This document shows, one piece after another, positions 1-64,000 of a stretch of DNA of 64,000 nucleotides (positions are counted from its first letter, which is position 1; each line of letters begins with the position of its first letter). This DNA comes from Bacteroides luhongzhouii (GTDB lineage: Bacteria > Bacteroidota > Bacteroidia > Bacteroidales > Bacteroidaceae): contig NZ_CP059973.1 in assembly GCF_009193295.2 (NCBI RefSeq), forward strand, positions 3,348,001 to 3,412,000, written 5' to 3'. Made by a program: the position numbers and the translations under genes. The notes below the pieces were generated by a model, which saw only the letters and a program-made list of their open reading frames with translations, made no database searches and was not told the DNA's origin.

Positions 1-1
1 C

Positions 2-373
2 AGTCGGTCTACCTGTACGGAGACAGATGTGCGTGCCGCCATTTCGGGTATTCTTTATGAGGCGAAGCGTGCGTTGAAAGCGGGAAGAATAGTCCGGCTG
101 GGTGATTTGGGCAGTTTGCAGATCGGGTTGAACAGTGAAGGAGCTGTGTCGGTCAAGGAGTTTTCAAGTTCGCTGATTACGGCTGCCCATATTATTTTCC
201 GTCCCGGAAAGACGTTGGCGGACATCACGAAGATTCTTAGCTATCAGCAGGTAACGACGCGTGCGGTGGCTCAAACGGGCGGTAGCGGCAATGAAGGAGA
301 AGACGATGACAAAGGTTCCGGTGGCGGTTCAGACGGTGGTGGAAGCGGAGAAGCTCCGGATCCGGCAGCATGA
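2..373 (+). CDS. HU-like DNA-binding protein, 5' end outside window
   Basis: The frame is open from base 2, so the N-terminus lies upstream of the window. What remains reads as the second half of a Bacteroides HU/IHF-like fold: the DVRAAISGILYEAKRAL helix, then RIVRLGDLGSLQIGL, the turn before the beta arm, and FRPGKTL near the end of the fold. The GTG at 29 should not be taken as the start, because the homology continues upstream of it. After the fold the last ~35 residues form a Gly/Asp/Glu/Ser-rich acidic tail. The stop codon overlaps the next start (ATGA at 370-373), which suggests translational coupling. Role in DNA binding is inferred from the family; such genes often sit beside an amidase in Bacteroides. 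Confidence 0.8.
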   Translation, partial: SRSTCTETDVRAAISGILYEAKRALKAGRIVRLGDLGSLQIGLNSEGAVSVKEFSSSLITAAHIIFRPGKTLADITKILSYQQVTTRAVAQTGGSGNEGEDDDKGSGGGSDGGGSGEAPDPAA

Positions 374-561
374 TAACTTTAATATTAGATCAAATGAAAG
401 AAATTGTAACTAAGATTTTGGATGTAATCATGTTCCTTGTGCCTTTCTTCGGAAAAAGAAAGCGGAACAGAATTGTGAGAGAGGTGCGCTTCAATGCTAC
501 CCATAAGGAAGTGTGTAATGTGAAAACGACGGAAAGGGAAAAGGACGATGAGAAAGATTAG
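370..561 (+). CDS. small membrane peptide between HU-like and amidase genes
   Basis: A 63-residue frame. Its ATG overlaps the stop of the HU-like gene and its own end overlaps the amidase start by 14 bases. It has one hydrophobic segment (residues ~12-28, ending IMFLVPFFG) followed by a Lys/Arg-rich stretch, so it is probably a single-pass membrane peptide with a basic cytoplasmic side. A second ATG at 394 would remove eight residues. In Bacteroides the HU-like/amidase pair often brackets a very small hydrophobic protein; this one is longer than the usual ~30 residues. I know no function for it. The tight overlaps on both sides are the main evidence that it is real. Confidence 0.5.
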   Translation: MITLILDQMKEIVTKILDVIMFLVPFFGKRKRNRIVREVRFNATHKEVCNVKTTEREKDDEKD

Positions 562-991
562 TCTGATTGTGATTCACTGCTCTGCTACCCGTGTCGATCG
601 CGACTTCACGGCGAAGGATGTGGACACTGCCCATCGCTTTCGGGGCTTTTCGTGTTGGGGGTATCATTATTACGTTCGCAAGTCGGGACAGATAGAGCCG
701 ATGAGGGATGAAGATACGGTGGGTGCTCATGCACGCGGTTTTAATGCGATTAGTTTAGGGGTGTGCTATGAAGGCGGGCTGGATGAGAACGGAAAGGCAG
801 CGGATACACGTACTTCCCGCCAGAAAGAGGCGATGCATCGTCTGGTAAGTGAGTTGCTGCAGCGTTATCCGGATGCAAAGGTGGTCGGTCACCGGGACTT
901 GAGCCCTGACACTAATTATAATGGAATTGTTGACCCTTGGGAGCGGATCAAAGAGTGTCCCTGTTTCGAGGCGAAAGCAGAGACATGGTGA
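548..991 (+). CDS. N-acetylmuramoyl-L-alanine amidase, PGRP/Amidase_2 type
   Basis: 147 residues spanning nearly a whole Amidase_2 (T7 lysozyme-like) domain with no signal peptide. Visible landmarks are LIVIHCSAT with the first zinc ligand H10, the WGYHYYV strand, GAHARGFN, VGHRDLSPD with H115, and ECPCF with C137 as the probable third ligand. The family cleaves the amide between MurNAc and the peptide stem. Lacking an export signal, it may act during lysis, be exported by another route, or work in the cytoplasm. It is the third gene of the overlapping HU-like/peptide/amidase cassette. The first Met directly precedes the conserved first strand, so the start is well supported. Confidence 0.88.
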   Translation: MRKISLIVIHCSATRVDRDFTAKDVDTAHRFRGFSCWGYHYYVRKSGQIEPMRDEDTVGAHARGFNAISLGVCYEGGLDENGKAADTRTSRQKEAMHRLVSELLQRYPDAKVVGHRDLSPDTNYNGIVDPWERIKECPCFEAKAETW

Positions 992-1018
992 TTTTTATCC
1001 TATTTATTACTGTGGTGG

Positions 1019-1747
1019 TTAATTGACCACCACAGTAGTGAAATACTCTTTAAATACCTCCGCGGCTTTTTCAAGTTGTTCGGGGGTATTTTCTTTTACG
1101 TCTTTCAGCTTGTATTCTTGCTCCATCGCTTCATACTTATGTACGCCTAGTGTATGATAAGGCAGGATTTCCACTCGTTGAATCATCTTGTACTTTCCCA
1201 AGGCCTCTCCCAGTTGGCGGATGTCTTCCTCGAAATCGCTGTATCCGGGCACTAATACATAACGCAGCCAGAAAGGTTTCTCGTTTTCTTCCAGCCATGC
1301 TGCCGTGCGGATGGTTTGTTCGTTACTTCTTCCGGTCAGTGCCTGATGGCGTGCCGGATTGAACTCTTTAATATCCAGCAATACAAGATCCGTCAGTTTG
1401 AAAAGTTCTTCTACTTCTTCGTTCCAGATACCTCCGTTGCTGTCTATGCACACGTGTATTCCCTTTTCTTTCAGTTCACGCACTAGAGGAACCAGTGCTT
1501 TGGCCTGAAACGTAGGTTCTCCTCCGGAGAAAGTGACTCCTCCGCGTTTCCCGAAAAAAGGACGTTGGCTCATAGCCATGCGGACAATCTCTTCCGGTGG
1601 GGTAGGTGTACCTCCTTTTCCGGCTATTGTGTCGGGGTTGGCACAATACAGGCAGCGGAAATTGCATCCTTGAAGAAAAACGACGAGCCGTAAGCCCGGC
1701 CCGTCGAATGTTCCCATACTTTCGTATGAATGTACGTTTATTGTCAT
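1019..1747 (-). CDS. pflA: pyruvate formate-lyase activating enzyme
   Basis: 242 residues, usual PflA length. A radical SAM enzyme: the N-terminal TFDGPGLR motif is followed by the CxxxCxxC cluster loop (C28, C32, C35), which ligates a [4Fe-4S] centre, and by the SAM-binding GG motif in VTFSGGEPTFQ. It uses SAM and reduced flavodoxin or ferredoxin to install the glycyl radical on PflB. It starts 15 bases after the pflB stop on the same strand, so the two are almost certainly one transcript. It has only the short Cys cluster and lacks the extra ferredoxin insert of other glycyl-radical activases, which favours PflA over a diol-dehydratase or HPA-decarboxylase activase. Confidence 0.95.
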   Translation of the reverse strand: MTINVHSYESMGTFDGPGLRLVVFLQGCNFRCLYCANPDTIAGKGGTPTPPEEIVRMAMSQRPFFGKRGGVTFSGGEPTFQAKALVPLVRELKEKGIHVCIDSNGGIWNEEVEELFKLTDLVLLDIKEFNPARHQALTGRSNEQTIRTAAWLEENEKPFWLRYVLVPGYSDFEEDIRQLGEALGKYKMIQRVEILPYHTLGVHKYEAMEQEYKLKDVKENTPEQLEKAAEVFKEYFTTVVVN

Positions 1748-1762
1748 ATTGAGTAGATCTGA

Positions 1763-3991
1763 TTACATACGTTCGTGGAAGCTACGGCTGATTACTTCCA
1801 ATTGATGTTCGCGGCTCAACTTCACGAAGTTTACGGCATAACCGGAAACACGGATGGTGAGTTGCGGATATTTTTCCGGATGTTCCATGGCGTCGTAAAG
1901 CATCTCACGGTTCAGTACGTTCACGTTCAGGTGGTGAGCGCCTTTGGTGAAGTAACCATCCATCATTGTCACCAGATTTTCTACGCGATCTTCTTCAGTA
2001 GCTCCCAGTGATTTCGGAACGATGGAGAAGGTGTTGCTGATACCGTCTTGTGAGTCGCGGTAACGTAATTTCGCTACGGAACTCAAAGAGGCGATAGCAC
2101 CGTTCTTGTCACGTCCGTGCATCGGGTTGGCTCCCGGAGCAAAAGCGACACCTTTGGCGCGTCCGTCGGGAGTAGCACCTGTCTTCTTGCCATACATCAC
2201 GTTGGAAGTGATGGTGAGCAAAGACAGAGTAGGACGGGCATTTTTGTAAACCGGAAGTTTCTTCAATTCTTCGCTGAAGAAATAGACCAGGTCAACACCC
2301 AGGTGGTCTACCTTGTCGTTGTCATTACCGAAGCAAGGGAACTCACCTTGAATATCGAAGCCTTCTGTCAGACCGATGTCGTTGCGGCGTGCAGTCACTT
2401 TGGCATATTTGATGGCCGACAGTGAATCGAGGGCGATAGAAAGTCCGGCTACACCGTAAGCAAGATTGATGCGTGGGTTGGTATCTACAAGAGCCATTTG
2501 GGCTTTTTCGTAGTAATACTTATCATGCATATAATGGATGATGTTCATCGCTTCGTTGTAAACACGGGCGATTTCCGTCAATACCTTCTTGTAGTTGCTC
2601 ATTACTTCTTCGAAGTTGAGGACATCACTTGTCAGTACGGGGATGTTTTTCACCATTACCGTACCGGTGTTTTCGCAACGTCCGCCGTTGATGGCAAGCA
2701 ACAGGGCTTTTGCCAGGTTGCAACGTGCGCCGAAGAACTGGATTTGTTTTCCGATTTCCTGATAAGATACGCAACAGGCGATTCCGTAGTCGTCAGACTG
2801 GCGTACTTCACGCATCAGGTCGTCGTTTTCATATTGGATGGAAGAAGTGTCGATGGATACTTTTGCGCAGAATTCTTTGAATCCTTCCGGCAGTTCCGGG
2901 CTCCACAGTACAGTCAGGTTCGGTTCCGGTGAAGGGCCGAGGTTGTAGAGTGTTTGCAGGAAGCGGAAAGAAGTCTTTGTCACCTTGGTGCGTCCGTCGT
3001 TGAGGCGTCCGCCCAGAGATTCGGTTACCCATGTCGGGTCGCCGGCAAAGATATCGTTGTAAGATTGCATACGCAGGTGGCGCACCATACGCAGTTTGAT
3101 GACAAACTGGTCGATCAGCTCCTGTGCGAAAGATTCTGTGATGGTTCCTTTGCTCAATTCATATTCCATATAAATGTCGAGGAACGAAGAAACGTTACCC
3201 AGTGACATGGCAGCACCGTCTTGTTCTTTTACGGCAGCAAGGTAAGCCATGTACACCCATTGTACTGCTTCTTGTGCGGTGTAGGCAGGACGGCTCAAGT
3301 CGAGTCCGTAGTATTCGCCCATTACCTTCATGTCCTTCAGTGCCTTGATTTGCTCTGCCACTTCTTCGCGCAGGCGGATGCGGGCTTCGGTCATCGGACC
3401 GGTAAGGTTACGCAAATCTTCTTTTTTAGCTTCAATCAGTCGGTCGATACCGTAAAGAGCCATACGGCGGTAGTCGCCGATGATACGTCCGCGGGCATAG
3501 TTGTCAGGAAGTCCGGTGAGGAATCCCAGAGAACGGAACGAACGGATTTCTTCGGTGTATACGTCAAATACTCCGTCATTGTGAGTTTTGCGGTAGTGAG
3601 TGAAGATATCTTTTACGCGGTCGTCTACTTCCACACCGTTTTCGTGGCAGGCTTTGCTCACCACGTTGATACCTCCGAAAGGTTTGATTGCACGTTTCAG
3701 AAGTTCATCTGTTTGCAGACCGACGATCAGTTCGTTTTCTTTGTCGATATATCCGGCTTTATGAGAAGTGATGGTTGAGACGGTGACATTATCCAGTGAG
3801 CGTACTCCGTTATTGGCTCTTTCTTCTGCCAGTGCTTCGAGGCAGCGATTCCATACAGCTTTTGTGCGTTCGGTAGGTCCTTCGAGAAAAGAAGCATCTC
3901 CATAATACGGAGTGATGTTGTGACTAACGAAATCTCTTACGTTGATTTCTGTGCTCCAGAGACCGTCTTTAAAGATCTTATTTAATTCCAT
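1763..3991 (-). CDS. pflB: formate C-acetyltransferase (pyruvate formate-lyase)
   Basis: 742 residues, typical of true PFL. It converts pyruvate and CoA to acetyl-CoA and formate under anaerobiosis. The adjacent active-site cysteines are C406-C407 (GIACCVSYQ), and the glycyl-radical loop RVSGYAVNF is near the C-terminus with the radical at G717. The Cys-Cys pair separates PFL from diol dehydratases and related glycyl-radical enzymes, which have a single Cys. The first Met gives the usual start [12 protein letters not shown]. It heads the pflB-pflA operon; a TAnnTTTG element lies 46-54 bases upstream of the start. The nearby hydrogenase operon on the same strand suggests a shared fermentative context. 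Confidence 0.97.
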
Positions 3992-4037
3992 AAATGATAA
4001 AATTAGAGGTTGTAGTTATCCTTTTCTTTAGAGCGCA

Positions 4038-4045
4038 CAAAGTTA
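4038..4045 (-). promoter_or_regulatory. -7 element of the pflBA promoter
   Basis: Minus strand reads TAACTTTG, an exact TAnnTTTG Bacteroides -7 element. It would start transcription ~40 bases before the pflB ATG. The rest of the 240-base gap to the tRNA is AT-rich, with no gene seen. Confidence 0.6.
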
Positions 4046-4183
4046 CAACGTTTTTTCATATAATCAGCATAAATATGCTCCATTTTATGCTTTTCAACAT
4101 AAAATACCTAGATATTGCTATTCTTTGGAAATGATATTCGTGATTTTTTTTGTGAAAACTCTTGTAAGTTTAAAATATATTCG

Positions 4184-4191
4184 TACCTTTG
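4184..4191 (+). promoter_or_regulatory. -7 element for the tRNA-Ser pair
   Basis: TACCTTTG matches TAnnTTTG and lies 40 bases before the first tRNA-Ser. It predicts a short leader and a joint transcript for both tRNAs. Confidence 0.65.
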
Positions 4192-4231
4192 CACCGCTTT
4201 TAACGAAAAGCACTTCTGAAAAGGAAGTTTT

Positions 4232-4316
4232 GGAGAGGTGGCAGAGTGGTCGATTGCGGCGGTCTTGAAAACCGTTGTACTGCGAGGTACCCGGGGTTCG
4301 AATCCCTGTCTCTCCG
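4232..4316 (+). tRNA. tRNA-Ser (UGA)
   Basis: 85 bases folding as a class II tRNA with the long variable arm of tRNA-Ser. The acceptor arm GGAGAGG pairs with TCTCTCC (one G-T pair) before discriminator G. The anticodon loop CTTGAAA holds TGA, reading UCA and related Ser codons. The T arm contains GGTTCGAATCC. No CCA is encoded. Confidence 0.96.
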
Positions 4317-4394
4317 CTAGGATAGCAGCTTTTAAGCTGCTATTTCTTTTGTGGAAAATATATTTCCATTGTCTGTTTCTTTATTGGAAAATAA

Positions 4395-4482
4395 GGAGAG
4401 GTGCTCGAGTGGTTGAAGAGGCACGCCTGGAAAGCGTGTATACCCCTAAAGGGTATCACGAGTTCGAATCTCGTTCTCTCCG
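4395..4482 (+). tRNA. tRNA-Ser (GGA)
   Basis: 88 bases, class II. The acceptor arm is GGAGAGG, the anticodon stem CACGC/GCGTG has loop CTGGAAA with anticodon GGA, and the variable arm is a hairpin (TACCC/GGGTA). The T loop is GTTCGAATC. It lies 78 bases after tRNA-Ser(UGA), probably in the same transcript. No CCA is encoded; a run of seven T follows directly and may help terminate. Confidence 0.96.
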
Positions 4483-4506
4483 CTTTTTTTGTTTAGAAAA
4501 TGTTTG

Positions 4507-4542
4507 AAAGTGGCTGCTTTGAAAAATCAAGGCAGCCACTTT
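4507..4542. terminator. bidirectional hairpin between tRNA-Ser and hydC
   Basis: An 11-bp perfect stem (AAAGTGGCTGC with GCAGCCACTTT) with T-rich tails on both strands. It can end the tRNA transcript on plus and the hydBAC transcript on minus, whose last stop is at 4557. Confidence 0.8.
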
Positions 4543-4556
4543 TTTATTCCGGACAT

Positions 4557-5033
4557 TTATTCCAACTCCTCGATAATCTTCTTCACATCTATCGGTTGCA
4601 ATCTTCCGTACACTTTCTCGCCAATCATCACCACCGGAGCCAGTCCGCAGGCACCTACGCAGCGCAGGCAGTCCAATGAGAATTTTCCATCCGGTGTAGT
4701 TTCGCCGACTTCGATGCCTAGTACGCGTTTGAATTCTTCGAGCAACTTCTCGGAGCCGCGCACGTAACATGCCGTACCCATGCAGACGGAAATGGGATGT
4801 TTTCCTTTCGGAGTCATGGTGAAGAAGGTATAGAAGGTGACCACTCCGTATACTTTCGATACGGGGATTCTTAGTTTGGAAGCGATGATGCGTTGCATCT
4901 CTTCGGGCAGGTAGCCGTGCAGGTGTTGCGCTTCGTGCAAAATATTGATTAGTTCGCCCGGGTTGTTTCCGTGCTTGTCGCAAATCGTTCGGACTTGTTC
5001 TGCCACATCGCAGGCTAATTTTATTTCTGACAT
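4557..5033 (-). CDS. hydC: [FeFe] hydrogenase, NuoE-like subunit (HydC type)
   Basis: 158 residues of the NuoE / 24 kDa family with a thioredoxin-like [2Fe-2S] fold. The cluster ligands are the CxxxxC pair C84 and C89 (CMGTAC) and the CxxxC pair C125 and C129 (CVGAC). The family passes electrons between the FMN subunit and the hydrogenase subunit. It is the last gene of the operon, 19 bases after the hydA stop, and is followed by the hairpin at 4507-4542. A role as HydC rather than Complex I NuoE is inferred from the two neighbours, since no other nuo genes are here. Confidence 0.88.
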   Translation of the reverse strand: MSEIKLACDVAEQVRTICDKHGNNPGELINILHEAQHLHGYLPEEMQRIIASKLRIPVSKVYGVVTFYTFFTMTPKGKHPISVCMGTACYVRGSEKLLEEFKRVLGIEVGETTPDGKFSLDCLRCVGACGLAPVVMIGEKVYGRLQPIDVKKIIEELE

Positions 5034-5052
5034 AATCCTTTTGGTTTAAAAG

Positions 5053-6819
5053 TTAATCAATCGCTTTGTTGAAATAATGTGTATGCAGGAGCGTTTCCGA
5101 TTTTTCACCCAGCGGTTTGCCGAGATATTCTTCGTACAAGGTCTTGATGTACGGATTTTCGTGTGATTTGCGCAAAGGTTTGTTGGCGTCTTCGCGGTAG
5201 AGGGCGTTGGCGCGTGCATACAATATTTCCGAGTTGCCGTGATGCAACGGCTGTCCGCCCCCTCCGATACAGCCTCCGGGGCAAGCCATAATTTCGATTA
5301 CATGATATTCGTTGTGCCCGTTCCGTATATCTTCCAGTAGATGGCGGGCGTTGCCTAGTCCGTGTGCGATGCCTACTTTTAATTCAAATCCGTTTAGGTT
5401 GATGGTAGCACGCCGGACACCGCTAAGTCCGCGTACTTGTTCAAAATTCACATTTTTCAGAGGTTCTCCGGTATAAATTTCATAAACAGAACGGAGGGCG
5501 GCTTCCATTACACCACCTGTCGTACCGAAGATAACGCCGGCACCGGTCGACTCACCCATCGGATTGTCAAACGGGCTGTCCAATACCAGCGGGAAACCGA
5601 TATTGGCTCGTTTAATCAGTCGTGCCAGTTCGCGGGTGGAAATAGAATAATCTACGTCAGGAATACCGTTCACTTTAAATTCATCGCGGGCACACTCGTA
5701 CTTCTTTGCCAGACAGGGCATGATCGATACGACTACCAGCTTTTCTCTGGGAATTCCCATTTTTTCTGCCCAATAAGATTTGGCGATAGAACCGAACATC
5801 TGTTGCGGTGAACGGGCGGTGGATGGAATGTCCAGCATATCCGGGAAGTGATGTTCGAAGAAGTTTACCCATGCCGGACAACAGGAAGTCAGGATAGGTA
5901 ACCGTACGGACTTATCTCCGTTGAGATAGCGCGTCAGACGGTTCAGTATCTCCGATCCTTCTTCCATAATGGTGAGGTCGGCGGCAAAGTCAGTATCAAA
6001 TACGTAGTCGAATCCCAGTTCACGCAGGGCATAAACCATTTTTCCGGTTACCAGTGTGCCGGGAGGAAAACCAAATTCTTCACCCAAGGCAGCACGTACG
6101 GCAGGGGCTGTTTGCACAATCACCACTTTATCCGGGTCGGCTAAGTCATCGAGCAGACGGTTCGTATAATCGCGTTCGGTCAGTGCGCCTACCGGACAGA
6201 CAGCTACGCATTGTCCGCAATAAGTACATTCACTTTCCGTCATCATTTTATCAAAGGCAGGGGCTATCGTCGTGTTGAATCCGCGACGGATGGCACTGAG
6301 CGCACCGACTGTCTGAACATCATTGCAGACACTTTCGCAGCGGCGGCAGAAAATACATTTATCCATGTTGCGAACGATGGAAGCAGTGATTTCCCGTTTG
6401 CGGGGAGAGAGCTCGCCTCCATTGAAAGGCATTTCGCGGATATTAAAGCGTAGCGCTAATGTCTGAAGTTCGCAATTGCCACATTTGGGGCAGGTGAGAC
6501 AGTCGTTGGGATGATCCGATAGGATAAGTTCGGCTACCACTTTGCGTGCGTTCATCACACGTAGCGTACTGGTTTTCACTACCATTCCTTCCGTGCAACG
6601 GGTAGCGCAGGCAGGAGCCAGATTGCGGCGTCCTATTACCTCGACCACGCAGATGCGGCAGGAAGCAGGATTGTTCTTTATGCAGGTGCCTTTCAGGTCG
6701 ATGTGACACAAAGTAGGTATGTTGATGCCGATTTTCGTGGCGGCTTCAAGGATGGTACTTCCTTCGGGAACGGTGATGAAATGACCGTCTATCTGGAGGG
6801 TGATTTGTTTATCTTCCAT
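5053..6819 (-). CDS. hydA: [FeFe] hydrogenase catalytic subunit (HydA type)
   Basis: 588 residues from the chosen start MEDKQITLQIDG, 11 bases after the hydB stop; the open frame extends 24 codons further into hydB but those lack homology. Domains in order: a [2Fe-2S] plant-type ferredoxin (C38, C54, C57, C71), a His-Cys3 cluster (H103, C107, C110, C116), two [4Fe-4S] clusters (C155-C165 and C198-C208), then the H-cluster domain. All three H-cluster signatures are intact: TSCCPAW (C313, C314), MPCLAKKYE (C369), and MACPGGCIGGGG (C513, C517). It catalyses proton reduction or H2 oxidation. The NuoF- and NuoE-like partners point to an NAD-linked, possibly electron-bifurcating enzyme. Confidence 0.93.
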   Translation of the reverse strand: MEDKQITLQIDGHFITVPEGSTILEAATKIGINIPTLCHIDLKGTCIKNNPASCRICVVEVIGRRNLAPACATRCTEGMVVKTSTLRVMNARKVVAELILSDHPNDCLTCPKCGNCELQTLALRFNIREMPFNGGELSPRKREITASIVRNMDKCIFCRRCESVCNDVQTVGALSAIRRGFNTTIAPAFDKMMTESECTYCGQCVAVCPVGALTERDYTNRLLDDLADPDKVVIVQTAPAVRAALGEEFGFPPGTLVTGKMVYALRELGFDYVFDTDFAADLTIMEEGSEILNRLTRYLNGDKSVRLPILTSCCPAWVNFFEHHFPDMLDIPSTARSPQQMFGSIAKSYWAEKMGIPREKLVVVSIMPCLAKKYECARDEFKVNGIPDVDYSISTRELARLIKRANIGFPLVLDSPFDNPMGESTGAGVIFGTTGGVMEAALRSVYEIYTGEPLKNVNFEQVRGLSGVRRATINLNGFELKVGIAHGLGNARHLLEDIRNGHNEYHVIEIMACPGGCIGGGGQPLHHGNSEILYARANALYREDANKPLRKSHENPYIKTLYEEYLGKPLGEKSETLLHTHYFNKAID

Positions 6820-6830
6820 AGTAATCGATT

Positions 6831-8738
6831 TTAGCAGACAAGAATAGCGTTGAATTTGCAGCGTGCCATGCACATGCCGCACTTGATACATTTATCGGGG
6901 GCAATGACATGTGGCTTGCGTACTAGCCCGCTGATAGCATCCGCCGGACAGTTTTTGGCGCATAGATGACAGCCAATGCAACGTTCCGGACTGATGGTAT
7001 ACGTTAATAGTGATTTACATTGCTTGGCGCGACAAGTCTTATCCCGCACGTGCTCCATATATTCATCGTAGAAGTTATCCAATGTAGATAAAACGGGATT
7101 TGGAGAGGTTTGTCCCAGTCCGCAGAGAGCCGTATCTTTGATGACTTGTCCCAAAGTGGCAAGTGTGTCCAGGTCTTTTTCTGTGCCTTTTCCTTCTGTA
7201 ATCTTGTTCAGTAGTTCCAGCAGACGTTTGTTTCCAATGCGGCAAGGTGTGCATTTCCCACAGGACTCTTCCACTGTAAAATCCAGATAAAAGCGGGCTA
7301 CGGATACCATGCAGTCGTCCTCATCCATGACAATCATCCCTCCGGACCCCATCATGGAACCGGCCGAGAGAAGGTTGTCAAAGTCAATGGGAGTGTCCAG
7401 ATGTTTTTCTGTCAGACAGCCGCCTGACGGTCCTCCTGTTTGTACAGCTTTGAATTTCTTTCCGCCTTTGATACCTCCTCCGATTTCGTAGATTACTTCC
7501 CGAAGAGTGGTTCCCATCGGCACTTCGATCAGCCCGACATTATTAATCTTTCCTGCAAGAGCAAACACTTTGGTTCCTTTGGAACGTTCTGTGCCAATCG
7601 TTGCAAACCAGTCGGCTCCTTTGGTCAGGATAATGGGAATATTGGCAAGTGTTTCCACATTATTCACATTGGTTGGTTTTCCCAGATAACCGGATTCGGC
7701 AGGGAAGGGAGGTTTCAGAGTCGGTTCCCCCCGTTTTCCTTCCATCGAATGAATAAGGGCAGTTTCTTCTCCGCAGACAAAAGCTCCGGCTCCGTAACGT
7801 ATTTCTATGTCGAAACTGAAATCTGTCCCTAAGATATGTTCCCCCAATAGTCCGTATTCGCGTGCCTGATTGATCGCTGTCTTCAGTCGGTTGATGGCTA
7901 GCGGATATTCCGCACGGATATATACCAGTCCTTTGGTGGAACCGATGGAATAACCGCAGACACACATCGCTTCTACAATCGAATGTGGGTCTCCCTCCAT
8001 AATGGAACGATCCATGAATGCACCGGGATCTCCTTCATCAGCGTTACAAACCACGTATTTGACATCTGACTCTTGTTTGTTGGCAAATTCCCATTTCAGC
8101 CCCGTCGGGAAACCGCCACCGCCACGTCCGCGAAGTCCCGAACGTTTGATAATATCAATAACGTCCGTCGGCTGTTTGTTAAGCAGGCAATCGGCCAATG
8201 CAAAGTATCCTTCACGGGCGATATACTCTTCAATATTTTCGGGATCGATAAAACCGCAGTTACGCAATGCGATGCGGAGTTGTTTCCGGTAGAAATCCAT
8301 GTGCTTGGAGTCGCTGACAGTATGTTCCGTTTTAGGATCTACATACAGCAACCGTCCGATTCTTCGTCCTCCGATGATATGCTCGTTGATGATTTCTTCC
8401 GCATCTTCGGGAGTGACTTGGGTGTAAAAGGTATTATCGGGGATAATTTTCACGATAGGACCTTTTTCACAGAAGCCGAAACAGCCTACGGTGATGACTT
8501 CTACTTTGTCGGTGATTTCGTTCTTTTGGATGGCTTTTAGAAGATTATCTGTAATGCCCTGGCTGGAAGATGCCTTACAGCCTGTACCACCGCAGATCAG
8601 AATCTGAAGATGTTGTGCGCCGGATGCCAGTCCGTAACACTTTTCAGTCACCTTTTCATTACTTTCTTCGCGCAATGAAAGATTGTGCTCTGCTCTCTTC
8701 CTGATTGTTGCCAAATCATGGATAGATAAAATTTTCAT
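6831..8738 (-). CDS. hydB: [FeFe] hydrogenase, NuoF-like NADH/FMN subunit (HydB type)
   Basis: 635 residues. An N-terminal thioredoxin-like [2Fe-2S] region (C49, C54, C86, C90) precedes the NuoF-like core, whose glycine-rich nucleotide/FMN loop GLRGRGGGGFPTGLKW is near residue 201. The [4Fe-4S] ligands are C493, C496, C499 and C539, and a C-terminal two-cluster ferredoxin domain has C587-C597 and C617-C627. This architecture (NuoF core plus C-terminal 2x[4Fe-4S]) is that of HydB in NADH/ferredoxin-dependent hydrogenases. It is first in a B-A-C operon with small gaps (11 and 19 bases), preceded by an exact -7 element. Confidence 0.92.
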   Translation of the reverse strand: MKILSIHDLATIRKRAEHNLSLREESNEKVTEKCYGLASGAQHLQILICGGTGCKASSSQGITDNLLKAIQKNEITDKVEVITVGCFGFCEKGPIVKIIPDNTFYTQVTPEDAEEIINEHIIGGRRIGRLLYVDPKTEHTVSDSKHMDFYRKQLRIALRNCGFIDPENIEEYIAREGYFALADCLLNKQPTDVIDIIKRSGLRGRGGGGFPTGLKWEFANKQESDVKYVVCNADEGDPGAFMDRSIMEGDPHSIVEAMCVCGYSIGSTKGLVYIRAEYPLAINRLKTAINQAREYGLLGEHILGTDFSFDIEIRYGAGAFVCGEETALIHSMEGKRGEPTLKPPFPAESGYLGKPTNVNNVETLANIPIILTKGADWFATIGTERSKGTKVFALAGKINNVGLIEVPMGTTLREVIYEIGGGIKGGKKFKAVQTGGPSGGCLTEKHLDTPIDFDNLLSAGSMMGSGGMIVMDEDDCMVSVARFYLDFTVEESCGKCTPCRIGNKRLLELLNKITEGKGTEKDLDTLATLGQVIKDTALCGLGQTSPNPVLSTLDNFYDEYMEHVRDKTCRAKQCKSLLTYTISPERCIGCHLCAKNCPADAISGLVRKPHVIAPDKCIKCGMCMARCKFNAILVC

Positions 8739-8767
8739 AAGTATCAGAATTGTTAGTCGGTTTTTTG

Positions 8768-8775
8768 CAAATATA
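8768..8775 (-). promoter_or_regulatory. -7 element of the hydBAC promoter
   Basis: Minus strand TATATTTG, an exact TAnnTTTG match, about 30 bases before the hydB ATG. Confidence 0.6.
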
Positions 8776-9135
8776 GCTCTTTGTTCGAATAAATGCAGTT
8801 TTTGAGCAAATAAAATAGCTCTTTATGAAGGTAATTAGGTAAATAATTCTCTATCTTCGTATTTAATAGGTAGTAAACCTAAACTGTTTTCCTGCTTCGG
8901 CGGAACCGGGAAAGGATATTATGTAGATGTATTCCGGAGCCGGAAAGAGCGGGGAGGGGATAAGATGCATGATTATTTCTATCTTCTGTTCCTTGTATAG
9001 TGGTTATTAATGGCAAGAAGATAAAATCAGGAATAACATCGCGACTTACGTTATTATCTGTCTGATTAAAATGATTCTGAATGAAAAAAAGCAATAAAAA
9101 AACGTATTCAAACGTTTTAAATGCCATATTTTTTC
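8776..9135. other. intergenic stretch without recognised gene
   Basis: About 360 bases between the divergent hydB and DUF3575 promoters. A short minus-strand frame (8879-9127) has no recognisable family, start context or neighbour. I see no convincing small gene or structured RNA before the promoter at 9136. Confidence 0.5.
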
Positions 9136-9143
9136 TAAATTTG
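9136..9143 (+). promoter_or_regulatory. -7 element of the DUF3575 operon promoter
   Basis: TAAATTTG, an exact TAnnTTTG match. Transcription would begin near 9147-9150, which is inside or at the foot of the stem-loop at 9145-9184, ~85 bases before the first start codon. Confidence 0.6.
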
Positions 9144-9144
9144 C

Positions 9145-9184
9145 GGCTTTCTGTCTGATGCTTAAGAGAAACAGACAGAAAGCC
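9145..9184 (+). promoter_or_regulatory. 5'-terminal hairpin, attenuator-like
   Basis: A perfect 13-bp stem (arms 9145-9157 and 9172-9184) with a 14-base loop, followed immediately by a CCTTTTT tail, all upstream of the DUF3575 start. It looks like an intrinsic terminator placed at the start of the mRNA. It could be an attenuator, a stabilising 5' hairpin or a tiny RNA. A 12-base direct repeat (9203-9214 and 9217-9228, core TAGTGGGAAATA) lies between it and the ATG and covers the ribosome-binding region. Confidence 0.6.
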
Positions 9185-9232
9185 CTTTTTATGGGTAAGT
9201 ATTAGTGGGAAATATTTAGTGGGAAATAAATT

Positions 9233-9790
9233 ATGATGTATGTAATGCGGAATGGTTGCAGGCTAGGGGTTGTGCTATCATTTCTGTTATTATCTTGCGG
9301 TGTACATGTACATGCGCAACGTGTAGCTGTCAAAACAAATGCATTGGGATGGCTGACAGCTAGTCCGAATATCGAAGCGGAGTTTATTTTGGGTCGCCAT
9401 GTCTCCTTAAATATGGGAGTAGCTGGGAATCCGATCAGTACAGACAATTTTAAAACGACTTTCACGCATTTTCAGCCGGAAGTACGTTATTGGCTAAATC
9501 GTCCGATGGTGAGCCATTTTCTTGGTGTCACCGCTTTCGTGAATAATTTTAATATGATGGTAAAGGATGTGTATCACAAAGGAGATGCATATGCTGCCGG
9601 TTTGACCTATGGATATGCATGGGTTCTCGGAGAGCATTGGAACATCGAGGCAACAGCCGGAATAGGTGTGATGCGTTACCGTCAGTTTAAGTATGATAAG
9701 GGTACTCCAAAACCGGAAGTAGTCAATGATAGCAAGACTACTATTGCGCCTGTTAAACTGGGAGTGTCCTTTGTTTATATTATCCGATGA
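9233..9790 (+). CDS. DUF3575 family outer-membrane beta-barrel-like protein
   Basis: 185 residues. It has a signal peptide (hydrophobic VVLSFLLLSCGVHVHA, cleavage before QRV), followed by a DUF3575-type sequence starting VAVKTNALGWLTASPNIEAEF, with alternating hydrophobic strands and a final YI-R end typical of a small 8-stranded barrel. Related proteins in Bacteroides often sit in Mfa-like fimbrial or envelope operons; no fimbrillin gene is in reach here. Three in-frame ATGs occur at the start (9233, 9236, 9245); the first is used. It leads a three-gene operon with short gaps (31 and 3 bases). Function unknown beyond probable outer-membrane location. Confidence 0.75.
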   Translation: MMYVMRNGCRLGVVLSFLLLSCGVHVHAQRVAVKTNALGWLTASPNIEAEFILGRHVSLNMGVAGNPISTDNFKTTFTHFQPEVRYWLNRPMVSHFLGVTAFVNNFNMMVKDVYHKGDAYAAGLTYGYAWVLGEHWNIEATAGIGVMRYRQFKYDKGTPKPEVVNDSKTTIAPVKLGVSFVYIIR

Positions 9791-9821
9791 ATAGAACGAA
9801 CATTAGTTAGCCGAAAAAAGA

Positions 9822-11876
9822 ATGAAAGTCAATTTAAAACGTGATAGATTAATGGGAATACTTGGCATGGTGATGCTGGTATCTTGCATGAGTGTATCTG
9901 CGCAACGTATCCGCGTACAGGGACACATCACCAATCCGCAAGGCAAAAGTGTCCCGAATGTGAATGTATTGAATCCTGCAAATGATGAACGCATAGAAAT
10001 GTCCGACGAAGATGGCCGATACAGTGTATTGGTTGAGAAAAACGGTTCATTGAAGTTTACGTGTGTCGGTTATGAGGATAAGACGGTGAAAGTGGATGGA
10101 AAACAGATTCTCAATGTCGTATTGAGAGATGCTGTGATCGAATTGGATGAAGTAACGATTACTTCCAAGATAAAGGATAAAGTGGTTCCCGAACCTACGG
10201 ACATTGAAATCAAAGGAAACTATTTCCATCTGAAAACCCGTGTCCCGGTGCCGAAGGAAATGTTTAATTCGCATCGCCGCCTGGTATTGCAACCTTCCAT
10301 TTATGATGTGACATTAAAGAGACGACTGTTGATGCGTCCTGTGGTTTTCGACGGAGGCACGTACAATACAACACAACGCCGGATGTACGATTATGAGATA
10401 GAAAAAGATCCTTTGCATGAATATATTCAGGTAAAAACAACTTCTTCCCGCAAAGGAGACATCATAGCTTACCATGATTCGATTTATATAGAGTATCTGC
10501 AACATGATTACCGGGCGGATGTGCATCTTGCCATGGAGAATTATCGGAATATAATTTATCGTGATTCTTTCTCCATTGCACGGGGAACAGTCAATCCGCT
10601 ACGTTTCTTGGAATATAAATTTTCCGCTTTCAATCTGACGGATGAGAAATACCTTCCGAAACCAGTGATGCAGTTGAGGGACACTAAAGGAGAAGTGAAT
10701 CTGACATTCGTTGTAGGTAAAGCCAATCTGGATGATAAAAATCCACGGAATCAAGTGGAGCTGAATCGTTTGAATCAGGAATTGCGTAGCATTGAAACGA
10801 ATCCGGATGCTTCTTTAAAGAGCTTCCATATAACGGGCGTTGCTTCACCGGACGGCTCTTATGAGTCGAATTTAAAACTGGCCAAGTTACGTACAGATAA
10901 AGCATTGGAACGTATCTTGTCGCAATTAGATCCCGGAACACGTAAACTTTTGGAAGTAAAATCTGATGCATCGGTTGCTTCCTGGAAAGAAGTGGTGCAG
11001 TTGCTGAAAAAAGATTCAAAACAAGATTTGGCCAAAAGTGTGGAAGAGTTAATCAAACAATATGAGGCTACTCCGTACCGATTGAATCATGCGTTGAAAA
11101 CGAAACCTTTCTATAAAGAGATAGCCGAAATGTATCTGCCCAAATTAAGAAAAGTGCAATACACATACGGATATTCCATTTTCCGTTCTCTGACGGACGA
11201 GGAAATCAGACAACTCTATAAGAAGAATCCGCAAGAACTGACCCGGTTTGAGTTTTACCGTATGATTGCAACTGCAAAGGATCTGAATGAAAAAGAGAAA
11301 TATTGCAGAGAAGCACTTGAAATCTATGATAACTTTACGTATGCAGCCAATGAACTGGCGGTAGCAACTATACAGAAAGAGGCACCGGATTCGAGAATTC
11401 TTGAACCTTTCGTCAGCAAGTCAGCACCTTCCGAATTATTATCTAACCAAGCCATAGCTTTGCTGCACGAAGGAAAATATACGAAAGCCGATTCCATATT
11501 GACTTTAGTTCCGGAAGAGACTGTATCTGGCGACTTATTAGCTATTGTTCAGGCAATGGCCGGCTATTATAATGATGCTTTTGAAAAAGTGGCGGCTACC
11601 AGTCCTTTCAACGAAATAGTAATGTTGCTGGCAATGAAGAAGAATCAGGAAGCCTGGGATAAAATCTCGGCAATGGAGGTGAAGACAGCCCGCGAATATT
11701 ATATAAAAGCGATTGCTGCCAATCGTATGGAGAAAGTGGGTGATGCTATTATGAGTATTGAGAAAGCTTTGGAGCTTGATCCTTCCTTATTGGAGACTGC
11801 GAGAGTTGATGGTGACATTATTGACTTGTTGCCCGAAGAGCAAAAAATAAAGAATGATAATACAACGAAAGAGTAA
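9822..11876 (+). CDS. envelope protein: carboxypeptidase-regulatory, OmpA-like and helical repeats
   Basis: 684 residues with a signal peptide ending at MSVSAQ. Residues ~30-105 form a CarboxypepD_reg-like beta sandwich (VQGHITNPQGKSVPNVNV through VNVVLRD-type end). Near residues 337-366 there is an OmpA-like peptidoglycan-binding signature (GVASPDGSYESNLKLAKLR) with the conserved D, N and R. The last ~250 residues are helical and TPR-like (repeated AEMYLPK, YCREALEIYDNF, SIEKALELDPS units). This suggests a periplasmic protein that anchors to peptidoglycan and organises a complex, perhaps with the two barrel proteins on either side. The exact role is not known. Domain calls are from pattern recognition, not a search. 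Confidence 0.7.
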   Translation: MKVNLKRDRLMGILGMVMLVSCMSVSAQRIRVQGHITNPQGKSVPNVNVLNPANDERIEMSDEDGRYSVLVEKNGSLKFTCVGYEDKTVKVDGKQILNVVLRDAVIELDEVTITSKIKDKVVPEPTDIEIKGNYFHLKTRVPVPKEMFNSHRRLVLQPSIYDVTLKRRLLMRPVVFDGGTYNTTQRRMYDYEIEKDPLHEYIQVKTTSSRKGDIIAYHDSIYIEYLQHDYRADVHLAMENYRNIIYRDSFSIARGTVNPLRFLEYKFSAFNLTDEKYLPKPVMQLRDTKGEVNLTFVVGKANLDDKNPRNQVELNRLNQELRSIETNPDASLKSFHITGVASPDGSYESNLKLAKLRTDKALERILSQLDPGTRKLLEVKSDASVASWKEVVQLLKKDSKQDLAKSVEELIKQYEATPYRLNHALKTKPFYKEIAEMYLPKLRKVQYTYGYSIFRSLTDEEIRQLYKKNPQELTRFEFYRMIATAKDLNEKEKYCREALEIYDNFTYAANELAVATIQKEAPDSRILEPFVSKSAPSELLSNQAIALLHEGKYTKADSILTLVPEETVSGDLLAIVQAMAGYYNDAFEKVAATSPFNEIVMLLAMKKNQEAWDKISAMEVKTAREYYIKAIAANRMEKVGDAIMSIEKALELDPSLLETARVDGDIIDLLPEEQKIKNDNTTKE

Positions 11877-11879
11877 ACG

Positions 11880-14246
11880 ATGAATATCCTCAAAATCAAA
11901 AATAAATATGTGGCGGTGGTATCATTCATGATGCTTGCTGTCACCTTGCAGGCACAAGATTACGGTGCATTGAAGTATATGTTGCAAAAGAGACCTGCCT
12001 ATGAGAAATTTGAAAGCAACAAATTCAATGAACATCTTTTTTTCTCTGCCGGAATAGGGCCATATAGCTTGTTGACAAGCGGAAGCAGTCAGGATGGACC
12101 GGGAATGATGGCTCATCTTTTTATGGGAAAATGGATCACTCCCGTTCATGGCCTTCGGTTGGGTGTGAATATGGGGTATTTACCGTCAAAGATATATACT
12201 TCTAAGATAAAGATAGGCGGAGGTAGCTTGGATTATATGTTGAATATGTCTTCTCTTGCATTTGGTTATGATGAACACCGGCGTTTTGAATTGTTGGGTA
12301 TCGCAGGGATAGAGGCTGGTTATTCGAAGGTCAATGATAATAGTGAACGTGCCGGTAATTATCCGGGGCTGAAAGGGGGGAGCGATCTTTACTACGGTGC
12401 TCATTTCGGTTTACAGGGAAATGTGCGTCTTGCTCCTACATTGGATTTATTTATAGAGCCGCGGATCGGATGGTATAATGACGGTTTCGCGCATACGGAA
12501 AGTTGGAGAAACTATAAGATGGGAGGTTCGGTTCTGGTAGGTCTCACCTATATGCCTGCTGCTCCGATGGGTACTAAGGTTCATTTTGACGATTTCGATA
12601 ACAGTTCGTTCCTGAATCATATGTTCATCTCTTTATCCGGTGGTATCAGTACGTTGAAGGTTCCGGGAATTAAGAATACGGTTAAGGGATTGGGACCCCA
12701 GTTCTCTGCCGGAATCGGTAAATGGTTCAGTCGCTCTTCCGGTTTACGTTTGTCCGGGACGGTGGGGCTTTGTGATACTCCTTCCGGCAGTGAGAGCGGC
12801 TACTTCAAACATGTAGATTTACATGCAGACTATATGTTGAATATCAATAACATTCTTTGGGGATATGACGAGGACAGGTTATTTACTTTGATGGGTATTG
12901 CCGGTGTGAATTTGTCAGGAACAAAAGGAGTTGAAAAAACAGCCAAGTACGCTCCGGGTGTAGGAGTAGGTGTACAAGGAAGTTTCCGTCTCAATCGTTC
13001 TGTTGATTTGTTTGTAGAACCTCGTCTCAACGTTTATCATAAGAGATATGCAGGCGGCTGTGGAGTCGGTGGAAATACAGATCAACTTGGAGAATTGAAT
13101 GTTGGGTTGACTTACCATACCATTGATCGTGCTGCCCGTCCGAAGAACCAATTTTCAAGTAACCATATAGGAGATAATGTATTTATGACTTCGGGAATCG
13201 GTATGCAACTGTTCTTGAATAAAACCAATCTTGAGAAAGTTAGTTCATGGGGACCGCAAGTCTCTGCTTCCATAGGTAAATGGTTTAGTCCTTATTCCGG
13301 TCTGCGTCTGGTAGGTACGGGAGGCTTTTTTACCAATTATGTAGTTCCTGGCAATGTGGAAGGCGGCAAGCTTAGACATGTCAGTGTCAGTGGAGGTCTT
13401 GACTATCTGTGGAATGTGACTTCCGCCATGAGCGGATACAATCCCGACCGTATCTTTGAATTAATCGGTTTGGTGGGTGTCAACCTTGCTTATACTTCCA
13501 AATCAGATCACCAATTCCAACCGGGTGTTAACGCAGGCATACAGGGGCTATGGCACGTGAATGATTTTCTAGGTCTGTATATTGAGCCACAGGTTCGACT
13601 GTATGGAGATAAATTCATCGAAGGCAATTTGGGCTTTATGCAGAAAGATGTAATGGTGGCTATCAATGCCGGATTGCATTATCGTTTTGTTCCTTATTCA
13701 AAAGTAGCCAATCGTAGTGAATTTAGTAAGGATGACAAACGTTACTTCGTCTCCGGAGCATTGGGCGTAGGCAGTCTGTTAGTAGCTAATAAAGAACTGA
13801 TTAAGAATATGGGGGTAGAAGCTAAAGGGAGTATTGGTAAATGGTACACTCCGTTATCTGCATGGCGGGTAAACGGAACGATTATGTACAAAGCAAAAAC
13901 ACCATCAAAAATGAATCTCCATTATGCCGGTTTAGGTATGGATTATATGATGAGCCTGGCTACCCTCGCAAAAGGGTATAGTCCCGATCATGTGATAGAT
14001 GTTGTTCCTTTTGTGGGAGTTACCGCTGGTTTGGTACGTCGTAAAGGAGAATTCAAAGCGGTGCCGGGACTGGATGCCGGTGTACAGTTTAAATTAAGAG
14101 TAGCATCTTCTTTGTATCTGTATGCCGAACCTAAAGTCGGTATCCGTACAGATACTTATGACGGGATCAAACAAGGCAGACCTGATCGTGTCGCATCTAT
14201 GATGGGAGGATTTTTATACCGGTTTAAGATGCCTACTTTCGAATAA
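11880..14246 (+). CDS. four-repeat outer-membrane beta-barrel-like protein
   Basis: 788 residues with a signal peptide (MMLAVTLQAQ). After it come four copies of the same ~170-190 residue unit at about 50-225, 245-412, 432-602 and 620-782. Each has, in order, an FxSxGxG-like opening, a GKW[IFY][ST]xxSGLRLxG block (residues 84, 280, 466, 654), a DYMLN-like block (118, 317, 508, 688), a GYDEDRxFELxGxxGVN block (129, 328, 519, 699) and an xLYxEPxxxxYxD block (190, 377, 567, 746). Each unit is the size of an 8-stranded barrel of the DUF3575/OmpX kind. It starts 3 bases after the previous stop. I know no described family with four such units in one chain; function unknown. Confidence 0.7.
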   Translation: MNILKIKNKYVAVVSFMMLAVTLQAQDYGALKYMLQKRPAYEKFESNKFNEHLFFSAGIGPYSLLTSGSSQDGPGMMAHLFMGKWITPVHGLRLGVNMGYLPSKIYTSKIKIGGGSLDYMLNMSSLAFGYDEHRRFELLGIAGIEAGYSKVNDNSERAGNYPGLKGGSDLYYGAHFGLQGNVRLAPTLDLFIEPRIGWYNDGFAHTESWRNYKMGGSVLVGLTYMPAAPMGTKVHFDDFDNSSFLNHMFISLSGGISTLKVPGIKNTVKGLGPQFSAGIGKWFSRSSGLRLSGTVGLCDTPSGSESGYFKHVDLHADYMLNINNILWGYDEDRLFTLMGIAGVNLSGTKGVEKTAKYAPGVGVGVQGSFRLNRSVDLFVEPRLNVYHKRYAGGCGVGGNTDQLGELNVGLTYHTIDRAARPKNQFSSNHIGDNVFMTSGIGMQLFLNKTNLEKVSSWGPQVSASIGKWFSPYSGLRLVGTGGFFTNYVVPGNVEGGKLRHVSVSGGLDYLWNVTSAMSGYNPDRIFELIGLVGVNLAYTSKSDHQFQPGVNAGIQGLWHVNDFLGLYIEPQVRLYGDKFIEGNLGFMQKDVMVAINAGLHYRFVPYSKVANRSEFSKDDKRYFVSGALGVGSLLVANKELIKNMGVEAKGSIGKWYTPLSAWRVNGTIMYKAKTPSKMNLHYAGLGMDYMMSLATLAKGYSPDHVIDVVPFVGVTAGLVRRKGEFKAVPGLDAGVQFKLRVASSLYLYAEPKVGIRTDTYDGIKQGRPDRVASMMGGFLYRFKMPTFE

Positions 14247-14302
14247 AGCTTATCGGAAATTCAAATATAAGAGGGTTGTACAATCTTGAATCCTACTAAA
14301 CA

Positions 14303-14398
14303 ATGAAGAAAATGAATCTATTGTCCGGTTATGTGGGATTAATTTGTACGAGACTAAAGCGTGATTATCCGGGTTATAAAGAGACGTTTGGGATGTAA
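14303..14398 (+). CDS. possible 31-residue peptide or gene remnant
   Basis: A short frame starting MKKMNLLSGYVGLIC in the 315-base gap after the four-repeat gene. It has no clear ribosome-binding site, no recognisable family and ends TFGM. It may be noise, a small peptide or the remains of a longer gene. The rest of the gap is AT-rich and holds only the promoter at 14466. Confidence 0.15.
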   Translation: MKKMNLLSGYVGLICTRLKRDYPGYKETFGM

Positions 14399-14465
14399 CT
14401 TAAGCGGTATGTAGAAGAGCATGAAAAAAGAATGATGAAAAAAGTCAGACTGTAATATAATTTAT

Positions 14466-14473
14466 TACTTTTG
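14466..14473 (+). promoter_or_regulatory. -7 element upstream of the 14562 lipoprotein
   Basis: TACTTTTG, an exact TAnnTTTG match, giving a leader of about 85 bases, longer than most here and AT-rich with repeated TTTTAA motifs. Confidence 0.55.
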
Positions 14474-14561
14474 CAACAATTTGCTATATTCTATAGTCTG
14501 TCTAATGGGTATAGTATCGCAGACTTTTAAATTTTAATCTTTAATTTTTAATTGATATTAT

Positions 14562-14936
14562 ATGAAAGTATTAGTTTTTATTTCATTGGTTGGAAGTTTG
14601 TTGTTGGCTTCTTGTGGAGGTAGTAGTTCGAAAGGGAACGCAAATACTCAAGAAGTGAATCCGGCAGATACAATTTATTTAGGTGATTTGCGTGAGAAGT
14701 TTGAGGGAGATAGTATTTTCTTTAAAATTGTTGCTCCAGATCTGATGTTGATGGATTATCAGTATTTGTGGGCTGTAACAGAATCGGAAGCGATCGAGAA
14801 AGGCTTGACAAAAGAATACTATAAACGTGTGAAGAAAGAAATCACCGATACGAATGAAGCTATCAAAAGAGGTGTGATGAAAGGGGCGAATGTAAAACGT
14901 ATACCGGATTTCCAAGTATCTCAGGAAAACAAATAA
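14562..14936 (+). CDS. small lipoprotein of unknown function
   Basis: 124 residues. The N-terminus is an SPII signal with lipobox LLASC (Cys ~19) followed by GGSSSKGN, consistent with a surface or outer-membrane lipoprotein. The mature part is hydrophilic and charged with a Tyr-rich middle (MLMDYQYLWAV) and a Lys-rich C-terminal half. I recognise no family. It has its own promoter and a downstream terminator, so it appears to be a monocistronic unit. Strong for being a gene, none for function. Confidence 0.7.
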   Translation: MKVLVFISLVGSLLLASCGGSSSKGNANTQEVNPADTIYLGDLREKFEGDSIFFKIVAPDLMLMDYQYLWAVTESEAIEKGLTKEYYKRVKKEITDTNEAIKRGVMKGANVKRIPDFQVSQENK

Positions 14937-14982
14937 TGAATCTTTCCGGATGAAAGCTTTCATCCATGCAAATATTAAGAAC

Positions 14983-15018
14983 AGGGGAGTCGCCCAATGT
15001 AACGGCATCCCCTTTTTT
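14983..15018 (+). terminator. intrinsic terminator after the 14562 lipoprotein
   Basis: AGGGGA and GCC segments pair with GGC and TCCCCT across a loop, with a small internal mismatch, followed by six T. Confidence 0.65.
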
Positions 15019-15147
15019 ATTGTTGTGACGGTTAGATTTTGTATTAAAAAACTTCAGTCTATAGCTGGAAACTCTAGTTTCTACGTAGGAAAATCATTAC
15101 TTCATATTAGATTGTAGTGTTTGCGAAAAGATTTGGCGTTTTACAAC

Positions 15148-15993
15148 CTATCGTAAAGGAGTGAATGAACCTATATAAATGCGTTCTATTTTCAGGGAGG
15201 TGGCGTTTATTCCGAATAGGCCTGTCACATCTGATTTGTAATCTTCAGTCACATCTTCCACTAACCAATAAGGAATTGGACCAAGGTCTCGTGTGGTGAT
15301 ACTCTTTGAAGTATCGGGACGTTCGGGAAGTTTAAATTTGCAGTCATACTCTTTACCATTGATTGTAATTTGGAATGTAGTGCCTGACTCTGATGTGGAG
15401 CGGGAGAAACTTCCTTCTATTTCCGGAGTATTTTCTTTACCGGTAACAATTGTCACTTTACCACTACTTTTTTGGTCATAAGAGAAAGCTATTCCTCCTG
15501 TAGCTTGTATATCTGCTTCATCCTTTATCTTTTCTATTACCGCTTCTAGTTTTTCTTTTTGTTGTTCATTCAACAGGCTTTCATCTATTCCTATGATTCT
15601 TGCTTCCACTGAATTTACTGAAAAAGATTGTTTGCCGTTAACGACCTTTAGCCCTATTTTTATGATTCTTCCATCAGCGTCTTTTACCATCAATGACGTG
15701 CTGCCCAGTTTTAGAGAGCTGATCCGAATATCATTATTCTCGTCTACATAAGCTGTTGCTATTTGCCCATCGGCTATTTCCGCTGTATAAGGAGCTACGC
15801 CACCCTTAATTCCCAATTTTGTTCCTCCCGTGATTGACAAACTGGCTTCACTAATAGGAGGTTCTGGATTGAGCATCACTTCCCAGTATTCAAACAGGTA
15901 AAAATCGTCAGCTTCGTCGCTGCATGAATAAAATACAGGAAGGGAGCATAGTAGAATAAATAGTAGACAGAGCCTTGTAGTTTTTGCTTTCAT
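15148..15993 (-). CDS. lipoprotein with beta-rich repeats, unknown function
   Basis: 281 residues. SPII signal with lipobox FYSC (Cys ~24), then an acidic stretch (SDEADDF). Residues ~45-120 look like an Ig-like/BIG-type beta sandwich (LSITGGTKLGIKGGVAPYT... KDADGRIIKIGLKV). A helical segment (LLNEQQKEKLEAVIEKIKDEA) and a second beta region follow. No catalytic motif is seen. It is transcribed alone from an exact -7 element 26 bases upstream. Probably an outer-membrane lipoprotein; family unknown to me. Confidence 0.65.
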   Translation of the reverse strand: MKAKTTRLCLLFILLCSLPVFYSCSDEADDFYLFEYWEVMLNPEPPISEASLSITGGTKLGIKGGVAPYTAEIADGQIATAYVDENNDIRISSLKLGSTSLMVKDADGRIIKIGLKVVNGKQSFSVNSVEARIIGIDESLLNEQQKEKLEAVIEKIKDEADIQATGGIAFSYDQKSSGKVTIVTGKENTPEIEGSFSRSTSESGTTFQITINGKEYDCKFKLPERPDTSKSITTRDLGPIPYWLVEDVTEDYKSDVTGLFGINATSLKIERIYIGSFTPLR

Positions 15994-16018
15994 TATATTC
16001 TTCTTTTTTATTTCTTCA

Positions 16019-16026
16019 CAAAAGTA
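16019..16026 (-). promoter_or_regulatory. -7 element of the 15148 lipoprotein gene
   Basis: Minus strand TACTTTTG, an exact TAnnTTTG match, with a leader of ~20 bases before the ATG at 15993. Confidence 0.6.
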
Positions 16027-16070
16027 AAGCTCCTTTCCTGTATTTCAAAGTATATTGATGAAAAATAAGG

Positions 16071-17255
16071 CTAAAACTTTATTTTACGCTGTTTCTCATC
16101 ATCCACTACGGCCATCATTCCTTCTACCTGCGCTAAAGCCAGCATACGTCCATGGAAAGAATAACCGGCATTGTAACCTTTATCTTCATCTCCCAGCATC
16201 ATTCGTCCGTGATCCACACGCATAGGGAGTCCCGGATTCTCATTTTCAAAAATGCGGATGAGATCAATCAGATGTCCTCTTCCTGATAGATGAGAACTTT
16301 CGATGAAGTTTCCGCCCGGCATGGCCTCTGTACTGCGCAGATGAACGAAATGGGTTCTTCCTGCAAACTTTTTCGCCAATTCACGAGTGTCATTGTGTGT
16401 GCCTGCGCTAAGGGAACCTGCACAGAAAGTCAAACCATTATGCGGATTGTCTACGGCATTCAGGAACCAGGCTATATCTTCTTCATTGGTGACAATACGG
16501 GGTAGGCCGAGAACCTGGAATGGAGGATCATCCGGGTGTACACACATATTGATACCATATTCATCGCATACAGGCATAATTGCTGAAAGGAAGTAACACA
16601 TATTTGCTCGCAAAGCGTCCCGATCTATTTCTTTATATAAACCTAACAGACGTTTGAATATGGCAACCGGATTTTTATCTCCTTCTTTGATATTGCCGTT
16701 CACAAATCCTTGTGTCTTGACAATAATGGTATCAATCAAATCATCCTTTTCGGTCTCTGTAATTACTTTGTCCAGTTCGGCAACTTTATGCAGCTCTTCT
16801 TCCGTGTAGTCTTTTTCAGCTCCTTCACGTTCCAGTATTTTGATGTCGAAGTAAGCGAAACGAATACGGTCGTAGTAAAGCGAACTGGTACCATCCGGCC
16901 AAGGGTGCTGTAAATCCGTGCGTATCCAGTCGATTACCGGCATGAAATTGTAACAGACAGTTTTTACTCCGCATTTACCCAGGTTAGCAAGACTTACTTT
17001 ATAGTTTTCAATCAACTGCTCACGCTCCGTACCTGCATACTTGATGGCCTCACAAACCGGAAGGCTTTCTACGACCGACCAACGCAATCCATACGATTCA
17101 ATATACGACTTCAAATCGTTGATTGCTTCTACTGTCCAAATTTCTCCGTTCGGTACGTCATGTAATGCGGTGACAATTCCTTCAACACCTATCTGACGGA
17201 GCATCGGCAAGGTGATTTTATCTTTCTTGCCGAACCATCTCCATGTTTTTTCCAT
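16071..17255 (-). CDS. uxuA: mannonate dehydratase
   Basis: 394 residues from the start MEKTWRWFG, matching the length and N-terminus of E. coli UxuA (also 394); a second ATG directly precedes it at 17258. It dehydrates D-mannonate to 2-keto-3-deoxygluconate in hexuronate breakdown. Metal-binding and active-site segments recognisable from the family include NMCVHPDDPP, GLTFCAGSLSAG, THFVHLRS and MRVDHGR. It lies 37 bases after the SDR gene stop and is read with it, completing the fructuronate-to-KDG steps. Confidence 0.96.
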   Translation of the reverse strand: MEKTWRWFGKKDKITLPMLRQIGVEGIVTALHDVPNGEIWTVEAINDLKSYIESYGLRWSVVESLPVCEAIKYAGTEREQLIENYKVSLANLGKCGVKTVCYNFMPVIDWIRTDLQHPWPDGTSSLYYDRIRFAYFDIKILEREGAEKDYTEEELHKVAELDKVITETEKDDLIDTIIVKTQGFVNGNIKEGDKNPVAIFKRLLGLYKEIDRDALRANMCYFLSAIMPVCDEYGINMCVHPDDPPFQVLGLPRIVTNEEDIAWFLNAVDNPHNGLTFCAGSLSAGTHNDTRELAKKFAGRTHFVHLRSTEAMPGGNFIESSHLSGRGHLIDLIRIFENENPGLPMRVDHGRMMLGDEDKGYNAGYSFHGRMLALAQVEGMMAVVDDEKQRKIKF

Positions 17256-17292
17256 CATAGCGTTTGAATAAATTAAAAATGAGAGATTAAAA

Positions 17293-18108
17293 TTAAACGC
17301 CGCTGAATGCGCTGAAACCACCATCGATAGGCAACATAGCTCCGGTTACGAAACTGGCGGCTTCACTGCACAGGAATTGTACGGCACCATTCAATTCTTT
17401 GATGTCACCGAAACGATTCATCGGAGTCTTGGCTAATACCTTTTTACTTCTGTCGGTCAATGAACCATCCGGGTTGATAAGTACACGACGGTTCTGGTCG
17501 CCGATAAAGAATCCCGGAGCGATAGCATTTACACGAATACCATCACCATATTTCAGTGCCATTTCGCTTGCCAGCCATTGGGTGAAGTTGGCTACCGCCG
17601 TTTTAGCAGCCGAGTAACCCGGCACACGGGTGATAGCGCTGTAAGCAGCCATAGAAGATACATTGATGATGCATCCTTTCTTTTGTTTTGCCATTACCTT
17701 GCCGAATATCATAGACGGATAAACCGTACCGTTCATATTCAGATTAGTTACTTTTTCCCAACAAGAGATGTCCATATCATAGAAGTGCTGATCCGGTTCG
17801 AGAGTGGCTCCCGGCATATTTCCACCGGCAATGTTCAATAGAATATCAATCTGTCCCCATTTGGCGACGATTTCTTCCGCTACCTTTTCAAGGCTGTCAA
17901 TATCCAGTACGTTACCGATGATACCGATAACATCTTCTCCATATTGTTTCAGTTCTGCTACGCGATTGTCCAGTTGTTCCTGACGAATGTCAATAGCTAC
18001 AACTTTTGCTCCCTGCTGTACAAAGTGTTGGGCAATATTTCCACCCAGTACACCACCTGCTCCGGTAATAACAGCTACTTTACCGGCAATACTAAATAAT
18101 TCGTTCAT
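17293..18108 (-). CDS. SDR oxidoreductase, probable D-mannonate oxidoreductase (fructuronate reductase)
   Basis: 271 residues from MNELFSIAGKVAVITG; the frame runs 73 codons upstream but through the divergent promoter region. It is a classical short-chain dehydrogenase: TGAGGVLGG NAD(P) loop, NIAGG, catalytic Ser/Tyr/Lys in INVSSMAAYSAI and VPGYSAAKTA, and the C-terminal GAMLPIDGGFSAF. SDR enzymes of this type replace UxuB in many Bacteroides, reducing D-fructuronate to D-mannonate. The substrate is inferred from the immediate link to uxuA. First gene of the operon, divergent from the AraC gene. Confidence 0.85.
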   Translation of the reverse strand: MNELFSIAGKVAVITGAGGVLGGNIAQHFVQQGAKVVAIDIRQEQLDNRVAELKQYGEDVIGIIGNVLDIDSLEKVAEEIVAKWGQIDILLNIAGGNMPGATLEPDQHFYDMDISCWEKVTNLNMNGTVYPSMIFGKVMAKQKKGCIINVSSMAAYSAITRVPGYSAAKTAVANFTQWLASEMALKYGDGIRVNAIAPGFFIGDQNRRVLINPDGSLTDRSKKVLAKTPMNRFGDIKELNGAVQFLCSEAASFVTGAMLPIDGGFSAFSGV

Positions 18109-18136
18109 GGCTTTATGATTATTATAAGAATGATTG

Positions 18137-18144
18137 CAAAAGTA
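18137..18144 (-). promoter_or_regulatory. -7 element of the SDR-uxuA promoter
   Basis: Minus strand TACTTTTG, an exact TAnnTTTG match. Transcription would start ~25 bases before the SDR ATG. It lies only 28 bases from the first divergent araC element. Confidence 0.65.
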
Positions 18145-18171
18145 GTGGGTTTTTAAATATTGTATGATGCG

Positions 18172-18200
18172 TATCTTTGCAAGATATTTACTTATCTTTG
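18172..18200 (+). promoter_or_regulatory. two tandem -7 elements for the AraC gene
   Basis: TATCTTTG occurs twice, at 18172-18179 and 18193-18200, each followed by GCAA-like sequence. The 21-base spacing could mean two start sites, or a direct repeat bound by a regulator. The second lies ~25 bases from the GGAGG-preceded ATG at 18226. Confidence 0.55.
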
Positions 18201-18225
18201 CAAAGTTAAGATTGATGGAGGTAAT

Positions 18226-19089
18226 ATGAAGAAGATAATGAATGAGAAGTTGACTATTTCGTCCTCCAATCCTGTCCGTGCCCGCTTTTATGACTATCCA
18301 CGGTTTACTTATCCGTGGCATTTTCATAGTGAATATGAAATTATTTACGTGGAAGAGGGGGAAGGGGATTGCCTGGTGGGCGATAGTATTATATCTTACT
18401 CAAAAGGAGATCTGATTCTTTTCGGGTCGGAGCTTCCTCATAGTATGCAGACACCTCCCTGTCAGGATGAACTTCCGGAGTTGAAGGTGAAAGGAGTCAA
18501 CATTCAGTTTGAAAAAGATTTTATGCATTATTCTATTTCCCAATACTCACAGTTTATTCCGATTAAAAACCTTCTGGAAGATGCTTGCAGAGGAATCCGG
18601 TTCACTGTAAAGCGTTCAAAGAAAATTCTTGGATTATTAAAGCAGATTCCTTCTGCAAAAGGAGCCGAACAGATTATTCTGCTGCTTTCATTATTACAGG
18701 TGATGGCAACAGATACTAACAGGAAATACCTGACGACTTCTCATTACACTCCTTCTCCTTCCGTCATGAGGAATGAAAGGATGGAAAAAGTAATAGCTTA
18801 TCTCAATAAGCATTATACCGAATCTGTCGGACTGAACGAAATCGCCTCTTATACGGCAATGAATCCTTCCGCTTTTTGTCGTTATTTTAAAGAGAATACG
18901 GGCAAGACATTCAAGGAGTATGTGCTTGAGATGCGTATCGGTTATGCATGCAAATTGTTGAGCAATAGTATGATGAGCGTATCTCAAATCAGTGCGACTT
19001 GCGGGTTCGAGTCTCCTGTACACTTTAACCGCACATTCAAAAAAGTAACAGGAATGACTCCTACTTTGTATAGGGAGCAAATGGAATGA
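18226..19089 (+). CDS. AraC family transcriptional regulator
   Basis: 287 residues from the ATG at 18226, which has a good ribosome-binding site (GGAGG, 5 bases upstream); the longer frame starts inside the promoters. The N-terminal half is a cupin sensor (WHFHSEYEIIYVEEGEG... SKGDLILFGSELPH). The C-terminal ~100 residues carry the two helix-turn-helix motifs (VGLNEIASYTAMNPSAFCRYF and VSQISATCGFESPVHFNRTF). It faces the SDR-uxuA operon and probably controls it in response to a uronate. The ligand is not visible from sequence. Confidence 0.92.
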   Translation: MKKIMNEKLTISSSNPVRARFYDYPRFTYPWHFHSEYEIIYVEEGEGDCLVGDSIISYSKGDLILFGSELPHSMQTPPCQDELPELKVKGVNIQFEKDFMHYSISQYSQFIPIKNLLEDACRGIRFTVKRSKKILGLLKQIPSAKGAEQIILLLSLLQVMATDTNRKYLTTSHYTPSPSVMRNERMEKVIAYLNKHYTESVGLNEIASYTAMNPSAFCRYFKENTGKTFKEYVLEMRIGYACKLLSNSMMSVSQISATCGFESPVHFNRTFKKVTGMTPTLYREQME

Positions 19090-19291
19090 GTTTTCTACTG
19101 TGACATTGACAACGGATCTTCTGGAACCGGGAAAGAAATATCTGCTTCATCTCTACGAGGATGATGACAAACTGAATGCACGGACGAAAGTACGTACCAC
19201 TCATAAGAAAATAGAAGCAGGTGATAAGCTTGTATTGAAGTTAAAGGCAAGCGGTGGGGCTGCATTACATTTTATTCCGATTGCAAAGTGA
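19082..19291 (+). pseudogene. C-terminal remnant of a GH97 glycosidase
   Basis: Beginning inside the end of the AraC gene and with no proper start (only a GTG at 19100), ~65 residues read as the C-terminal beta domain of GH97 (SusB-like) alpha-glycosidases: TLTTDLLEPGKKYLLHLYEDD, then KTTHKKIEAGDKLVLKLKA-type strand and the terminal GGAALHFIPI. No catalytic domain is present anywhere near. Most likely a deletion joined the AraC 3' end to the last ~200 bases of a GH97 gene once belonging to this locus. Family assignment is by recognition only. Confidence 0.6.
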
Positions 19292-19366
19292 AGTATCTAC
19301 ATTTCTGGTTTATTCGGTAAACATAGAAAATTATGACTTGGTGCTTTAGCTCATTCAATAAAAGAG

Positions 19367-19750
19367 CTAAAGCACTAGTTCCTTGAACAGTCTTTCCAAA
19401 GTATTATCCAAATCTTCAGAGAATCCCGGATGGGGACGGGATACCTGAATACAGGAACTTTTTACCGCGGTCAGCCATCGGAAACGATCCGGAATATCCA
19501 TATTGGCAATAACTCCTCCTTCCTTATTTCCCTGGCAAATTTTGTCGAAGACTTTCAGCCCTTCTTTCAGGCAATTAATGTCCAATTCGGAAGAGAACAG
19601 TTTCAGTTTGTTTTCATCTATTGTATAAAGAGATTTGAGATATTTGCGCCGTTTGGAAAACAGTACAATACCTACATTAATAAATTCCTCACGTTCTACT
19701 TTAGGAACGAAACGGATAACTGCGTATTCATATAAGTGCCTTTCTTGCAT
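19367..19750 (-). CDS. DUF3037 family protein
   Basis: 127 residues from MQERHLYEYAVIRFVP; an upstream ATG (19762) would add four residues and overlap the kinase gene more. DUF3037 landmarks are YAVIRFVPKVEREEFINVGIVLFSKR and the C-terminal SSCIQVSRPHPGFSEDL. Biochemical function is unknown. The family is regularly encoded directly after a HipA-like kinase, as here, with overlapping frames, so the two proteins probably work together. Confidence 0.82.
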   Translation of the reverse strand: MQERHLYEYAVIRFVPKVEREEFINVGIVLFSKRRKYLKSLYTIDENKLKLFSSELDINCLKEGLKVFDKICQGNKEGGVIANMDIPDRFRWLTAVKSSCIQVSRPHPGFSEDLDNTLERLFKELVL

Positions 19751-20510
19751 TTTGCGCTTCATTTACAAATATTTCGGAATGCTTGATCCTTTCTTCTAAA
19801 AATTGAATATAAACATCTCTCAAGTCTTGCGGAGTTTCCTGTCCTTCCGTCCAGTTCAACCAGTCATCGGGGATGGCATTGACTATCTCCCGTATCTTTT
19901 CATCGGTAAGTAGTTTCTTGAATGTTGCATCTACTTCTTCCAACTGATCGGCAAATGGCAAAAGTACGTGATCTTTTATTTGTACGAACGGACTAAGTGC
20001 GTGTTTCTGCCAATTCGTCCACGAATGATGGAAATAAAGGGAAGCTCCATGGTCGATTAACCACAATTCTTTATGCCACATCAGCATATTCGTATTCTTG
20101 ATTGTACGGTCTACATTGGTCAATAATGCATCCAGCCATACAATTTGCGAAGCAATTTTACCGTCCACCTTATGCACAACAGGGTCGAACGTCAATGAAC
20201 CGGATAGAAAATGCAAGCCCAGATTTAATCCACGGCTCCATTGCAGTAAATCCTGTATTTCTTCGTCCGCTTCCGTCCGTCCGAATGCCTCATCCAGATT
20301 CAAAAATATAATTTCCGGAACTCTGAATCCCAGTGTACGGGCAATTTCTCCCCCTATCAATTCGGCGATAAGGGCTTTAGTCCCATGTCCTGCTCCTCTG
20401 AATTTTACGACATATTTGAATTCATCATCCGCTTCAGCCAAAGCCGGCAATGATCCTCCTTCCCGCAAGGGAAGAATATATCTTGTTACGTTTGCTGTAC
20501 GTAAATCCAT
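19728..20510 (-). CDS. HipA-family kinase-like protein
   Basis: 260 residues, about 60% of full HipA length, and without the HipA N-terminal subdomain. Kinase-like landmarks: K36 in YVVKFRG as the probable ATP-binding Lys, HGTKALIAELIGGEIA, the catalytic-loop TNVDRTIKNTNML (D134, N139), and DHGASLYF (D153) as the metal-binding DFG equivalent. No HipB-type HTH antitoxin gene adjoins; the partner is DUF3037. It might phosphorylate a protein or tRNA-synthetase-like target as HipA does, but that is inference. An AT-rich near-match (TATCTTTA) of a -7 element lies ~25 bases upstream of the start. Confidence 0.82.
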   Translation of the reverse strand: MDLRTANVTRYILPLREGGSLPALAEADDEFKYVVKFRGAGHGTKALIAELIGGEIARTLGFRVPEIIFLNLDEAFGRTEADEEIQDLLQWSRGLNLGLHFLSGSLTFDPVVHKVDGKIASQIVWLDALLTNVDRTIKNTNMLMWHKELWLIDHGASLYFHHSWTNWQKHALSPFVQIKDHVLLPFADQLEEVDATFKKLLTDEKIREIVNAIPDDWLNWTEGQETPQDLRDVYIQFLEERIKHSEIFVNEAQNARKALI

Positions 20511-20926
20511 ATAACTCCTTTCTTAAATTGAGAATAAAGATACAACGTTTTTATGGAATAGTCAGTGAAAGGCTTCCTATAATAATAGTTTTTTTGTATT
20601 TTTCAGTTGAGTATATTTTCTCTTTGCTGCGTATTATATAGAGCAATGATAAATGAATTAAACATGAAACTACTTCGATTTTTGCGGTTTGGAATAATGT
20701 CTGTTATTCTGCTACCCGGTAGTATGGCTGCGGAATGGTGGAAGAACAGCCAAAGAAGAGTAACTTTCCGACTTATTATCACTGAAATCTATTTTATACT
20801 CATATCCCTTTCGTATATATAAGTAAATAGGTCAGTAAATAGATTGTTTTGAAATCAGAGATAGGATTCAGTTTTAAAAGTGATTAGTTTTATATAAGGT
20901 AGAAAGAACCTGTTACGATAAAAAGG
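20511..20926. other. intergenic, possible signal-peptide fragment
   Basis: About 415 bases without a convincing gene. A plus-strand frame at 20646-20822 (58 codons) contains MKLLRFLRFGIMSVILL and MAAEWW, which resemble a signal peptide and cleavage site, but then degenerates to hydrophobic sequence. It may be the start of a lost secreted protein. No promoter match was found for it. Confidence 0.3.
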
Positions 20927-20966
20927 AAAAGCTCTGTAAGAACGAAGGGTTCTATACAGAGCTTTT
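20927..20966. terminator. hairpin terminator after the NlpE-like gene
   Basis: A perfect 12-bp stem (AAAAGCTCTGTA with TACAGAGCTTTT), loop of 16 bases, T-rich on the plus side and A-rich on the other, so it can act in either direction. It lies 27 bases past the lipoprotein stop at 20993. Confidence 0.75.
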
Positions 20967-20992
20967 TTTACTGGTTAGGGTTAGGCTTATTA

Positions 20993-21466
20993 TTATTTTA
21001 CCTTGATGATGTCATAATTCAGATCGCTGACAGCTTCTTGCAAGCTATCGTTCACCAAACGAAGAGTGGTGTCATTAACAATCACGAAATACATCGGAGC
21101 TTCACCATCTTTCGGAGTTAATTTTACAGCTGTAACAGGTTTTTTGTTCACTACCTTGTGTACAGTCTCTTGTTTTCCTTTTGAAGTGAAAGTCTTGTTT
21201 TGTCCTTGACCTTCAGCGTCGAGGTAAGTCATATCCAGTGTATACGCAGTATCCACACCGTCAGTTGCAGCGTTCAGGGTCAGTACATAGTCAATACCCG
21301 GACCGTCGGCAGCAGGAAGAGTACCTTCATAAACTTCAGTCAATTCGGTAATCGGAGTCATAGCAAGAGCTAGACTGTCTGCTTGTGCCTCTGCGGCTTT
21401 GTTTGCTTTTGATTGGCATGATGCCAAAGCAGCTACGACTGCTGCTAACATAATTACTTTTTTCAT
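20993..21466 (-). CDS. NlpE-like lipoprotein lacking the CxxC motif
   Basis: 157 residues. SPII signal with lipobox ALASC (Cys ~17). Residues ~46-65 match the N-terminal motif of NlpE (YEGTLPAADGPGIDYVLTL). In E. coli NlpE this reads PCADCPGI with a Cys pair; here both cysteines are replaced (PAADGPGI). NlpE senses envelope stress and copper through its cysteines, so this protein cannot use that mechanism as such. Remaining sequence forms a small beta barrel (TYTLDMTYLD, VTAVKLTPKD, TTLRLVND). Probably an outer-membrane lipoprotein; function uncertain. Confidence 0.75.
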   Translation of the reverse strand: MKKVIMLAAVVAALASCQSKANKAAEAQADSLALAMTPITELTEVYEGTLPAADGPGIDYVLTLNAATDGVDTAYTLDMTYLDAEGQGQNKTFTSKGKQETVHKVVNKKPVTAVKLTPKDGEAPMYFVIVNDTTLRLVNDSLQEAVSDLNYDIIKVK

Positions 21467-21523
21467 CGTTAAGTGCTTTAAGTTAATATAAATATAGTGA
21501 GCTATTGCTCGTTTTTTGCTATC

Positions 21524-22816
21524 CTATTCTTGTTCCTCATCCCGTTTGATGACAAGCAGTTTGTCTACTCGTCCGCGGTCCATATCCACCACTTCGAATT
21601 GCAGATTCTTGTAGGTGAAGATGTCTCCTGCTTTCGGGATGCGACCAATCAGGAACATGGCCAGTCCACCCAGAGTGGTGAAGTCTTCCGATTCCAGATC
21701 TTCGTAGGATAGGATACCCATTTCCTCCATGAAGTCGTCGATATTCATTGAAGCTTCCACCAGCATTGAACCATCCTGCCTTGTGACGATTTCTTCTTCT
21801 TCCATTTCATCCTCTTCAAGGATATCTCCGAAGATACTTTCGGTCAGGTCGTGCAGTGTGATAATACCTTCTGTGCTGCCATACTCGTTAACAACAACTC
21901 CGAACTTGTTTTTGTTCTTCTTAAATAGCTCTAAAACTTTATTTGCATACAAACTTTCCGGAATAAAGAGGGGGGGACGGGCAATTTCGCGTAAGTTAAA
22001 CTCCTTTTTATTGCCTACCATCAGGATAATATCCTTTACCGAAACAACACCGATAATCTCGTCTTTCCGTTCGTCTACCAGCAGATATTTACTGTAATGT
22101 TCTTCTTCGATAATCTTCATCACTTTTTCCTGTACATCATCAGGGTGAAGGATAATAAGATCTCTGCGGTGTGTCATCAGTTCGTTGGCGCGTTTATCAG
22201 AGAAACGGAACACGTCGCGTATCATTTCTGTTTCCTCTTTGTCAATCACACCCTGCTCCGAACTTTGGTGCAGAATCATTTTGATTTCCTCCTGCGTCAT
22301 GGGGCGTTCTTCGCTTTTCAGACCGATAAGTTTGTTCAGTAACCGGGTAGAGACACTTAGCAACCATACAAAAGGATAAGAAACCTTCGTCAGCAGAATC
22401 ATGACCGGGCTGAACAAAGTGGCGTATCGCTCCGGATTACTAAGAGCAATGGATTTAGGAACCAGCTCTCCGATTATCAGAGAAAGATAGGTGATAATTG
22501 CTACGGTAGTAATCATTGCCAGGTTGCGTGCATAAGCTTCTGCGCCCGGAATGAGAGAAAAGAAAGGAACGAGATCGTCGGCAATAGCCACACCACCATA
22601 CGCACCGGATACGATACCGATCAGCGTGATACCAATCTGAATGGTAGATAAGAACTTTTCCGGTTCTTCCAATTGTTTTAAAACTCCACGGGCTGATTTG
22701 TTACCTTTTGCGACAAGTGTTTCAAGACGTGCTTTGCTGGATGATACCAACGCAATTTCATACATGGCAAAAATGCCATTCAGTATAAGTAAGAAAAGTA
22801 TGATAAGAAATTCCAT
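21524..22816 (-). CDS. CNNM/CorC family protein (DUF21, CBS pair, CorC_HlyC)
   Basis: 430 residues. The DUF21 membrane domain (~1-190) has about four hydrophobic segments (LIILFLLILNGIFAMYEIAL, the LIGIVSGAYGG region, ITYLSLIIGELVP and VMILLTKVSYPFVWLLS). Two CBS domains follow (~205-330, with MTHRRDLIILH and VSVKDIIL), then a CorC_HlyC transporter-associated domain (~345-428, LGGLAMFLIGRIPKAGDIF). Members are linked to Mg2+ or Co2+ efflux and were once called hemolysins. Upstream and downstream genes do not appear to be in one operon. Confident in family, not in ion. Confidence 0.9.
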   Translation of the reverse strand: MEFLIILFLLILNGIFAMYEIALVSSSKARLETLVAKGNKSARGVLKQLEEPEKFLSTIQIGITLIGIVSGAYGGVAIADDLVPFFSLIPGAEAYARNLAMITTVAIITYLSLIIGELVPKSIALSNPERYATLFSPVMILLTKVSYPFVWLLSVSTRLLNKLIGLKSEERPMTQEEIKMILHQSSEQGVIDKEETEMIRDVFRFSDKRANELMTHRRDLIILHPDDVQEKVMKIIEEEHYSKYLLVDERKDEIIGVVSVKDIILMVGNKKEFNLREIARPPLFIPESLYANKVLELFKKNKNKFGVVVNEYGSTEGIITLHDLTESIFGDILEEDEMEEEEIVTRQDGSMLVEASMNIDDFMEEMGILSYEDLESEDFTTLGGLAMFLIGRIPKAGDIFTYKNLQFEVVDMDRGRVDKLLVIKRDEEQE

Positions 22817-22991
22817 AAATGGATTAAAATGGTTATTGCTTCGAAATTATATAAAAAAAGAATACTCTCTGTATATATTAATGATAATTAGGTAAAATTG
22901 TTTGCTTCGCTATGTCGGTATTTTACAAAAAAGGAGGAGAATATGCGGATAAATTAAGGCATTTGAATATAGGTTGTATTGATAAATATTC

Positions 22992-23020
22992 AGGAGGGTA
23001 CCCTTTTCGGATACCCTCCT
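22992..23020 (-). terminator. probable terminator of the TonB receptor-M48 unit
   Basis: A 9-bp perfect stem (AGGAGGGTA with TACCCTCCT) and 11-base loop, 28 bases past the M48 stop at 23049. The T-tract on the minus strand is weak, so termination may be partial. Confidence 0.5.
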
Positions 23021-23048
23021 GGTAGTAATTATACGAAAGTATTGTTCC

Positions 23049-23834
23049 TTACTTCTTGGCGTAGCTGTCTGCTTTGGCTTTTGTACGTTCAATACGCTTT
23101 TGAGTGTCCGGATGTGAAGAGAACATTCTTTGTGCATAGGATGCTTTAGGAGCATCTTTTGCAAGTTCTGCTAATTTACTCAAGGCATTTGCCATTGCAT
23201 ACGGGTCGATACCGTTTTTTACGCAGAATTCAACACCGTAATCATCGGCTTCATTTTCTTGCTTTTGTGAGAATTGTGCACCGGCAAGAGCTTCCGCCAT
23301 AGCTCCTAGTTCGGAGTCTGTCAGTTTGGCAACTTTGTCGTTGGCTGCACCTGCCGCGTTTTTCACAGCTGATCGTAGGTAGGCATTTTTCATAGCGTCT
23401 TTGGAATCAGTGTGAACCACATGACCGATTTCATGACCTACCACTGCCATAACTTCTTCGTCCGTCATAACATCCATCAGACCAGCGCAGATACGTACAC
23501 TACCGTCACCGCAGGCAAAGGCGTTTACGTCTACCACTTCATATACACCAAAGTTTAGTTTCAGTCCGTCCACTTCTTTGATGTGTCCGGTCAGTTTCTC
23601 CAGACGTTTGCCATATTCGGTATCAGGTTTTGTCAATGGATTATGAGTGTCCATCCATGCCATATATTCCTTACTCATATTAGCAATGTCCGCATCAGAT
23701 AACGTAACGGCTGATACTACATCTTTACCTGCTTGTAAAGCTTTTCCTAAATTAATCTTCTTGCCGAATTGTGCAGAAGCTGTCATTCCCATGCCTAACA
23801 AGACGAAGGCAATCATTACAATTTCTCTTTTCAT
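23049..23834 (-). CDS. M48 family metalloprotease, secreted
   Basis: 261 residues with a signal peptide (IAFVLLGMGMTASAQ). The zinc site HExxH is in AVVGHEIGHVVHTD, and the third ligand Glu is in the EADDYGVEF block. The C-terminal SSHPDTQKRIE motif is typical of M48C (BepA/LoiP-like) periplasmic proteases that clear or assist outer-membrane proteins. It follows the TonB-dependent receptor by 32 bases on the same strand, so a shared transcript is likely; whether it matures that receptor is open. Confidence 0.9.
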   Translation of the reverse strand: MKREIVMIAFVLLGMGMTASAQFGKKINLGKALQAGKDVVSAVTLSDADIANMSKEYMAWMDTHNPLTKPDTEYGKRLEKLTGHIKEVDGLKLNFGVYEVVDVNAFACGDGSVRICAGLMDVMTDEEVMAVVGHEIGHVVHTDSKDAMKNAYLRSAVKNAAGAANDKVAKLTDSELGAMAEALAGAQFSQKQENEADDYGVEFCVKNGIDPYAMANALSKLAELAKDAPKASYAQRMFSSHPDTQKRIERTKAKADSYAKK

Positions 23835-23866
23835 ACTCTTTTCTAGTTTAATATTTAATGCATAAA

Positions 23867-26245
23867 TTAATACTCAAATGTGATTCCTAATGTAGGGAGT
23901 AGTGTCCCGCTCGATTGCTTGATACTTTTCATCTTATAATGCTGATTGTCGGCAGGAGCTTCCGGATTCTCTATGATGCCGGTGCTCATCAGTACATCCT
24001 GCTGTTTCAGTTTGCTTGCCGTGATATTTTGCAAATCAAGATAGAATCCCAGCATACAATGCTTCAGATAAAATGTCTTGTCGATGCGGAGGTCTACCTG
24101 CGCAAAGGCCGGAAGTCGTTCCTTATTGTATTTCGAATAGTCGTAATATGCTTTGCCTTGTGCATCCCAGGCGGATACCAAGGATGACTTTTCTTCATCA
24201 TAAGGTGTATAAGGAGCACCACCGATGCAACTGACTTTCATGCCGACACTCCATTGGTGGGGCAGATTGTAAGTTCCTCGTAAATTGAAAATATACCGGT
24301 TATCCCATGCGGATGCAATGTATTCGCTCTCTTTGTTGTTGCGGTATTCACTTTTAAAGATGGTAAAGGAGGAAGCCAGATTCAGTTTCTTGGCGATCAG
24401 CCACTTTACCAGAATTTCCGCGCCATACGAACGTCCTTGAGCAGTAGAAGTCAGCAATTCATTGCCAATCACTCCATAGTCATTTCCTTTGCAGGTAAGA
24501 GGAATACCGTCTACAACGGAAAGCGGAATTTTATCATAGTCTTTATAGAATCCTTCGATGGAGACTTCGAACGTATCTCCTTTGCGCCAACTAATGCCCA
24601 GACTTTCCTGGCTGACTTTCATATAGCGCAGATTGTATTTGTTGACATACATTCCGTTATTATCTTTAAAACCGAGTGCCGTGTAAGGAGGCAATTGATA
24701 ATAAAGTCCTGCATTTCCGCTTACGAACCAATGCTCGGCAAGTTGGTAGGAAAGTGATATGCGGGGAGAAAGTTGGTCGGAGAGTGACTTCATGGCAGAC
24801 GAATAATTGTTGGCATCAGCTCTCAATCCCAGGGAAGCTGTGAAACGTTCGTCCATCGAAGAGTAGCTGATAGTGCCGAAAAGTCCCCAACGCGTCATTC
24901 CCAAATAGGTGTGGTAATCAAACGTTTGTGCCTGATTGGTATATGCCTTTTGAAAGGTGGTGTTGGTATATTGACTATAATCCAGGTTTACTCCGAGATT
25001 GACTTTCCAGTTGCGGAAAGAAGATTTGTTTTCGAAACGGAATTTCGTTTCCTGTTCGGCAGAACGGAGGCGGAGCATCAGATTCTCCGGAATGCTTTCA
25101 TCATTCTGACGATATTTGGTATTGCGGTTGTTCAGATAACTGTGGCTGACTATTACCGATTGCACATGCGGACCTGCATAATGGCGATATACGGCACCTA
25201 AGGTAAACGTTTCCTGCTTGATTTTCGGCAGGTAACTAAGGATATATTCATTGTCTTCGCTATCTGCTTTCGTATTCAGCCGCATATTATCGATTCCCCC
25301 AAGTCCCAATATCGTCAGTTCGTTCTGTTCGTTGAACCGGGTTTTCAACTTGAATTGCGCGTCGGTGAAAGTCGGCAGGAAAGGCAGGTCGAGCATATCA
25401 AACAGGAATTGCAGATAAGATTGACGCACAGATACCAGATAGGAGGTTTTCTTTCCAATATGTCCGTTGGAGGCCAGAGAGACTTCGGATGCTCCGAGGG
25501 TAGCTTTTAGTGAGTTATGCTCCATATCTCCGTCACGCAATTTGAAATCAAGCACGGAGCTAAGCGCGTTCCCTCTATCAGTGGGGAAAGCACCGGTGTA
25601 GAAATTCACTTCACGTATCAGGTCGGCATTAAGGATTCCCACCGGACCGCCGGATGCTCCTTGCGTGCTGAAGTGATTGATATTGGGAATTTCCACTCCG
25701 TCCAGATAGAAACGGTTTTCAGAAGGAGAGCCACCGCGTACAATCAGGTCATTGCGGTAGCCGATAGGAGAGAAGGCAACTCCCGGGTAAGACTGTACAA
25801 TCCGCGAAATATCCCGGTTGGCTCCCGGACTCTTTTCTATTTCCTGCAATCCGATGATGCGCAGGCTGACCGGGCTTTCCTGGTCGCGCCGGAAAGGAGA
25901 AGCGGTGACGGTTACTCCTGCGAGTTCGGTCAGGTTTTCTTCCATTTCTATCGAAATGTTCAGATCTTTGGTAGATAAGATATATTCGGGAGTAGTGACA
26001 CTTTTGTAGCCGATGGCTGTTGCTTGCAAACGGTAGATGCCGGGAGGCACTTGTTCGATAGTGAAATGCCCTTCCGCATTGGTGACGCCACCTTTGTTCA
26101 GCCCAAGAATCATAACGTTAATGAATTCTAATGGCTGACGGCTGTTTTTTTCAATCACTATCCCCTTAATTTGATGTACAGGTTGTGCCTGTAACAGGGA
26201 AAGCAGGATGTTGGAAAATAGTAGCAGTGTCAACAGTTTTTTCAT
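23867..26245 (-). CDS. TonB-dependent receptor with carboxypeptidase-regulatory N-domain
   Basis: 792 residues. Signal peptide (LLLFSNILLSLLQAQ), then a CarboxypepD_reg-like domain (~24-110, IKGIVIEKNSRQPLEFINV... TAIGYKSV), a plug domain (~115-230, IVQSYPGVAFSPIGYRNDLIVRGG and FYLDGVEIPN), and a long outer-membrane barrel ending in LGITFEY, with the usual terminal aromatic residue. There is no SusD partner and no long SusC-type insert, so this is a stand-alone receptor, perhaps for metal, cofactor or peptide. A near-match -7 element (TACTTTCG) lies ~25 bases upstream. The substrate cannot be told. Confidence 0.92.
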   Translation of the reverse strand: MKKLLTLLLFSNILLSLLQAQPVHQIKGIVIEKNSRQPLEFINVMILGLNKGGVTNAEGHFTIEQVPPGIYRLQATAIGYKSVTTPEYILSTKDLNISIEMEENLTELAGVTVTASPFRRDQESPVSLRIIGLQEIEKSPGANRDISRIVQSYPGVAFSPIGYRNDLIVRGGSPSENRFYLDGVEIPNINHFSTQGASGGPVGILNADLIREVNFYTGAFPTDRGNALSSVLDFKLRDGDMEHNSLKATLGASEVSLASNGHIGKKTSYLVSVRQSYLQFLFDMLDLPFLPTFTDAQFKLKTRFNEQNELTILGLGGIDNMRLNTKADSEDNEYILSYLPKIKQETFTLGAVYRHYAGPHVQSVIVSHSYLNNRNTKYRQNDESIPENLMLRLRSAEQETKFRFENKSSFRNWKVNLGVNLDYSQYTNTTFQKAYTNQAQTFDYHTYLGMTRWGLFGTISYSSMDERFTASLGLRADANNYSSAMKSLSDQLSPRISLSYQLAEHWFVSGNAGLYYQLPPYTALGFKDNNGMYVNKYNLRYMKVSQESLGISWRKGDTFEVSIEGFYKDYDKIPLSVVDGIPLTCKGNDYGVIGNELLTSTAQGRSYGAEILVKWLIAKKLNLASSFTIFKSEYRNNKESEYIASAWDNRYIFNLRGTYNLPHQWSVGMKVSCIGGAPYTPYDEEKSSLVSAWDAQGKAYYDYSKYNKERLPAFAQVDLRIDKTFYLKHCMLGFYLDLQNITASKLKQQDVLMSTGIIENPEAPADNQHYKMKSIKQSSGTLLPTLGITFEY

Positions 26246-26393
26246 GTGATTGCAAATTGTCGCTGCGAAAGTACAAAAAAAGTATTAAATAATGATACCT
26301 TCCGTGAATAAAAATAGAATCACTTCTAATTTGGTTCGTTTTACCTATTGATAAAGTTAGCCGTATTTTGTTTCACATTTCATTTTTATATCT

Positions 26394-26401
26394 TATTTTT
26401 G
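26394..26401 (+). promoter_or_regulatory. -7 element of the DUF2007-esterase unit
   Basis: TATTTTTG, an exact TAnnTTTG match, with a leader of ~22 bases before the ATG at 26427. Confidence 0.55.
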
Positions 26402-26426
26402 TGGGGCATATTAAAACAGATTCCTG

Positions 26427-26861
26427 ATGAAGACTGTAAAATTGATAACTTGTAATGATGCGATGAAGGCACATATCCTTCAGGGAGCATTGGAGAATGA
26501 AGGCATCGAGTCTATTCTGCACAATGAGAATTTCTCTACTTTGTATAAAAGTTGCGTGAGTAGTATAGCAGGGGTGGATATATTGGTGGCAGATGAAGAC
26601 TACGAGAATGCTGTCCAAGTGTTGAAGGATAACGATAGTTGGCCGGAAGAGTTGACGCTTTGTCCGTACTGCGGTTCATCGGACATCCAGTTGGTGTTGA
26701 GAAAAGGAAAGCGCTGGCGTGCGGTGGGTGCTGCTATCATTTCTGCATTGATGGTCATTCCTCCGGGAGATAACCACTGGAACTATACTTGTAAACAGTG
26801 TCATAAAACCTTTGAAATGCCGGTTTCTAAATTTAATCCTCCAGCTGAAACAGAGGAATAA
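26427..26861 (+). CDS. DUF2007 protein with zinc ribbon
   Basis: 144 residues. The N-terminal ~70 residues are a DUF2007 domain (MKTVKLITCNDAMKAHILQGA, then GVDILVADEDYENAVQVL), a small alpha/beta fold proposed for signal transduction. The rest holds a split zinc ribbon with Cys pairs CPYC and CKQC, separated by a hydrophobic stretch (VGAAIISALMVIP) that might touch the membrane. It is cytoplasmic or membrane-associated. Followed after 26 bases by the esterase gene. No established function. Confidence 0.8.
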   Translation: MKTVKLITCNDAMKAHILQGALENEGIESILHNENFSTLYKSCVSSIAGVDILVADEDYENAVQVLKDNDSWPEELTLCPYCGSSDIQLVLRKGKRWRAVGAAIISALMVIPPGDNHWNYTCKQCHKTFEMPVSKFNPPAETEE

Positions 26862-26887
26862 CTATATCTAACTATTTATAACACACA

Positions 26888-27706
26888 ATGAAAAAGAAAA
26901 AACTTCTATTAATTGCCTTTCTTTTAATTTGGGTAGCTCCATCCTTTGCTGCCAAAGTAGATACTTTATTAATTAAAAGCTCTTCCATGAATAAGGAAGT
27001 GCAAGTAGTGGTGGTAACGCCGGATGCTGCGTTGGGAAAGAAAGCTGTGGCTTGTCCCACCATTTATTTACTGCACGGTTACGGTGGAAATGCTAAAACC
27101 TGGATTGGCATTAAACCTAATCTTCCTCAAATTGCGGACGAAAAAGGAATCATATTCGTTTGTCCGGATGGAAAGAATAGCTGGTACTGGGACAGTCCGG
27201 TCAACCCGTCTTTCCGCTATGAAACTTTTATTTCGTCGGAGCTGGTGAAGTATATCGACGAACATTACAAGACGATTGCCGATCGCAAGGGACGTGCCAT
27301 CACCGGATTGAGTATGGGTGGACACGGAGCGATGTGGAATGCAATCCGTCATAAAGATACGTTTGGTGCCGGTGGAAGCACAAGCGGAGGGATGGATATT
27401 CGTCCGTTCCCGAAAAACTGGGATATGTCCAAGCAGTTGGGAGAATATGAATCGAATAAGGAGGTATGGGATAATCACACCGTTATCAACCAGATTGATA
27501 AGATAGAGAATGGCGATTTGGCTATCATTGTCGATTGTGGAGAAGGAGATTTCTTCCTGAATGTGAATAAGGATTTGCATAACCGCCTGTTGGAAAGAAA
27601 GATCGATCATGATTTTATTACCCGCCCGGGAGCGCATAATGGACAGTATTGGAATAACTCCATTGATTATCAGATTCTGTTCTTTAATAAGTTTTTCAAG
27701 AAATAA
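26888..27706 (+). CDS. secreted alpha/beta-hydrolase esterase (esterase D/FrmB-like)
   Basis: 272 residues with a signal peptide (LLLIAFLLIWVAPSFAAK). The nucleophile elbow is GLSMGGHGAM (GxSxG). The oxyanion strand is IYLLHGYGGNAKTWI, and the catalytic Asp and His are likely in IIVDCGEGDFF and RPGAHNGQYW. The family includes S-formylglutathione hydrolases, acetylxylan and feruloyl esterases and mycolyltransferase-like enzymes. Export suggests carbohydrate-ester or lipid hydrolysis outside the cytoplasm rather than formaldehyde detoxification. No PUL genes adjoin it, so the substrate is open. Confidence 0.87.
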   Translation: MKKKKLLLIAFLLIWVAPSFAAKVDTLLIKSSSMNKEVQVVVVTPDAALGKKAVACPTIYLLHGYGGNAKTWIGIKPNLPQIADEKGIIFVCPDGKNSWYWDSPVNPSFRYETFISSELVKYIDEHYKTIADRKGRAITGLSMGGHGAMWNAIRHKDTFGAGGSTSGGMDIRPFPKNWDMSKQLGEYESNKEVWDNHTVINQIDKIENGDLAIIVDCGEGDFFLNVNKDLHNRLLERKIDHDFITRPGAHNGQYWNNSIDYQILFFNKFFKK

Positions 27707-27789
27707 AACCGGGAATACTTGACTTTGGCTTTTCAATGTTGTATCTTTGGTACAGAATCATAAAATAGATTGAGGTTAAACTACGATAG

Positions 27790-27815
27790 AAGGAGGGAGC
27801 GGAAGCTTTCTCCTT
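27790..27815 (+). terminator. intrinsic terminator after the esterase gene
   Basis: An 11-bp stem (two G-U pairs) around a GGAA tetraloop, followed by TTTTT. One of the clearest terminators in the window. Confidence 0.88.
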
Positions 27816-28114
27816 TTTTGTTGTACCTTGGGGAGGCGTGAGCTTTAGCCGGGCTTATAAAGGGGATGAAACCGGAGATTAACGTGTTTTATACCGTAGC
27901 TTTATAAAAATTAGACGGTGCGTTACGACTCATTAAACGCTGCGTTAGGAGAAGTAAGAGCCTTTGTTAGGTAAAATCAGAGCCTTTGTTTCGGAATAAA
28001 CAAAGTTGAGGCATGAAAAGCGCCTTTGTAGGTTAAGAATCTATAATTCTGCTCTTGACAGAAATAGAGTGATTATGCTGCTTTAAAAGAGAATTCGATG
28101 TTCGGAATGAAAGA
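27816..28114. other. intergenic with short imperfect repeats
   Basis: No gene seen in ~300 bases between convergent genes. The octamer GCCTTTGT occurs three times (near 27960, 27980 and 28020), with GCGTTA-containing repeats just before. It may be decayed repeat DNA or a non-coding element; no fold is obvious. Confidence 0.4.
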
Positions 28115-28909
28115 TTATTCGAAAGAAACCGAAATGTTGCGTGTGTATGGATAATAGCTGACCTGTCCTCTGGCATAGGTCGTCTGACAAATCATCTTGG
28201 ATGGATTTCCTTTTTTATCAAACTCGTACGAATAGCCTGTCTTTTCATCGTTACTTCCTGCAGGATAACTGCGTATGGTGAAATGGCGCGGGTCTTTACC
28301 CAATAATCCTGCGTAAAGAGCTTCAATATGGAATGTCAGAGGGTGTATTTCTAATAAACCGAGGCAGGGCAAATGGTATGTCGAACTTTCTTCTCCCGGT
28401 TCATAAATGAACTTGTTTTCAAGGCCGTTCATCTTGGAACTGATAGAAGTTATATCTCCGTTTTCGTATGTAAGTGATGTTGATGAATATTCTGCATCGC
28501 CAATATTCTCGACAATTCCGGTTAAGTATCCTTCTGCAGAGTAAGAAAATTGATAAATACGATTTTGTGAAGACAAACTGTATACACATTGACTGGCATA
28601 GCCTTCGCTATTTAATGTATATACTAAAGTGAGATAGTCAGTGGTAACTGTTACCTGATTATCAGAGTAGCTCAAATTTACTTCGTTACTGATTTCTTCT
28701 CCGAAATAACGTTGTTTTATAATATGTTGAATCAGACGCTCGCCATCGAACATAAACTCCTCTATTCTATCTACAGGGTTCGAATCGTTCTTGACGGTTT
28801 CATTGAAAATCATAGCCCATTGCCCTTTATCCTCTACTGTGCCCTTTTCGTCATCATCCGAACAACTGAATGTCAGTATTGCCAGCAATAAAATAGCTAC
28901 TTTTTTCAT
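28115..28909 (-). CDS. lipoprotein, DUF4595-like beta-repeat domain
   Basis: 264 residues with lipobox TFSC (Cys ~16), then acidic SDDDEKG. The body consists of short beta repeats (YSDNQVTVTTDYLTLVYTLN, YQFSYSAEGYLTGIVEN, SLTYENGDITSISSK, YSYEFDKKGNPSKM) in the style of DUF4595/YD-like domains common in Bacteroides lipoproteins. It starts 6 bases after the S41 protease stop on the same strand, so the two are co-transcribed. Function is unknown; it might be a partner or substrate of the protease. Confidence 0.75.
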   Translation of the reverse strand: MKKVAILLLAILTFSCSDDDEKGTVEDKGQWAMIFNETVKNDSNPVDRIEEFMFDGERLIQHIIKQRYFGEEISNEVNLSYSDNQVTVTTDYLTLVYTLNSEGYASQCVYSLSSQNRIYQFSYSAEGYLTGIVENIGDAEYSSTSLTYENGDITSISSKMNGLENKFIYEPGEESSTYHLPCLGLLEIHPLTFHIEALYAGLLGKDPRHFTIRSYPAGSNDEKTGYSYEFDKKGNPSKMICQTTYARGQVSYYPYTRNISVSFE

Positions 28910-28915
28910 CCTTTC

Positions 28916-30397
28916 TTATTTTAATCGTAATCCGTTACTACTAAAACGTCTACTTGCCGGACTTATTACGCTTTTCTCTATCTTGAATTGCGCTTTTGTC
29001 GTCTCTTCGGTGTTTTCATCTTCTTTTGGCGGAAAACTTCCATCTATTACACCGAGAGCTACTTTCAACAGTCTCTCATCTTTATTGCCGAATGGCAGAA
29101 ACTCGCTATAATTGGTTATTCCATCAATGATTGTCTCACTGACTTTAAGATCTGTAGCAGGTGATATAGAGCCGTAGGTATCATGATTAGAATCATAAAC
29201 CGTGCAGACTGCCGGGTTGATTGACCATAGAAATTCTTCATTAATGAATTGCTCCGTTGCTACATTTTGTCCTTTAGTAGCACCACCAATGGCTACGACG
29301 GGATAGCTATCTTTTAGATAAAGGCTTCTGATTAACATTTCCGGAGCTCCAGCTGTTGTGCTACTCGTAATGACAAACAGACCGGGGAGGTTTAAGTTAG
29401 TTCCTCCCTTTAATACTTCACCATCAAAGTGGATGGTAGCATCTTTGTCTCTGTTTTTATCATTATATTCGAGATAAGCCATTGGGGCATTTGAGTCATA
29501 TCGTTCCCCTGAAGTTAAAATTGTACCTAACAATTGAACACAATCCAATGAACCTCCGGCGTTGTAACGTAGGTCAAGTATAACATATTTCACACCTGCT
29601 GTTTTGAATTCTTGTGAAACTTGGCGTAGTTCGTTATTGTATTTTTCTGGATCACTGCTGGTTCCGGCTGTGAAGCTATTGTACATGAGATAACCGACTT
29701 CGATTTCTTGACCATTCTCTTTTGCCGGAAGTACTGTATACTTATGTACCGGATTATCTTCAACGACTCGTGCTGCAGGTAGTTTTAGGGTTTTACCGTT
29801 AGGCACTACTTTGTACACATATTCTGTTTCTCCTTCTCCTCCTTCTTCCGTATCGGCTTTTGTTTTATCTTCCTCTTCTACCACAGGAACTTCTTTCCAT
29901 ACCCCCATCACCAAATCTCGGGCTGGGATTCCTTGTAGCAGTTGAGTCTCATATTTTTTGCTGATATAAGAAGTGTCCACTTTCATAATCCAGTCTCCAC
30001 GCACCAATCCGGCGTCTGCCGCTGGTGAACCGGGAATTACATAAGTAATCAGAGCATTATAAGCTGTATCGATATCCGCACTTCTAACCAGTGAATAATC
30101 AAATCCATAAGTGGGTAGCGGAGTCTCCATCACAGAGTCCACAAACGAATAGCTGTCGTTTTTTGATTTTACTTTGGATAAGAACGAGGCAGGTTCCAGA
30201 AACAGATTCACATCATCGTAGGAAGGTAGATCTTGATACCACAGATAGTTCTGTTGCATAATGTCCAGCATCCATGTATCTAGTGCAGTTTGATGGGCAT
30301 ACTCCGGCCAGCGGTCGACACCACAGGAGAAGAAACCACTGATAGATACAAGGATCAGGGCAGGTATGAGGATTATCTTTCTTAATTTCGTCATCAT
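28916..30397 (-). CDS. S41 family peptidase, lipoprotein
   Basis: 493 residues from MMTKLRKIILIP. The open frame begins 7 codons earlier, but that ATG overlaps the -7 element, so the later start is preferred. Lipobox GFFSC. A PDZ-like segment (~105-165, VIPGSPAADAGLVRGDWIMKV) precedes the S41 fold; LDLRYNAGGSLDCVQLLG and the nucleophile region VITSSTTAGAPEML match C-terminal processing peptidases of the Bacteroides lipoprotein type. A Glu-rich insert (EEEDKTKADTEEGGEGE) interrupts the PDZ to protease link. Probably periplasmic or surface; substrate unknown. Confidence 0.88.
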   Translation of the reverse strand: MMTKLRKIILIPALILVSISGFFSCGVDRWPEYAHQTALDTWMLDIMQQNYLWYQDLPSYDDVNLFLEPASFLSKVKSKNDSYSFVDSVMETPLPTYGFDYSLVRSADIDTAYNALITYVIPGSPAADAGLVRGDWIMKVDTSYISKKYETQLLQGIPARDLVMGVWKEVPVVEEEDKTKADTEEGGEGETEYVYKVVPNGKTLKLPAARVVEDNPVHKYTVLPAKENGQEIEVGYLMYNSFTAGTSSDPEKYNNELRQVSQEFKTAGVKYVILDLRYNAGGSLDCVQLLGTILTSGERYDSNAPMAYLEYNDKNRDKDATIHFDGEVLKGGTNLNLPGLFVITSSTTAGAPEMLIRSLYLKDSYPVVAIGGATKGQNVATEQFINEEFLWSINPAVCTVYDSNHDTYGSISPATDLKVSETIIDGITNYSEFLPFGNKDERLLKVALGVIDGSFPPKEDENTEETTKAQFKIEKSVISPASRRFSSNGLRLK

Positions 30398-30415
30398 AAA
30401 AAGCTTTTTACTGTG

Positions 30416-30423
30416 CAAATGTA
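30416..30423 (-). promoter_or_regulatory. -7 element of the S41-lipoprotein operon
   Basis: Minus strand TACATTTG, an exact TAnnTTTG match. Its position decides the start codon of the S41 gene, giving a ~15-base leader. Confidence 0.6.
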
Positions 30424-30502
30424 GGAAATACTTTGCTTATCTACCACATTTATGGTATAAAAATGCCTTCAATATGTGATTGGCTGTTAGAGAATCTTGC
30501 CT

Positions 30503-30510
30503 TATCTTTG
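30503..30510 (+). promoter_or_regulatory. -7 element of mnmA
   Basis: TATCTTTG, an exact TAnnTTTG match, with a leader of ~60 bases before the ATG at 30576. Confidence 0.6.
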
Positions 30511-30575
30511 TGACATCAAAGTTTTCGACAGGTATTAGCTTAAATATAGAAAGTTATTAATAGACGATTTCATTC

Positions 30576-31643
30576 ATGGAGATAGCTGCATTATTATCAG
30601 GAGGTGTTGACAGTTCGGTTGTCGTACATCTCCTTTGTGAGCAAGGATATAAGCCTACTCTTTTTTATATTAAGATAGGTAGGGACGGAGCGGAATATAT
30701 GGACTGTTCGGCAGAGGAGGATATTGAATTATCTACTGCTACGGCACGTAAATACGGTCTGTCTTTGGAAGTGGTGGACCTGCATCAGGAGTATTGGGAA
30801 AACGTAGCGGCGTATGCCATTGATAAAGTCCGGCAGGGATTGACACCGAATCCGGACGTGATGTGTAATAAACTTATCAAATTCGGCTGCTTTGAACAGC
30901 GTGTCGGGAAAGATTTCGACTTTACGGCAACCGGTCACTATGCCACCACCTTGCAATGTGATGGTAAAACTTGGCTGGGCACAGCAAAAGATCCCGTGAA
31001 AGATCAGACAGACTTTCTCGCCCAGATTGATTACCTGCAAGTTTCCAAGCTCATGTTTCCCATTGGAGGGTTGATGAAGCAGGAGGTACGTGAGATTGCA
31101 AACCGTGCCGGATTGCCTAGTGCCAAAAGGAAAGACAGTCAGGGGATTTGTTTTCTCGGAAAGATAAACTACAATGATTTCGTTCGTCGTTTTTTAGGAG
31201 AAAAGGAAGGGGCGATTGTTGAACTGGAAACCGGAAAGAAAGTGGGTACACATCGAGGCTATTGGTTCCACACAATTGGTCAGCGGAAAGGGCTCGGATT
31301 GAGTGGAGGTCCCTGGTTTGTAGTCAAGAAGGATATTGAGGAAAATACTATCTACGTATCCCGTGGATATGGTGTAGAGACGCAATACGGTTATGAATTC
31401 CGGATGCATGATTTCCATTTCATTACTGATAATCCTTGGAAAGGTCAGGAGAAGGAGATAGACATTACTTTCAAGATTCGTCACACTCCCGAATTTACAA
31501 AAGGAAAACTGATACAGGAAGGGGAGAAGCTGTTTCACATCTTGTCGTTCGAAAAGTTGCAAGGCATTGCTCCGGGACAGTTTGGGGTGATTTATGATGA
31601 AGAAGTAAAAGTTTGTGTGGGGAGCGGTGAAATCATCTGTTAA
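30576..31643 (+). CDS. mnmA: tRNA-specific 2-thiouridylase
   Basis: 355 residues, usual length. The PP-loop SGGVDSS is at residues 8-14; the catalytic cysteines are C97 ([14 protein letters not shown]) and C192 ([10 protein letters not shown]). The GHYA motif and C-terminal beta-barrel ([14 protein letters not shown]... YVSRG) are also present. It makes s2U34 in tRNA Lys, Glu and Gln with sulfur from a relay. Bacteroides often have more than one MnmA-like gene, so this may be one of two paralogs. Starts at the first Met, directly before the PP-loop. Confidence 0.95.
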
Positions 31644-31691
31644 ATAGTTTATTTTGATTGGTGAAGATTGGATTATCAGGAGATTTTTCAC

Positions 31692-31699
31692 TACTTTTG
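31692..31699 (+). promoter_or_regulatory. -7 element of the toxin-antitoxin operon
   Basis: TACTTTTG, an exact TAnnTTTG match, followed by an AAGGAGG ribosome-binding site and the antitoxin ATG at 31732. Confidence 0.6.
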
Positions 31700-31731
31700 T
31701 TTCGTAGAATATAAATAAAGGAGGATTGCTT

Positions 31732-31986
31732 ATGACAACGATGGAATTGAAAAGTCTGAAGATGGATTTGGTGGAGGAACTCCTGAGTTTGAATGACAAA
31801 GAGATGCTCAATCGAGTGAAGAACTATTTGAAACGACTGAAAAAAATGGAAGCTGAAAAAGAAGAGGAAGAAATCACGAAAGAAGAAGTTCTAGCAGGGA
31901 TTGACGCCGGACTGAAAGAGGTAAAACTTTCAATGGAAGGTAAGTTGGAGGTAAAGACCGCAAGAGAGTTCATTAATGAATTATGA
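31732..31986 (+). CDS. probable antitoxin of a RelE-type pair
   Basis: 84 residues from the ATG at 31732, preceded by AAGGAGG (31718-31724) at good spacing; a TTG two codons upstream is less likely. Mostly helical and highly charged (RVKNYLKRLKKMEAEKEEEE), with a C-terminal segment (GLKEVKLSMEGKLEVKTARE) that is a typical toxin-wrapping tail. No clear DNA-binding HTH or ribbon-helix-helix motif is seen. The toxin frame starts 11 bases before this stop, as in many type II systems. The assignment rests on the neighbour. Confidence 0.75.
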   Translation: MTTMELKSLKMDLVEELLSLNDKEMLNRVKNYLKRLKKMEAEKEEEEITKEEVLAGIDAGLKEVKLSMEGKLEVKTAREFINEL

Positions 31987-32317
31987 AATTATAGTTAAGC
32001 CGACATTTCAGCGGGAGGCTAAAAGGCTGGCGAAACACTATTCCTCTTTTAAGGAGGATTTTGTTTCATTGATTGATAATTTAGAACAGAATCCTCTGCT
32101 AGGAACGGACTTGGGACATGGACTGCGCAAAGTTCGTATGAAAATAACTTCAAAAGGAAAAGGTAAAAGTGGAGGAGCAAGGGTTATAACATTTACTTTA
32201 GTCGTTTCTCAACAAGATGCAGTTTTGAATCTTCTCTATATTTATGATAAAGCAGATAGAGCGTCTATATCAGAAAAGGAAATAGAACAACTTCTGAAAC
32301 AGAATGGATTGAAATAG
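31976..32317 (+). CDS. RelE/ParE-family toxin
   Basis: 113 residues. The start MNYEIIVKPTFQREAKRLAKHY is the classic RelE/ParE opening (strand plus two helices), followed by NPLLGTDLGHGLRKVRM, RVITFTLVV and LYIYDKADR, the strands of the RelE fold. ParE-type toxins inhibit gyrase, RelE-type cleave mRNA at the ribosome; sequence alone does not tell which. C-terminal LLKQNGLK. Overlaps the antitoxin by 11 bases. Intact, no frameshift. Confidence 0.85.
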   Translation: MNYEIIVKPTFQREAKRLAKHYSSFKEDFVSLIDNLEQNPLLGTDLGHGLRKVRMKITSKGKGKSGGARVITFTLVVSQQDAVLNLLYIYDKADRASISEKEIEQLLKQNGLK

Positions 32318-32387
32318 AATAGAGAAAGGCACTGTTCACTAGTTTGTGCTAATAGGATGTGTAGGGTAATTCTTATAAGGCGGCATC

Positions 32388-33047
32388 TCAGATGTAATAT
32401 TCCGCTAAATCCACAATCCCAGCCCTCATCGCATATTTAGTAGCTTCATGTACATTATTTACTCCCAATTTGCGAAAGATATTCTTACGATGACTGTTTA
32501 TCGTATGGAAACTAAGATTTTTCTCTGCTGCAATCTCTTTCGTCGTTTTCCCCAATGCAATTTCTTTTAGGATATTCTTCTCCGTTTGTGTCAATAGATG
32601 ATCGTCTACGCTTGAGGCAGCCAGCGGAGAAGAAGCGCCCGAAAGCAACAGATTGCTGACATGATTGCAAATATACCGTTGTTTGCGGGTGGCACATTGA
32701 ATAGCGGTCATGATTTCTTCTTTTGAGTTATCTTTCATCACTACCCCGAAAGCCATACTGCTGAACAGTACCTGGCGGAGAAAGTTCAGGCTAAGTTCGT
32801 CAGAGAATAGAATCCAGTCGGCTTCCTTGAATCTTTCCTGCAAGACAATCAATTCATCCGCCCCGGCGAAATTGAACAATGTATAATCCAATACAATCAC
32901 CGCTTGCGGATACAATCGTAGCTGCTGAATCAGTTCAGCCTTGCTATCAGCTTCTAAAAGGAGGGACACTTCCTTTTGTTTACTTAGCAGGAACATCATT
33001 CCCGCCTTACTGATATCCTGATTGTCTGCGATGATAAATTCTCTCAT
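32388..33047 (-). CDS. NarL/LuxR-type response regulator
   Basis: 219 residues from MREFIIADNQD; the longer frame would begin inside the promoter at 33077. The receiver domain has the acidic pocket (D8, D11) and phospho-acceptor D54 (VIVLDYTLF). The C-terminal LuxR HTH (~155-215) includes LTQTEKNILKEIALGKTTKE and FHTINSHRKNIFRKLGV. The adjacent genes encode no sensor kinase, so it is an orphan regulator in this window. Targets unknown. Its promoter element is embedded in the terminator of the upstream DUF4251 gene. Confidence 0.9.
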   Translation of the reverse strand: MREFIIADNQDISKAGMMFLLSKQKEVSLLLEADSKAELIQQLRLYPQAVIVLDYTLFNFAGADELIVLQERFKEADWILFSDELSLNFLRQVLFSSMAFGVVMKDNSKEEIMTAIQCATRKQRYICNHVSNLLLSGASSPLAASSVDDHLLTQTEKNILKEIALGKTTKEIAAEKNLSFHTINSHRKNIFRKLGVNNVHEATKYAMRAGIVDLAEYYI

Positions 33048-33066
33048 AAGCAATGATGAATAAAAA

Positions 33067-33112
33067 AACTCCGCTACAAATGTACGCATTTTGCACGATT
33101 TGTAGCGGAGTT
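33067..33112 (-). terminator. terminator of the DUF4251 gene, overlapping next promoter
   Basis: A perfect 15-bp stem (arms 33067-33081 and 33098-33112, core CTCCGCTACAAA) with a 16-base loop; on the minus strand it is followed by seven T. It lies 24 bases after the DUF4251 stop. The promoter element of the response regulator sits on its downstream arm. Confidence 0.88.
33077..33084 (-). promoter_or_regulatory. -7 element of the response regulator, inside a terminator
   Basis: Minus strand TACATTTG, an exact TAnnTTTG match, covering the loop end and the 3' arm of the hairpin. Start of transcription would be ~26 bases before the ATG at 33047. Confidence 0.55.
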
Positions 33113-33135
33113 ATGATAAGATTCTTGTATCCGGA

Positions 33136-33726
33136 TTACCAGGAACGTCCTTTGAAGATATTTGACTGGTCAAGCGGAACGATATTTCCGTTCAATGTCA
33201 GGTTGTTGTTGCTGAAGTTCGGGCTGATGCTAACCGAAGCTGTATTGTTTCCGCTACTCATATTGATGAATATTTGAGCGGAGATGCCGATACCCTGAAC
33301 GCTGAATGAACAGTTCACATTTCCTTTTTTGTCGATATTCATCTTCATATCCGAAGAATTACCATCTACTGTAACACCACCGATTCCGTTAGGACCTGGG
33401 TAAGGAGTGTTGAAAGCAGTCTGTACGGTGGCTCTGTTGCCATTCATCAAGACGAAGTTGGTGTTTGAAGTAACAAAAGCACTCATACCGTTGCGGAAGA
33501 CCACCTGATTAGCTTCCAATACAAATTGCTTGTTCTTCAAAGCCTGTACAGCTTGTTGGTAGGCTACCATGTCCTGCACCTCTTCTTCGGCACGGAGTTT
33601 CGCTCTTTCTGCATCTCTTTCGGCTTTTCTTTCTGCGCGGCGTGCTGCTGCGTTACTTTCCTGTGCGTACATCATTGTGCTTGCACTCATTAATACTAAT
33701 GCTACTAATGCAATAAACTTTTTCAT
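33136..33726 (-). CDS. DUF4251 family secreted protein
   Basis: 196 residues from MKKFIALVALVLMSASTMMYAQ, an evident signal peptide; the frame is open 28 codons upstream but without signal. Residues ~25-60 are a charged helix (ERKAERDAERAKLRAEEEV). A beta-rich DUF4251 domain follows (FVLEANQVVFRNGMSAFV..., NTNFVLMNGNRATVQ, NCSFSVQGIGISAQIF). The family is widespread in Bacteroidetes with no known role; it probably is periplasmic or in the outer membrane. It follows nhaC by 67 bases, but ends in its own terminator. Confidence 0.85.
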   Translation of the reverse strand: MKKFIALVALVLMSASTMMYAQESNAAARRAERKAERDAERAKLRAEEEVQDMVAYQQAVQALKNKQFVLEANQVVFRNGMSAFVTSNTNFVLMNGNRATVQTAFNTPYPGPNGIGGVTVDGNSSDMKMNIDKKGNVNCSFSVQGIGISAQIFINMSSGNNTASVSISPNFSNNNLTLNGNIVPLDQSNIFKGRSW

Positions 33727-33793
33727 AACTTTTTTTTGTTTAGGTTTAATACGTTGTTCGTTTATTGCAAAAACAAAGTGTATGCCAGATTGT

Positions 33794-35221
33794 TCACGAA
33801 CGTCTTGCAATTTTATATCCGATGGCTGCCACAGTGATACTCATTAAGGGACTGATAATGTTGAAAAAACAATAAGGAAGATACACAAGTGTGGGTACAC
33901 TCAAGATGGTAGCTTGTGTCATTCCGCAACTATTCCACGGAATCAATACAGATGTAACGGTTACTGAATCTTCCGTCGTACGGCTTAGTAAGCAACTTTC
34001 ATACCCTTTCTTGGTGTAAATATCGCGAAACATATTTCCCGTCAGAATGATACTGATATACTGGTCGGCAGTTGTCAGATTAAGAAACAGGCCGGAGCAG
34101 ACTGTCGCGCCAACCACGCTGACTGTTTTCTTCATGAAGCGGACGAAGATGGAAGTGATACTTCCCAGCATACCGCTTGCTGTCATTGCTCCGCCAAAAC
34201 ACATAGCGCATAGAATCAGCCAAATCGTATTCATCATTCCCGCCATACCACGTGTGGCGATTAAATCTGTCAGAACGGCATTGTCTGTATGTAAATTTGT
34301 CGCTCCATAAACAGTCATCATCAGTCCTTTGAACAAAGAATCGAATCCGGAAACGGCAACTCCGGAAATTTCCTGCAACAACTCCGGTTGAAATATCAAA
34401 GCAAAGACACCAGCCAGCAGGGTAGACAGGAACAGCGTTACGATAGAGGGCACTTTCCGTGCTATCAGTATTCCGGTTACAACAGGAACTATCAACAACC
34501 ACGGGGTGATATGAAACTTTTCATTCAAAGCGGTTGCCACCTCCGCAATATGTTGTGTATTGCTGGCATCATGGGAGAGTCCTGCCACTGTGAAAATAAT
34601 CAACGTGATGATAAGAGACGGTACCGTAGTAATCATCATATAACGAATGTGACGGAACAGGGGAGTGTCTGTGATGGAAGATGCCAAGATAGTGGTTTCG
34701 GATAAAGGAGATATTTTATCTCCGAAGTATGCCCCCGAAATGATAGCTCCGGCAATCCATCCATCTTCAAAGCCTTGGGCCTTTCCGATACCCATCAATG
34801 CGATACCGATAGTGGCAATGGTAGTCCACGAACTTCCGGTCATTACAGAAACCAATGCGCAGATGATGCAAGTTGACGCCAGGAAGAAACTGGGGTGGAT
34901 GATTTGCATCCCATAATAGATTAAAGTCGGCACTACTCCGCTAATCATCCAGATGCCACTCAACGCACCGATTATCAACAGAATAATGATGGCTGTTGCC
35001 ACTCCGGCAATATTGTTAGTGATGGCGAGCTCGTAATCTTTCCAGGGAATCTTATAAAACACCATACCGATCAGGATACAAATAGCTGTAGTGGTAAGCA
35101 GTGACACTTGACTTCCGCCGCTTAGGGCATCACTGCCAAAGGTGCGGATAGTGGCAAACAATAATAACACTAGTACAATGATCGGTATCAACGATACGAG
35201 GGGAGAGGGAGCTTTCTTCAT
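33794..35221 (-). CDS. nhaC: NhaC-type Na+/H+ antiporter
   Basis: 475 residues with about eleven membrane segments, among them IPIIVLVLLLFATIRTF at the N-terminus. Signature regions of the NhaC family are ALVSVMTGSSWTTIATIGIALMGIG, GAIISGAYFGDKISPLSETT, TTADQYISIILTGNMF and VTSVLIPWNSCGMTQATIL. It exchanges Na+ for H+; some relatives carry malate/lactate or other acids, so the exact substrate is not sure. Own promoter at 35277. Confidence 0.9.
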   Translation of the reverse strand: MKKAPSPLVSLIPIIVLVLLLFATIRTFGSDALSGGSQVSLLTTTAICILIGMVFYKIPWKDYELAITNNIAGVATAIIILLIIGALSGIWMISGVVPTLIYYGMQIIHPSFFLASTCIICALVSVMTGSSWTTIATIGIALMGIGKAQGFEDGWIAGAIISGAYFGDKISPLSETTILASSITDTPLFRHIRYMMITTVPSLIITLIIFTVAGLSHDASNTQHIAEVATALNEKFHITPWLLIVPVVTGILIARKVPSIVTLFLSTLLAGVFALIFQPELLQEISGVAVSGFDSLFKGLMMTVYGATNLHTDNAVLTDLIATRGMAGMMNTIWLILCAMCFGGAMTASGMLGSITSIFVRFMKKTVSVVGATVCSGLFLNLTTADQYISIILTGNMFRDIYTKKGYESCLLSRTTEDSVTVTSVLIPWNSCGMTQATILSVPTLVYLPYCFFNIISPLMSITVAAIGYKIARRS

Positions 35222-35276
35222 CTTGATTCTTATAACCTTTTATTTATTTTCCGGCTACTGTTTGTTGATAGCCGCA

Positions 35277-35284
35277 CAAAGATA
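35277..35284 (-). promoter_or_regulatory. -7 element of nhaC
   Basis: Minus strand TATCTTTG, an exact TAnnTTTG match, ~50 bases before the nhaC ATG. Confidence 0.6.
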
Positions 35285-35375
35285 CAACAAAAAACAATGA
35301 AATCTTTTGCTTCAAAACATCAGGTAATAAAAATTATTAGATGTTTATATTTGATTGGAATATGTAGGAGACGAC

Positions 35376-35810
35376 TCAACTGGCAAAAGTCTTGCGTCTG
35401 ATCCACCAGTAACGGATGAAAAGCACCCCAGTCAGGATGAGGGCGATGGATAATCCGGTATAGAAAACTGAAATGAATGTTTCGGGCAGGAGGTGGAAGC
35501 TACGAATGGTGATTCCCAGGGAAATCATGAATATCATTGTAATCCAGCTTTTCACATCGAAAAAGGAGAACGGGCAATTCCGGTGTTCTTTCTTTTGCTC
35601 GATTCGCTGGGTATGTTTGTAGTAGAGTCTTCTGAAAACCAATACGAAGAATAATAAGAAAACCACGGTAGCTTCTCCTATTTTGAACATCCAATCTTGG
35701 GAAGTGTTTAACCAAGTCACAATCCCTATTCGCAGAATATTGGCACCGGCTATAATCCAGACAGTGCCGGCTGTGATAAGTAAGATTTGTCTGTTAACTC
35801 CGTATTTCAT
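35376..35810 (-). CDS. small four-helix membrane protein, unknown
   Basis: 144 residues with four hydrophobic segments at about 9-28 (LLITAGTVWIIAGANIL), 43-60 (TVVFLLFFVLVF), 90-106 and 114-134. A basic loop (YYKHTQRIEQKKEHR) separates the two pairs, giving a hairpin-loop-hairpin layout. I recognise no family. It follows the MFS gene by 45 bases on the same strand, so it may be its second cistron. Confidence 0.65.
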   Translation of the reverse strand: MKYGVNRQILLITAGTVWIIAGANILRIGIVTWLNTSQDWMFKIGEATVVFLLFFVLVFRRLYYKHTQRIEQKKEHRNCPFSFFDVKSWITMIFMISLGITIRSFHLLPETFISVFYTGLSIALILTGVLFIRYWWIRRKTFAS

Positions 35811-35855
35811 TGGCGTTTTTTTGTAATAAACGGTTTGACCGTTTGTTTTGTTGAC

Positions 35856-37031
35856 TCATTTCTTGTAGAAAATCGTAATTAATAAAGAAATCCCGGTTAA
35901 AACGACTCCGATACTGATAACTCCGTGCCAGCCATATAGTTGCCAGAAGCTGCCTGCCAGAAATGTTCCCATAGAACCACCGATAAAGTAAGTAGTCATG
36001 AAAACTGTATTAATGCGGTTCGAAGCACGCGGATTCAGTTCGAAGATACTTGTCTGGTTACTTAGCTGAATACATTGCATTCCTATGTCGATGATGATGA
36101 TTCCGGCGATGATGCCGACAAAGGTGTTTTCGCCGACGAAGAACAACAACCATGCAAAGAGAATCAAGCCGCAGCCGATAAAGTTGAAGCGGCGTACGCC
36201 TACTCGTTTTACGTATCTTCCTACAAAAGAAGCAGTCAGTGCTCCTGCCACTCCGCAGAGTCCCAGCATACCGATTACGTCGCTGTTGGCGAAGAATGGA
36301 GCTTGTCCCATTTTAAAAGCCAGACAGGACCACATGGCGAGGAGAGAACCGAAATTCAGTGCCGCCCGAATCGAATAAATGCGTAGTTGCGGATATTCTT
36401 TCACTAAGGCTAACAGAGATTTCATCAGGTCGCTATATTTTCCCTGGAAGTTGGTTTGAATATCAGGAAGGACTTTTAATACAACAATCGCGCAGATAAA
36501 CATCATGCCTGCAGCGATGTGATACATTTCCCGCCAGCCAATCAGTTCACCGATAAATCCGCTGACGACACGTGAAGCCAGAATACCGGTCAATAGTCCT
36601 GATAAGACAATTCCTACGTTTCTGCCTTTGTGTTCCGGACGGGAAAACTGGGCGGCTATGGGAATGAATATCTGTGGAATCATGGAACAGACTCCTGTGA
36701 GGAATGAAGCGATGAGTATCAGATGGAAACTGCGTGTCAGGGCAATCGTCAACAGGGAGAATATCAGGACGATGAAATTGACAAGGATGATTTTCTTTCG
36801 TTGATATAAGTCGCCTAAAGGGGTGATGAACAACAGTCCTGCCGCATAGCCTATTTGTGTGACCATGGCAATCAGGTTAGTTCTGAACTCTGATATGCCA
36901 AGTTCATGGCGTATCATATTTAGCAGTGGTTGGATATAATAGATGTTGGCTACCGAGACACCTGCCACAATAGCAAGTGTCCAGAGGATGGATGCCGGTA
37001 GTCCTCCGTTTTCTTTTAATGGCTGTTTCAT
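35856..37031 (-). CDS. MFS transporter, drug-efflux-like
   Basis: 391 residues with 12 predicted membrane segments. The MFS loop motif after helix 2 is visible as PLGDLYQRKKIILV, and the sequence resembles the YnfM/YdhP-like efflux group (NIYYIQPLLNMIRHELGIS opening; VVSGFIGELIGWREMYHIAA). The substrate is not deducible. The start at 37031 is only about 5 bases from a TAnnTTTG element, so its transcript may have almost no leader, or that element may be accidental. A small membrane protein follows. Confidence 0.85.
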   Translation of the reverse strand: MKQPLKENGGLPASILWTLAIVAGVSVANIYYIQPLLNMIRHELGISEFRTNLIAMVTQIGYAAGLLFITPLGDLYQRKKIILVNFIVLIFSLLTIALTRSFHLILIASFLTGVCSMIPQIFIPIAAQFSRPEHKGRNVGIVLSGLLTGILASRVVSGFIGELIGWREMYHIAAGMMFICAIVVLKVLPDIQTNFQGKYSDLMKSLLALVKEYPQLRIYSIRAALNFGSLLAMWSCLAFKMGQAPFFANSDVIGMLGLCGVAGALTASFVGRYVKRVGVRRFNFIGCGLILFAWLLFFVGENTFVGIIAGIIIIDIGMQCIQLSNQTSIFELNPRASNRINTVFMTTYFIGGSMGTFLAGSFWQLYGWHGVISIGVVLTGISLLITIFYKK

Positions 37032-37035
37032 GCGG

Positions 37036-37043
37036 CAAAGATA
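37036..37043 (-). promoter_or_regulatory. -7-like element abutting the MFS start
   Basis: Minus strand TATCTTTG, an exact match, but so near the ATG at 37031 that transcription would begin at or next to it. Either a leaderless mRNA or a chance match. Confidence 0.3.
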
Positions 37044-37057
37044 ATAAAATAAGATGT

Positions 37058-39502
37058 TTATTCGATGAAGAAAGTAGTGGAAACTGTGTTACCCTCTCCA
37101 TCTACTGCCGTCAGGGAATGTTTGCCGGGAGCGGGTTGCAGGGAAATTTTGTGGAAATCCTGTGTTTGTGTCTGATAAGTGTCGTCAAGATGCCAGAAAA
37201 TAATCGCATTGGGATTGCTATGTGCTAGTTCGACTGTGATAAACCCTTTACTGCCGTCCAATTGTTTGGGCAACTTGATATGGGCGTTCATCGGAGGGTA
37301 GATGAACTGCATGGATTGGAAAGCATCTTCTCCACAACCGGCTTTGAAAGGTGGCAGTGGTTTATATTCCGGATGGTGTTGCTTATAGTACCACTCCCAT
37401 ACGGGTGGCAGGGCAAACCATGATTTCTGAATGGTAGGCTCCGTATTTGCACAGTTTTCATAGATGCGGTGGTTTTCGTCAGCGGATAGTGTGACGAGAT
37501 GGTGGTAAGGACAAGCCTCCGTCCTTAATCCGGCGGGAAGAATTAATACGGTATCAGTTTCTTCACAGAAACGTCCTTTCAGATGACCGGACTGGCGGCA
37601 TATTTCTGCATCAACGAAAACGCCTGTGGGACGCTCGAACCATGGTGAAGAAGGGAGATAGCTGAATATGTCGAATAATACGGGGCCGGCTGTTTGTGCA
37701 CCGACCAATCCGGGCTTTCCTTCTCCGGTTGCATTGCCTACCCATACGCCTACTGCATAACGCGGAGTCACACCCACTGCCCATGCATCACGGAATCCGT
37801 AGCTGGTTCCGGTTTTCCATGCGATGGTCTGCATGGATGGAATTGATTTCCAGTCAATCTCTTCGGGGCGGTTGACTTCTGTTAAGGCGGAGAGGGTGAG
37901 CCAGGCTGCTCCTGCTTTAGCCGAACCAGTCTCTTCCGAACCCTCTTCTATAGAGAGAGGACTGGAGTTACTTTGTTCTCGTTTTTCCTGCTCGTTATGA
38001 TTGCTTTTATGATTACGATTTATTTGCTCTGCATTGCTACTTGTTTGCTCTATGCCTTCTGTTTCCAGCAGTATCTGTGCCCCCTTTCTTTGAGAGACAT
38101 TCGGAGAAACACTGTTGTTGGAAAGGCTCCGTCCCATTTGCGCGTAGGCATTCGTTACATCCCATAATGTTGCTTCTGCACCTCCTAAAATCAGTGACAA
38201 ACCATAATGGGATGCTGCCCGATTGATAGTCTTGAATCCCATCTGTTGCAACAAATGGTGAAACTTGGGTACTCCATATCTTTGTAACATGGTTACAGCC
38301 GGAATATTCAATGAACGTGCAAGGGCTTCGGAAGCGGGGACGGCTCCTTCAAACTGCATACTGAAGTTTTGAGGAGTAAAGCCGTTGATATTAACCGGTA
38401 CATCCGGCAACAGCATTTTCGGCAATAAACTTCCTTCCTGTAACATGGCATTGTAGAGAAAGGGCTTTAAAATACTGCCTGTACTTCTGGGAGCTTGGAT
38501 TATATCTACCTGGCTTCCTCCTTGTTTATGGTCGAAATGTACATTTCCGCAGTATGCTACCACTTGATTGGTGGGAATGTCGATAACTAAAATTGCCAGG
38601 TTGCGGATATCACTTCGATTAAACTCATTGCTCCACCGTTCTGCCAAACTTTCTATGTGGGTTTGTATCCCTCTGTCAATAGTTGAACGGGTATATAGCC
38701 CGTTTCTTTCCTGATAGAAACGACTGACTAGGTGGGGAGCTATTTGAGGAAGCGGGTGTGGCTCGTCGGGTAACGGTTCGCTGACAGCTAATTCGTAGGT
38801 AGACGCATCGATAATCTCTTCTTCAAGAAGTTGCTTTAATAAACGGTCGCGTTTGGAAAGCAGTGTCTTCCGTCCTTTGGATAGATGAATCATGGCAGGG
38901 GCATTGGGCAGGACAGCCAGCATAGCCGATTCCGCCCATGATAAATCTTCGGCAGCATGACCGAAGTAACGCCAGGCAGCAGCATCCAATCCTACAACAT
39001 TTCCTCCGAATGGTGCATGAGAGACATACATGGATAAGATTTCTTCTTTGGAAGCCCGAAATTCCAGACGGGTAGCCCATATCATTTCAACGACTTTCTC
39101 TCCGAGTGTTCTGGGTTTGTTCCGGGCGAGACGGATGGTTTGCATGGTAAGGGTGCTGCCTCCGCTTACGACACGTTTGTTCTTTAAATTTTGGTAGAGC
39201 GCCCTTCCGGTAGCTAACGGATTAACTCCCCAGTGGTGATAAAAATGTTTGTCTTCAAAGGTAATGAGGCATTGCTTGATTTTTTCGGGTGTTGTCTTTC
39301 GGGGAGGAAACCGCCATTGACCGTCCGAGGCGATGCGTGCTCCCAATAATTCTTCATTTCGATCAGTCACAACGGTGGAGTAGGGTACATGAAACAGTTG
39401 CTGGGGAAGGCAAAAGATATACCCTATCATCAAAAGAGCAATGCTTATTGTCATTACTTTCTTAGTGACAGATAATCGTTTGAAGAATTTTATAGGATTC
39501 AT
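37058..39502 (-). CDS. pbpC: penicillin-binding protein 1C
   Basis: 814 residues, bifunctional. N-terminal membrane anchor (~18-33). GT51 glycosyltransferase with catalytic E83 in TFEDKHFYHHWGV and the GGSTLTMQ motif. Transpeptidase with S343xxK346 (STGSILKPF), S397LN399 and K563TGTS567. C-terminal BiPBP_C domain ends FITVEL... VSTTFFIE. Between SLN and KTG, residues ~467-530 form a hydrophilic Asn/Glu/Ser/Gln-rich insert not expected in PBP1C. The alpha-2-macroglobulin gene lies directly upstream on the same strand, the classic partner of pbpC. Located at the inner membrane, active in the periplasm. Confidence 0.95.
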   Translation of the reverse strand: MNPIKFFKRLSVTKKVMTISIALLMIGYIFCLPQQLFHVPYSTVVTDRNEELLGARIASDGQWRFPPRKTTPEKIKQCLITFEDKHFYHHWGVNPLATGRALYQNLKNKRVVSGGSTLTMQTIRLARNKPRTLGEKVVEMIWATRLEFRASKEEILSMYVSHAPFGGNVVGLDAAAWRYFGHAAEDLSWAESAMLAVLPNAPAMIHLSKGRKTLLSKRDRLLKQLLEEEIIDASTYELAVSEPLPDEPHPLPQIAPHLVSRFYQERNGLYTRSTIDRGIQTHIESLAERWSNEFNRSDIRNLAILVIDIPTNQVVAYCGNVHFDHKQGGSQVDIIQAPRSTGSILKPFLYNAMLQEGSLLPKMLLPDVPVNINGFTPQNFSMQFEGAVPASEALARSLNIPAVTMLQRYGVPKFHHLLQQMGFKTINRAASHYGLSLILGGAEATLWDVTNAYAQMGRSLSNNSVSPNVSQRKGAQILLETEGIEQTSSNAEQINRNHKSNHNEQEKREQSNSSPLSIEEGSEETGSAKAGAAWLTLSALTEVNRPEEIDWKSIPSMQTIAWKTGTSYGFRDAWAVGVTPRYAVGVWVGNATGEGKPGLVGAQTAGPVLFDIFSYLPSSPWFERPTGVFVDAEICRQSGHLKGRFCEETDTVLILPAGLRTEACPYHHLVTLSADENHRIYENCANTEPTIQKSWFALPPVWEWYYKQHHPEYKPLPPFKAGCGEDAFQSMQFIYPPMNAHIKLPKQLDGSKGFITVELAHSNPNAIIFWHLDDTYQTQTQDFHKISLQPAPGKHSLTAVDGEGNTVSTTFFIE

Positions 39503-39577
39503 TTAAATATTAAAAGCTAAGAGACATATCTTTGTGACAAATGATTAAGTACGAAATAATAAGGTGCGAAATAATTT

Positions 39578-39646
39578 GGCACGGCTTACACGAATTACGC
39601 GGTTTAAGTGAACGAGTAGAACCGTGAAATCCGTGTAATCCGTGCC
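39578..39646. repeat. imperfect inverted repeat between A2M and pbpC
   Basis: Two 27-base arms (39578-39604 and 39620-39646) pair with about four mismatches around a 15-base loop; each arm holds two copies of a CCGTG/CACGG unit (e.g. TCCGTGTAATCCGTGCC). It begins 6 bases after the A2M stop and has no T-tract, so it is more a dispersed extragenic or mRNA-stabilising element than a terminator. Confidence 0.75.
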
Positions 39647-39651
39647 TAAAA

Positions 39652-42600
39652 TTATCGACTGACAGTGGTTCTTCCTGCTTTGCTTCTTGCCTGTACGTTT
39701 ACATCATACATCGCTTCACATTGAACGGCAGGGAGAATAAAGTTACCTGCATAGGTGGCTTGTAACCTGACAGTGAATACCTTCGTTTCACCACGGCGCA
39801 GATTGAAATAGGTCAACACCCTGTCATCGCGTATATCCTGATAGCTGTACTTGCTGACTGATTTACCGGAGCCGTCGGGTGCTACGTTTTCCGTTTCGGG
39901 AGCAACCATTCTTTCATTGTATATTTCCCAACCGGACGGTATGATATGCGTCAGTGCCAGATTAGTGTAATCGGAAGTACCGCTGATATTGGATATCGAG
40001 GTGATAGCCATAAAATCAGTTCCCTGTATGATGTCATTGACAGAGAGCGGCGTACCGTTCAGGTTGGCATATCTTATATCCATGCGGAGGTTATCGCTGA
40101 TAGCCGGTAACGTATCGTTTAGTAACTGCGTACGTGTGATAAGGTCTACGCTAAGCGCTCCCTTTCCTTGATTCTTCACAGAAACAGTGCCGGATTTTGG
40201 AGTGGTAGCGATCTCTTTTTCAAATACAGCTTTGGCTGATTTTACAGCCGGTTGCTGTTTGTCATTCCATGACCACACAAAATCCAGTGTGCCTGATAAC
40301 TTTTCTGCCAGACGTCCCATTGCCATCAGAGCAAAAGCGGTAGATTGTGTACTGAACCAATCCTCTTGTGACAGATTTTTAGAAACGACTTTCGCTTGTC
40401 GCAAAGCATCCCGTTCCCGGTTCATCAGGATGAGTGTTTCCAAAATCATTGCTTCATCACGGTCGGAAGATCCATAAATCTGATTCATGGAAGAGTAAGG
40501 GTTCACCGTTGTTTCTACATTATACACAAGTTCTTCAGCCGGTTTCATCTTTCCGGTCAGTGCATAGGCGGCTGCCAGTCTCCATTTGGCTTGAATAGAT
40601 AATCCGGTCTGTTCTTTCATTCGGTTCATAGCTCCATATTCCGGTACTCCTGCCAATGCAAGGGTATATAAACGGAAGGCCTGTTGCAATTCCGACTGCC
40701 ATTGCTGCCAGCCACTTGCCTCCTGCGGCATACGCCAGTTTTGTGCGGCAGCACGTTGGAAGCGCTTCCACTTGTTCAGTACGTTCGCATGAACGGCATA
40801 TCCTTTTTCTTGTGCCAGCGTCAGGAACATTCCTGCATAAGAACTGATCCATTCGTCAGCAACAGCATTGCCCGGCCAATATACAAATCCACCGTTGGGG
40901 AGCTGGCGACCATAAATCTGCCGGATGGCTTCCTGTACATTCGTCTTTATCTTTTCGGCTTCCGTCTTATCTATCGTTTTGAATTGAGCGACAAACAGAA
41001 GAGGCAGGGCCTTGGAAGTCAACTGTTCCGTGCAATGATGCTGATAATTGTATAAGAAGTCGAACCGACGGCTGATATCTACCGAAGGTATGCGGGATAC
41101 TTCCAGCTTGATCTGATTGTTTGCAGAAGAACTACTTAGGTTGTATGACAATTCTTTGCTTTGCCCGGCTTCTATCCATTGACTGTTGCGCAGGGTAACT
41201 ATTGGATTCGGATTGCGTACGTCTATTTCAATGGTTTCTTTGGTTTGTTGTCCGCCGCCATTTGCTGTCAGGTGGATCGTAGCCTTTCCGGTTTTGCTGC
41301 CTGTTTTTAAGGTAAAGAAGACAAGCTGGTCTCCCGGTTGGGTGAATTTGAGCGATTGTTGGTTAGCTCCTACAATCTGTACTCCTCCACCGGATGCCTG
41401 AAGGGATACAGTCACATTCTTCACTTGATTCTCCATCGCAAAGATATTGACCGGAACGGTAATTTCTTCCTGAATACTAAGCACGCGGGGCAAAGTAGAC
41501 AACATCATCAATGGAGTCCGTACGAAGGCAGTCTTTTCCGCATTGCCATAAGCACCGTCCTGTCCGGCAACCACCATGGCACGTACCGAACCTACATACA
41601 TCGGAAGTTTCAATGTATGCGTCTGGCTCTTTCCTTTTCCCAGATAGAAAGGGCCTATAAACTTGACTACTGGTTTAAAACGGTTTGCTTTAGCATCGGC
41701 AGGTTTCAACGTAGCGTCTCCCCCTGTGCTGAAAAGCGAACTGTAGCTTCCGGAAGAAGCTCCCAATACATTATCATACATATCCCATGTCCGGATGCCA
41801 AGCGCTTCGCGTGAATAGAAATCATTCCATGGGTCCGGGGTCTTGAAGTTGGTAAGATCCAATAAACCGTCGTCTACAATCGCCAATGTATAAGTCATCG
41901 GTTTACCGCTCTTTTCGCTGACGGTTACGTTGAAGTTGGTTTCCGGGCGTAACACTTCCGGCATCTGTATCTGCGGTTGCAGCACTGTCTTACTGTTAGT
42001 GACAAATACCGGAACAACACCGTACATACGGATAGGCAGGTCGTTGACTGTTTGCGCATGAGGTTGTAACAGACTGATATGCAAATATACGTTCGGAGTC
42101 ATCTCCGGTGTAATCTTGAATGTATACTTCGTATCTCCTCCGTTGGAGACTTCTATCCATTCTTGATGTAGTACAGTCGAACCGTTTTCGATGGATACCA
42201 GTGCACGTCCTCCCGCTGCCGCAGGAATAATGGCTGTGGCTGTCTCTCCAATTTCATAAGAATCTTTGTTCAGAGAGAAAGCAAGCATCTTGATGCCGCT
42301 GGGATCTGTTTTGCTCGAACGTCCGCGCCATTCCGGCCAGTCTACATAAACAGTTCCTCCGGTGGCATGTCCACTCTCTTTGTCTTTCACATAAACCAAA
42401 TATCGTCCCCACGACGGATAATCGACGCGGAACTTGAAGGATGTTTTTCCGCCTCTTGTCTGTAAGTTGCCGCTGGCAACAGGTGTGATGGAACTGTTGT
42501 TGATGTATGTACCAAAAGATTCACCACTGTTCTCCCACCACCAGCTCCAGCCGATGCGGTATATCTTGTATTCCAGATTAGTACGGTTCACTAACTGTCC

Positions 42601-45282
42601 CTGCGTGTTTACAGTCACGATGTCAAATACGTGGTCTTTGTCCGTTTCAATATATTTGCCTTTCGGCTGGTTCAGGTTGATACCGACGTAAGATGTGAAT
42701 GGCGAGAACGGGATTGTTTGAGTGTAGATGCTGGCATCTCCTCCCGGTTCGAATACACGGGTAGTGAATGTTGCATTCAACATACCCGGTGCTTCGGTTG
42801 CGGTCGGAACTTTCAGTGTGACGCTGGCTTTTCCTTCCGCATCCAGTGTACCGTCAAATACATCTGTTTTGATAGTCGTGAAATCCGTAGCCGGATTATT
42901 GAAGATATATTGTCCGTAATTCTTAAACTGTGTATTCACTTTAGATAAAGACATTTCTATTTTAGCTTTCAATCTGGAGGCAGTGGCTCCTGTCAACCAG
43001 GTTGAAGTGAGTGGGGCGTAGACATCTTTGTCCGTAGCTTGAATAACCTTCGGCAATATCAGGTTTATTTTCAAGCGGTTGGGCTTTATGGTTTCGATGC
43101 GCAACCCTTTGTGGAAGGTGGTTCCACCTACCTTAATATATGCATTCCAGAGTCCGGTCGGATCTGTTGCCTGTGTCGGAACGTCGAATGTATAAAATCC
43201 GTTCATTCCTTGCGTTGAAATCATTTTGGTGTAGAACTGTCCTCTCGGATTGTATATTTCCAGTGCTACGGGATGCTTGTCGGGGATTCTCTTTTCGCGG
43301 TCCTCCAATATAAAGGAGATGTGCAGCGTGTCTCCCGGTCGCCATACCCCTCTTTCGCCATATATGAATCCTTTCAATCCCTTTTGAATATCTTTTCCTC
43401 CCACGTCGAATCTACTGACAGACTGTTCTTCACCGTCTACGACACGGACATACGCCTTTTGCTTTTCCGATTCCGCCACGATAATGAAAGGCACGCCCTT
43501 CGGAGTGATTTCAACGAATCCATCTCCATTAGTTTCTCCCTTTCCTATGGGCTGTAACTGGAAGTTATATGCTGTTACTTGTGCTTTCCCTATCGGTTTG
43601 GTGTCCAAAATATTGCTTACGGCAATCCATAGTTTGTTCAGTGAATTCCGTTTTACAATCATTCCCAGGTTGGAAGCAAATACATTACAGGCGGCTATAC
43701 GGTCTGAATTCATATAATAAGATGGATGACAAGGATTGTCGCGTTCTGTCCATCGATATACGCTCCAATCCATTGTTCCTCCGTTGTAATAATAGTAAGC
43801 TTCGGGCGTATTCCAGATGGCTTCATCTTCTTCAGACAAGACACTTCCGCTTACTTTGGTCAGTCCGTCGGATGTGTTACTGCCGGCGAATTTTATATTC
43901 TGATTCTCGCTTCCCCCACAAGGATAAGCGGAGTATTCCTGACGGAATGAAAGTATGACACGGTATATGGCACCCGGCTCCTGATGAATCAACCCGGCAA
44001 GATCTATTGAGTAATCCCCCCAATGATGAATGTCTTTGGAAGCATCTTTGGCAAGCCACAATGTTTTTTTGTAAACCAGTCTTCCCGAGCGGCGTAGTTC
44101 ATTGGCCGAGGCGAGCGAATTGGTTTGCATAAACATCAATACATTATTCTCGAAGACGCGGATCACGCTCAAATCCACAGCATATAGATTGACTGCCCTG
44201 AAAGGAATAATCAGACTTTTCGAATCGGGCAGGATAGCGGCGGAGGTAGACATTTCTACCTGTGGTTTCAGACTTACTTCACTGAACGAAATTGTATGAG
44301 AAGTCCCCAGCGCTTTACCTTGACTGTCTTTGACCCCTTCATGGATATTCAACGTCAGTTTGTTCTGTGTGTTTGCTTCAAAATAGATGAAGACTCTGTT
44401 CTCACTGATTTGGAAGACAGATGAAGAGACTTCCGGAATCTCAATCAGTCCTTTTAAATCCTGGGTAGTGGATAAAGGAGCGGAGAAAACAATCTCAATT
44501 CCGTTTTCCGGTTGTTCAATGCGTTCGGCAGACATAAAACGGAAGCAATCCTTAGCCGGTATCAGCACTTCTTCGCTTTGTTTGCGGTCGATGCCAGCCG
44601 GGTTACCATTGGCTGTAATGGTCAATGGGTAATCATCTGCTTCTCTGGGTATTTGTCTGATGCTAAACTGATACCGGGTAAGGTTGTCTGTCGCGGTGAC
44701 TTCTACCGGATAACTCTTCTTGCCATCGCTGGCAGTCAGCATCTTTTCCACTTCCTTTTTTTTCACTACATCGCTGAAGCGTATTTCTCCTTTAATATTT
44801 ATTTCATCCGGTTGGGTAGCTGTAATTGGTAACGACTCCAACTGCAAAGTGAAGTTACGTTCCTGCACACGGAATGAGAAGTTGAACTCTTTTAGTTTTT
44901 TGTCCACTTCGATGAAGTCTCCAAGCCGGAAAGTTCCTTCGTAGAGCGTTCCCGGTTTCAATGTTCCTTCTTCTGGCACAAACTCAATGGTGTTGTTGCT
45001 TACCCAATATGCTTTTCCTTTTAATGAAGGGGAAAAGCTGAACGGATTGTTTTTTAACTCACTGTTCAGATCCACCATAGGTTGGTCATGAGTCAACTCT
45101 ATGCGTATGGTGGAATTCTGTGAAATAACTCCTCCCGTATACGCATTTACATACGGTGCATAATCGGCAGAAGGAATGATGTCTTTTTGAGTACGTGTGC
45201 ATGAATATAGGCCCACAGTCATCATGATAAGTAGGAGTAGTCCGGTAGCACTAATGCTACGTGTAGTCTTTGTTAGTCCCAT
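39652..45282 (-). CDS. alpha-2-macroglobulin family lipoprotein
   Basis: 1876 residues. SPII signal with lipobox GLYSC (Cys28). The chain is a series of MG-type beta-sandwich domains; the bait and MG2 regions are recognisable by FIYGERGVWRPGDTLHISF, YNPRGQFYTKMIS and DGLLDLTNFKTPDPW (A2M N-domain). The thioester motif CTEQ is intact at C1417 (YQHHCTEQLTSKALPL), followed by the alpha-alpha barrel TED domain and a final MG domain. Such bacterial A2Ms trap attacking proteases on the cell surface or periplasm. The pairing with pbpC fits a damage-response role in which PBP1C repairs peptidoglycan. Own promoter at 45312. Confidence 0.95.
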   Translation of the reverse strand: MGLTKTTRSISATGLLLLIMMTVGLYSCTRTQKDIIPSADYAPYVNAYTGGVISQNSTIRIELTHDQPMVDLNSELKNNPFSFSPSLKGKAYWVSNNTIEFVPEEGTLKPGTLYEGTFRLGDFIEVDKKLKEFNFSFRVQERNFTLQLESLPITATQPDEINIKGEIRFSDVVKKKEVEKMLTASDGKKSYPVEVTATDNLTRYQFSIRQIPREADDYPLTITANGNPAGIDRKQSEEVLIPAKDCFRFMSAERIEQPENGIEIVFSAPLSTTQDLKGLIEIPEVSSSVFQISENRVFIYFEANTQNKLTLNIHEGVKDSQGKALGTSHTISFSEVSLKPQVEMSTSAAILPDSKSLIIPFRAVNLYAVDLSVIRVFENNVLMFMQTNSLASANELRRSGRLVYKKTLWLAKDASKDIHHWGDYSIDLAGLIHQEPGAIYRVILSFRQEYSAYPCGGSENQNIKFAGSNTSDGLTKVSGSVLSEEDEAIWNTPEAYYYYNGGTMDWSVYRWTERDNPCHPSYYMNSDRIAACNVFASNLGMIVKRNSLNKLWIAVSNILDTKPIGKAQVTAYNFQLQPIGKGETNGDGFVEITPKGVPFIIVAESEKQKAYVRVVDGEEQSVSRFDVGGKDIQKGLKGFIYGERGVWRPGDTLHISFILEDREKRIPDKHPVALEIYNPRGQFYTKMISTQGMNGFYTFDVPTQATDPTGLWNAYIKVGGTTFHKGLRIETIKPNRLKINLILPKVIQATDKDVYAPLTSTWLTGATASRLKAKIEMSLSKVNTQFKNYGQYIFNNPATDFTTIKTDVFDGTLDAEGKASVTLKVPTATEAPGMLNATFTTRVFEPGGDASIYTQTIPFSPFTSYVGINLNQPKGKYIETDKDHVFDIVTVNTQGQLVNRTNLEYKIYRIGWSWWWENSGESFGTYINNSSITPVASGNLQTRGGKTSFKFRVDYPSWGRYLVYVKDKESGHATGGTVYVDWPEWRGRSSKTDPSGIKMLAFSLNKDSYEIGETATAIIPAAAGGRALVSIENGSTVLHQEWIEVSNGGDTKYTFKITPEMTPNVYLHISLLQPHAQTVNDLPIRMYGVVPVFVTNSKTVLQPQIQMPEVLRPETNFNVTVSEKSGKPMTYTLAIVDDGLLDLTNFKTPDPWNDFYSREALGIRTWDMYDNVLGASSGSYSSLFSTGGDATLKPADAKANRFKPVVKFIGPFYLGKGKSQTHTLKLPMYVGSVRAMVVAGQDGAYGNAEKTAFVRTPLMMLSTLPRVLSIQEEITVPVNIFAMENQVKNVTVSLQASGGGVQIVGANQQSLKFTQPGDQLVFFTLKTGSKTGKATIHLTANGGGQQTKETIEIDVRNPNPIVTLRNSQWIEAGQSKELSYNLSSSSANNQIKLEVSRIPSVDISRRFDFLYNYQHHCTEQLTSKALPLLFVAQFKTIDKTEAEKIKTNVQEAIRQIYGRQLPNGGFVYWPGNAVADEWISSYAGMFLTLAQEKGYAVHANVLNKWKRFQRAAAQNWRMPQEASGWQQWQSELQQAFRLYTLALAGVPEYGAMNRMKEQTGLSIQAKWRLAAAYALTGKMKPAEELVYNVETTVNPYSSMNQIYGSSDRDEAMILETLILMNRERDALRQAKVVSKNLSQEDWFSTQSTAFALMAMGRLAEKLSGTLDFVWSWNDKQQPAVKSAKAVFEKEIATTPKSGTVSVKNQGKGALSVDLITRTQLLNDTLPAISDNLRMDIRYANLNGTPLSVNDIIQGTDFMAITSISNISGTSDYTNLALTHIIPSGWEIYNERMVAPETENVAPDGSGKSVSKYSYQDIRDDRVLTYFNLRRGETKVFTVRLQATYAGNFILPAVQCEAMYDVNVQARSKAGRTTVSR

Positions 45283-45311
45283 AGCGATGAGTTTTTTTAT
45301 AGTTCAACAAA

Positions 45312-45319
45312 CAAATATA
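45312..45319 (-). promoter_or_regulatory. -7 element of the A2M-pbpC operon
   Basis: Minus strand TATATTTG, an exact TAnnTTTG match, with a leader of ~25 bases before the A2M ATG. Confidence 0.6.
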
Positions 45320-45352
45320 CAGTTTTTATGCTAAATCCTTTGTTATTCTGAT

Positions 45353-45360
45353 TATTTTTG
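45353..45360 (+). promoter_or_regulatory. -7 element of the FKBP gene
   Basis: TATTTTTG, an exact TAnnTTTG match, with a leader of ~18 bases before the ATG at 45383. Confidence 0.55.
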
Positions 45361-45382
45361 CAAGTTCTTAATCAATTTATTT

Positions 45383-45784
45383 ATGGGGAAAAAGAAAGAA
45401 TACAAAGAGGCCAATCGGCGATTTCTGAAAAACCTGTCTTTTCAGGAAGGCGTTTTTGCGTTGCCGTGTGGAATTTATTACAAAGTTTTGGAGACTGGCG
45501 AAGGTACGATTTCTCCGGGTGCGCGGAGTATCGTTACCGTGCATTATAAAGGAAGTCTGATTGATGGCCGGGTATTTGATAATTCTTATGAACGTACTTG
45601 TCCCGATGCCTTACGTCTTAGTGATGTAATAGAAGGGTGGCAGGTAGCACTTCAGAGAATGCACGTTGGAGATAAATGGGTAATCTATATACCTTATGCA
45701 ATGGGATACGGTATTAAATCGTTTGATTCTATTCCTGCTTACTCAACATTGATATTTGAAGTGGAACTGCTTGGAGTTGCATAG
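45383..45784 (+). CDS. FKBP-type peptidyl-prolyl isomerase
   Basis: 133 residues, a single FKBP domain with no signal peptide, so cytoplasmic. Landmarks: VTVHYKGSLIDGRVFDNSYE, VIEGWQVALQRMHVGDKW and the terminal YSTLIFEVELLGV. The domain catalyses cis-trans isomerisation of X-Pro bonds. The active-site aromatic residues of the family (Y, F, W) appear kept (HYKG, VFDNS, GWQ). An alternative frame covering the same stretch (45358-45549) is a shadow. Divergent from A2M. Confidence 0.9.
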   Translation: MGKKKEYKEANRRFLKNLSFQEGVFALPCGIYYKVLETGEGTISPGARSIVTVHYKGSLIDGRVFDNSYERTCPDALRLSDVIEGWQVALQRMHVGDKWVIYIPYAMGYGIKSFDSIPAYSTLIFEVELLGVA

Positions 45785-45801
45785 AGGTGAGCTATATACA
45801 A

Positions 45802-46187
45802 TTAGATGCATGGATATTTTTCTTTTAGCTTCTTCATAAAAGAATTGCTTACTTGTAAAAGTTCCATCTCGTTAAATGGAGGCAGCAATATGCAACTGTT
45901 GTCTTCAATCGAAGCCAGATAGCCTATATTGATAATGTATGACTGGCTAATTTGGATCAGATAGGGATGCAGACTCAATATTTTTTGTGAGTTTGTATTT
46001 CTTTTTAGTGCTAAGATATGATTGTTATTTAATACAGCTTCCCATAGTTTGCTTTTGGAGTTATATCGGAAATAGCCAATCTGTTCTAAATGGATTAGTT
46101 GTAAGTTTCCGGTTATTGTAGTATATAAGAAGATGTTTTTTCTTGATCTTTTTCAACGTTGATGTGATTGCAATTATCAATATTCAT
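45802..46187 (-). pseudogene. LytTR DNA-binding regulator with one-base frameshift
   Basis: From the ATG at 46187 the frame reads MNIDNCNHINVEKDQEK and then meets a stop eight codons later. Adding one A to the A6 run (minus strand; plus T6 at 46136-46141) joins it to a frame that stays open to the TAA at 45802. That frame reads as a complete LytTR domain: IFLYTTITGNLQLIHLEQIG, YFRYNSKSKLWEAVL, ALKRNTNSQKIL, and HPYLIQISQSYIINIGYLAS. The repaired protein has 128 residues, like small LytTR-only regulators of Bacteroides. It follows a 52-residue membrane peptide in one apparent operon. The break may be a real mutation, a switching tract or a sequencing error. Confidence 0.75.
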
Positions 46188-46194
46188 ATTTTGT

Positions 46195-46353
46195 TTATCT
46201 TAGTATATGATTAATTTGTTGATGATGTTGACATCGTGATATTCCCCAATATAATTTCGGATAATTGTCTTTGGCGCGTATGATAAGAATGATGCCTATG
46301 ATTAAAGCTATCAGATCGAGTGTAAGTTCAATAGACAAGTGTATTATTCCCAT
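46195..46353 (-). CDS. 52-residue membrane peptide upstream of the LytTR gene
   Basis: The frame starts at MGIIHLSIELTLDLIALIIG, a single membrane segment followed by ILIIRAKDNYPKLYWGIS. The segment LIIRAKDNYPKLYWG resembles the N-terminal part of small multi-pass proteins seen next to LytTR genes, and its last ~15 residues (QHHQQINHILR) look like out-of-frame sequence, so this may also be truncated. It has an exact -7 element upstream and lies 8 bases before the LytTR ATG. Function unknown. Confidence 0.5.
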   Translation of the reverse strand: MGIIHLSIELTLDLIALIIGIILIIRAKDNYPKLYWGISRCQHHQQINHILR

Positions 46354-46405
46354 ATTTTTGACGTGTTTCTATTCTTTGCAGTATATGCGTAGGTATTTTC
46401 TTTTG

Positions 46406-46413
46406 CAAAGGTA
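46406..46413 (-). promoter_or_regulatory. -7 element of the membrane peptide-LytTR unit
   Basis: Minus strand TACCTTTG, an exact TAnnTTTG match, about 50 bases before the ATG at 46353. It supports transcription of the broken LytTR gene. Confidence 0.6.
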
Positions 46414-46481
46414 GCCAAAAATAGAGATATCCGGTAATAAAAACATGCAGCTTTGGAGAAACTTAGTAATGCTGACCTTTC

Positions 46482-46844
46482 TTATACTTCCTTTATTTCC
46501 TTAGATGAACCATCTTCTGCCAGTTCTTTAATCTCTTTATTCAAAAACACAGAAAGTACAGTTCTTACTACAACAACTCCACCCAAGATCGCCAGTTCAT
46601 CCAAAGTAGGATCAACTACAGTTTTCAGTATGTCGGATGCGATTAGAAATTCCAGTCCCAGTAAGAGATAACTGCCGAAATCCGCCCTAAGCTGCCGGAT
46701 ATTATTAATAGTATAAGTTCCGTTGAACCGTTTTATCTCATTGCGCAGGAAGGCTACAAAACCAACGAGCACACCATAGGTCACAATCAGTAGACTGATG
46801 ACACTGATGATAGTGGCGAGTGTATTTAAGAATGTGAGTAGCAT
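46482..46844 (-). CDS. DUF1622 family membrane protein
   Basis: 120 residues with three membrane segments: TLATIISVISLLIVTYGVLV at the N-terminus, FGSYLLLGLEFLIASDIL in the middle and ELAILGGVVVVRTVLSVFL. The motif RADFGSYLLLGLEFLIASDI is typical of DUF1622. It is an inner-membrane protein of unknown activity, often annotated only by this family. The C-terminal ~15 residues are charged and cytoplasmic. Upstream 284 bases (46845-47128) hold no gene, only AT-rich sequence and the next terminator. Confidence 0.85.
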   Translation of the reverse strand: MLLTFLNTLATIISVISLLIVTYGVLVGFVAFLRNEIKRFNGTYTINNIRQLRADFGSYLLLGLEFLIASDILKTVVDPTLDELAILGGVVVVRTVLSVFLNKEIKELAEDGSSKEIKEV

Positions 46845-47082
46845 TGTTGTATAATGTTTAGTATCTGTTATATAAACAATCGAAGTTATATAATAGTTCT
46901 CAAATGGATCTTTCGTTAGGATTGAGTTCTTAATCTAATATCATAAATAAATGGATAAAGAACATATTTCAAGAAATGCTTTTTGCAATCTATGGCTTTT
47001 TAGATAATAATAATGGGCCACGATGTCTTATAATAAATATAGAATGGAAACGCTATTCCAAAAGTTTTTGTTTAAAAAAAAT

Positions 47083-47110
47083 AGGAGAGTGCTGTATTAA
47101 GCACTCTCCT
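47083..47110 (-). terminator. terminator of the scaffold-GGGtGRT operon
   Basis: A perfect 11-bp stem (AGGAGAGTGCT with AGCACTCTCCT) and 6-base loop, followed on the minus strand by a run of seven T, 18 bases after the stop at 47129. Confidence 0.9.
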
Positions 47111-47128
47111 TGTATATGAAGTAATAAA

Positions 47129-48139
47129 TTACTTACTCAAAGCCTGAGCTACGTCTACAGCACAAGCTACTGTACAACCTACCATCGGGTTGTTACCAAT
47201 TCCCAAGAATCCCATCATTTCTACGTGAGCAGGAACTGATGAAGAACCAGCGAACTGAGCGTCTGAGTGCATACGACCCATTGTGTCTGTCATACCGTAT
47301 GAAGCAGGACCTGCAGCCATGTTATCCGGGTGAAGAGTACGGCCTGTACCACCACCGGAAGCTACAGAGAAATATGGTTTGCCAGCAAGAACACGTTCTT
47401 TCTTGTAAGTACCTGCAACTGGATGTTGGAAACGAGTCGGGTTAGTAGAGTTACCTGTGATAGATACGTCTACACCTTCTTTCCACATGATAGCTACACC
47501 TTCGCGAACGTCGTCAGCACCATAACATTTTACTTTTGCACGAGGACCGTCAGAGTAAGCGATTTCGCGAACAACTTTCAGTTCACCTGTAAAGTAATCA
47601 AATTGAGTCTGAACGTATGTAAAGCCGTTGATACGGGAGATGATCTGAGCAGCGTCTTTTCCAAGACCGTTCAAGATACAACGCAACGGTTCTTTACGTA
47701 CTTTGTCTGCTTTGGCAGCGATTTTGATAGCACCTTCAGCAGCAGCGAAAGATTCGTGACCTGCCAGGAAAGCGAAACATTTAGTTTCTTCGCGTAGCAA
47801 CATAGCAGCGAGGTTACCATGGCCGATACCAACCTTACGGTCGTCAGCTACAGAGCCCGGGATGCAGAATGCTTGCAGACCGATACCGATAGCTTCAGCA
47901 GCTTCAGCAGCATTTGTGCAGTTTTTCTTAAGAGCAATAGCAGTACCTACTACATAAGCCCATTTTGCGTTTTCAAAACAGATAGGCTGAGTTTCTTCAC
48001 ACGTTTTATAAGGATCAAGTCCGGCAGCTTCGCAGATAGCGTTAGCTTCTTCGATGTCTTTGATGCCGTTAGTGTTCAAGGCTTCAATGATACCTTTGAT
48101 ACGACGGTCTTGGCTTTCGAATTTTACTTCTCTAATCAT
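47129..48139 (-). CDS. GGGtGRT protein
   Basis: 336 residues from MIREVKFESQDRRIKG; 13 further codons upstream reach into the preceding gene and are not likely used. It carries the name-giving motif GGGTGRT near residue 265 (VASGGGTGRTLHPDNM), plus conserved blocks GIGHGNLAAMLLREETKCFAF, GITGNSTNPTRF-like SITGNSTNPTRFQHP and GFLGIGNNPMVGCTVACAV. Several cysteines (e.g. ETQPICFENAKW, PLRCILNG, GCTVAC) could bind a metal or cluster. The function of the family is unknown. It is always worth reading with the NifU-like gene 19 bases upstream. Confidence 0.88.
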   Translation of the reverse strand: MIREVKFESQDRRIKGIIEALNTNGIKDIEEANAICEAAGLDPYKTCEETQPICFENAKWAYVVGTAIALKKNCTNAAEAAEAIGIGLQAFCIPGSVADDRKVGIGHGNLAAMLLREETKCFAFLAGHESFAAAEGAIKIAAKADKVRKEPLRCILNGLGKDAAQIISRINGFTYVQTQFDYFTGELKVVREIAYSDGPRAKVKCYGADDVREGVAIMWKEGVDVSITGNSTNPTRFQHPVAGTYKKERVLAGKPYFSVASGGGTGRTLHPDNMAAGPASYGMTDTMGRMHSDAQFAGSSSVPAHVEMMGFLGIGNNPMVGCTVACAVDVAQALSK

Positions 48140-48158
48140 AGTTTCTTTCCTCCTTATA

Positions 48159-48860
48159 TTATTCGTGACGTGGATCAATAGATTTAACTGCTCCCTGTTC
48201 TGCTGTTACGCGTCCATAAGTACCTGTAACTTTCTTCAAAGCTTCGTTAGCATCAGTACCTTTCTTGATTTCGTCCATGAACTTACCCATGTGTACGAAT
48301 TCGTATCCGCAGATTTCGTCGTTCTTGTCCAAGAAGATTTGTTTGATATAACCTTCTGCCATTTCAAGGTAACGAGGACCTTTAGCCAAAGTACCATAAA
48401 GAGTACCTACCTGGCTACGCAGACCTTTACCCAAGTCTTCCAAACCTGCGCCGATAATCAAACCACCTTCAGAGAAAGCTGATTGAGTACGTCCGTATAC
48501 GATTTGCAAGAAAAGTTCGCGCATTGCTGTGTTGATGGCGTCGCAAACAAGGTCAGTGTTCAATGCTTCAAGGATCGTTTTTCCCGGAAGAATTTCAGCA
48601 GCCATAGCTGCAGAGTGAGTCATACCGGAACATCCGATAGTTTCAACTAAAGCTTCCTGAATGATACCTTCTTTAACGTTCAGTGTCAGTTTACAAGCAC
48701 CTTGTTGAGGAGCGCACCAACCGATACCGTGTGTCAAACCAGAAATATCAACGATTTCTTTAGATTTTACCCATTTGCCTTCTTCGGGTATGGGAGCCGG
48801 TCCGTGGTTAGGACCCTTCTTTACAACACACATGTGTTCCACTTCGTGTGAATAAGTCAT
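48159..48860 (-). CDS. NifU/IscU-like iron-sulfur cluster scaffold protein
   Basis: 233 residues from MTYSHEVEHMCVVKKG; the frame reaches 48923 but that lies in the promoter. An IscU/NifU_N-like core has probable cluster cysteines C49 (GIGWCAPQQGAC), C77 (ETIGCSGMTHSAA) and C106 (LNTDLVCDAIN). The rest (residues ~130-233) is specific to the group that partners GGGtGRT proteins. No IscS, SufBCD or Fdx gene is nearby, so this seems a specialised scaffold rather than the housekeeping one. Own promoter at 48923 and shared terminator at 47083. Confidence 0.85.
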   Translation of the reverse strand: MTYSHEVEHMCVVKKGPNHGPAPIPEEGKWVKSKEIVDISGLTHGIGWCAPQQGACKLTLNVKEGIIQEALVETIGCSGMTHSAAMAAEILPGKTILEALNTDLVCDAINTAMRELFLQIVYGRTQSAFSEGGLIIGAGLEDLGKGLRSQVGTLYGTLAKGPRYLEMAEGYIKQIFLDKNDEICGYEFVHMGKFMDEIKKGTDANEALKKVTGTYGRVTAEQGAVKSIDPRHE

Positions 48861-48922
48861 AATTAGCTCTTTTTTTAGTGATATAATTAAAAATACGTAG
48901 TCACGATTCTCTAAATCGCCCA

Positions 48923-48930
48923 CAAAGGTA
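48923..48930 (-). promoter_or_regulatory. -7 element of the scaffold-GGGtGRT operon
   Basis: Minus strand TACCTTTG, an exact TAnnTTTG match, ~60 bases before the ATG at 48860. It rules out the earlier in-frame start. Confidence 0.65.
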
Positions 48931-49097
48931 GTCGATTTATTTGTTTCTGCAAATCGCCTTTTATTACTTTTTTGTGAAAAGGAACAAATCTGTTTACGTT
49001 TTTTCGTCGTTTGTAAAGTCGGGATTGCATTTGTGAAAGATTGAGACCGGGAGAACTATCTATCTTGTGCTTTGTTGTTATTAGAAAATGAAAATTT

Positions 49098-49496
49098 ATG
49101 GAACTAAATCAGATAGATATACATTATTTAATAGCGGCAATTTGTGTTATTTCATCTGCGCTTGTGTTTTATACGATAGGTGTTTGGGGAGAACGTCTTC
49201 AAAGGAAATTAAAGTTTTGGCATATCATTTTCTTTCTTCTCGGGTTGCTGGCCGATACAGTTGGCACAAGCCTGATGGAGCATATTGCCGAACTGACTCA
49301 TCTGCATGACGAAATGCATACGGTGACAGGGGTAATTGCTATTCTTCTGATGTTTGTACATGCTTTATGGGCGATATGGACCTATGTGAAGGGAACACCT
49401 ATAGAAAAGAGGCATTTTAATCGTTTCAGTATTGTGGTTTGGTGCATTTGGCTTATACCTTATTTAATAGGTGTTTATTTGGGGATGCGATTATAA
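49098..49496 (+). CDS. HsmA family membrane protein (TIGR03987-like)
   Basis: 132 residues with four hydrophobic segments (LIAAICVISSALVFYTIGVW, HIIFFLLGLLADTVGT, VIAILLMFVHALWAIW, VVWCIWLIPYLIGVYLG). The central histidine-rich loop EHIAELTHLHDEMHTVTG is characteristic of the HsmA (TIGR03987) family and could bind heme or metal; the family function is unproven. It sits between the scaffold operon and the PUL regulator with its own start, AT-rich upstream and no exact promoter match. Confidence 0.8.
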   Translation: MELNQIDIHYLIAAICVISSALVFYTIGVWGERLQRKLKFWHIIFFLLGLLADTVGTSLMEHIAELTHLHDEMHTVTGVIAILLMFVHALWAIWTYVKGTPIEKRHFNRFSIVVWCIWLIPYLIGVYLGMRL

Positions 49497-49563
49497 TTTA
49501 CATAATTCATGTCTTGTATTGATTCTTTTGATTTGCTTAGTGTGGTTATTTAAAATAATACTG

Positions 49564-49571
49564 TATATTTG
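49564..49571 (+). promoter_or_regulatory. -7 element of the PUL regulator gene
   Basis: TATATTTG, an exact TAnnTTTG match, with a leader of ~17 bases before the ATG at 49592. Confidence 0.6.
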
Positions 49572-49591
49572 TGATAACAAATCGAAAGACT

Positions 49592-52153
49592 ATGATACGA
49601 CGTAGGCTCCGCCTCTTATACCTTTTAACTGGAATGACCTTGTCTGCTTATTCGCAAGGATTGTTATTTCAGGCTAATGATAAACAAATCAAAGAAAGAA
49701 CTTCTCTTCAGATATTTCAGGAAGAGAAGATACCCTGTTTTACAAAAAACTTTCAGTTAAGTTTCGAACTTTCCATTCGTGATTTTGATACTTTTGGATA
49801 TGTGTTTTTACTAAAGGAAAATCGGGGGAAAACCAAATATAGCTTTACATATACATATCTGGATAGTGAAAATAGTACATTTAAATTTAATACTGATGGG
49901 AAGGAAAATCATTATTCTTTGAATCTGCGGAATGATGCATTAGCTTATCAGTGGATCCCTGTCTCTTTTACATTCGATTTACAACACGACTTGCTAACAA
50001 TTCGTATCGGAGATTATGAAAAGAAAATCACTTCTTTAGGATTGAAAGATACTTTTTGTCCGCATTTGTTTTTTGGACGTTATGACTATATTTTGGATAT
50101 GCCCACCTTTGCTATCCGTAATTTGAAACTAGAGGGTGATAAAAAATATTCGTATATATTTCCACTGAATGAGAATGAAGGAGAAGAAGTACATACTTCT
50201 ACTGGAGATGTGTTGGGTACGGTTGTAAATCCTGTGTGGCTCATTAACGGTTCATATCATTGGGATAAACTTTTTGAATATTCTTTCCAGACTCCTTCTG
50301 GGATTACTTTTGAACCGGACAGTCAAAGGTTGATTCTTTTTAGTCAGGATTCACTCCTTACTTTTAATCTGTTGAAACGTCAGCTACAAAAATATTCTTA
50401 TGCCAATAAGCTTCCTGTTAAAATGCAGTTAGCTACTCATTTCATGAATACGACGGATGGCAAACTTTATGTTTATGAATTGAATAACCTGCCGTTAGGA
50501 GATGCTACTGTGGCAGCTCTTGACCTGGGTAAACGGAAGTGGAGGCAGACTGGAATAGCAGCTTTACCAGTACAGCTACATCATCATGATGGTTTTTGGG
50601 ATGAAACAGTTGGGAAATATCTTGTTTTTGGCGGTTTTGGAAATAAACGTTTTAATAATACATTTTTGGAATATGATATTGAAGCTGACCGATGGGATAC
50701 CCTTTCATATTCCGGTGACCCGATTATTCCTCGTTATTTTTCCGGCATGGCAGTAAATAAAAATCGAGAACACGTCTATATCTTTGGAGGAATGGGAAAT
50801 GAATCTGGTGAACAGAGCGTAGGTCGAAATTATCTCCATGATCTTTATTTGCTTGACAGAAAACAACAGTCTGTTCAACGTTTGTGGCAGAAAACTCCGG
50901 AGTATCGCTGGGTTGTGGCTCGAGATATGATACTAACGCCTGATGAAAAATATATCTACGCCTTGTGTTATCCCGAATATCTTTCAGAAACCTATTTACA
51001 GCTTTATCGTTTGACTATTGATGATGGAACTATAAAAATCCTGGGAGATTCAATTCCGATGCGTTCGGAAGAAATTATGACGAATGCTAACCTTTATTAT
51101 AATTCACTGACGCATGAATATTATTGCACGACTACAGAATTTGATAAAAAGGGGCATACAGTGATTCGGACCTATGTGTTGTCTGCTCCTCCAGTTTCTT
51201 TGGATGAAGTCCGCTCTTACAATTCAAAGTCTTCTTTTGATATTCGCTGGTTATGGATAATAGTAGGAGTTATATTGTTTTTGGGAGGTTATTTGATTGT
51301 CCGAAGGAGGCGAAGGAGACAGGCTGATGTGATTCCGGTACAATCGTCCGTGTCATCAGCCGAGAAAAGGAAACCGAATATCCTCATATCTGGAAAAGAA
51401 ACTTTCTCTAAAAAAGATTTTGAATCATCAATCGTTCGTCCGAATGCCGTTTATTTATTTGGACCCTTTACAGTGATTGACCGGAATGGGCGGGATATTA
51501 CACATTTGTTCAGTTCCCGTTTACGGCAGGTTTTCATTTATATATTGCTTCATAGCACCCATAATGGCGTCCTGTCTGCTTCATTAAATGAAGTATTTTG
51601 GTCTGATAAGCCTGACGATAAAGTTAAAAATCTGAAAGGAGTAACGATTAATCAAATACGCAAGAATCTGACCGCACTGGATGGAGTGGAACTTGTATAT
51701 GATAAAGGATATTTCAGATTGGTATTTACAGACTGTTACTGTGATTATTTCCGCTTCCGTACTTTGAAGAATGTTGAAGAGGTGGAAAATGAATTAGGCG
51801 TTTTACTGATGCGTGGCAAATTTCTTGATGGTTTGGATGTCGGAATGATGGATCATTTCAAACAAAAGATAGAAGAATTCTTGTCTTCCTTTTTACCCTT
51901 GGAAATTGAACGTTTGTATCAGGAACATAAGTATGATGCTGTCATTCGTTTTTGCAATGTGCTTTTCCGGGTAGATCCGGTTAATGAGTTGGCATTGGCA
52001 TATTGTATGCATGCACTTAATAATACGGGTTCGTCACAAGAGGCAATTCTTCAATATTCTTTGTTTGTTCGTGAGTATAAACAAATGATGAATGAAGAGT
52101 ATTCAATTTCATATGTAGAACTAATGAGTAAAAATCCCCCTTTTCATCGATAA
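49592..52153 (+). CDS. membrane-spanning Kelch-sensor/winged-helix regulator of the PUL
   Basis: 853 residues from the ATG at 49592 (the frame opens at a GTG 21 bases earlier). Order: signal sequence (LLYLLTGMTLSAYSQ); a LamG/concanavalin-like region (~25-215); a Kelch-type beta-propeller (~240-540) with YLVFGGFGNKRFNNTFLEYD and VYIFGGMGNESG; a single membrane helix (~552-570, WLWIIVGVILFLGGYLIV) followed by RRRRRR; and a cytoplasmic OmpR/SARP-like winged helix (~616-715, FSSRLRQVFIYILL, LKGVTINQIRKNLTAL) plus a helical activator-like tail (~745-850). It is probably a one-component sensor of periplasmic glycan that acts on the PUL promoter at 52236. Related regulators occur beside other SusCD loci. 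Confidence 0.8.
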   Translation: MIRRRLRLLYLLTGMTLSAYSQGLLFQANDKQIKERTSLQIFQEEKIPCFTKNFQLSFELSIRDFDTFGYVFLLKENRGKTKYSFTYTYLDSENSTFKFNTDGKENHYSLNLRNDALAYQWIPVSFTFDLQHDLLTIRIGDYEKKITSLGLKDTFCPHLFFGRYDYILDMPTFAIRNLKLEGDKKYSYIFPLNENEGEEVHTSTGDVLGTVVNPVWLINGSYHWDKLFEYSFQTPSGITFEPDSQRLILFSQDSLLTFNLLKRQLQKYSYANKLPVKMQLATHFMNTTDGKLYVYELNNLPLGDATVAALDLGKRKWRQTGIAALPVQLHHHDGFWDETVGKYLVFGGFGNKRFNNTFLEYDIEADRWDTLSYSGDPIIPRYFSGMAVNKNREHVYIFGGMGNESGEQSVGRNYLHDLYLLDRKQQSVQRLWQKTPEYRWVVARDMILTPDEKYIYALCYPEYLSETYLQLYRLTIDDGTIKILGDSIPMRSEEIMTNANLYYNSLTHEYYCTTTEFDKKGHTVIRTYVLSAPPVSLDEVRSYNSKSSFDIRWLWIIVGVILFLGGYLIVRRRRRRQADVIPVQSSVSSAEKRKPNILISGKETFSKKDFESSIVRPNAVYLFGPFTVIDRNGRDITHLFSSRLRQVFIYILLHSTHNGVLSASLNEVFWSDKPDDKVKNLKGVTINQIRKNLTALDGVELVYDKGYFRLVFTDCYCDYFRFRTLKNVEEVENELGVLLMRGKFLDGLDVGMMDHFKQKIEEFLSSFLPLEIERLYQEHKYDAVIRFCNVLFRVDPVNELALAYCMHALNNTGSSQEAILQYSLFVREYKQMMNEEYSISYVELMSKNPPFHR

Positions 52154-52235
52154 AAAGCTAGTTGGTTAATGATAATTATTCACTTATTAATCCGCTATTA
52201 ACCCACCACTAATAAGTTGCTTAACCTCGCTACAT

Positions 52236-52243
52236 TATGTTTG
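52236..52243 (+). promoter_or_regulatory. -7 element of the PUL structural operon
   Basis: TATGTTTG, an exact TAnnTTTG match, ~45 bases before the first structural gene. The 80 bases before it contain two near repeats of CACTTATT/CCACTAATAAG, possible operator sites. Confidence 0.6.
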
Positions 52244-52287
52244 CAGCGATGTTATTCACTTATTGTTTTATTTAAAACCTAATACGT

Positions 52288-53352
52288 ATGAGAACAAGAT
52301 TCTTAATGAAACTTTGTTTATTCGGTTTGTTGGTTTGGTGTATCAGCTCGTGCAAGAGCGATAATGGCGATTCGGTGCGGCCCGTTGCACTTGAATGCAT
52401 GTATGCACATCTGACTGACATGACGAACATGCTTGATACCGCAAAGATTGGTACAAGTGACGGAACTTTTCCTTTGGCAAATGCTCAAAACTTACAAAAG
52501 GCTGTTGAAGAATTACAAATCGGTATCTCTAAAGGTATGGCAGGATACTTTGTATTACAGTATGAAATAGATAACTACTGTATCGCGGCTGAAAAAGCTA
52601 TTGCCGAATTTCAGGATTCTTATCAACAAACATTACAACCGGGTACTCCCGCTGAACTGAAAATATTCGGTATTGATGGAAAGGGGCGTATTGAATTTGG
52701 CTCAGATCCGGCCTATGGTGGTGGCAACACATTCACGGTTGAAAGCTGGATGAAATATGATGCCGGCTTCTTTGAGTCGGGAATTGGTAGTTTCCTTTCC
52801 ACTTTTGACGGAAATCAACCGAACGAGGGATGGATGATCAACTTTTTAGGTTCTAATCTTCGTACAACTATCGGTATGGGACCACAGGAAGGTCGCGTAT
52901 TGGAAGAAGGACGTGCATATCCTGATAATTTCGGTAAGTGGAATCATGTTGTGACGGTATGGAACAGTACTCTTTCGGAAGGTCAGTTGAAGATGTATGT
53001 TAATGGCGAATTATTCTTTAGTAAGACCAATGATGTGAAGAATGATGCTGGAGTATTACAAAACTATATGCCTAACACCCGTAACCAAAATATGTGGGCA
53101 TTTCAGGAACCGACTGATAACTCACGTTGTATGACCGGATTCATTAAGAAGTTCCGTATGTGGAGTACTGCAAAATCAGCTGATGAAATAAAATCATTGA
53201 TGAACTCGGATGTGACGGGGACAGAAAGCGGACTGGTGTGTGCATGGGATTTTACAACGGTGGCTGAAGATGTAACCAATATCCCTGATAAGACAGGAAA
53301 ACATGTTGCAAAAATTGTAGGTAACTACAAGTGGTTTAAAGTTGAGAACTAA
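52288..53352 (+). CDS. surface lipoprotein with DUF4972-like and LamG domains
   Basis: 354 residues with lipobox CISSC (Cys ~22). Residues ~30-110 are a helical DUF4972-like region (MYAHLTDMTNMLDTAKIGTS... LEYEIDNYCIAAEKAI type). Residues ~125-350 form a LamG/concanavalin-like jelly roll (FTVESWMKYD, NFGKWNHVVTVWN, GQLKMYVNGELFFSK, KKFRMWSTAKSADEIKSLM). Probably a surface glycan-binding protein feeding the SusCD pair, to which it is joined by a 14-base gap. First gene of the structural operon. Confidence 0.85.
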   Translation: MRTRFLMKLCLFGLLVWCISSCKSDNGDSVRPVALECMYAHLTDMTNMLDTAKIGTSDGTFPLANAQNLQKAVEELQIGISKGMAGYFVLQYEIDNYCIAAEKAIAEFQDSYQQTLQPGTPAELKIFGIDGKGRIEFGSDPAYGGGNTFTVESWMKYDAGFFESGIGSFLSTFDGNQPNEGWMINFLGSNLRTTIGMGPQEGRVLEEGRAYPDNFGKWNHVVTVWNSTLSEGQLKMYVNGELFFSKTNDVKNDAGVLQNYMPNTRNQNMWAFQEPTDNSRCMTGFIKKFRMWSTAKSADEIKSLMNSDVTGTESGLVCAWDFTTVAEDVTNIPDKTGKHVAKIVGNYKWFKVEN

Positions 53353-53366
53353 CCTTAAATATACAG

Positions 53367-56366
53367 ATGGAAAGTATGAAAAATAATATAATAAAAATAA
53401 GATCTTTCTTTTTCCTGCTTCTTGTGTTATGCGGGTGGGGAAGTGTACAAGCACAGCAAATGCTTACTGTGAAGGGTGTAGTGGTGGACGCATTAAAAGA
53501 ACCACTTCCCGGGGCTAGTGTTCAGGTAGTAGGAATGTCTACCGGTACGGTAACCGATTTAGATGGTAACTTTAATATTCAGGTTCCGAAAGGAAAAACG
53601 ATAGCTATTTCTTTTATAGGATATGTGACGCAGGAACTGACTGTAAATCAAAATCAGACAAATCTTACTATTCAGTTGAAAGACGACTCCAAACAGTTGA
53701 ACGAAGTAGTTGTAATTGGTTATGGAACAGTAGAAAAGAAAGATTTGACCGGTTCTATTCAATCTGTGACTAGCAAAGAATTAAGCAAACTGGTAACTAC
53801 TGATGTCACAGAAACACTGAACGGACGTGTAGGAGGTGTGCTTGTGAATAAGACATCCAATCGTCCCGGTTCGGATACAAAAATAGAAATTCGCGGTATT
53901 AACTCGTTCAATTTCTCAAATGAACCTTTGTACGTGATTGACGGTGTACCTTCTCAAACAGGAATGCGTCATTTGAACTCTGCCGATATTGAATCTATCG
54001 ACATATTGAAAGACGCATCTTCCAGTGCTATCTATGGTTCTCGTGGTGCAAACGGTGTTGTGATTATCACTACTAAAGGAGCTAACAAACGTCAGGGATT
54101 TAATATTGATTATTCGGGATATGTCGGTTTCAAGACACCTACCCGTATTCCTGAAATGATTGGTAATATGGGTAACGGTTTGGAATATGTAGACTATCGT
54201 ACCGCTTTGTGGAAGAAAAAATATGGGGATGCTTCATTAAGCCGTCCGGATTTTCTGACAGATGACGAGAAACGTCGTATTAAGTATGGCGAATATTATG
54301 ATTGGTTGCGCGAATTATCGCAGAATGCATTGACTACCAGTCACTCTATTTCCACCACTGGAGGTACGGACAAACTGTCTTTTTCTTTTGGCTTGGGATA
54401 TTTGAAAGATGATGGTATGATAGGTGATGAAAGTTTTGAACGTATCACAGCTAATATAGGGTTAGAATATCGTTTCTCAGATAAGTTCAAGACTGGTGTT
54501 AATAGCTATGTTTCTTTGAATAATACCAATGAAGGAGCGAATGATGCATTGGTTAATGCATACTTCCTACCACCGACAGTAAGTCCTTATGATAAGGATG
54601 GAAGCTACTTGTTTAATTGCCAACCGACTTCCAGTAAGATCAATCCGTTTGTTCAGATAGAAAACAATAAGAGAGAGAAGGAAGCTAATTATACTAACTT
54701 CTCCGGTTATCTGGAATATCAACCGATAAAAGGATTGAGCTTTAAGTCACAGATTGCCGTTCAGTACGATTCGGATGTTTATGGAGAATGGGTAGGTACA
54801 ATGACACAAGCCAAAGGAGGACTTAATGCACCGGAAGCTTACCGGAAGGAAGGACGGAATATGAACTGGGTGTGGGATAATATCATTACTTATGATAAAA
54901 CCTGGAAGAATATCCATCGTTTGAATGTTATCGGTTTATATAGTGCGCAGAAGGAAACTCATAAAGGTTCAGAAATGCGGGGAGATGGTTTGCCTTATAA
55001 TTCGGACTGGCATGCAATTGAGACTGCTGAAGAAATCCGTGATGTAAAAAGCTACTATTGGGAATCATCCATGCTTTCTTTCATGGGACGTGCTAATTAC
55101 ACATTGCTGGATCGTTACTTGTTTACTATAACAGGACGCTACGATGGAACTTCCCGTTTGGCTACCGGTAATCAATGGGGATTTATGCCATCGGCTGCTA
55201 TTGGTTGGCAGATGAAAAATGAGAACTTCCTGAAAGATGTAGACTGGCTGAATAGTTTGAAACTTCGTGTTAGCTGGGGTAGATCGGGAAACAATAGCAT
55301 CGACCATGATATTACTTGGACAAAGCTGGATCTGGCACACTATATCTATGGGGGAAAAGGTGAAAATGCGTTTGGATTAGGTGACCGGAAAGGTAACAAA
55401 AATCTTCGTTGGGAAATGACCTCAGAATGGAATTATGGTATTGACTTCGGTTTCCTGAATAATCGAATTAATGGTACAATTGATGTTTATAACCGTACTA
55501 CCAAGGATTTGATTTTCGCCCGTTCGGTAGGTAGCCTTAATGGTTATGGCTCTATTCTTGAAAATGTGGGAACATCATCCAATAAAGGTGTAGAAATAGG
55601 TTTGAACACAGTAAATATTTCTACTAAAGACTTTACTTGGAAAACAAACCTGACTTTCTCTCTAAACCGTAACAAGATTGTAGATCTATATGGTGATAAA
55701 AAGGATGATTTAGCCAACCGCTGGTTTATCGGTCAACCGATGAAAGTGATTTATGATTTAGAAAAGGTTGGAATCTGGCAAATAGAAGATAAGGAACTGG
55801 CAGCTAAATATGGGCAGGTGCCGGGACATATTCGTGTAGCTGATTTGGATGATAATTATGTAATTGATGAGCGCGACTATAAAGTACTCGGTACTCCGTC
55901 GCCCGATTGGACAGCAGGTATGACCAATACCTTTGCCTACAAGAATTGGGATTTATCTTTCTATATGTATGCTCGTATCGGTGGTATTTATAATGATGAC
56001 TTCACTTATATGTTTACTGCATGGGATAATGAACATTGGAATAAATTAAATGTAAACTACTGGACTCCGGAGAATCGTAGTAACGAGTACCAACAAATCG
56101 GCGCACAATCCTATCATACTCAGGTATTAGGTAAGATTTCCGGTTCATTCCTGAAAATACAGAATATCACCTTAGGTTATACCCTTCCGGAAACATGGAT
56201 GAAGAAAATGAAAATGAAAAATGCGCGTGCTTACATCAATGTTCAGAATCCGTTTACATTTACCGACTATCTCGGCCCGGATCCGGAAACGATTGGTGAA
56301 GATGTATACAAATCATTATCGCTCTATCCGATGACCTTTACTTTTGGAGTGAATTTAACCTTCTAA
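53367..56366 (+). CDS. SusC/RagA-type TonB-linked outer-membrane transporter
   Basis: 999 residues (996 if the second Met at 53376 is used, which has the more standard signal start). Signal peptide ending VQAQ; a CarboxypepD_reg domain (~33-110, VKGVVVDALKEPLPGASVQV); the SusC signature ELNEVVVIGYGTVEKKDLTG-like block near 113; a plug domain with IEIRGINSFNFSNEPLYVIDG and SAIYGSRGANGVVIITTKG; then a 22-strand barrel ending in TFGVNLTF. It imports glycans across the outer membrane with SusD. It is followed after 14 bases by the susD gene. Confidence 0.97.
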   Translation: MESMKNNIIKIRSFFFLLLVLCGWGSVQAQQMLTVKGVVVDALKEPLPGASVQVVGMSTGTVTDLDGNFNIQVPKGKTIAISFIGYVTQELTVNQNQTNLTIQLKDDSKQLNEVVVIGYGTVEKKDLTGSIQSVTSKELSKLVTTDVTETLNGRVGGVLVNKTSNRPGSDTKIEIRGINSFNFSNEPLYVIDGVPSQTGMRHLNSADIESIDILKDASSSAIYGSRGANGVVIITTKGANKRQGFNIDYSGYVGFKTPTRIPEMIGNMGNGLEYVDYRTALWKKKYGDASLSRPDFLTDDEKRRIKYGEYYDWLRELSQNALTTSHSISTTGGTDKLSFSFGLGYLKDDGMIGDESFERITANIGLEYRFSDKFKTGVNSYVSLNNTNEGANDALVNAYFLPPTVSPYDKDGSYLFNCQPTSSKINPFVQIENNKREKEANYTNFSGYLEYQPIKGLSFKSQIAVQYDSDVYGEWVGTMTQAKGGLNAPEAYRKEGRNMNWVWDNIITYDKTWKNIHRLNVIGLYSAQKETHKGSEMRGDGLPYNSDWHAIETAEEIRDVKSYYWESSMLSFMGRANYTLLDRYLFTITGRYDGTSRLATGNQWGFMPSAAIGWQMKNENFLKDVDWLNSLKLRVSWGRSGNNSIDHDITWTKLDLAHYIYGGKGENAFGLGDRKGNKNLRWEMTSEWNYGIDFGFLNNRINGTIDVYNRTTKDLIFARSVGSLNGYGSILENVGTSSNKGVEIGLNTVNISTKDFTWKTNLTFSLNRNKIVDLYGDKKDDLANRWFIGQPMKVIYDLEKVGIWQIEDKELAAKYGQVPGHIRVADLDDNYVIDERDYKVLGTPSPDWTAGMTNTFAYKNWDLSFYMYARIGGIYNDDFTYMFTAWDNEHWNKLNVNYWTPENRSNEYQQIGAQSYHTQVLGKISGSFLKIQNITLGYTLPETWMKKMKMKNARAYINVQNPFTFTDYLGPDPETIGEDVYKSLSLYPMTFTFGVNLTF

Positions 56367-56380
56367 ATACTTGAAACCTT

Positions 56381-58024
56381 ATGAAACGAGTAAAAAAACA
56401 AATTAAATATTTAGCACTGTTGGCAATATGTTTGCTAAGTGGTTGCTCTGATTTTCTGGATAGTTATAACCCTTCGGCAGTGACAGATGATTTCTATAAT
56501 ACCAAAGAAGGGCAGCGGAAGTTGTTAACTGATATTAATGCACGTTATCGTGATGTCTTTAACACGGGTGAGTTGCAGTATTATGGAACAGATATCTATA
56601 TGGCAATTTCGGAAGAACCGGCAGAGCGTATGTTTAACGGTTATGACAAGACTTTTAATTCAACAGCTCCCATCGTAGGCGATTACTGGAAAGTTCTCTA
56701 TAAGATTGTGCAGGAAAGCAATATTCTGTTGAATCGCTGTACGCCGGATATTGCAGGAAGCGATTATACTTCGCTGACTGCACAAGCCCGTTTCTTCCGG
56801 GCGATGGCTTACTACTATTTGGTAGAAACATTCGGTCCTGTGCCTTTGCTCACCGAAGAGAACACAAATGTTATCCAGCAGGCGGAGCGTACCGGTGAAC
56901 AGGCTATCTATACTTTTATCATTACCGAATTAAATGATATAAAAGATAAACTGGATATGACCACTATTTCGGCCGGAAAGGTAACTAATGCAGCGGTAAT
57001 ACACTTCTTAGGAAAAATGTATCTGACACGCGCTTATAAATCGTTTGCCGAAGCGGATGATTTTTCTAATGCGGCAATGACCTTCGATTTGTTGGTAGAG
57101 AATCCGGCTTCAGGTTATGCCTTGCAGGAAAATTATGCAGCTTTGTTTGATGAAAACAATCAGGCCAATTCAGAAGTGATCTGGGCTATTCAGTATGGAC
57201 TGGATAAGAATTATCGGGGTAGCGGAAATCCGCAACAGGCACAATTTGGATTTAATATTGTTGCATTGGAACCGGATTTGTTTATCAAGAACCAGAACGA
57301 TTATTCTAATATTTCCCGTAAATACTGGGTGAATCCCAAAGCGCATGAACTTTATACAGATCCGGAAGCAGATACTCGTTATGATGTGACTTTCAAACGT
57401 GAATATTACATAAACAACCCTGATAATGCTGATTATGGCAAGTTAGGAATCTATTTTCCCCGTTGGAACGATAAATCGGGCATGAGTAATAATGCGAAGA
57501 AGTTTTATCCATTCAAGCAAGATGATGAATATGTGTGGTATCCGCAATCTACAGCACTTCCTGTATTGGAAACGGCTTCAGACCGTATGCCGATGGTACA
57601 GAAGTTTAGTGATACTAAGATACAGTGGGGGGAAGGCGGTTCTCGTGAAGATGTCATTTTCCGTTTGGGAGATACTTACCTTTTGTGTGCTGAAGCTTAT
57701 CTGGGTGCCGGAAACAAAAAACTAGCTTTGGAGCGTATCAACAGTATACGTAAACGTGCTGCTAAAGATGCGGCTGCTTATGAGGCAATGAAATTGACGG
57801 ATCTGGATATAAACGTTATTATGGATGAGCGTGCTCGCGAATTAATGGGAGAACACGATCGTTGGTTTGATCTGAAACGTACTCAAACATTATTGACGCG
57901 CGTACCTGTGTACAATCCGTTTGTGGTGAAATATGATAATTTGAATGAAAATCATTTGGTACGTCCCATTCCACAAGATGAACGGAATAAGGTAGACGGA
58001 TTATCGCAGAATGAAGGTTATTGA
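56381..58024 (+). CDS. SusD/RagB-family nutrient-binding lipoprotein
   Basis: 547 residues with lipobox LLSGC (Cys ~22), then SDFLDSYNPSAVTDDFYNT. The TPR-like SusD core is shown by the Y-rich FRAMAYYYLVETFGPVPLL motif and the C-terminal family end RARELMGEHDRWFDLKRT... VRPIPQDERN. It caps the SusC barrel and binds glycan at the cell surface. It is encoded directly behind susC and 18 bases before the GxGYxYP gene. Confidence 0.96.
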   Translation: MKRVKKQIKYLALLAICLLSGCSDFLDSYNPSAVTDDFYNTKEGQRKLLTDINARYRDVFNTGELQYYGTDIYMAISEEPAERMFNGYDKTFNSTAPIVGDYWKVLYKIVQESNILLNRCTPDIAGSDYTSLTAQARFFRAMAYYYLVETFGPVPLLTEENTNVIQQAERTGEQAIYTFIITELNDIKDKLDMTTISAGKVTNAAVIHFLGKMYLTRAYKSFAEADDFSNAAMTFDLLVENPASGYALQENYAALFDENNQANSEVIWAIQYGLDKNYRGSGNPQQAQFGFNIVALEPDLFIKNQNDYSNISRKYWVNPKAHELYTDPEADTRYDVTFKREYYINNPDNADYGKLGIYFPRWNDKSGMSNNAKKFYPFKQDDEYVWYPQSTALPVLETASDRMPMVQKFSDTKIQWGEGGSREDVIFRLGDTYLLCAEAYLGAGNKKLALERINSIRKRAAKDAAAYEAMKLTDLDINVIMDERARELMGEHDRWFDLKRTQTLLTRVPVYNPFVVKYDNLNENHLVRPIPQDERNKVDGLSQNEGY

Positions 58025-58042
58025 TTAATAGTTAACTAACAA

Positions 58043-59947
58043 ATGAAAGAATTAATGATGAAAACAACTATATGTGGTGCCGCACTGCTGTTGAGCCTTA
58101 CGATGGCTAGCTGTGAAGTGTACGAATCACCGGAAATCAATCAGGGGTTGAATGAAGAAAATAACACGTCCCTTTATGCAGATGCCTATGACCCGATCAG
58201 TAATGTAGGGCAATACTATATGCCCGAAATGAAAGTGAAGCCGAAAAAATACTGGAACTGTGTGGAAGTAGTGACGGTAGGCAGTCGCAACGAATTGGGG
58301 CAGACGGATAAGATGCGCGGATTGCAGTATCACCTGCTGTGCCAGTCATTGGCAGGATTGACCAACCGTGCCGTGGAACAGGGAAAAAGCGAAATAGCCG
58401 TATGGCTGCACGATCACGGTGGCAGTGACTCTTATAAACTCTCCGAACAAGCGCTTAAAGATATGGGTATTCATGAACAGGGAAGGCAGAGCGGATTGGA
58501 GCTGGCGCGTAATGATTATGGCCCATCTGATGGAGTAACTATTCAGTTAAAAGGAATGTTCGATGGATATGTTTTAACGGATATTGAGAATAATCCGGAG
58601 AGTGGAGTGGTAGCTTCCGTAGCTTCTCATGTTTATAATTCAATAATCGTAGATGTTCGTGATAAAGAATATTATGAAGAAGCCGGATACACCATGAAGT
58701 ATGATGCAAGAAGCAAAACTACTGCTCAAGCATGGGCTGAGTTCAAAGATAAGTGTAGCAATAAAGCGTTGGTAATCATGCCCGTTCAGACCGGTGAGTT
58801 GCGTGAGTTTGCCATCAAGAACGAGTTTTTCGTGCTCAACCTCAATAAGCGTCAGGGCAGTTCGCTTGGCGGACAAAATACAGCATTGCTGAAAGAAATT
58901 TTAGCATGGTTGGAACCGAATGCTCCTGTTTTTGGATGGGAACAAGGAGTGAGCGAAGATGCTTTTGTTGATTTGGTTTCCAAGAGCGGACATCCAATGA
59001 TTCCTTGTGACTGGAGTTACAATCATTCGTTGACTTCTTTACTCTATTCTCAACGACAAAAATCTACATTGGCACATGTTAAGAATCCGCAGTTTCTTGA
59101 TTATACAAAGAAAAAGAATTTCGTTTCCTTTTTCCTTTCAGATGGTGACAACATACAATGGATGATGAATGACTTCAAAGATTTTTATAATGCGCCAGAA
59201 TCGGAAGAAGTACGAATGACGTATGGTATGGCAGCTTCGGTACTTCCAATGATGGCACCGGCACAATTTGATAATCTGTTGAGCCAGCAAAAACCAAATT
59301 GTTCTATTTTGGAAATGTTGGGAGGTGGTTACTATTATGTAGACAACTATAGCGAGAATGGCGATCGGGCGAAGAATCTGAAAGTTGTAGCCGAACGTTT
59401 GTCCGCTCATATGCGTCAACACCGCGTGAAACTTTTGGGAGTGATGGCTATGAATGTGAAATCTGAAGCTGCTAAAGAAGCATTTCAGGCTTATGTAGAT
59501 GCGAATGATCAGTTGGAAGGTATCGTGGCACTTCAGTATAGCCCTTACGCAGGTGGTGAAGGAGATGTTATCTGGGTAACAAATAAGGCGGGCTATGATA
59601 TTCCGGTTATTACAGTGAAATATTCTTTATGGAATTTCGGTAACCGGAACACAGAACGTGAAGGAACCCCTGCATATATTGCCGGAAAGTTGAAACAGGA
59701 AGCACAACAGGAAAGTTTTTCTGTAGTATGTGTACACGCATGGAGTAATTTCTCAGATCATGGAAAAACAGAAGATCCGTTGATAGAGAACCAATCCGGT
59801 GATATCCGTGGAGCTGGAGCGGCTAAACTCTGTGCAGGACATCTGAATGATACTTTTGAAGTGGTAAATATGCAGGAACTGGTATGGCGTTTACGCATGA
59901 GCCAGCGTCCGGAACAGACCAAGAAGTATCTGACTGAAGTATTTTAA
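58043..59947 (+). CDS. GxGYxYP family lipoprotein, putative glycoside-active
   Basis: 634 residues with lipobox TMASC. The GxGYxYP-type C-terminal domain is shown by FFLSDGDNIQWMM, ASVLPMMAP and the name-giving GGGYYYVDNYS (here GxGYYYV, with V for the final P). An N-terminal domain (~35-220, YYMPEMKVKPKKYWNCVEVVTVG) precedes it. The family is found in PULs and is described as a putative glycoside hydrolase, with no activity proven to my knowledge. Downstream of susD, 100 bases before the GH92 gene. Substrate to be inferred from GH92: a mannose-containing glycan. Confidence 0.85.
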   Translation: MKELMMKTTICGAALLLSLTMASCEVYESPEINQGLNEENNTSLYADAYDPISNVGQYYMPEMKVKPKKYWNCVEVVTVGSRNELGQTDKMRGLQYHLLCQSLAGLTNRAVEQGKSEIAVWLHDHGGSDSYKLSEQALKDMGIHEQGRQSGLELARNDYGPSDGVTIQLKGMFDGYVLTDIENNPESGVVASVASHVYNSIIVDVRDKEYYEEAGYTMKYDARSKTTAQAWAEFKDKCSNKALVIMPVQTGELREFAIKNEFFVLNLNKRQGSSLGGQNTALLKEILAWLEPNAPVFGWEQGVSEDAFVDLVSKSGHPMIPCDWSYNHSLTSLLYSQRQKSTLAHVKNPQFLDYTKKKNFVSFFLSDGDNIQWMMNDFKDFYNAPESEEVRMTYGMAASVLPMMAPAQFDNLLSQQKPNCSILEMLGGGYYYVDNYSENGDRAKNLKVVAERLSAHMRQHRVKLLGVMAMNVKSEAAKEAFQAYVDANDQLEGIVALQYSPYAGGEGDVIWVTNKAGYDIPVITVKYSLWNFGNRNTEREGTPAYIAGKLKQEAQQESFSVVCVHAWSNFSDHGKTEDPLIENQSGDIRGAGAAKLCAGHLNDTFEVVNMQELVWRLRMSQRPEQTKKYLTEVF

Positions 59948-59957
59948 TTAATCTGGT

Positions 59958-60026
59958 TTTCACAAGCTTTTTGCATAGCTTTTCCTTTTTAGTATAAAAT
60001 GGCAGTCATGTGGAAAGCTTGTGAAA
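59958..60026 (+). repeat. inverted repeat between GxGYxYP and GH92 genes
   Basis: Two 13-base perfect arms (59958-59970 and 60014-60026, TTTCACAAGCTTT with AAAGCTTGTGAAA) separated by 43 bases, just before the GH92 start at 60049. It may fold in the PUL mRNA and set the ratio of GH92 to upstream genes, or be a regulator site. Confidence 0.55.
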
Positions 60027-60048
60027 CTTAAGCAAACAACAATAGATC

Positions 60049-62325
60049 ATGGTTACAAGATTGTTTTTCTTATCAATTTGTCTTCCTTTTCTGCTCACTT
60101 CGTGCCAGCAGTCAAAGAAGGCTGTAGAGTTCGTAGACTACGTGAATCCTCTGATGGGTACCGAGTCTACTTTTGCATTTTCGCACGGTAATACTTATCC
60201 TGCCGTAGCGGTGCCTTGGGGAATGAATTTCTGGAGTCCGCAGACGGGAGAGAATGGTAGCGGATGGATGTATATGTATACTGACAGCCTGATGCGAGGT
60301 TTCAGACAAACGCATCAACCCAGTCCCTGGATAAATGACTATGGTACATTCTCCATAATGCCACTTGCCGGGGAACTCAAAATGAGTCATAAAGAGCGTC
60401 AGGTCCCTTTCTCTCATGAACAGGAGAAGGCGACTCCTTACAACTACAGTGTCACGTTCAAGAATGGTTTGCAAACCTCTCTTTCAGCTACTTCCCGTGG
60501 AGCTGTATTGGAAGTTTCTTTCCCCGAGAAGCAAGGTCAGTATGTAGTAGTGGATGCTTACAGTGGGGGGAGTTCAATAACGATTGATCCGGAAAAACGA
60601 AGGGTAAAGGGAGCGTCACGTTATAATAATGGAGGTGTACCCGATAGCTTCGCTAATTATTTTATGATGGAATTTAGTCATCCTGTCATAGAATACGGCA
60701 CGTACAATGGAGATACTTTGTTGCATCATCAAACTGATGTTGCAGCCGATTATACTTGTGCATATCTGAAATTTGATGTTCCGGCAGGGGAAAAGTTGAC
60801 TATACGCACAGCTTCTTCTTTTATCAGTCCTGAACAGGCCGTCATTAATTTTAATCGTGAAGTTGCTGATGCCGATGTGAAACTCGTCAGTAACAAAGCC
60901 CGTGAGCAGTGGAATACCTACTTGGGACGTGTAGACGCAGAAGGAGGGACGGACGAACAACTTCGTACTTTCTATTCCTGTTTGTATCGGACATTACTCT
61001 TTCCGCGTGAATTCTATGAATTTGATTCACAGGGAAATCCTGTTTATTATAGTCCTTATGACGGTAATGTACATGATGGTTATATGTATACTGATAATGG
61101 TTTCTGGGATACGTTCCGTGCGGTTCATCCATTATTCACGTTACTTTATCCGGAAGTTTCGGAGCGTGTCACTCAATCTATTATTAATGCTTACAATGAA
61201 AGTGGCTTTATGCCGGAGTGGGCTAGTCCCGGTCACCGCGGTTGTATGATTGGTAATAATTCTATATCTTTATTGGTAGATGCATGGATGAAAGGTATTC
61301 GGACAGTAGATGCGGAGAAAGCACTGGAAGCAATGATTCATCAGACACAAGCCCGTCATGCAGAAATTGCTTCTGTTGGGCGTGATGGTTTTGAATATTA
61401 TGACAAACTTGGTTATGTACCTTATCCGGAAATACCTGAAGCTACAGCCAAAACATTAGAATATGCCTATGCAGACTGGTGTATAGCCCGTTTTGCCGAA
61501 TCATTGGGCAAACAAGATATTGCAGACAAATATTATCAGAAAGCCCAAAACTACCGTAATCTTTATTATCCGGAACATGGCTTTATGTGGACGAAAAATG
61601 CTAAAGGCGAATGGCGTGATAACTTTGATGCGACGGAATGGGGAGGTCCTTTTACTGAAGGAAGCTCCTGGCATTGGACATGGAGTGTATTCCACGACCC
61701 GGAAGGTCTGTCGCAATTGATGGGTGGACATGAACCGATGAGTGCTCGTCTTGACTCTATGTTTGTAGCCCCGAACACTTACAATTATGGAACTTATGGT
61801 TTTGTTATCCACGAAATAGCTGAAATGGTTGCTTTAAATATGGGGCAATACGCACATGGTAATCAGCCGATACAGCATGGCATTTATTTGTATGATTATA
61901 TCGGTCAGCCTTGGAAGGCGCAGTATCATCTTCGGGAGGTGATGGATAAACTTTACAACTCCGGAAGCAAAGGTTATTGTGGAGATGAAGATAACGGACA
62001 AACATCAGCTTGGTATGTGTTTTCTGCAATGGGCTTTTATCCGGTTTGCCCTGGAATGCCTGAATATGCGGTAGGCTCTCCGTTATTTAACAAAGTAACC
62101 CTTCACCTTCCTGAAGGTAAGACTTTTGTCGTTTCGGCAAAAGATAATGCGGCGGATCGTCCCTATATAAAGAAAGCTTTGTTGAATGGGAAAGAATACA
62201 CCCACAACTATTTAACGCATGATGAACTGAAGCAAGGTGGCGAACTAACTCTGTCGATGGATAGTGTGCCGAATTTGCGGCGAGGTACCCAACCGACAGA
62301 TTTACCCTATTCTTATTCCAAATAG
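60049..62325 (+). CDS. GH92 family alpha-mannosidase, lipoprotein
   Basis: 758 residues with lipobox LLTSC (Cys ~19). GH92 landmarks: VNPLMGTESTFAFSHGNTYPA, the GFRQTHQPSPWINDYG loop, TFYSCLYRTLLFPREFYE, DNGFWDTFRAVHPLFTLLYPE, and GDEDNGQTSAWYVFSAMGFYPVCPG near the C-terminus, which holds catalytic acids and Ca2+ ligands. GH92 enzymes are Ca-dependent exo-alpha-mannosidases acting on N-glycan or yeast mannan linkages (usually alpha-1,2). It is surface- or periplasm-facing and is the last gene of the PUL, followed by a hairpin at 62354. Confidence 0.96.
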   Translation: MVTRLFFLSICLPFLLTSCQQSKKAVEFVDYVNPLMGTESTFAFSHGNTYPAVAVPWGMNFWSPQTGENGSGWMYMYTDSLMRGFRQTHQPSPWINDYGTFSIMPLAGELKMSHKERQVPFSHEQEKATPYNYSVTFKNGLQTSLSATSRGAVLEVSFPEKQGQYVVVDAYSGGSSITIDPEKRRVKGASRYNNGGVPDSFANYFMMEFSHPVIEYGTYNGDTLLHHQTDVAADYTCAYLKFDVPAGEKLTIRTASSFISPEQAVINFNREVADADVKLVSNKAREQWNTYLGRVDAEGGTDEQLRTFYSCLYRTLLFPREFYEFDSQGNPVYYSPYDGNVHDGYMYTDNGFWDTFRAVHPLFTLLYPEVSERVTQSIINAYNESGFMPEWASPGHRGCMIGNNSISLLVDAWMKGIRTVDAEKALEAMIHQTQARHAEIASVGRDGFEYYDKLGYVPYPEIPEATAKTLEYAYADWCIARFAESLGKQDIADKYYQKAQNYRNLYYPEHGFMWTKNAKGEWRDNFDATEWGGPFTEGSSWHWTWSVFHDPEGLSQLMGGHEPMSARLDSMFVAPNTYNYGTYGFVIHEIAEMVALNMGQYAHGNQPIQHGIYLYDYIGQPWKAQYHLREVMDKLYNSGSKGYCGDEDNGQTSAWYVFSAMGFYPVCPGMPEYAVGSPLFNKVTLHLPEGKTFVVSAKDNAADRPYIKKALLNGKEYTHNYLTHDELKQGGELTLSMDSVPNLRRGTQPTDLPYSYSK

Positions 62326-62353
62326 TTTCAGGAGGTTTTAGTTCCTTTTTATT

Positions 62354-62397
62354 GACCGATACAGAAAGAATCCGGAAGGACTTGATCTGTATCGGTC
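62354..62397 (+). terminator. hairpin at the end of the PUL operon
   Basis: A perfect 12-bp stem (GACCGATACAGA with TCTGTATCGGTC) and 20-base loop, 28 bases after the GH92 stop. The T-tract is poor, so termination may be incomplete or factor-assisted. Confidence 0.65.
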
Positions 62398-62445
62398 CTA
62401 TTATAGGAATTTATTAATAGGCTTTGTCTTTGCTATTTCTTTTGT

Positions 62446-62453
62446 TACCTTTG
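62446..62453 (+). promoter_or_regulatory. -7 element of the ECF sigma gene
   Basis: TACCTTTG, an exact TAnnTTTG match, with a leader of ~16 bases before the ATG at 62473. Confidence 0.6.
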
Positions 62454-62472
62454 TGGAGCTAATACGAGATTT

Positions 62473-63054
62473 ATGATACATTCTTTAAATTCTTCCGACT
62501 CTAAAACGGCGCAAAAGCTTTTTTCTAAGCTTTATGTTTCTTATTATGCCCGTTTAGTGCGTTTTGCTTCTCTTTATGTGGGGGCTATGGGAGATGCAGA
62601 GAATATAGTGCAAGATTTCTTTCTTTATTTGTGGGAGCGCAAAGAAATTCTTCAGGAGCTTCAACACCCCGATGCATATCTTTTTTCCGCTGTCAAGCAC
62701 CGCTGTCTGAATTTCCTTCGTTCACAACTTTCTGTGGTAGACCGCAGACAACCACTTTCTGATATTATAGAGCAGGAATTTAAATTGAAGCTCTACAGTT
62801 TGCAATTACTCGATGACACTCAAATGTCAATAGATGAAGTAGAAAAACATATCTACCGTGCTATTAACAATTTGCCGGAACGTTGCCGGGAAATATTTGT
62901 TATGAGCAAACTAAAAGGAATGAAATACCGTGAAATAGCTGAATCGCTTGGTATTTCGCAGAATACGGTGGAAGGACAAATGGCTATTGCATTAAAAAAA
63001 CTCCGTGAAGAATTACGCCATTGCATGCCTTTATTGCTTTTATTTGGAATCTAA
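62473..63054 (+). CDS. ECF RNA polymerase sigma factor (sigma-70 family)
   Basis: 193 residues. Region 2 (~15-85) includes RLVRFASLYVGAMGDAENIVQDFFLYLW and the LFSAVKHRCLNFLR helix; region 4 (~130-182) includes NNLPERCREIFVMSKLKGMKYREIAESLGIS and NTVEGQMAIALKKL, a helix-turn-helix that reads the -35 equivalent. It is the Bacteroides type that works with a FecR anti-sigma encoded next and a SusC-type receptor with an extended N-terminus. The following FecR gene and the position after a PUL suggest that a second PUL starts here and continues past the window. Confidence 0.93.
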   Translation: MIHSLNSSDSKTAQKLFSKLYVSYYARLVRFASLYVGAMGDAENIVQDFFLYLWERKEILQELQHPDAYLFSAVKHRCLNFLRSQLSVVDRRQPLSDIIEQEFKLKLYSLQLLDDTQMSIDEVEKHIYRAINNLPERCREIFVMSKLKGMKYREIAESLGISQNTVEGQMAIALKKLREELRHCMPLLLLFGI

Positions 63055-63201
63055 AATACTCCCTCTGCTCATTTATTGAGAATGGCGAACTCCTCCTTTC
63101 TATAATCTATATTTATTCTCTTTTTATTTTTCTCTGATTTTTTTCATTTTCTTTTGGTGGTAAATTCAAGTTACTGTGTCTTCTTATTAAAAGTGTGCAA
63201 T

Positions 63202-64000
63202 ATGATGGACGAGAAATGGGATAAATACTTTTTCGGAGAATTGACCGAAGAGGAAAAACGGGAACTTTTTCAGAAATTGGAAAAAGATGAAACGATGAAG
63301 CGGGAATTTGCAGAAATGCAGAATATCGTTGGTCTGTCCGGGTTATTACCTAGAGAAGATGATTCTTTGAAAGGAGAACGAAATCTGGAAGCATTAATGA
63401 GTCGTCAGGAGAAAAAGCTAAAACGAAAACGAGTATTTCAAATCATACGTTATGCGGCTTCGGCTGCTGCTATGATTGCTCTGACATGGATGCTTGCCTG
63501 GTACATGTTTGTTGGTTCGGAGACTCCTTCTTTTACGGAGATTACAGTTCCGAAGGGACAACGGGTGCATTTAATTCTGCCGGATGGCAGTGAAGCATGG
63601 CTTAGTTCTCTTTCTACTTTGAAATGGCCTTCTGTTTTCTCTTCTGATGCGCGTACTGTGGAGTTGAATGGAGAAGGTTTTTTCACAGTGACAAAAGATG
63701 CTTCCCGACCTTTTACAGTACAGACAAAGAAATATGATGTAAGAGTGCTTGGAACGGAATTTAACGTATATGCTTATAGTAGTAGTGAGAAGTTTGAGAC
63801 TGACCTGCTTTCAGGTAAAGTGAGAGTAAGCTCTAATGATGACCCCGAAGAAATAGTCAATTTGTTGCCTAATGAAAAAGTCTCTTTGGTAGATGGAAAA
63901 CTGATTAAGTCTTCTTCTTCTTTTGGAGGCAAACAATATCGTGAACAAGGAATCTATGACTTTGAAGAGTTGACTTTAGGTGAAGTGCTGGAAAGATTGG
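63202..64000 (+). CDS. FecR-family anti-sigma factor, 3' end outside window
   Basis: Open from the ATG at 63202 (a second ATG follows at once) to the end of the window, 266 codons and not stopped. N-terminal cytoplasmic sigma-binding region (DKYFFGELTEEEKRELFQKL). One membrane helix at ~83-104 (ASAAAMIALTWMLAWYMFV). The periplasmic FecR domain includes EITVPKGQRVHLILPDGSE, GFFTVTKDASRPFTVQT and VRVLGTEFNVYAY. A DUF4974-like C-domain begins at FEELTLGEVLERL. It likely holds the sigma factor at 62473 until a TonB receptor signals. The receptor should be encoded just beyond base 64000. Confidence 0.93.
   Translation, partial: MMDEKWDKYFFGELTEEEKRELFQKLEKDETMKREFAEMQNIVGLSGLLPREDDSLKGERNLEALMSRQEKKLKRKRVFQIIRYAASAAAMIALTWMLAWYMFVGSETPSFTEITVPKGQRVHLILPDGSEAWLSSLSTLKWPSVFSSDARTVELNGEGFFTVTKDASRPFTVQTKKYDVRVLGTEFNVYAYSSSEKFETDLLSGKVRVSSNDDPEEIVNLLPNEKVSLVDGKLIKSSSSFGGKQYREQGIYDFEELTLGEVLERL

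Follow-up and report, generated by a model that had tools for sequence, protein, structure and literature searches.

Outer-membrane proteins that carry several barrels in a single chain are said to have been set out as a class by Solan et al. in PNAS in 2021 (doi 10.1073/pnas.2104059118). In the reports on GfcD/YjbH, this protein is presented as a multi-barrel outer-membrane protein (PMC11494523, PMC8592465), with barrels of 12 and 13 strands and a periplasmic domain between them (PMC11494523). The window analysed here, a stretch of 64,000 nucleotides from Bacteroides luhongzhouii, encodes a 788-aa protein, G3 (11880..14246, + strand), that is, like GfcD in those reports, credited with more than one complete barrel per chain, here in predicted models. 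In contrast to the two unlike barrels of GfcD as described there, the G3 family forms tandem arrays of homologous 8-stranded units, in which one barrel type is present in 2, 3, 4, 5, 6, 7 or 8 copies. The multi-barrel kind is already known; what is unusual is that homologous OmpA-type units make up an array whose length varies, whereas its fimbria-related partner stays fixed. Literature searches, with subscription journals largely outside their coverage, found no published description of the family. Because it steps through 2–8 copies while the partner gene stays fixed, the family lends itself, as a ready-made series, to studying how BAM folds more than one barrel per chain and what effect barrel number has.

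Two further described groups bear on the locus. OmpA-family proteins of Bacteroidales combine one barrel with a C-terminal OmpA-type domain; the G3 unit is homologous to this barrel over its whole length and has signature blocks in common with it, but G3 has four units per chain and lacks the C-terminal OmpA domain. The second group is the DUF3575–DUF3868 pair of Bacteroidales fimbrial loci. The first gene of the window cassette, G1 (9233..9790, +; 185 aa), is a DUF3575 gene (Pfam 3.4e-51), as had been predicted for the same operon, and G2 (9822..11876, +; 684 aa), which ends 3 bp before G3, shows homology to DUF3868 proteins along 384 columns in a profile comparison (99.3%, E 1e-20). Unlike the pair, the cassette has a G2 with a CarboxypepD_reg-like N terminus, a longer C-terminal part and no Pfam match to PF12984 (DUF3868); a third gene, that of the barrel array, is added; and a fimbrillin was not found among the two neighbours scanned in the window. 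The literature naming either DUF family is sparse, and the partners of G3 provide a route to testing the roles of these proteins in gut Bacteroides.

Four barrel units in the G3 chain

After a likely signal peptide (residues 1–25, ending ...TLQA|Q; 11880..11954, +; a helix at residues 2–26 in the model), G3 consists of four tandem units on the + strand, each with eight strands: unit 1 (residues 48–225; 12021..12554), unit 2 (residues 243–413; 12606..13118), unit 3 (residues 429–603; 13164..13688) and unit 4 (residues 617–782; 13728..14225), with six residues remaining past unit 4. All four were delimited by a unit hidden Markov model (HMM), and units 2–4 were also placed by a tree into the position classes c2, c3 and c4. 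The original prediction of four tandem copies is upheld by self-comparison, by pairwise alignment with shuffle controls, which rule out a chance repeat, and by the unit HMM. Pairwise identity among the units is 26–33%, and unit 4 proved the most diverged, as predicted. The five sequence blocks by which the copies had been recognized correspond to turn and strand signatures, and they are in part common to single-unit relatives. An assembly or frame artefact is ruled out by 22 clusters of full-length relatives (P0002–P0023; 784–791 aa, 75–91% identity), and dN/dS of 0.062–0.093 in five pairs, a rough estimate at dS of 1.0–1.9, also argues against it. B. xylanisolvens XB1A and B. acidifaciens DSM 15896 have G3 relatives at 81–87% identity.

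Pfam placed no family on G3 at E values up to 10, and a C-terminal OmpA peptidoglycan-binding domain was not found at the same threshold. The sole NCBIfam match, PorT/SprT (NF052311), scored 33.1 bits, far under the curated cut-off of 125, and a sequence search of the PDB gave no match up to E 10. A remnant of a fifth unit was not found 3′ of the gene (best E 0.36), and the class cT, C-terminal in several relatives, is absent from the G3 of the window.

The predicted full-chain model has eight strands per unit and 32 in the chain. Three units were matched as barrels in this model, and the fourth, unit 3, gave an 8-strand barrel when modelled alone; the unit models match OmpA and OprF. It is in predicted models only that G3 has at least two complete barrels in one chain, and the full-chain model (pTM 0.52) does not give the relative placement of the barrels. 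The original prediction had left it between four small barrels and one large one. A single barrel of 32 strands would use every strand of the chain, and the top full-chain Foldseek matches by E value are mostly large barrels (TonB-dependent receptors, LptD). These matches, however, superpose at about 29–36 Å rmsd, and OmpG at about 17 Å; full-chain matches, with rmsd mostly about 30 Å, were left out of the fold assignment. Further against one large barrel, a single unit folds alone in the model, the same type of unit is found singly in OmpA-family proteins, and relatives with 2–8 units would need 16–64 strands. The single large barrel is therefore disfavoured, to the point of being very unlikely, and the models point with high confidence to four separate barrels. 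Rather than forming one big pore, G3 probably serves as a modular platform in the outer membrane.

With the N terminus of G3 taken as periplasmic from the signal-peptide-like start, and with insertion in the outer membrane, the odd-numbered loops would face outward. Across 30 unit rows these loops span 2–16 residues, one reaching 35, and are variable, the commonest residue having a mean share of 0.31 over 154 positions; conserved parts are the even-numbered turns (0.55 over 85 positions) and the strands (0.52), with the linkers intermediate (0.37). The OmpA barrel has a sealed core. Since at least 77% of the rows retain an R in strand 3, a D in strand 4, a Q in strand 6 and an E in strand 7, each G3 barrel may have a sealed core of the same kind.

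Descent and copy number of the unit

Two single-unit relatives of the G3 unit are encoded in the same genome (L002 and L003; E 3e-11 and 9e-11; 395 and 379 aa), both with the C-terminal OmpA-type motif. By hhalign, the G3-unit profile matched the barrels of 19 single-unit OmpA-family proteins with a probability of 100% (E 3e-40); this set was chosen by the unit HMM, but an independent search of the own genome had already shown the kinship. Against the DUF3575 profile, the probability was 2.7%, or 0.3% with the four units of the window alone, and Pfam found no match to DUF3575 (PF12099) on the units. The suggestion that the operon grew by duplication of a DUF3575-like gene is thus not supported: G1 and G3 share an operon, G1 and the unit are similar in size, and one relative fuses a G3-type unit to a DUF3575 domain, but the profile comparisons place the unit with OmpA-family barrels, and we consider a DUF3575 origin extremely improbable. 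The fusion protein (439 aa; L106:7898-9217, G414:C64) has one G3-type unit (residues 56–230) and a DUF3575 domain (residues 232–430), and its gene follows a G2 gene and precedes DUF5119 and Mfa_like_1 genes. Despite the lack of detected sequence homology between them, the two barrel types can thus be joined as modules.

Other arrangements of these parts were also seen. A 439-aa protein of the same genome (L097:5681-7000, about C1:1035680-1036999) has a weak OmpA-like match, below the Pfam cut-off, and a C-terminal DUF3575 domain, and its gene is followed by DUF5119 and Mfa_like_1 genes. Another Bacteroidales genome has three adjacent, separate single-unit OmpA-type genes (L114:4808-8469), conceivably a state that preceded fusion into an array.

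Copy number varies widely among the relatives. Among the query and its 115 homologues, 116 proteins in all, we counted four full units in 57, five in 38, three in 8, six in 5 and seven in 4, some of the three-unit entries lying on short contigs and possibly being fragments; four proteins with partial units (P0027, P0028, P0115 and P0116) were left unclassed, P0028 apparently being a fragment of the G3 of the window. This search took candidates of 0.55–1.75 times the query length, of which 7996 were scored, a range in which relatives with two or eight units could not appear. The window and 20 fetched cassettes include both: two units in one locus, three in two, four in seven, five in eight (one split), six in two and eight in one. 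Two cassettes fetched later (L112 and L113) have three units each. The cassette genes are in places broken, with G2 and G3 split over frames in L107 and G3 in L068, through decay or assembly error.

A quick tree was built from 73 barrels, of which 65 are units from 14 of these arrays and 8 are OmpA-family outgroups; of its 70 inner branches, 30 are starred and 18 open. It groups the units by position across species, in class 2 (support 94), class 3 (95, core), class 4 (89) and cT (95); copies of unit 1 were not recovered as one supported group in this tree, in which several end branches are long. Class scores with each locus left out in turn agree for most units, the exception of L069 unit 5 also falling outside the C-terminal class in the tree; in L080, the scores of some units, including unit 6, are ambiguous or contradict the tree. 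Read by position class, the window is 1-2-3-4, L068 is 1-2-3-4-cT, L076 is 1-cT, L074 is 1-2-cT and L082 is 1-2-cT-2-cT. Because units of one position group together across species, the array seems to be old and to have changed by gain or loss of whole units or pairs. The eight-unit array (L080:8325-13088; 1587 aa) has units 5 and 7 as sisters (support 96) and units 2, 4 and 6 in one group (85), a pattern that hints at duplicated pairs, with unit 6 placed elsewhere by the class scores.

A conserved three-gene cassette

The three genes share a strand in the window and in all 20 fetched loci; 16 of the 21 cassettes have the order G1-G2-G3 and the other 5 the order G2-G3-G1. Across the genus, 30 of 149 genomes have a G3 match (E 1e-40), and G2 matches of 580 bits or more occur in the same 30. 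The 47 G3 rows reduce to at least 37 places once 10 additional pieces belonging to these arrays are set aside. Among the best candidates, up to seven scored per genome for each gene, so that further copies may be missed, each of the 37 G3 places is preceded by a same-strand G2 match, with 6–297 bp between match ends, and G3 lies behind 37 of 41 G2 places. Strict pairing accordingly holds from G3 to G2 but not fully from G2 to G3.

The four G2 places that lack a G3 array are L106, with the two-barrel fusion described above, and L105, L110 and L111, in which a row of lipoprotein-like genes ends in G2 and G1. Mfa2 was confirmed among these genes in L105 only, and two further scanned lipoprotein-like genes of L105 gave no Pfam family. 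Eight further genomes have weaker G2-type matches (171–443 bits), among them G348, whose cassette pieces look decayed or mis-assembled (L107). A lipoprotein-like gene downstream of G3 in the window (14562-14936) was considered as a cassette member and rejected, having no match among the kept open reading frames of the 20 loci.

Relation to fimbriae and possible role

Several observations connect the cassette with fimbriae. First, besides the descent of G1 and G2, the same genome has four DUF3575–DUF3868 pairs outside the cassette, three of them within 5 kb of an Mfa2 gene. Second, 3 of 20 cassettes (L074, L075 and L082, with three or five units) directly adjoin Mfa_like_1 fimbrillin genes, 7 of 9 genes scanned in these loci scoring above the cut-off. 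Against this link, no fimbrillin was found among the two scanned neighbours of the window cassette or among the few neighbours scanned around the remaining 17 fetched cassettes. At E 1e-5, Mfa_like_1 gave no match in four cassette-bearing genomes (G297, G342, G380 and G439), although all four have a match to Mfa2 or P_gingi_FimA.

The domains of G2 bear on the same question. Its CarboxypepD_reg_2 domain (residues 32–113; 9915..10160, +; Pfam) resembles the corresponding regions of SusC-type proteins in the PDB. An OmpA-like stretch (residues 296–363; 10707..10910, +) and a TPR-like end both match Pfam below the cut-off (E 0.041 and 3.7e-5, respectively). In this stretch all 14 G2 sequences have SP(D/E)G, and 3 of 4 DUF3868 proteins likewise have SPEG; the usual Asp motif is kept in 17 of 19 single-unit OmpA-family proteins, the other two not fitting the search pattern. 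This Asp is a peptidoglycan contact, and its replacement makes canonical peptidoglycan binding by G2 doubtful.

These data can be read in two ways. The four barrels may be real and yet belong to a general envelope protein unrelated to fimbriae, a staple or scaffold of several OmpA barrels with G2 as its periplasmic part. The OmpA-family descent of the unit, the weak OmpA-like match in G2, the window cassette with no fimbrillin among its scanned neighbours and the four cassette genomes with no Mfa_like_1 matches would all suit such a protein. Against it stand the Ser-Pro in every G2 where OmpA-family proteins mostly keep the Asp motif, the DUF3575 and DUF3868 kinship of G1 and G2, and the forms with three and five units in fimbrillin loci; we consider it a possible but less probable reading. 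We lean towards the other, in which the four-barrel array is the membrane part of a fimbria-related three-gene cassette.

On this fimbria-related reading, G3 would insert four separate, sealed 8-stranded OmpA-type barrels into the outer membrane next to one another, with linkers of 18–23 residues connecting them on the periplasmic side. G2, as a periplasmic DUF3868-related protein with OmpA-like and TPR-like parts, would presumably use the array's conserved turns on the periplasmic side as its docking site. Descent places the cassette with the putative DUF3575–DUF3868 accessory genes of Bacteroidales fimbriae, and it would most likely anchor or help to assemble a surface fibre or its base. Taken alone, the role in fimbriae is tentative, a lead rather than a result. 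More speculatively, and in our view unlikely, the cassette could be an undescribed outer-membrane machine of Bacteroidales, in which 2 to 8 sealed barrels with a DUF3868-related periplasmic partner form a base plate for anchoring or export of a fimbria-type fibre, barrel number tuning the size of the platform or the set of partners.

Elsewhere in the window, the divergent genes upstream of the cassette resemble, by inspection, a hydrogenase operon. Rfam at gathering scores gave two tRNAs, both outside the cassette; two tRNA-Ser genes (tga and gga) lie in a row at 4232-4483. On the minus strand, a HipA-like kinase gene (PF20613) and a DUF3037 gene overlap by 35 bp (19367-20510), and a bacterial alpha-2-macroglobulin gene (1876 aa) lies beside that of a transglycosylase–transpeptidase penicillin-binding protein (37058-45282), a known pairing.
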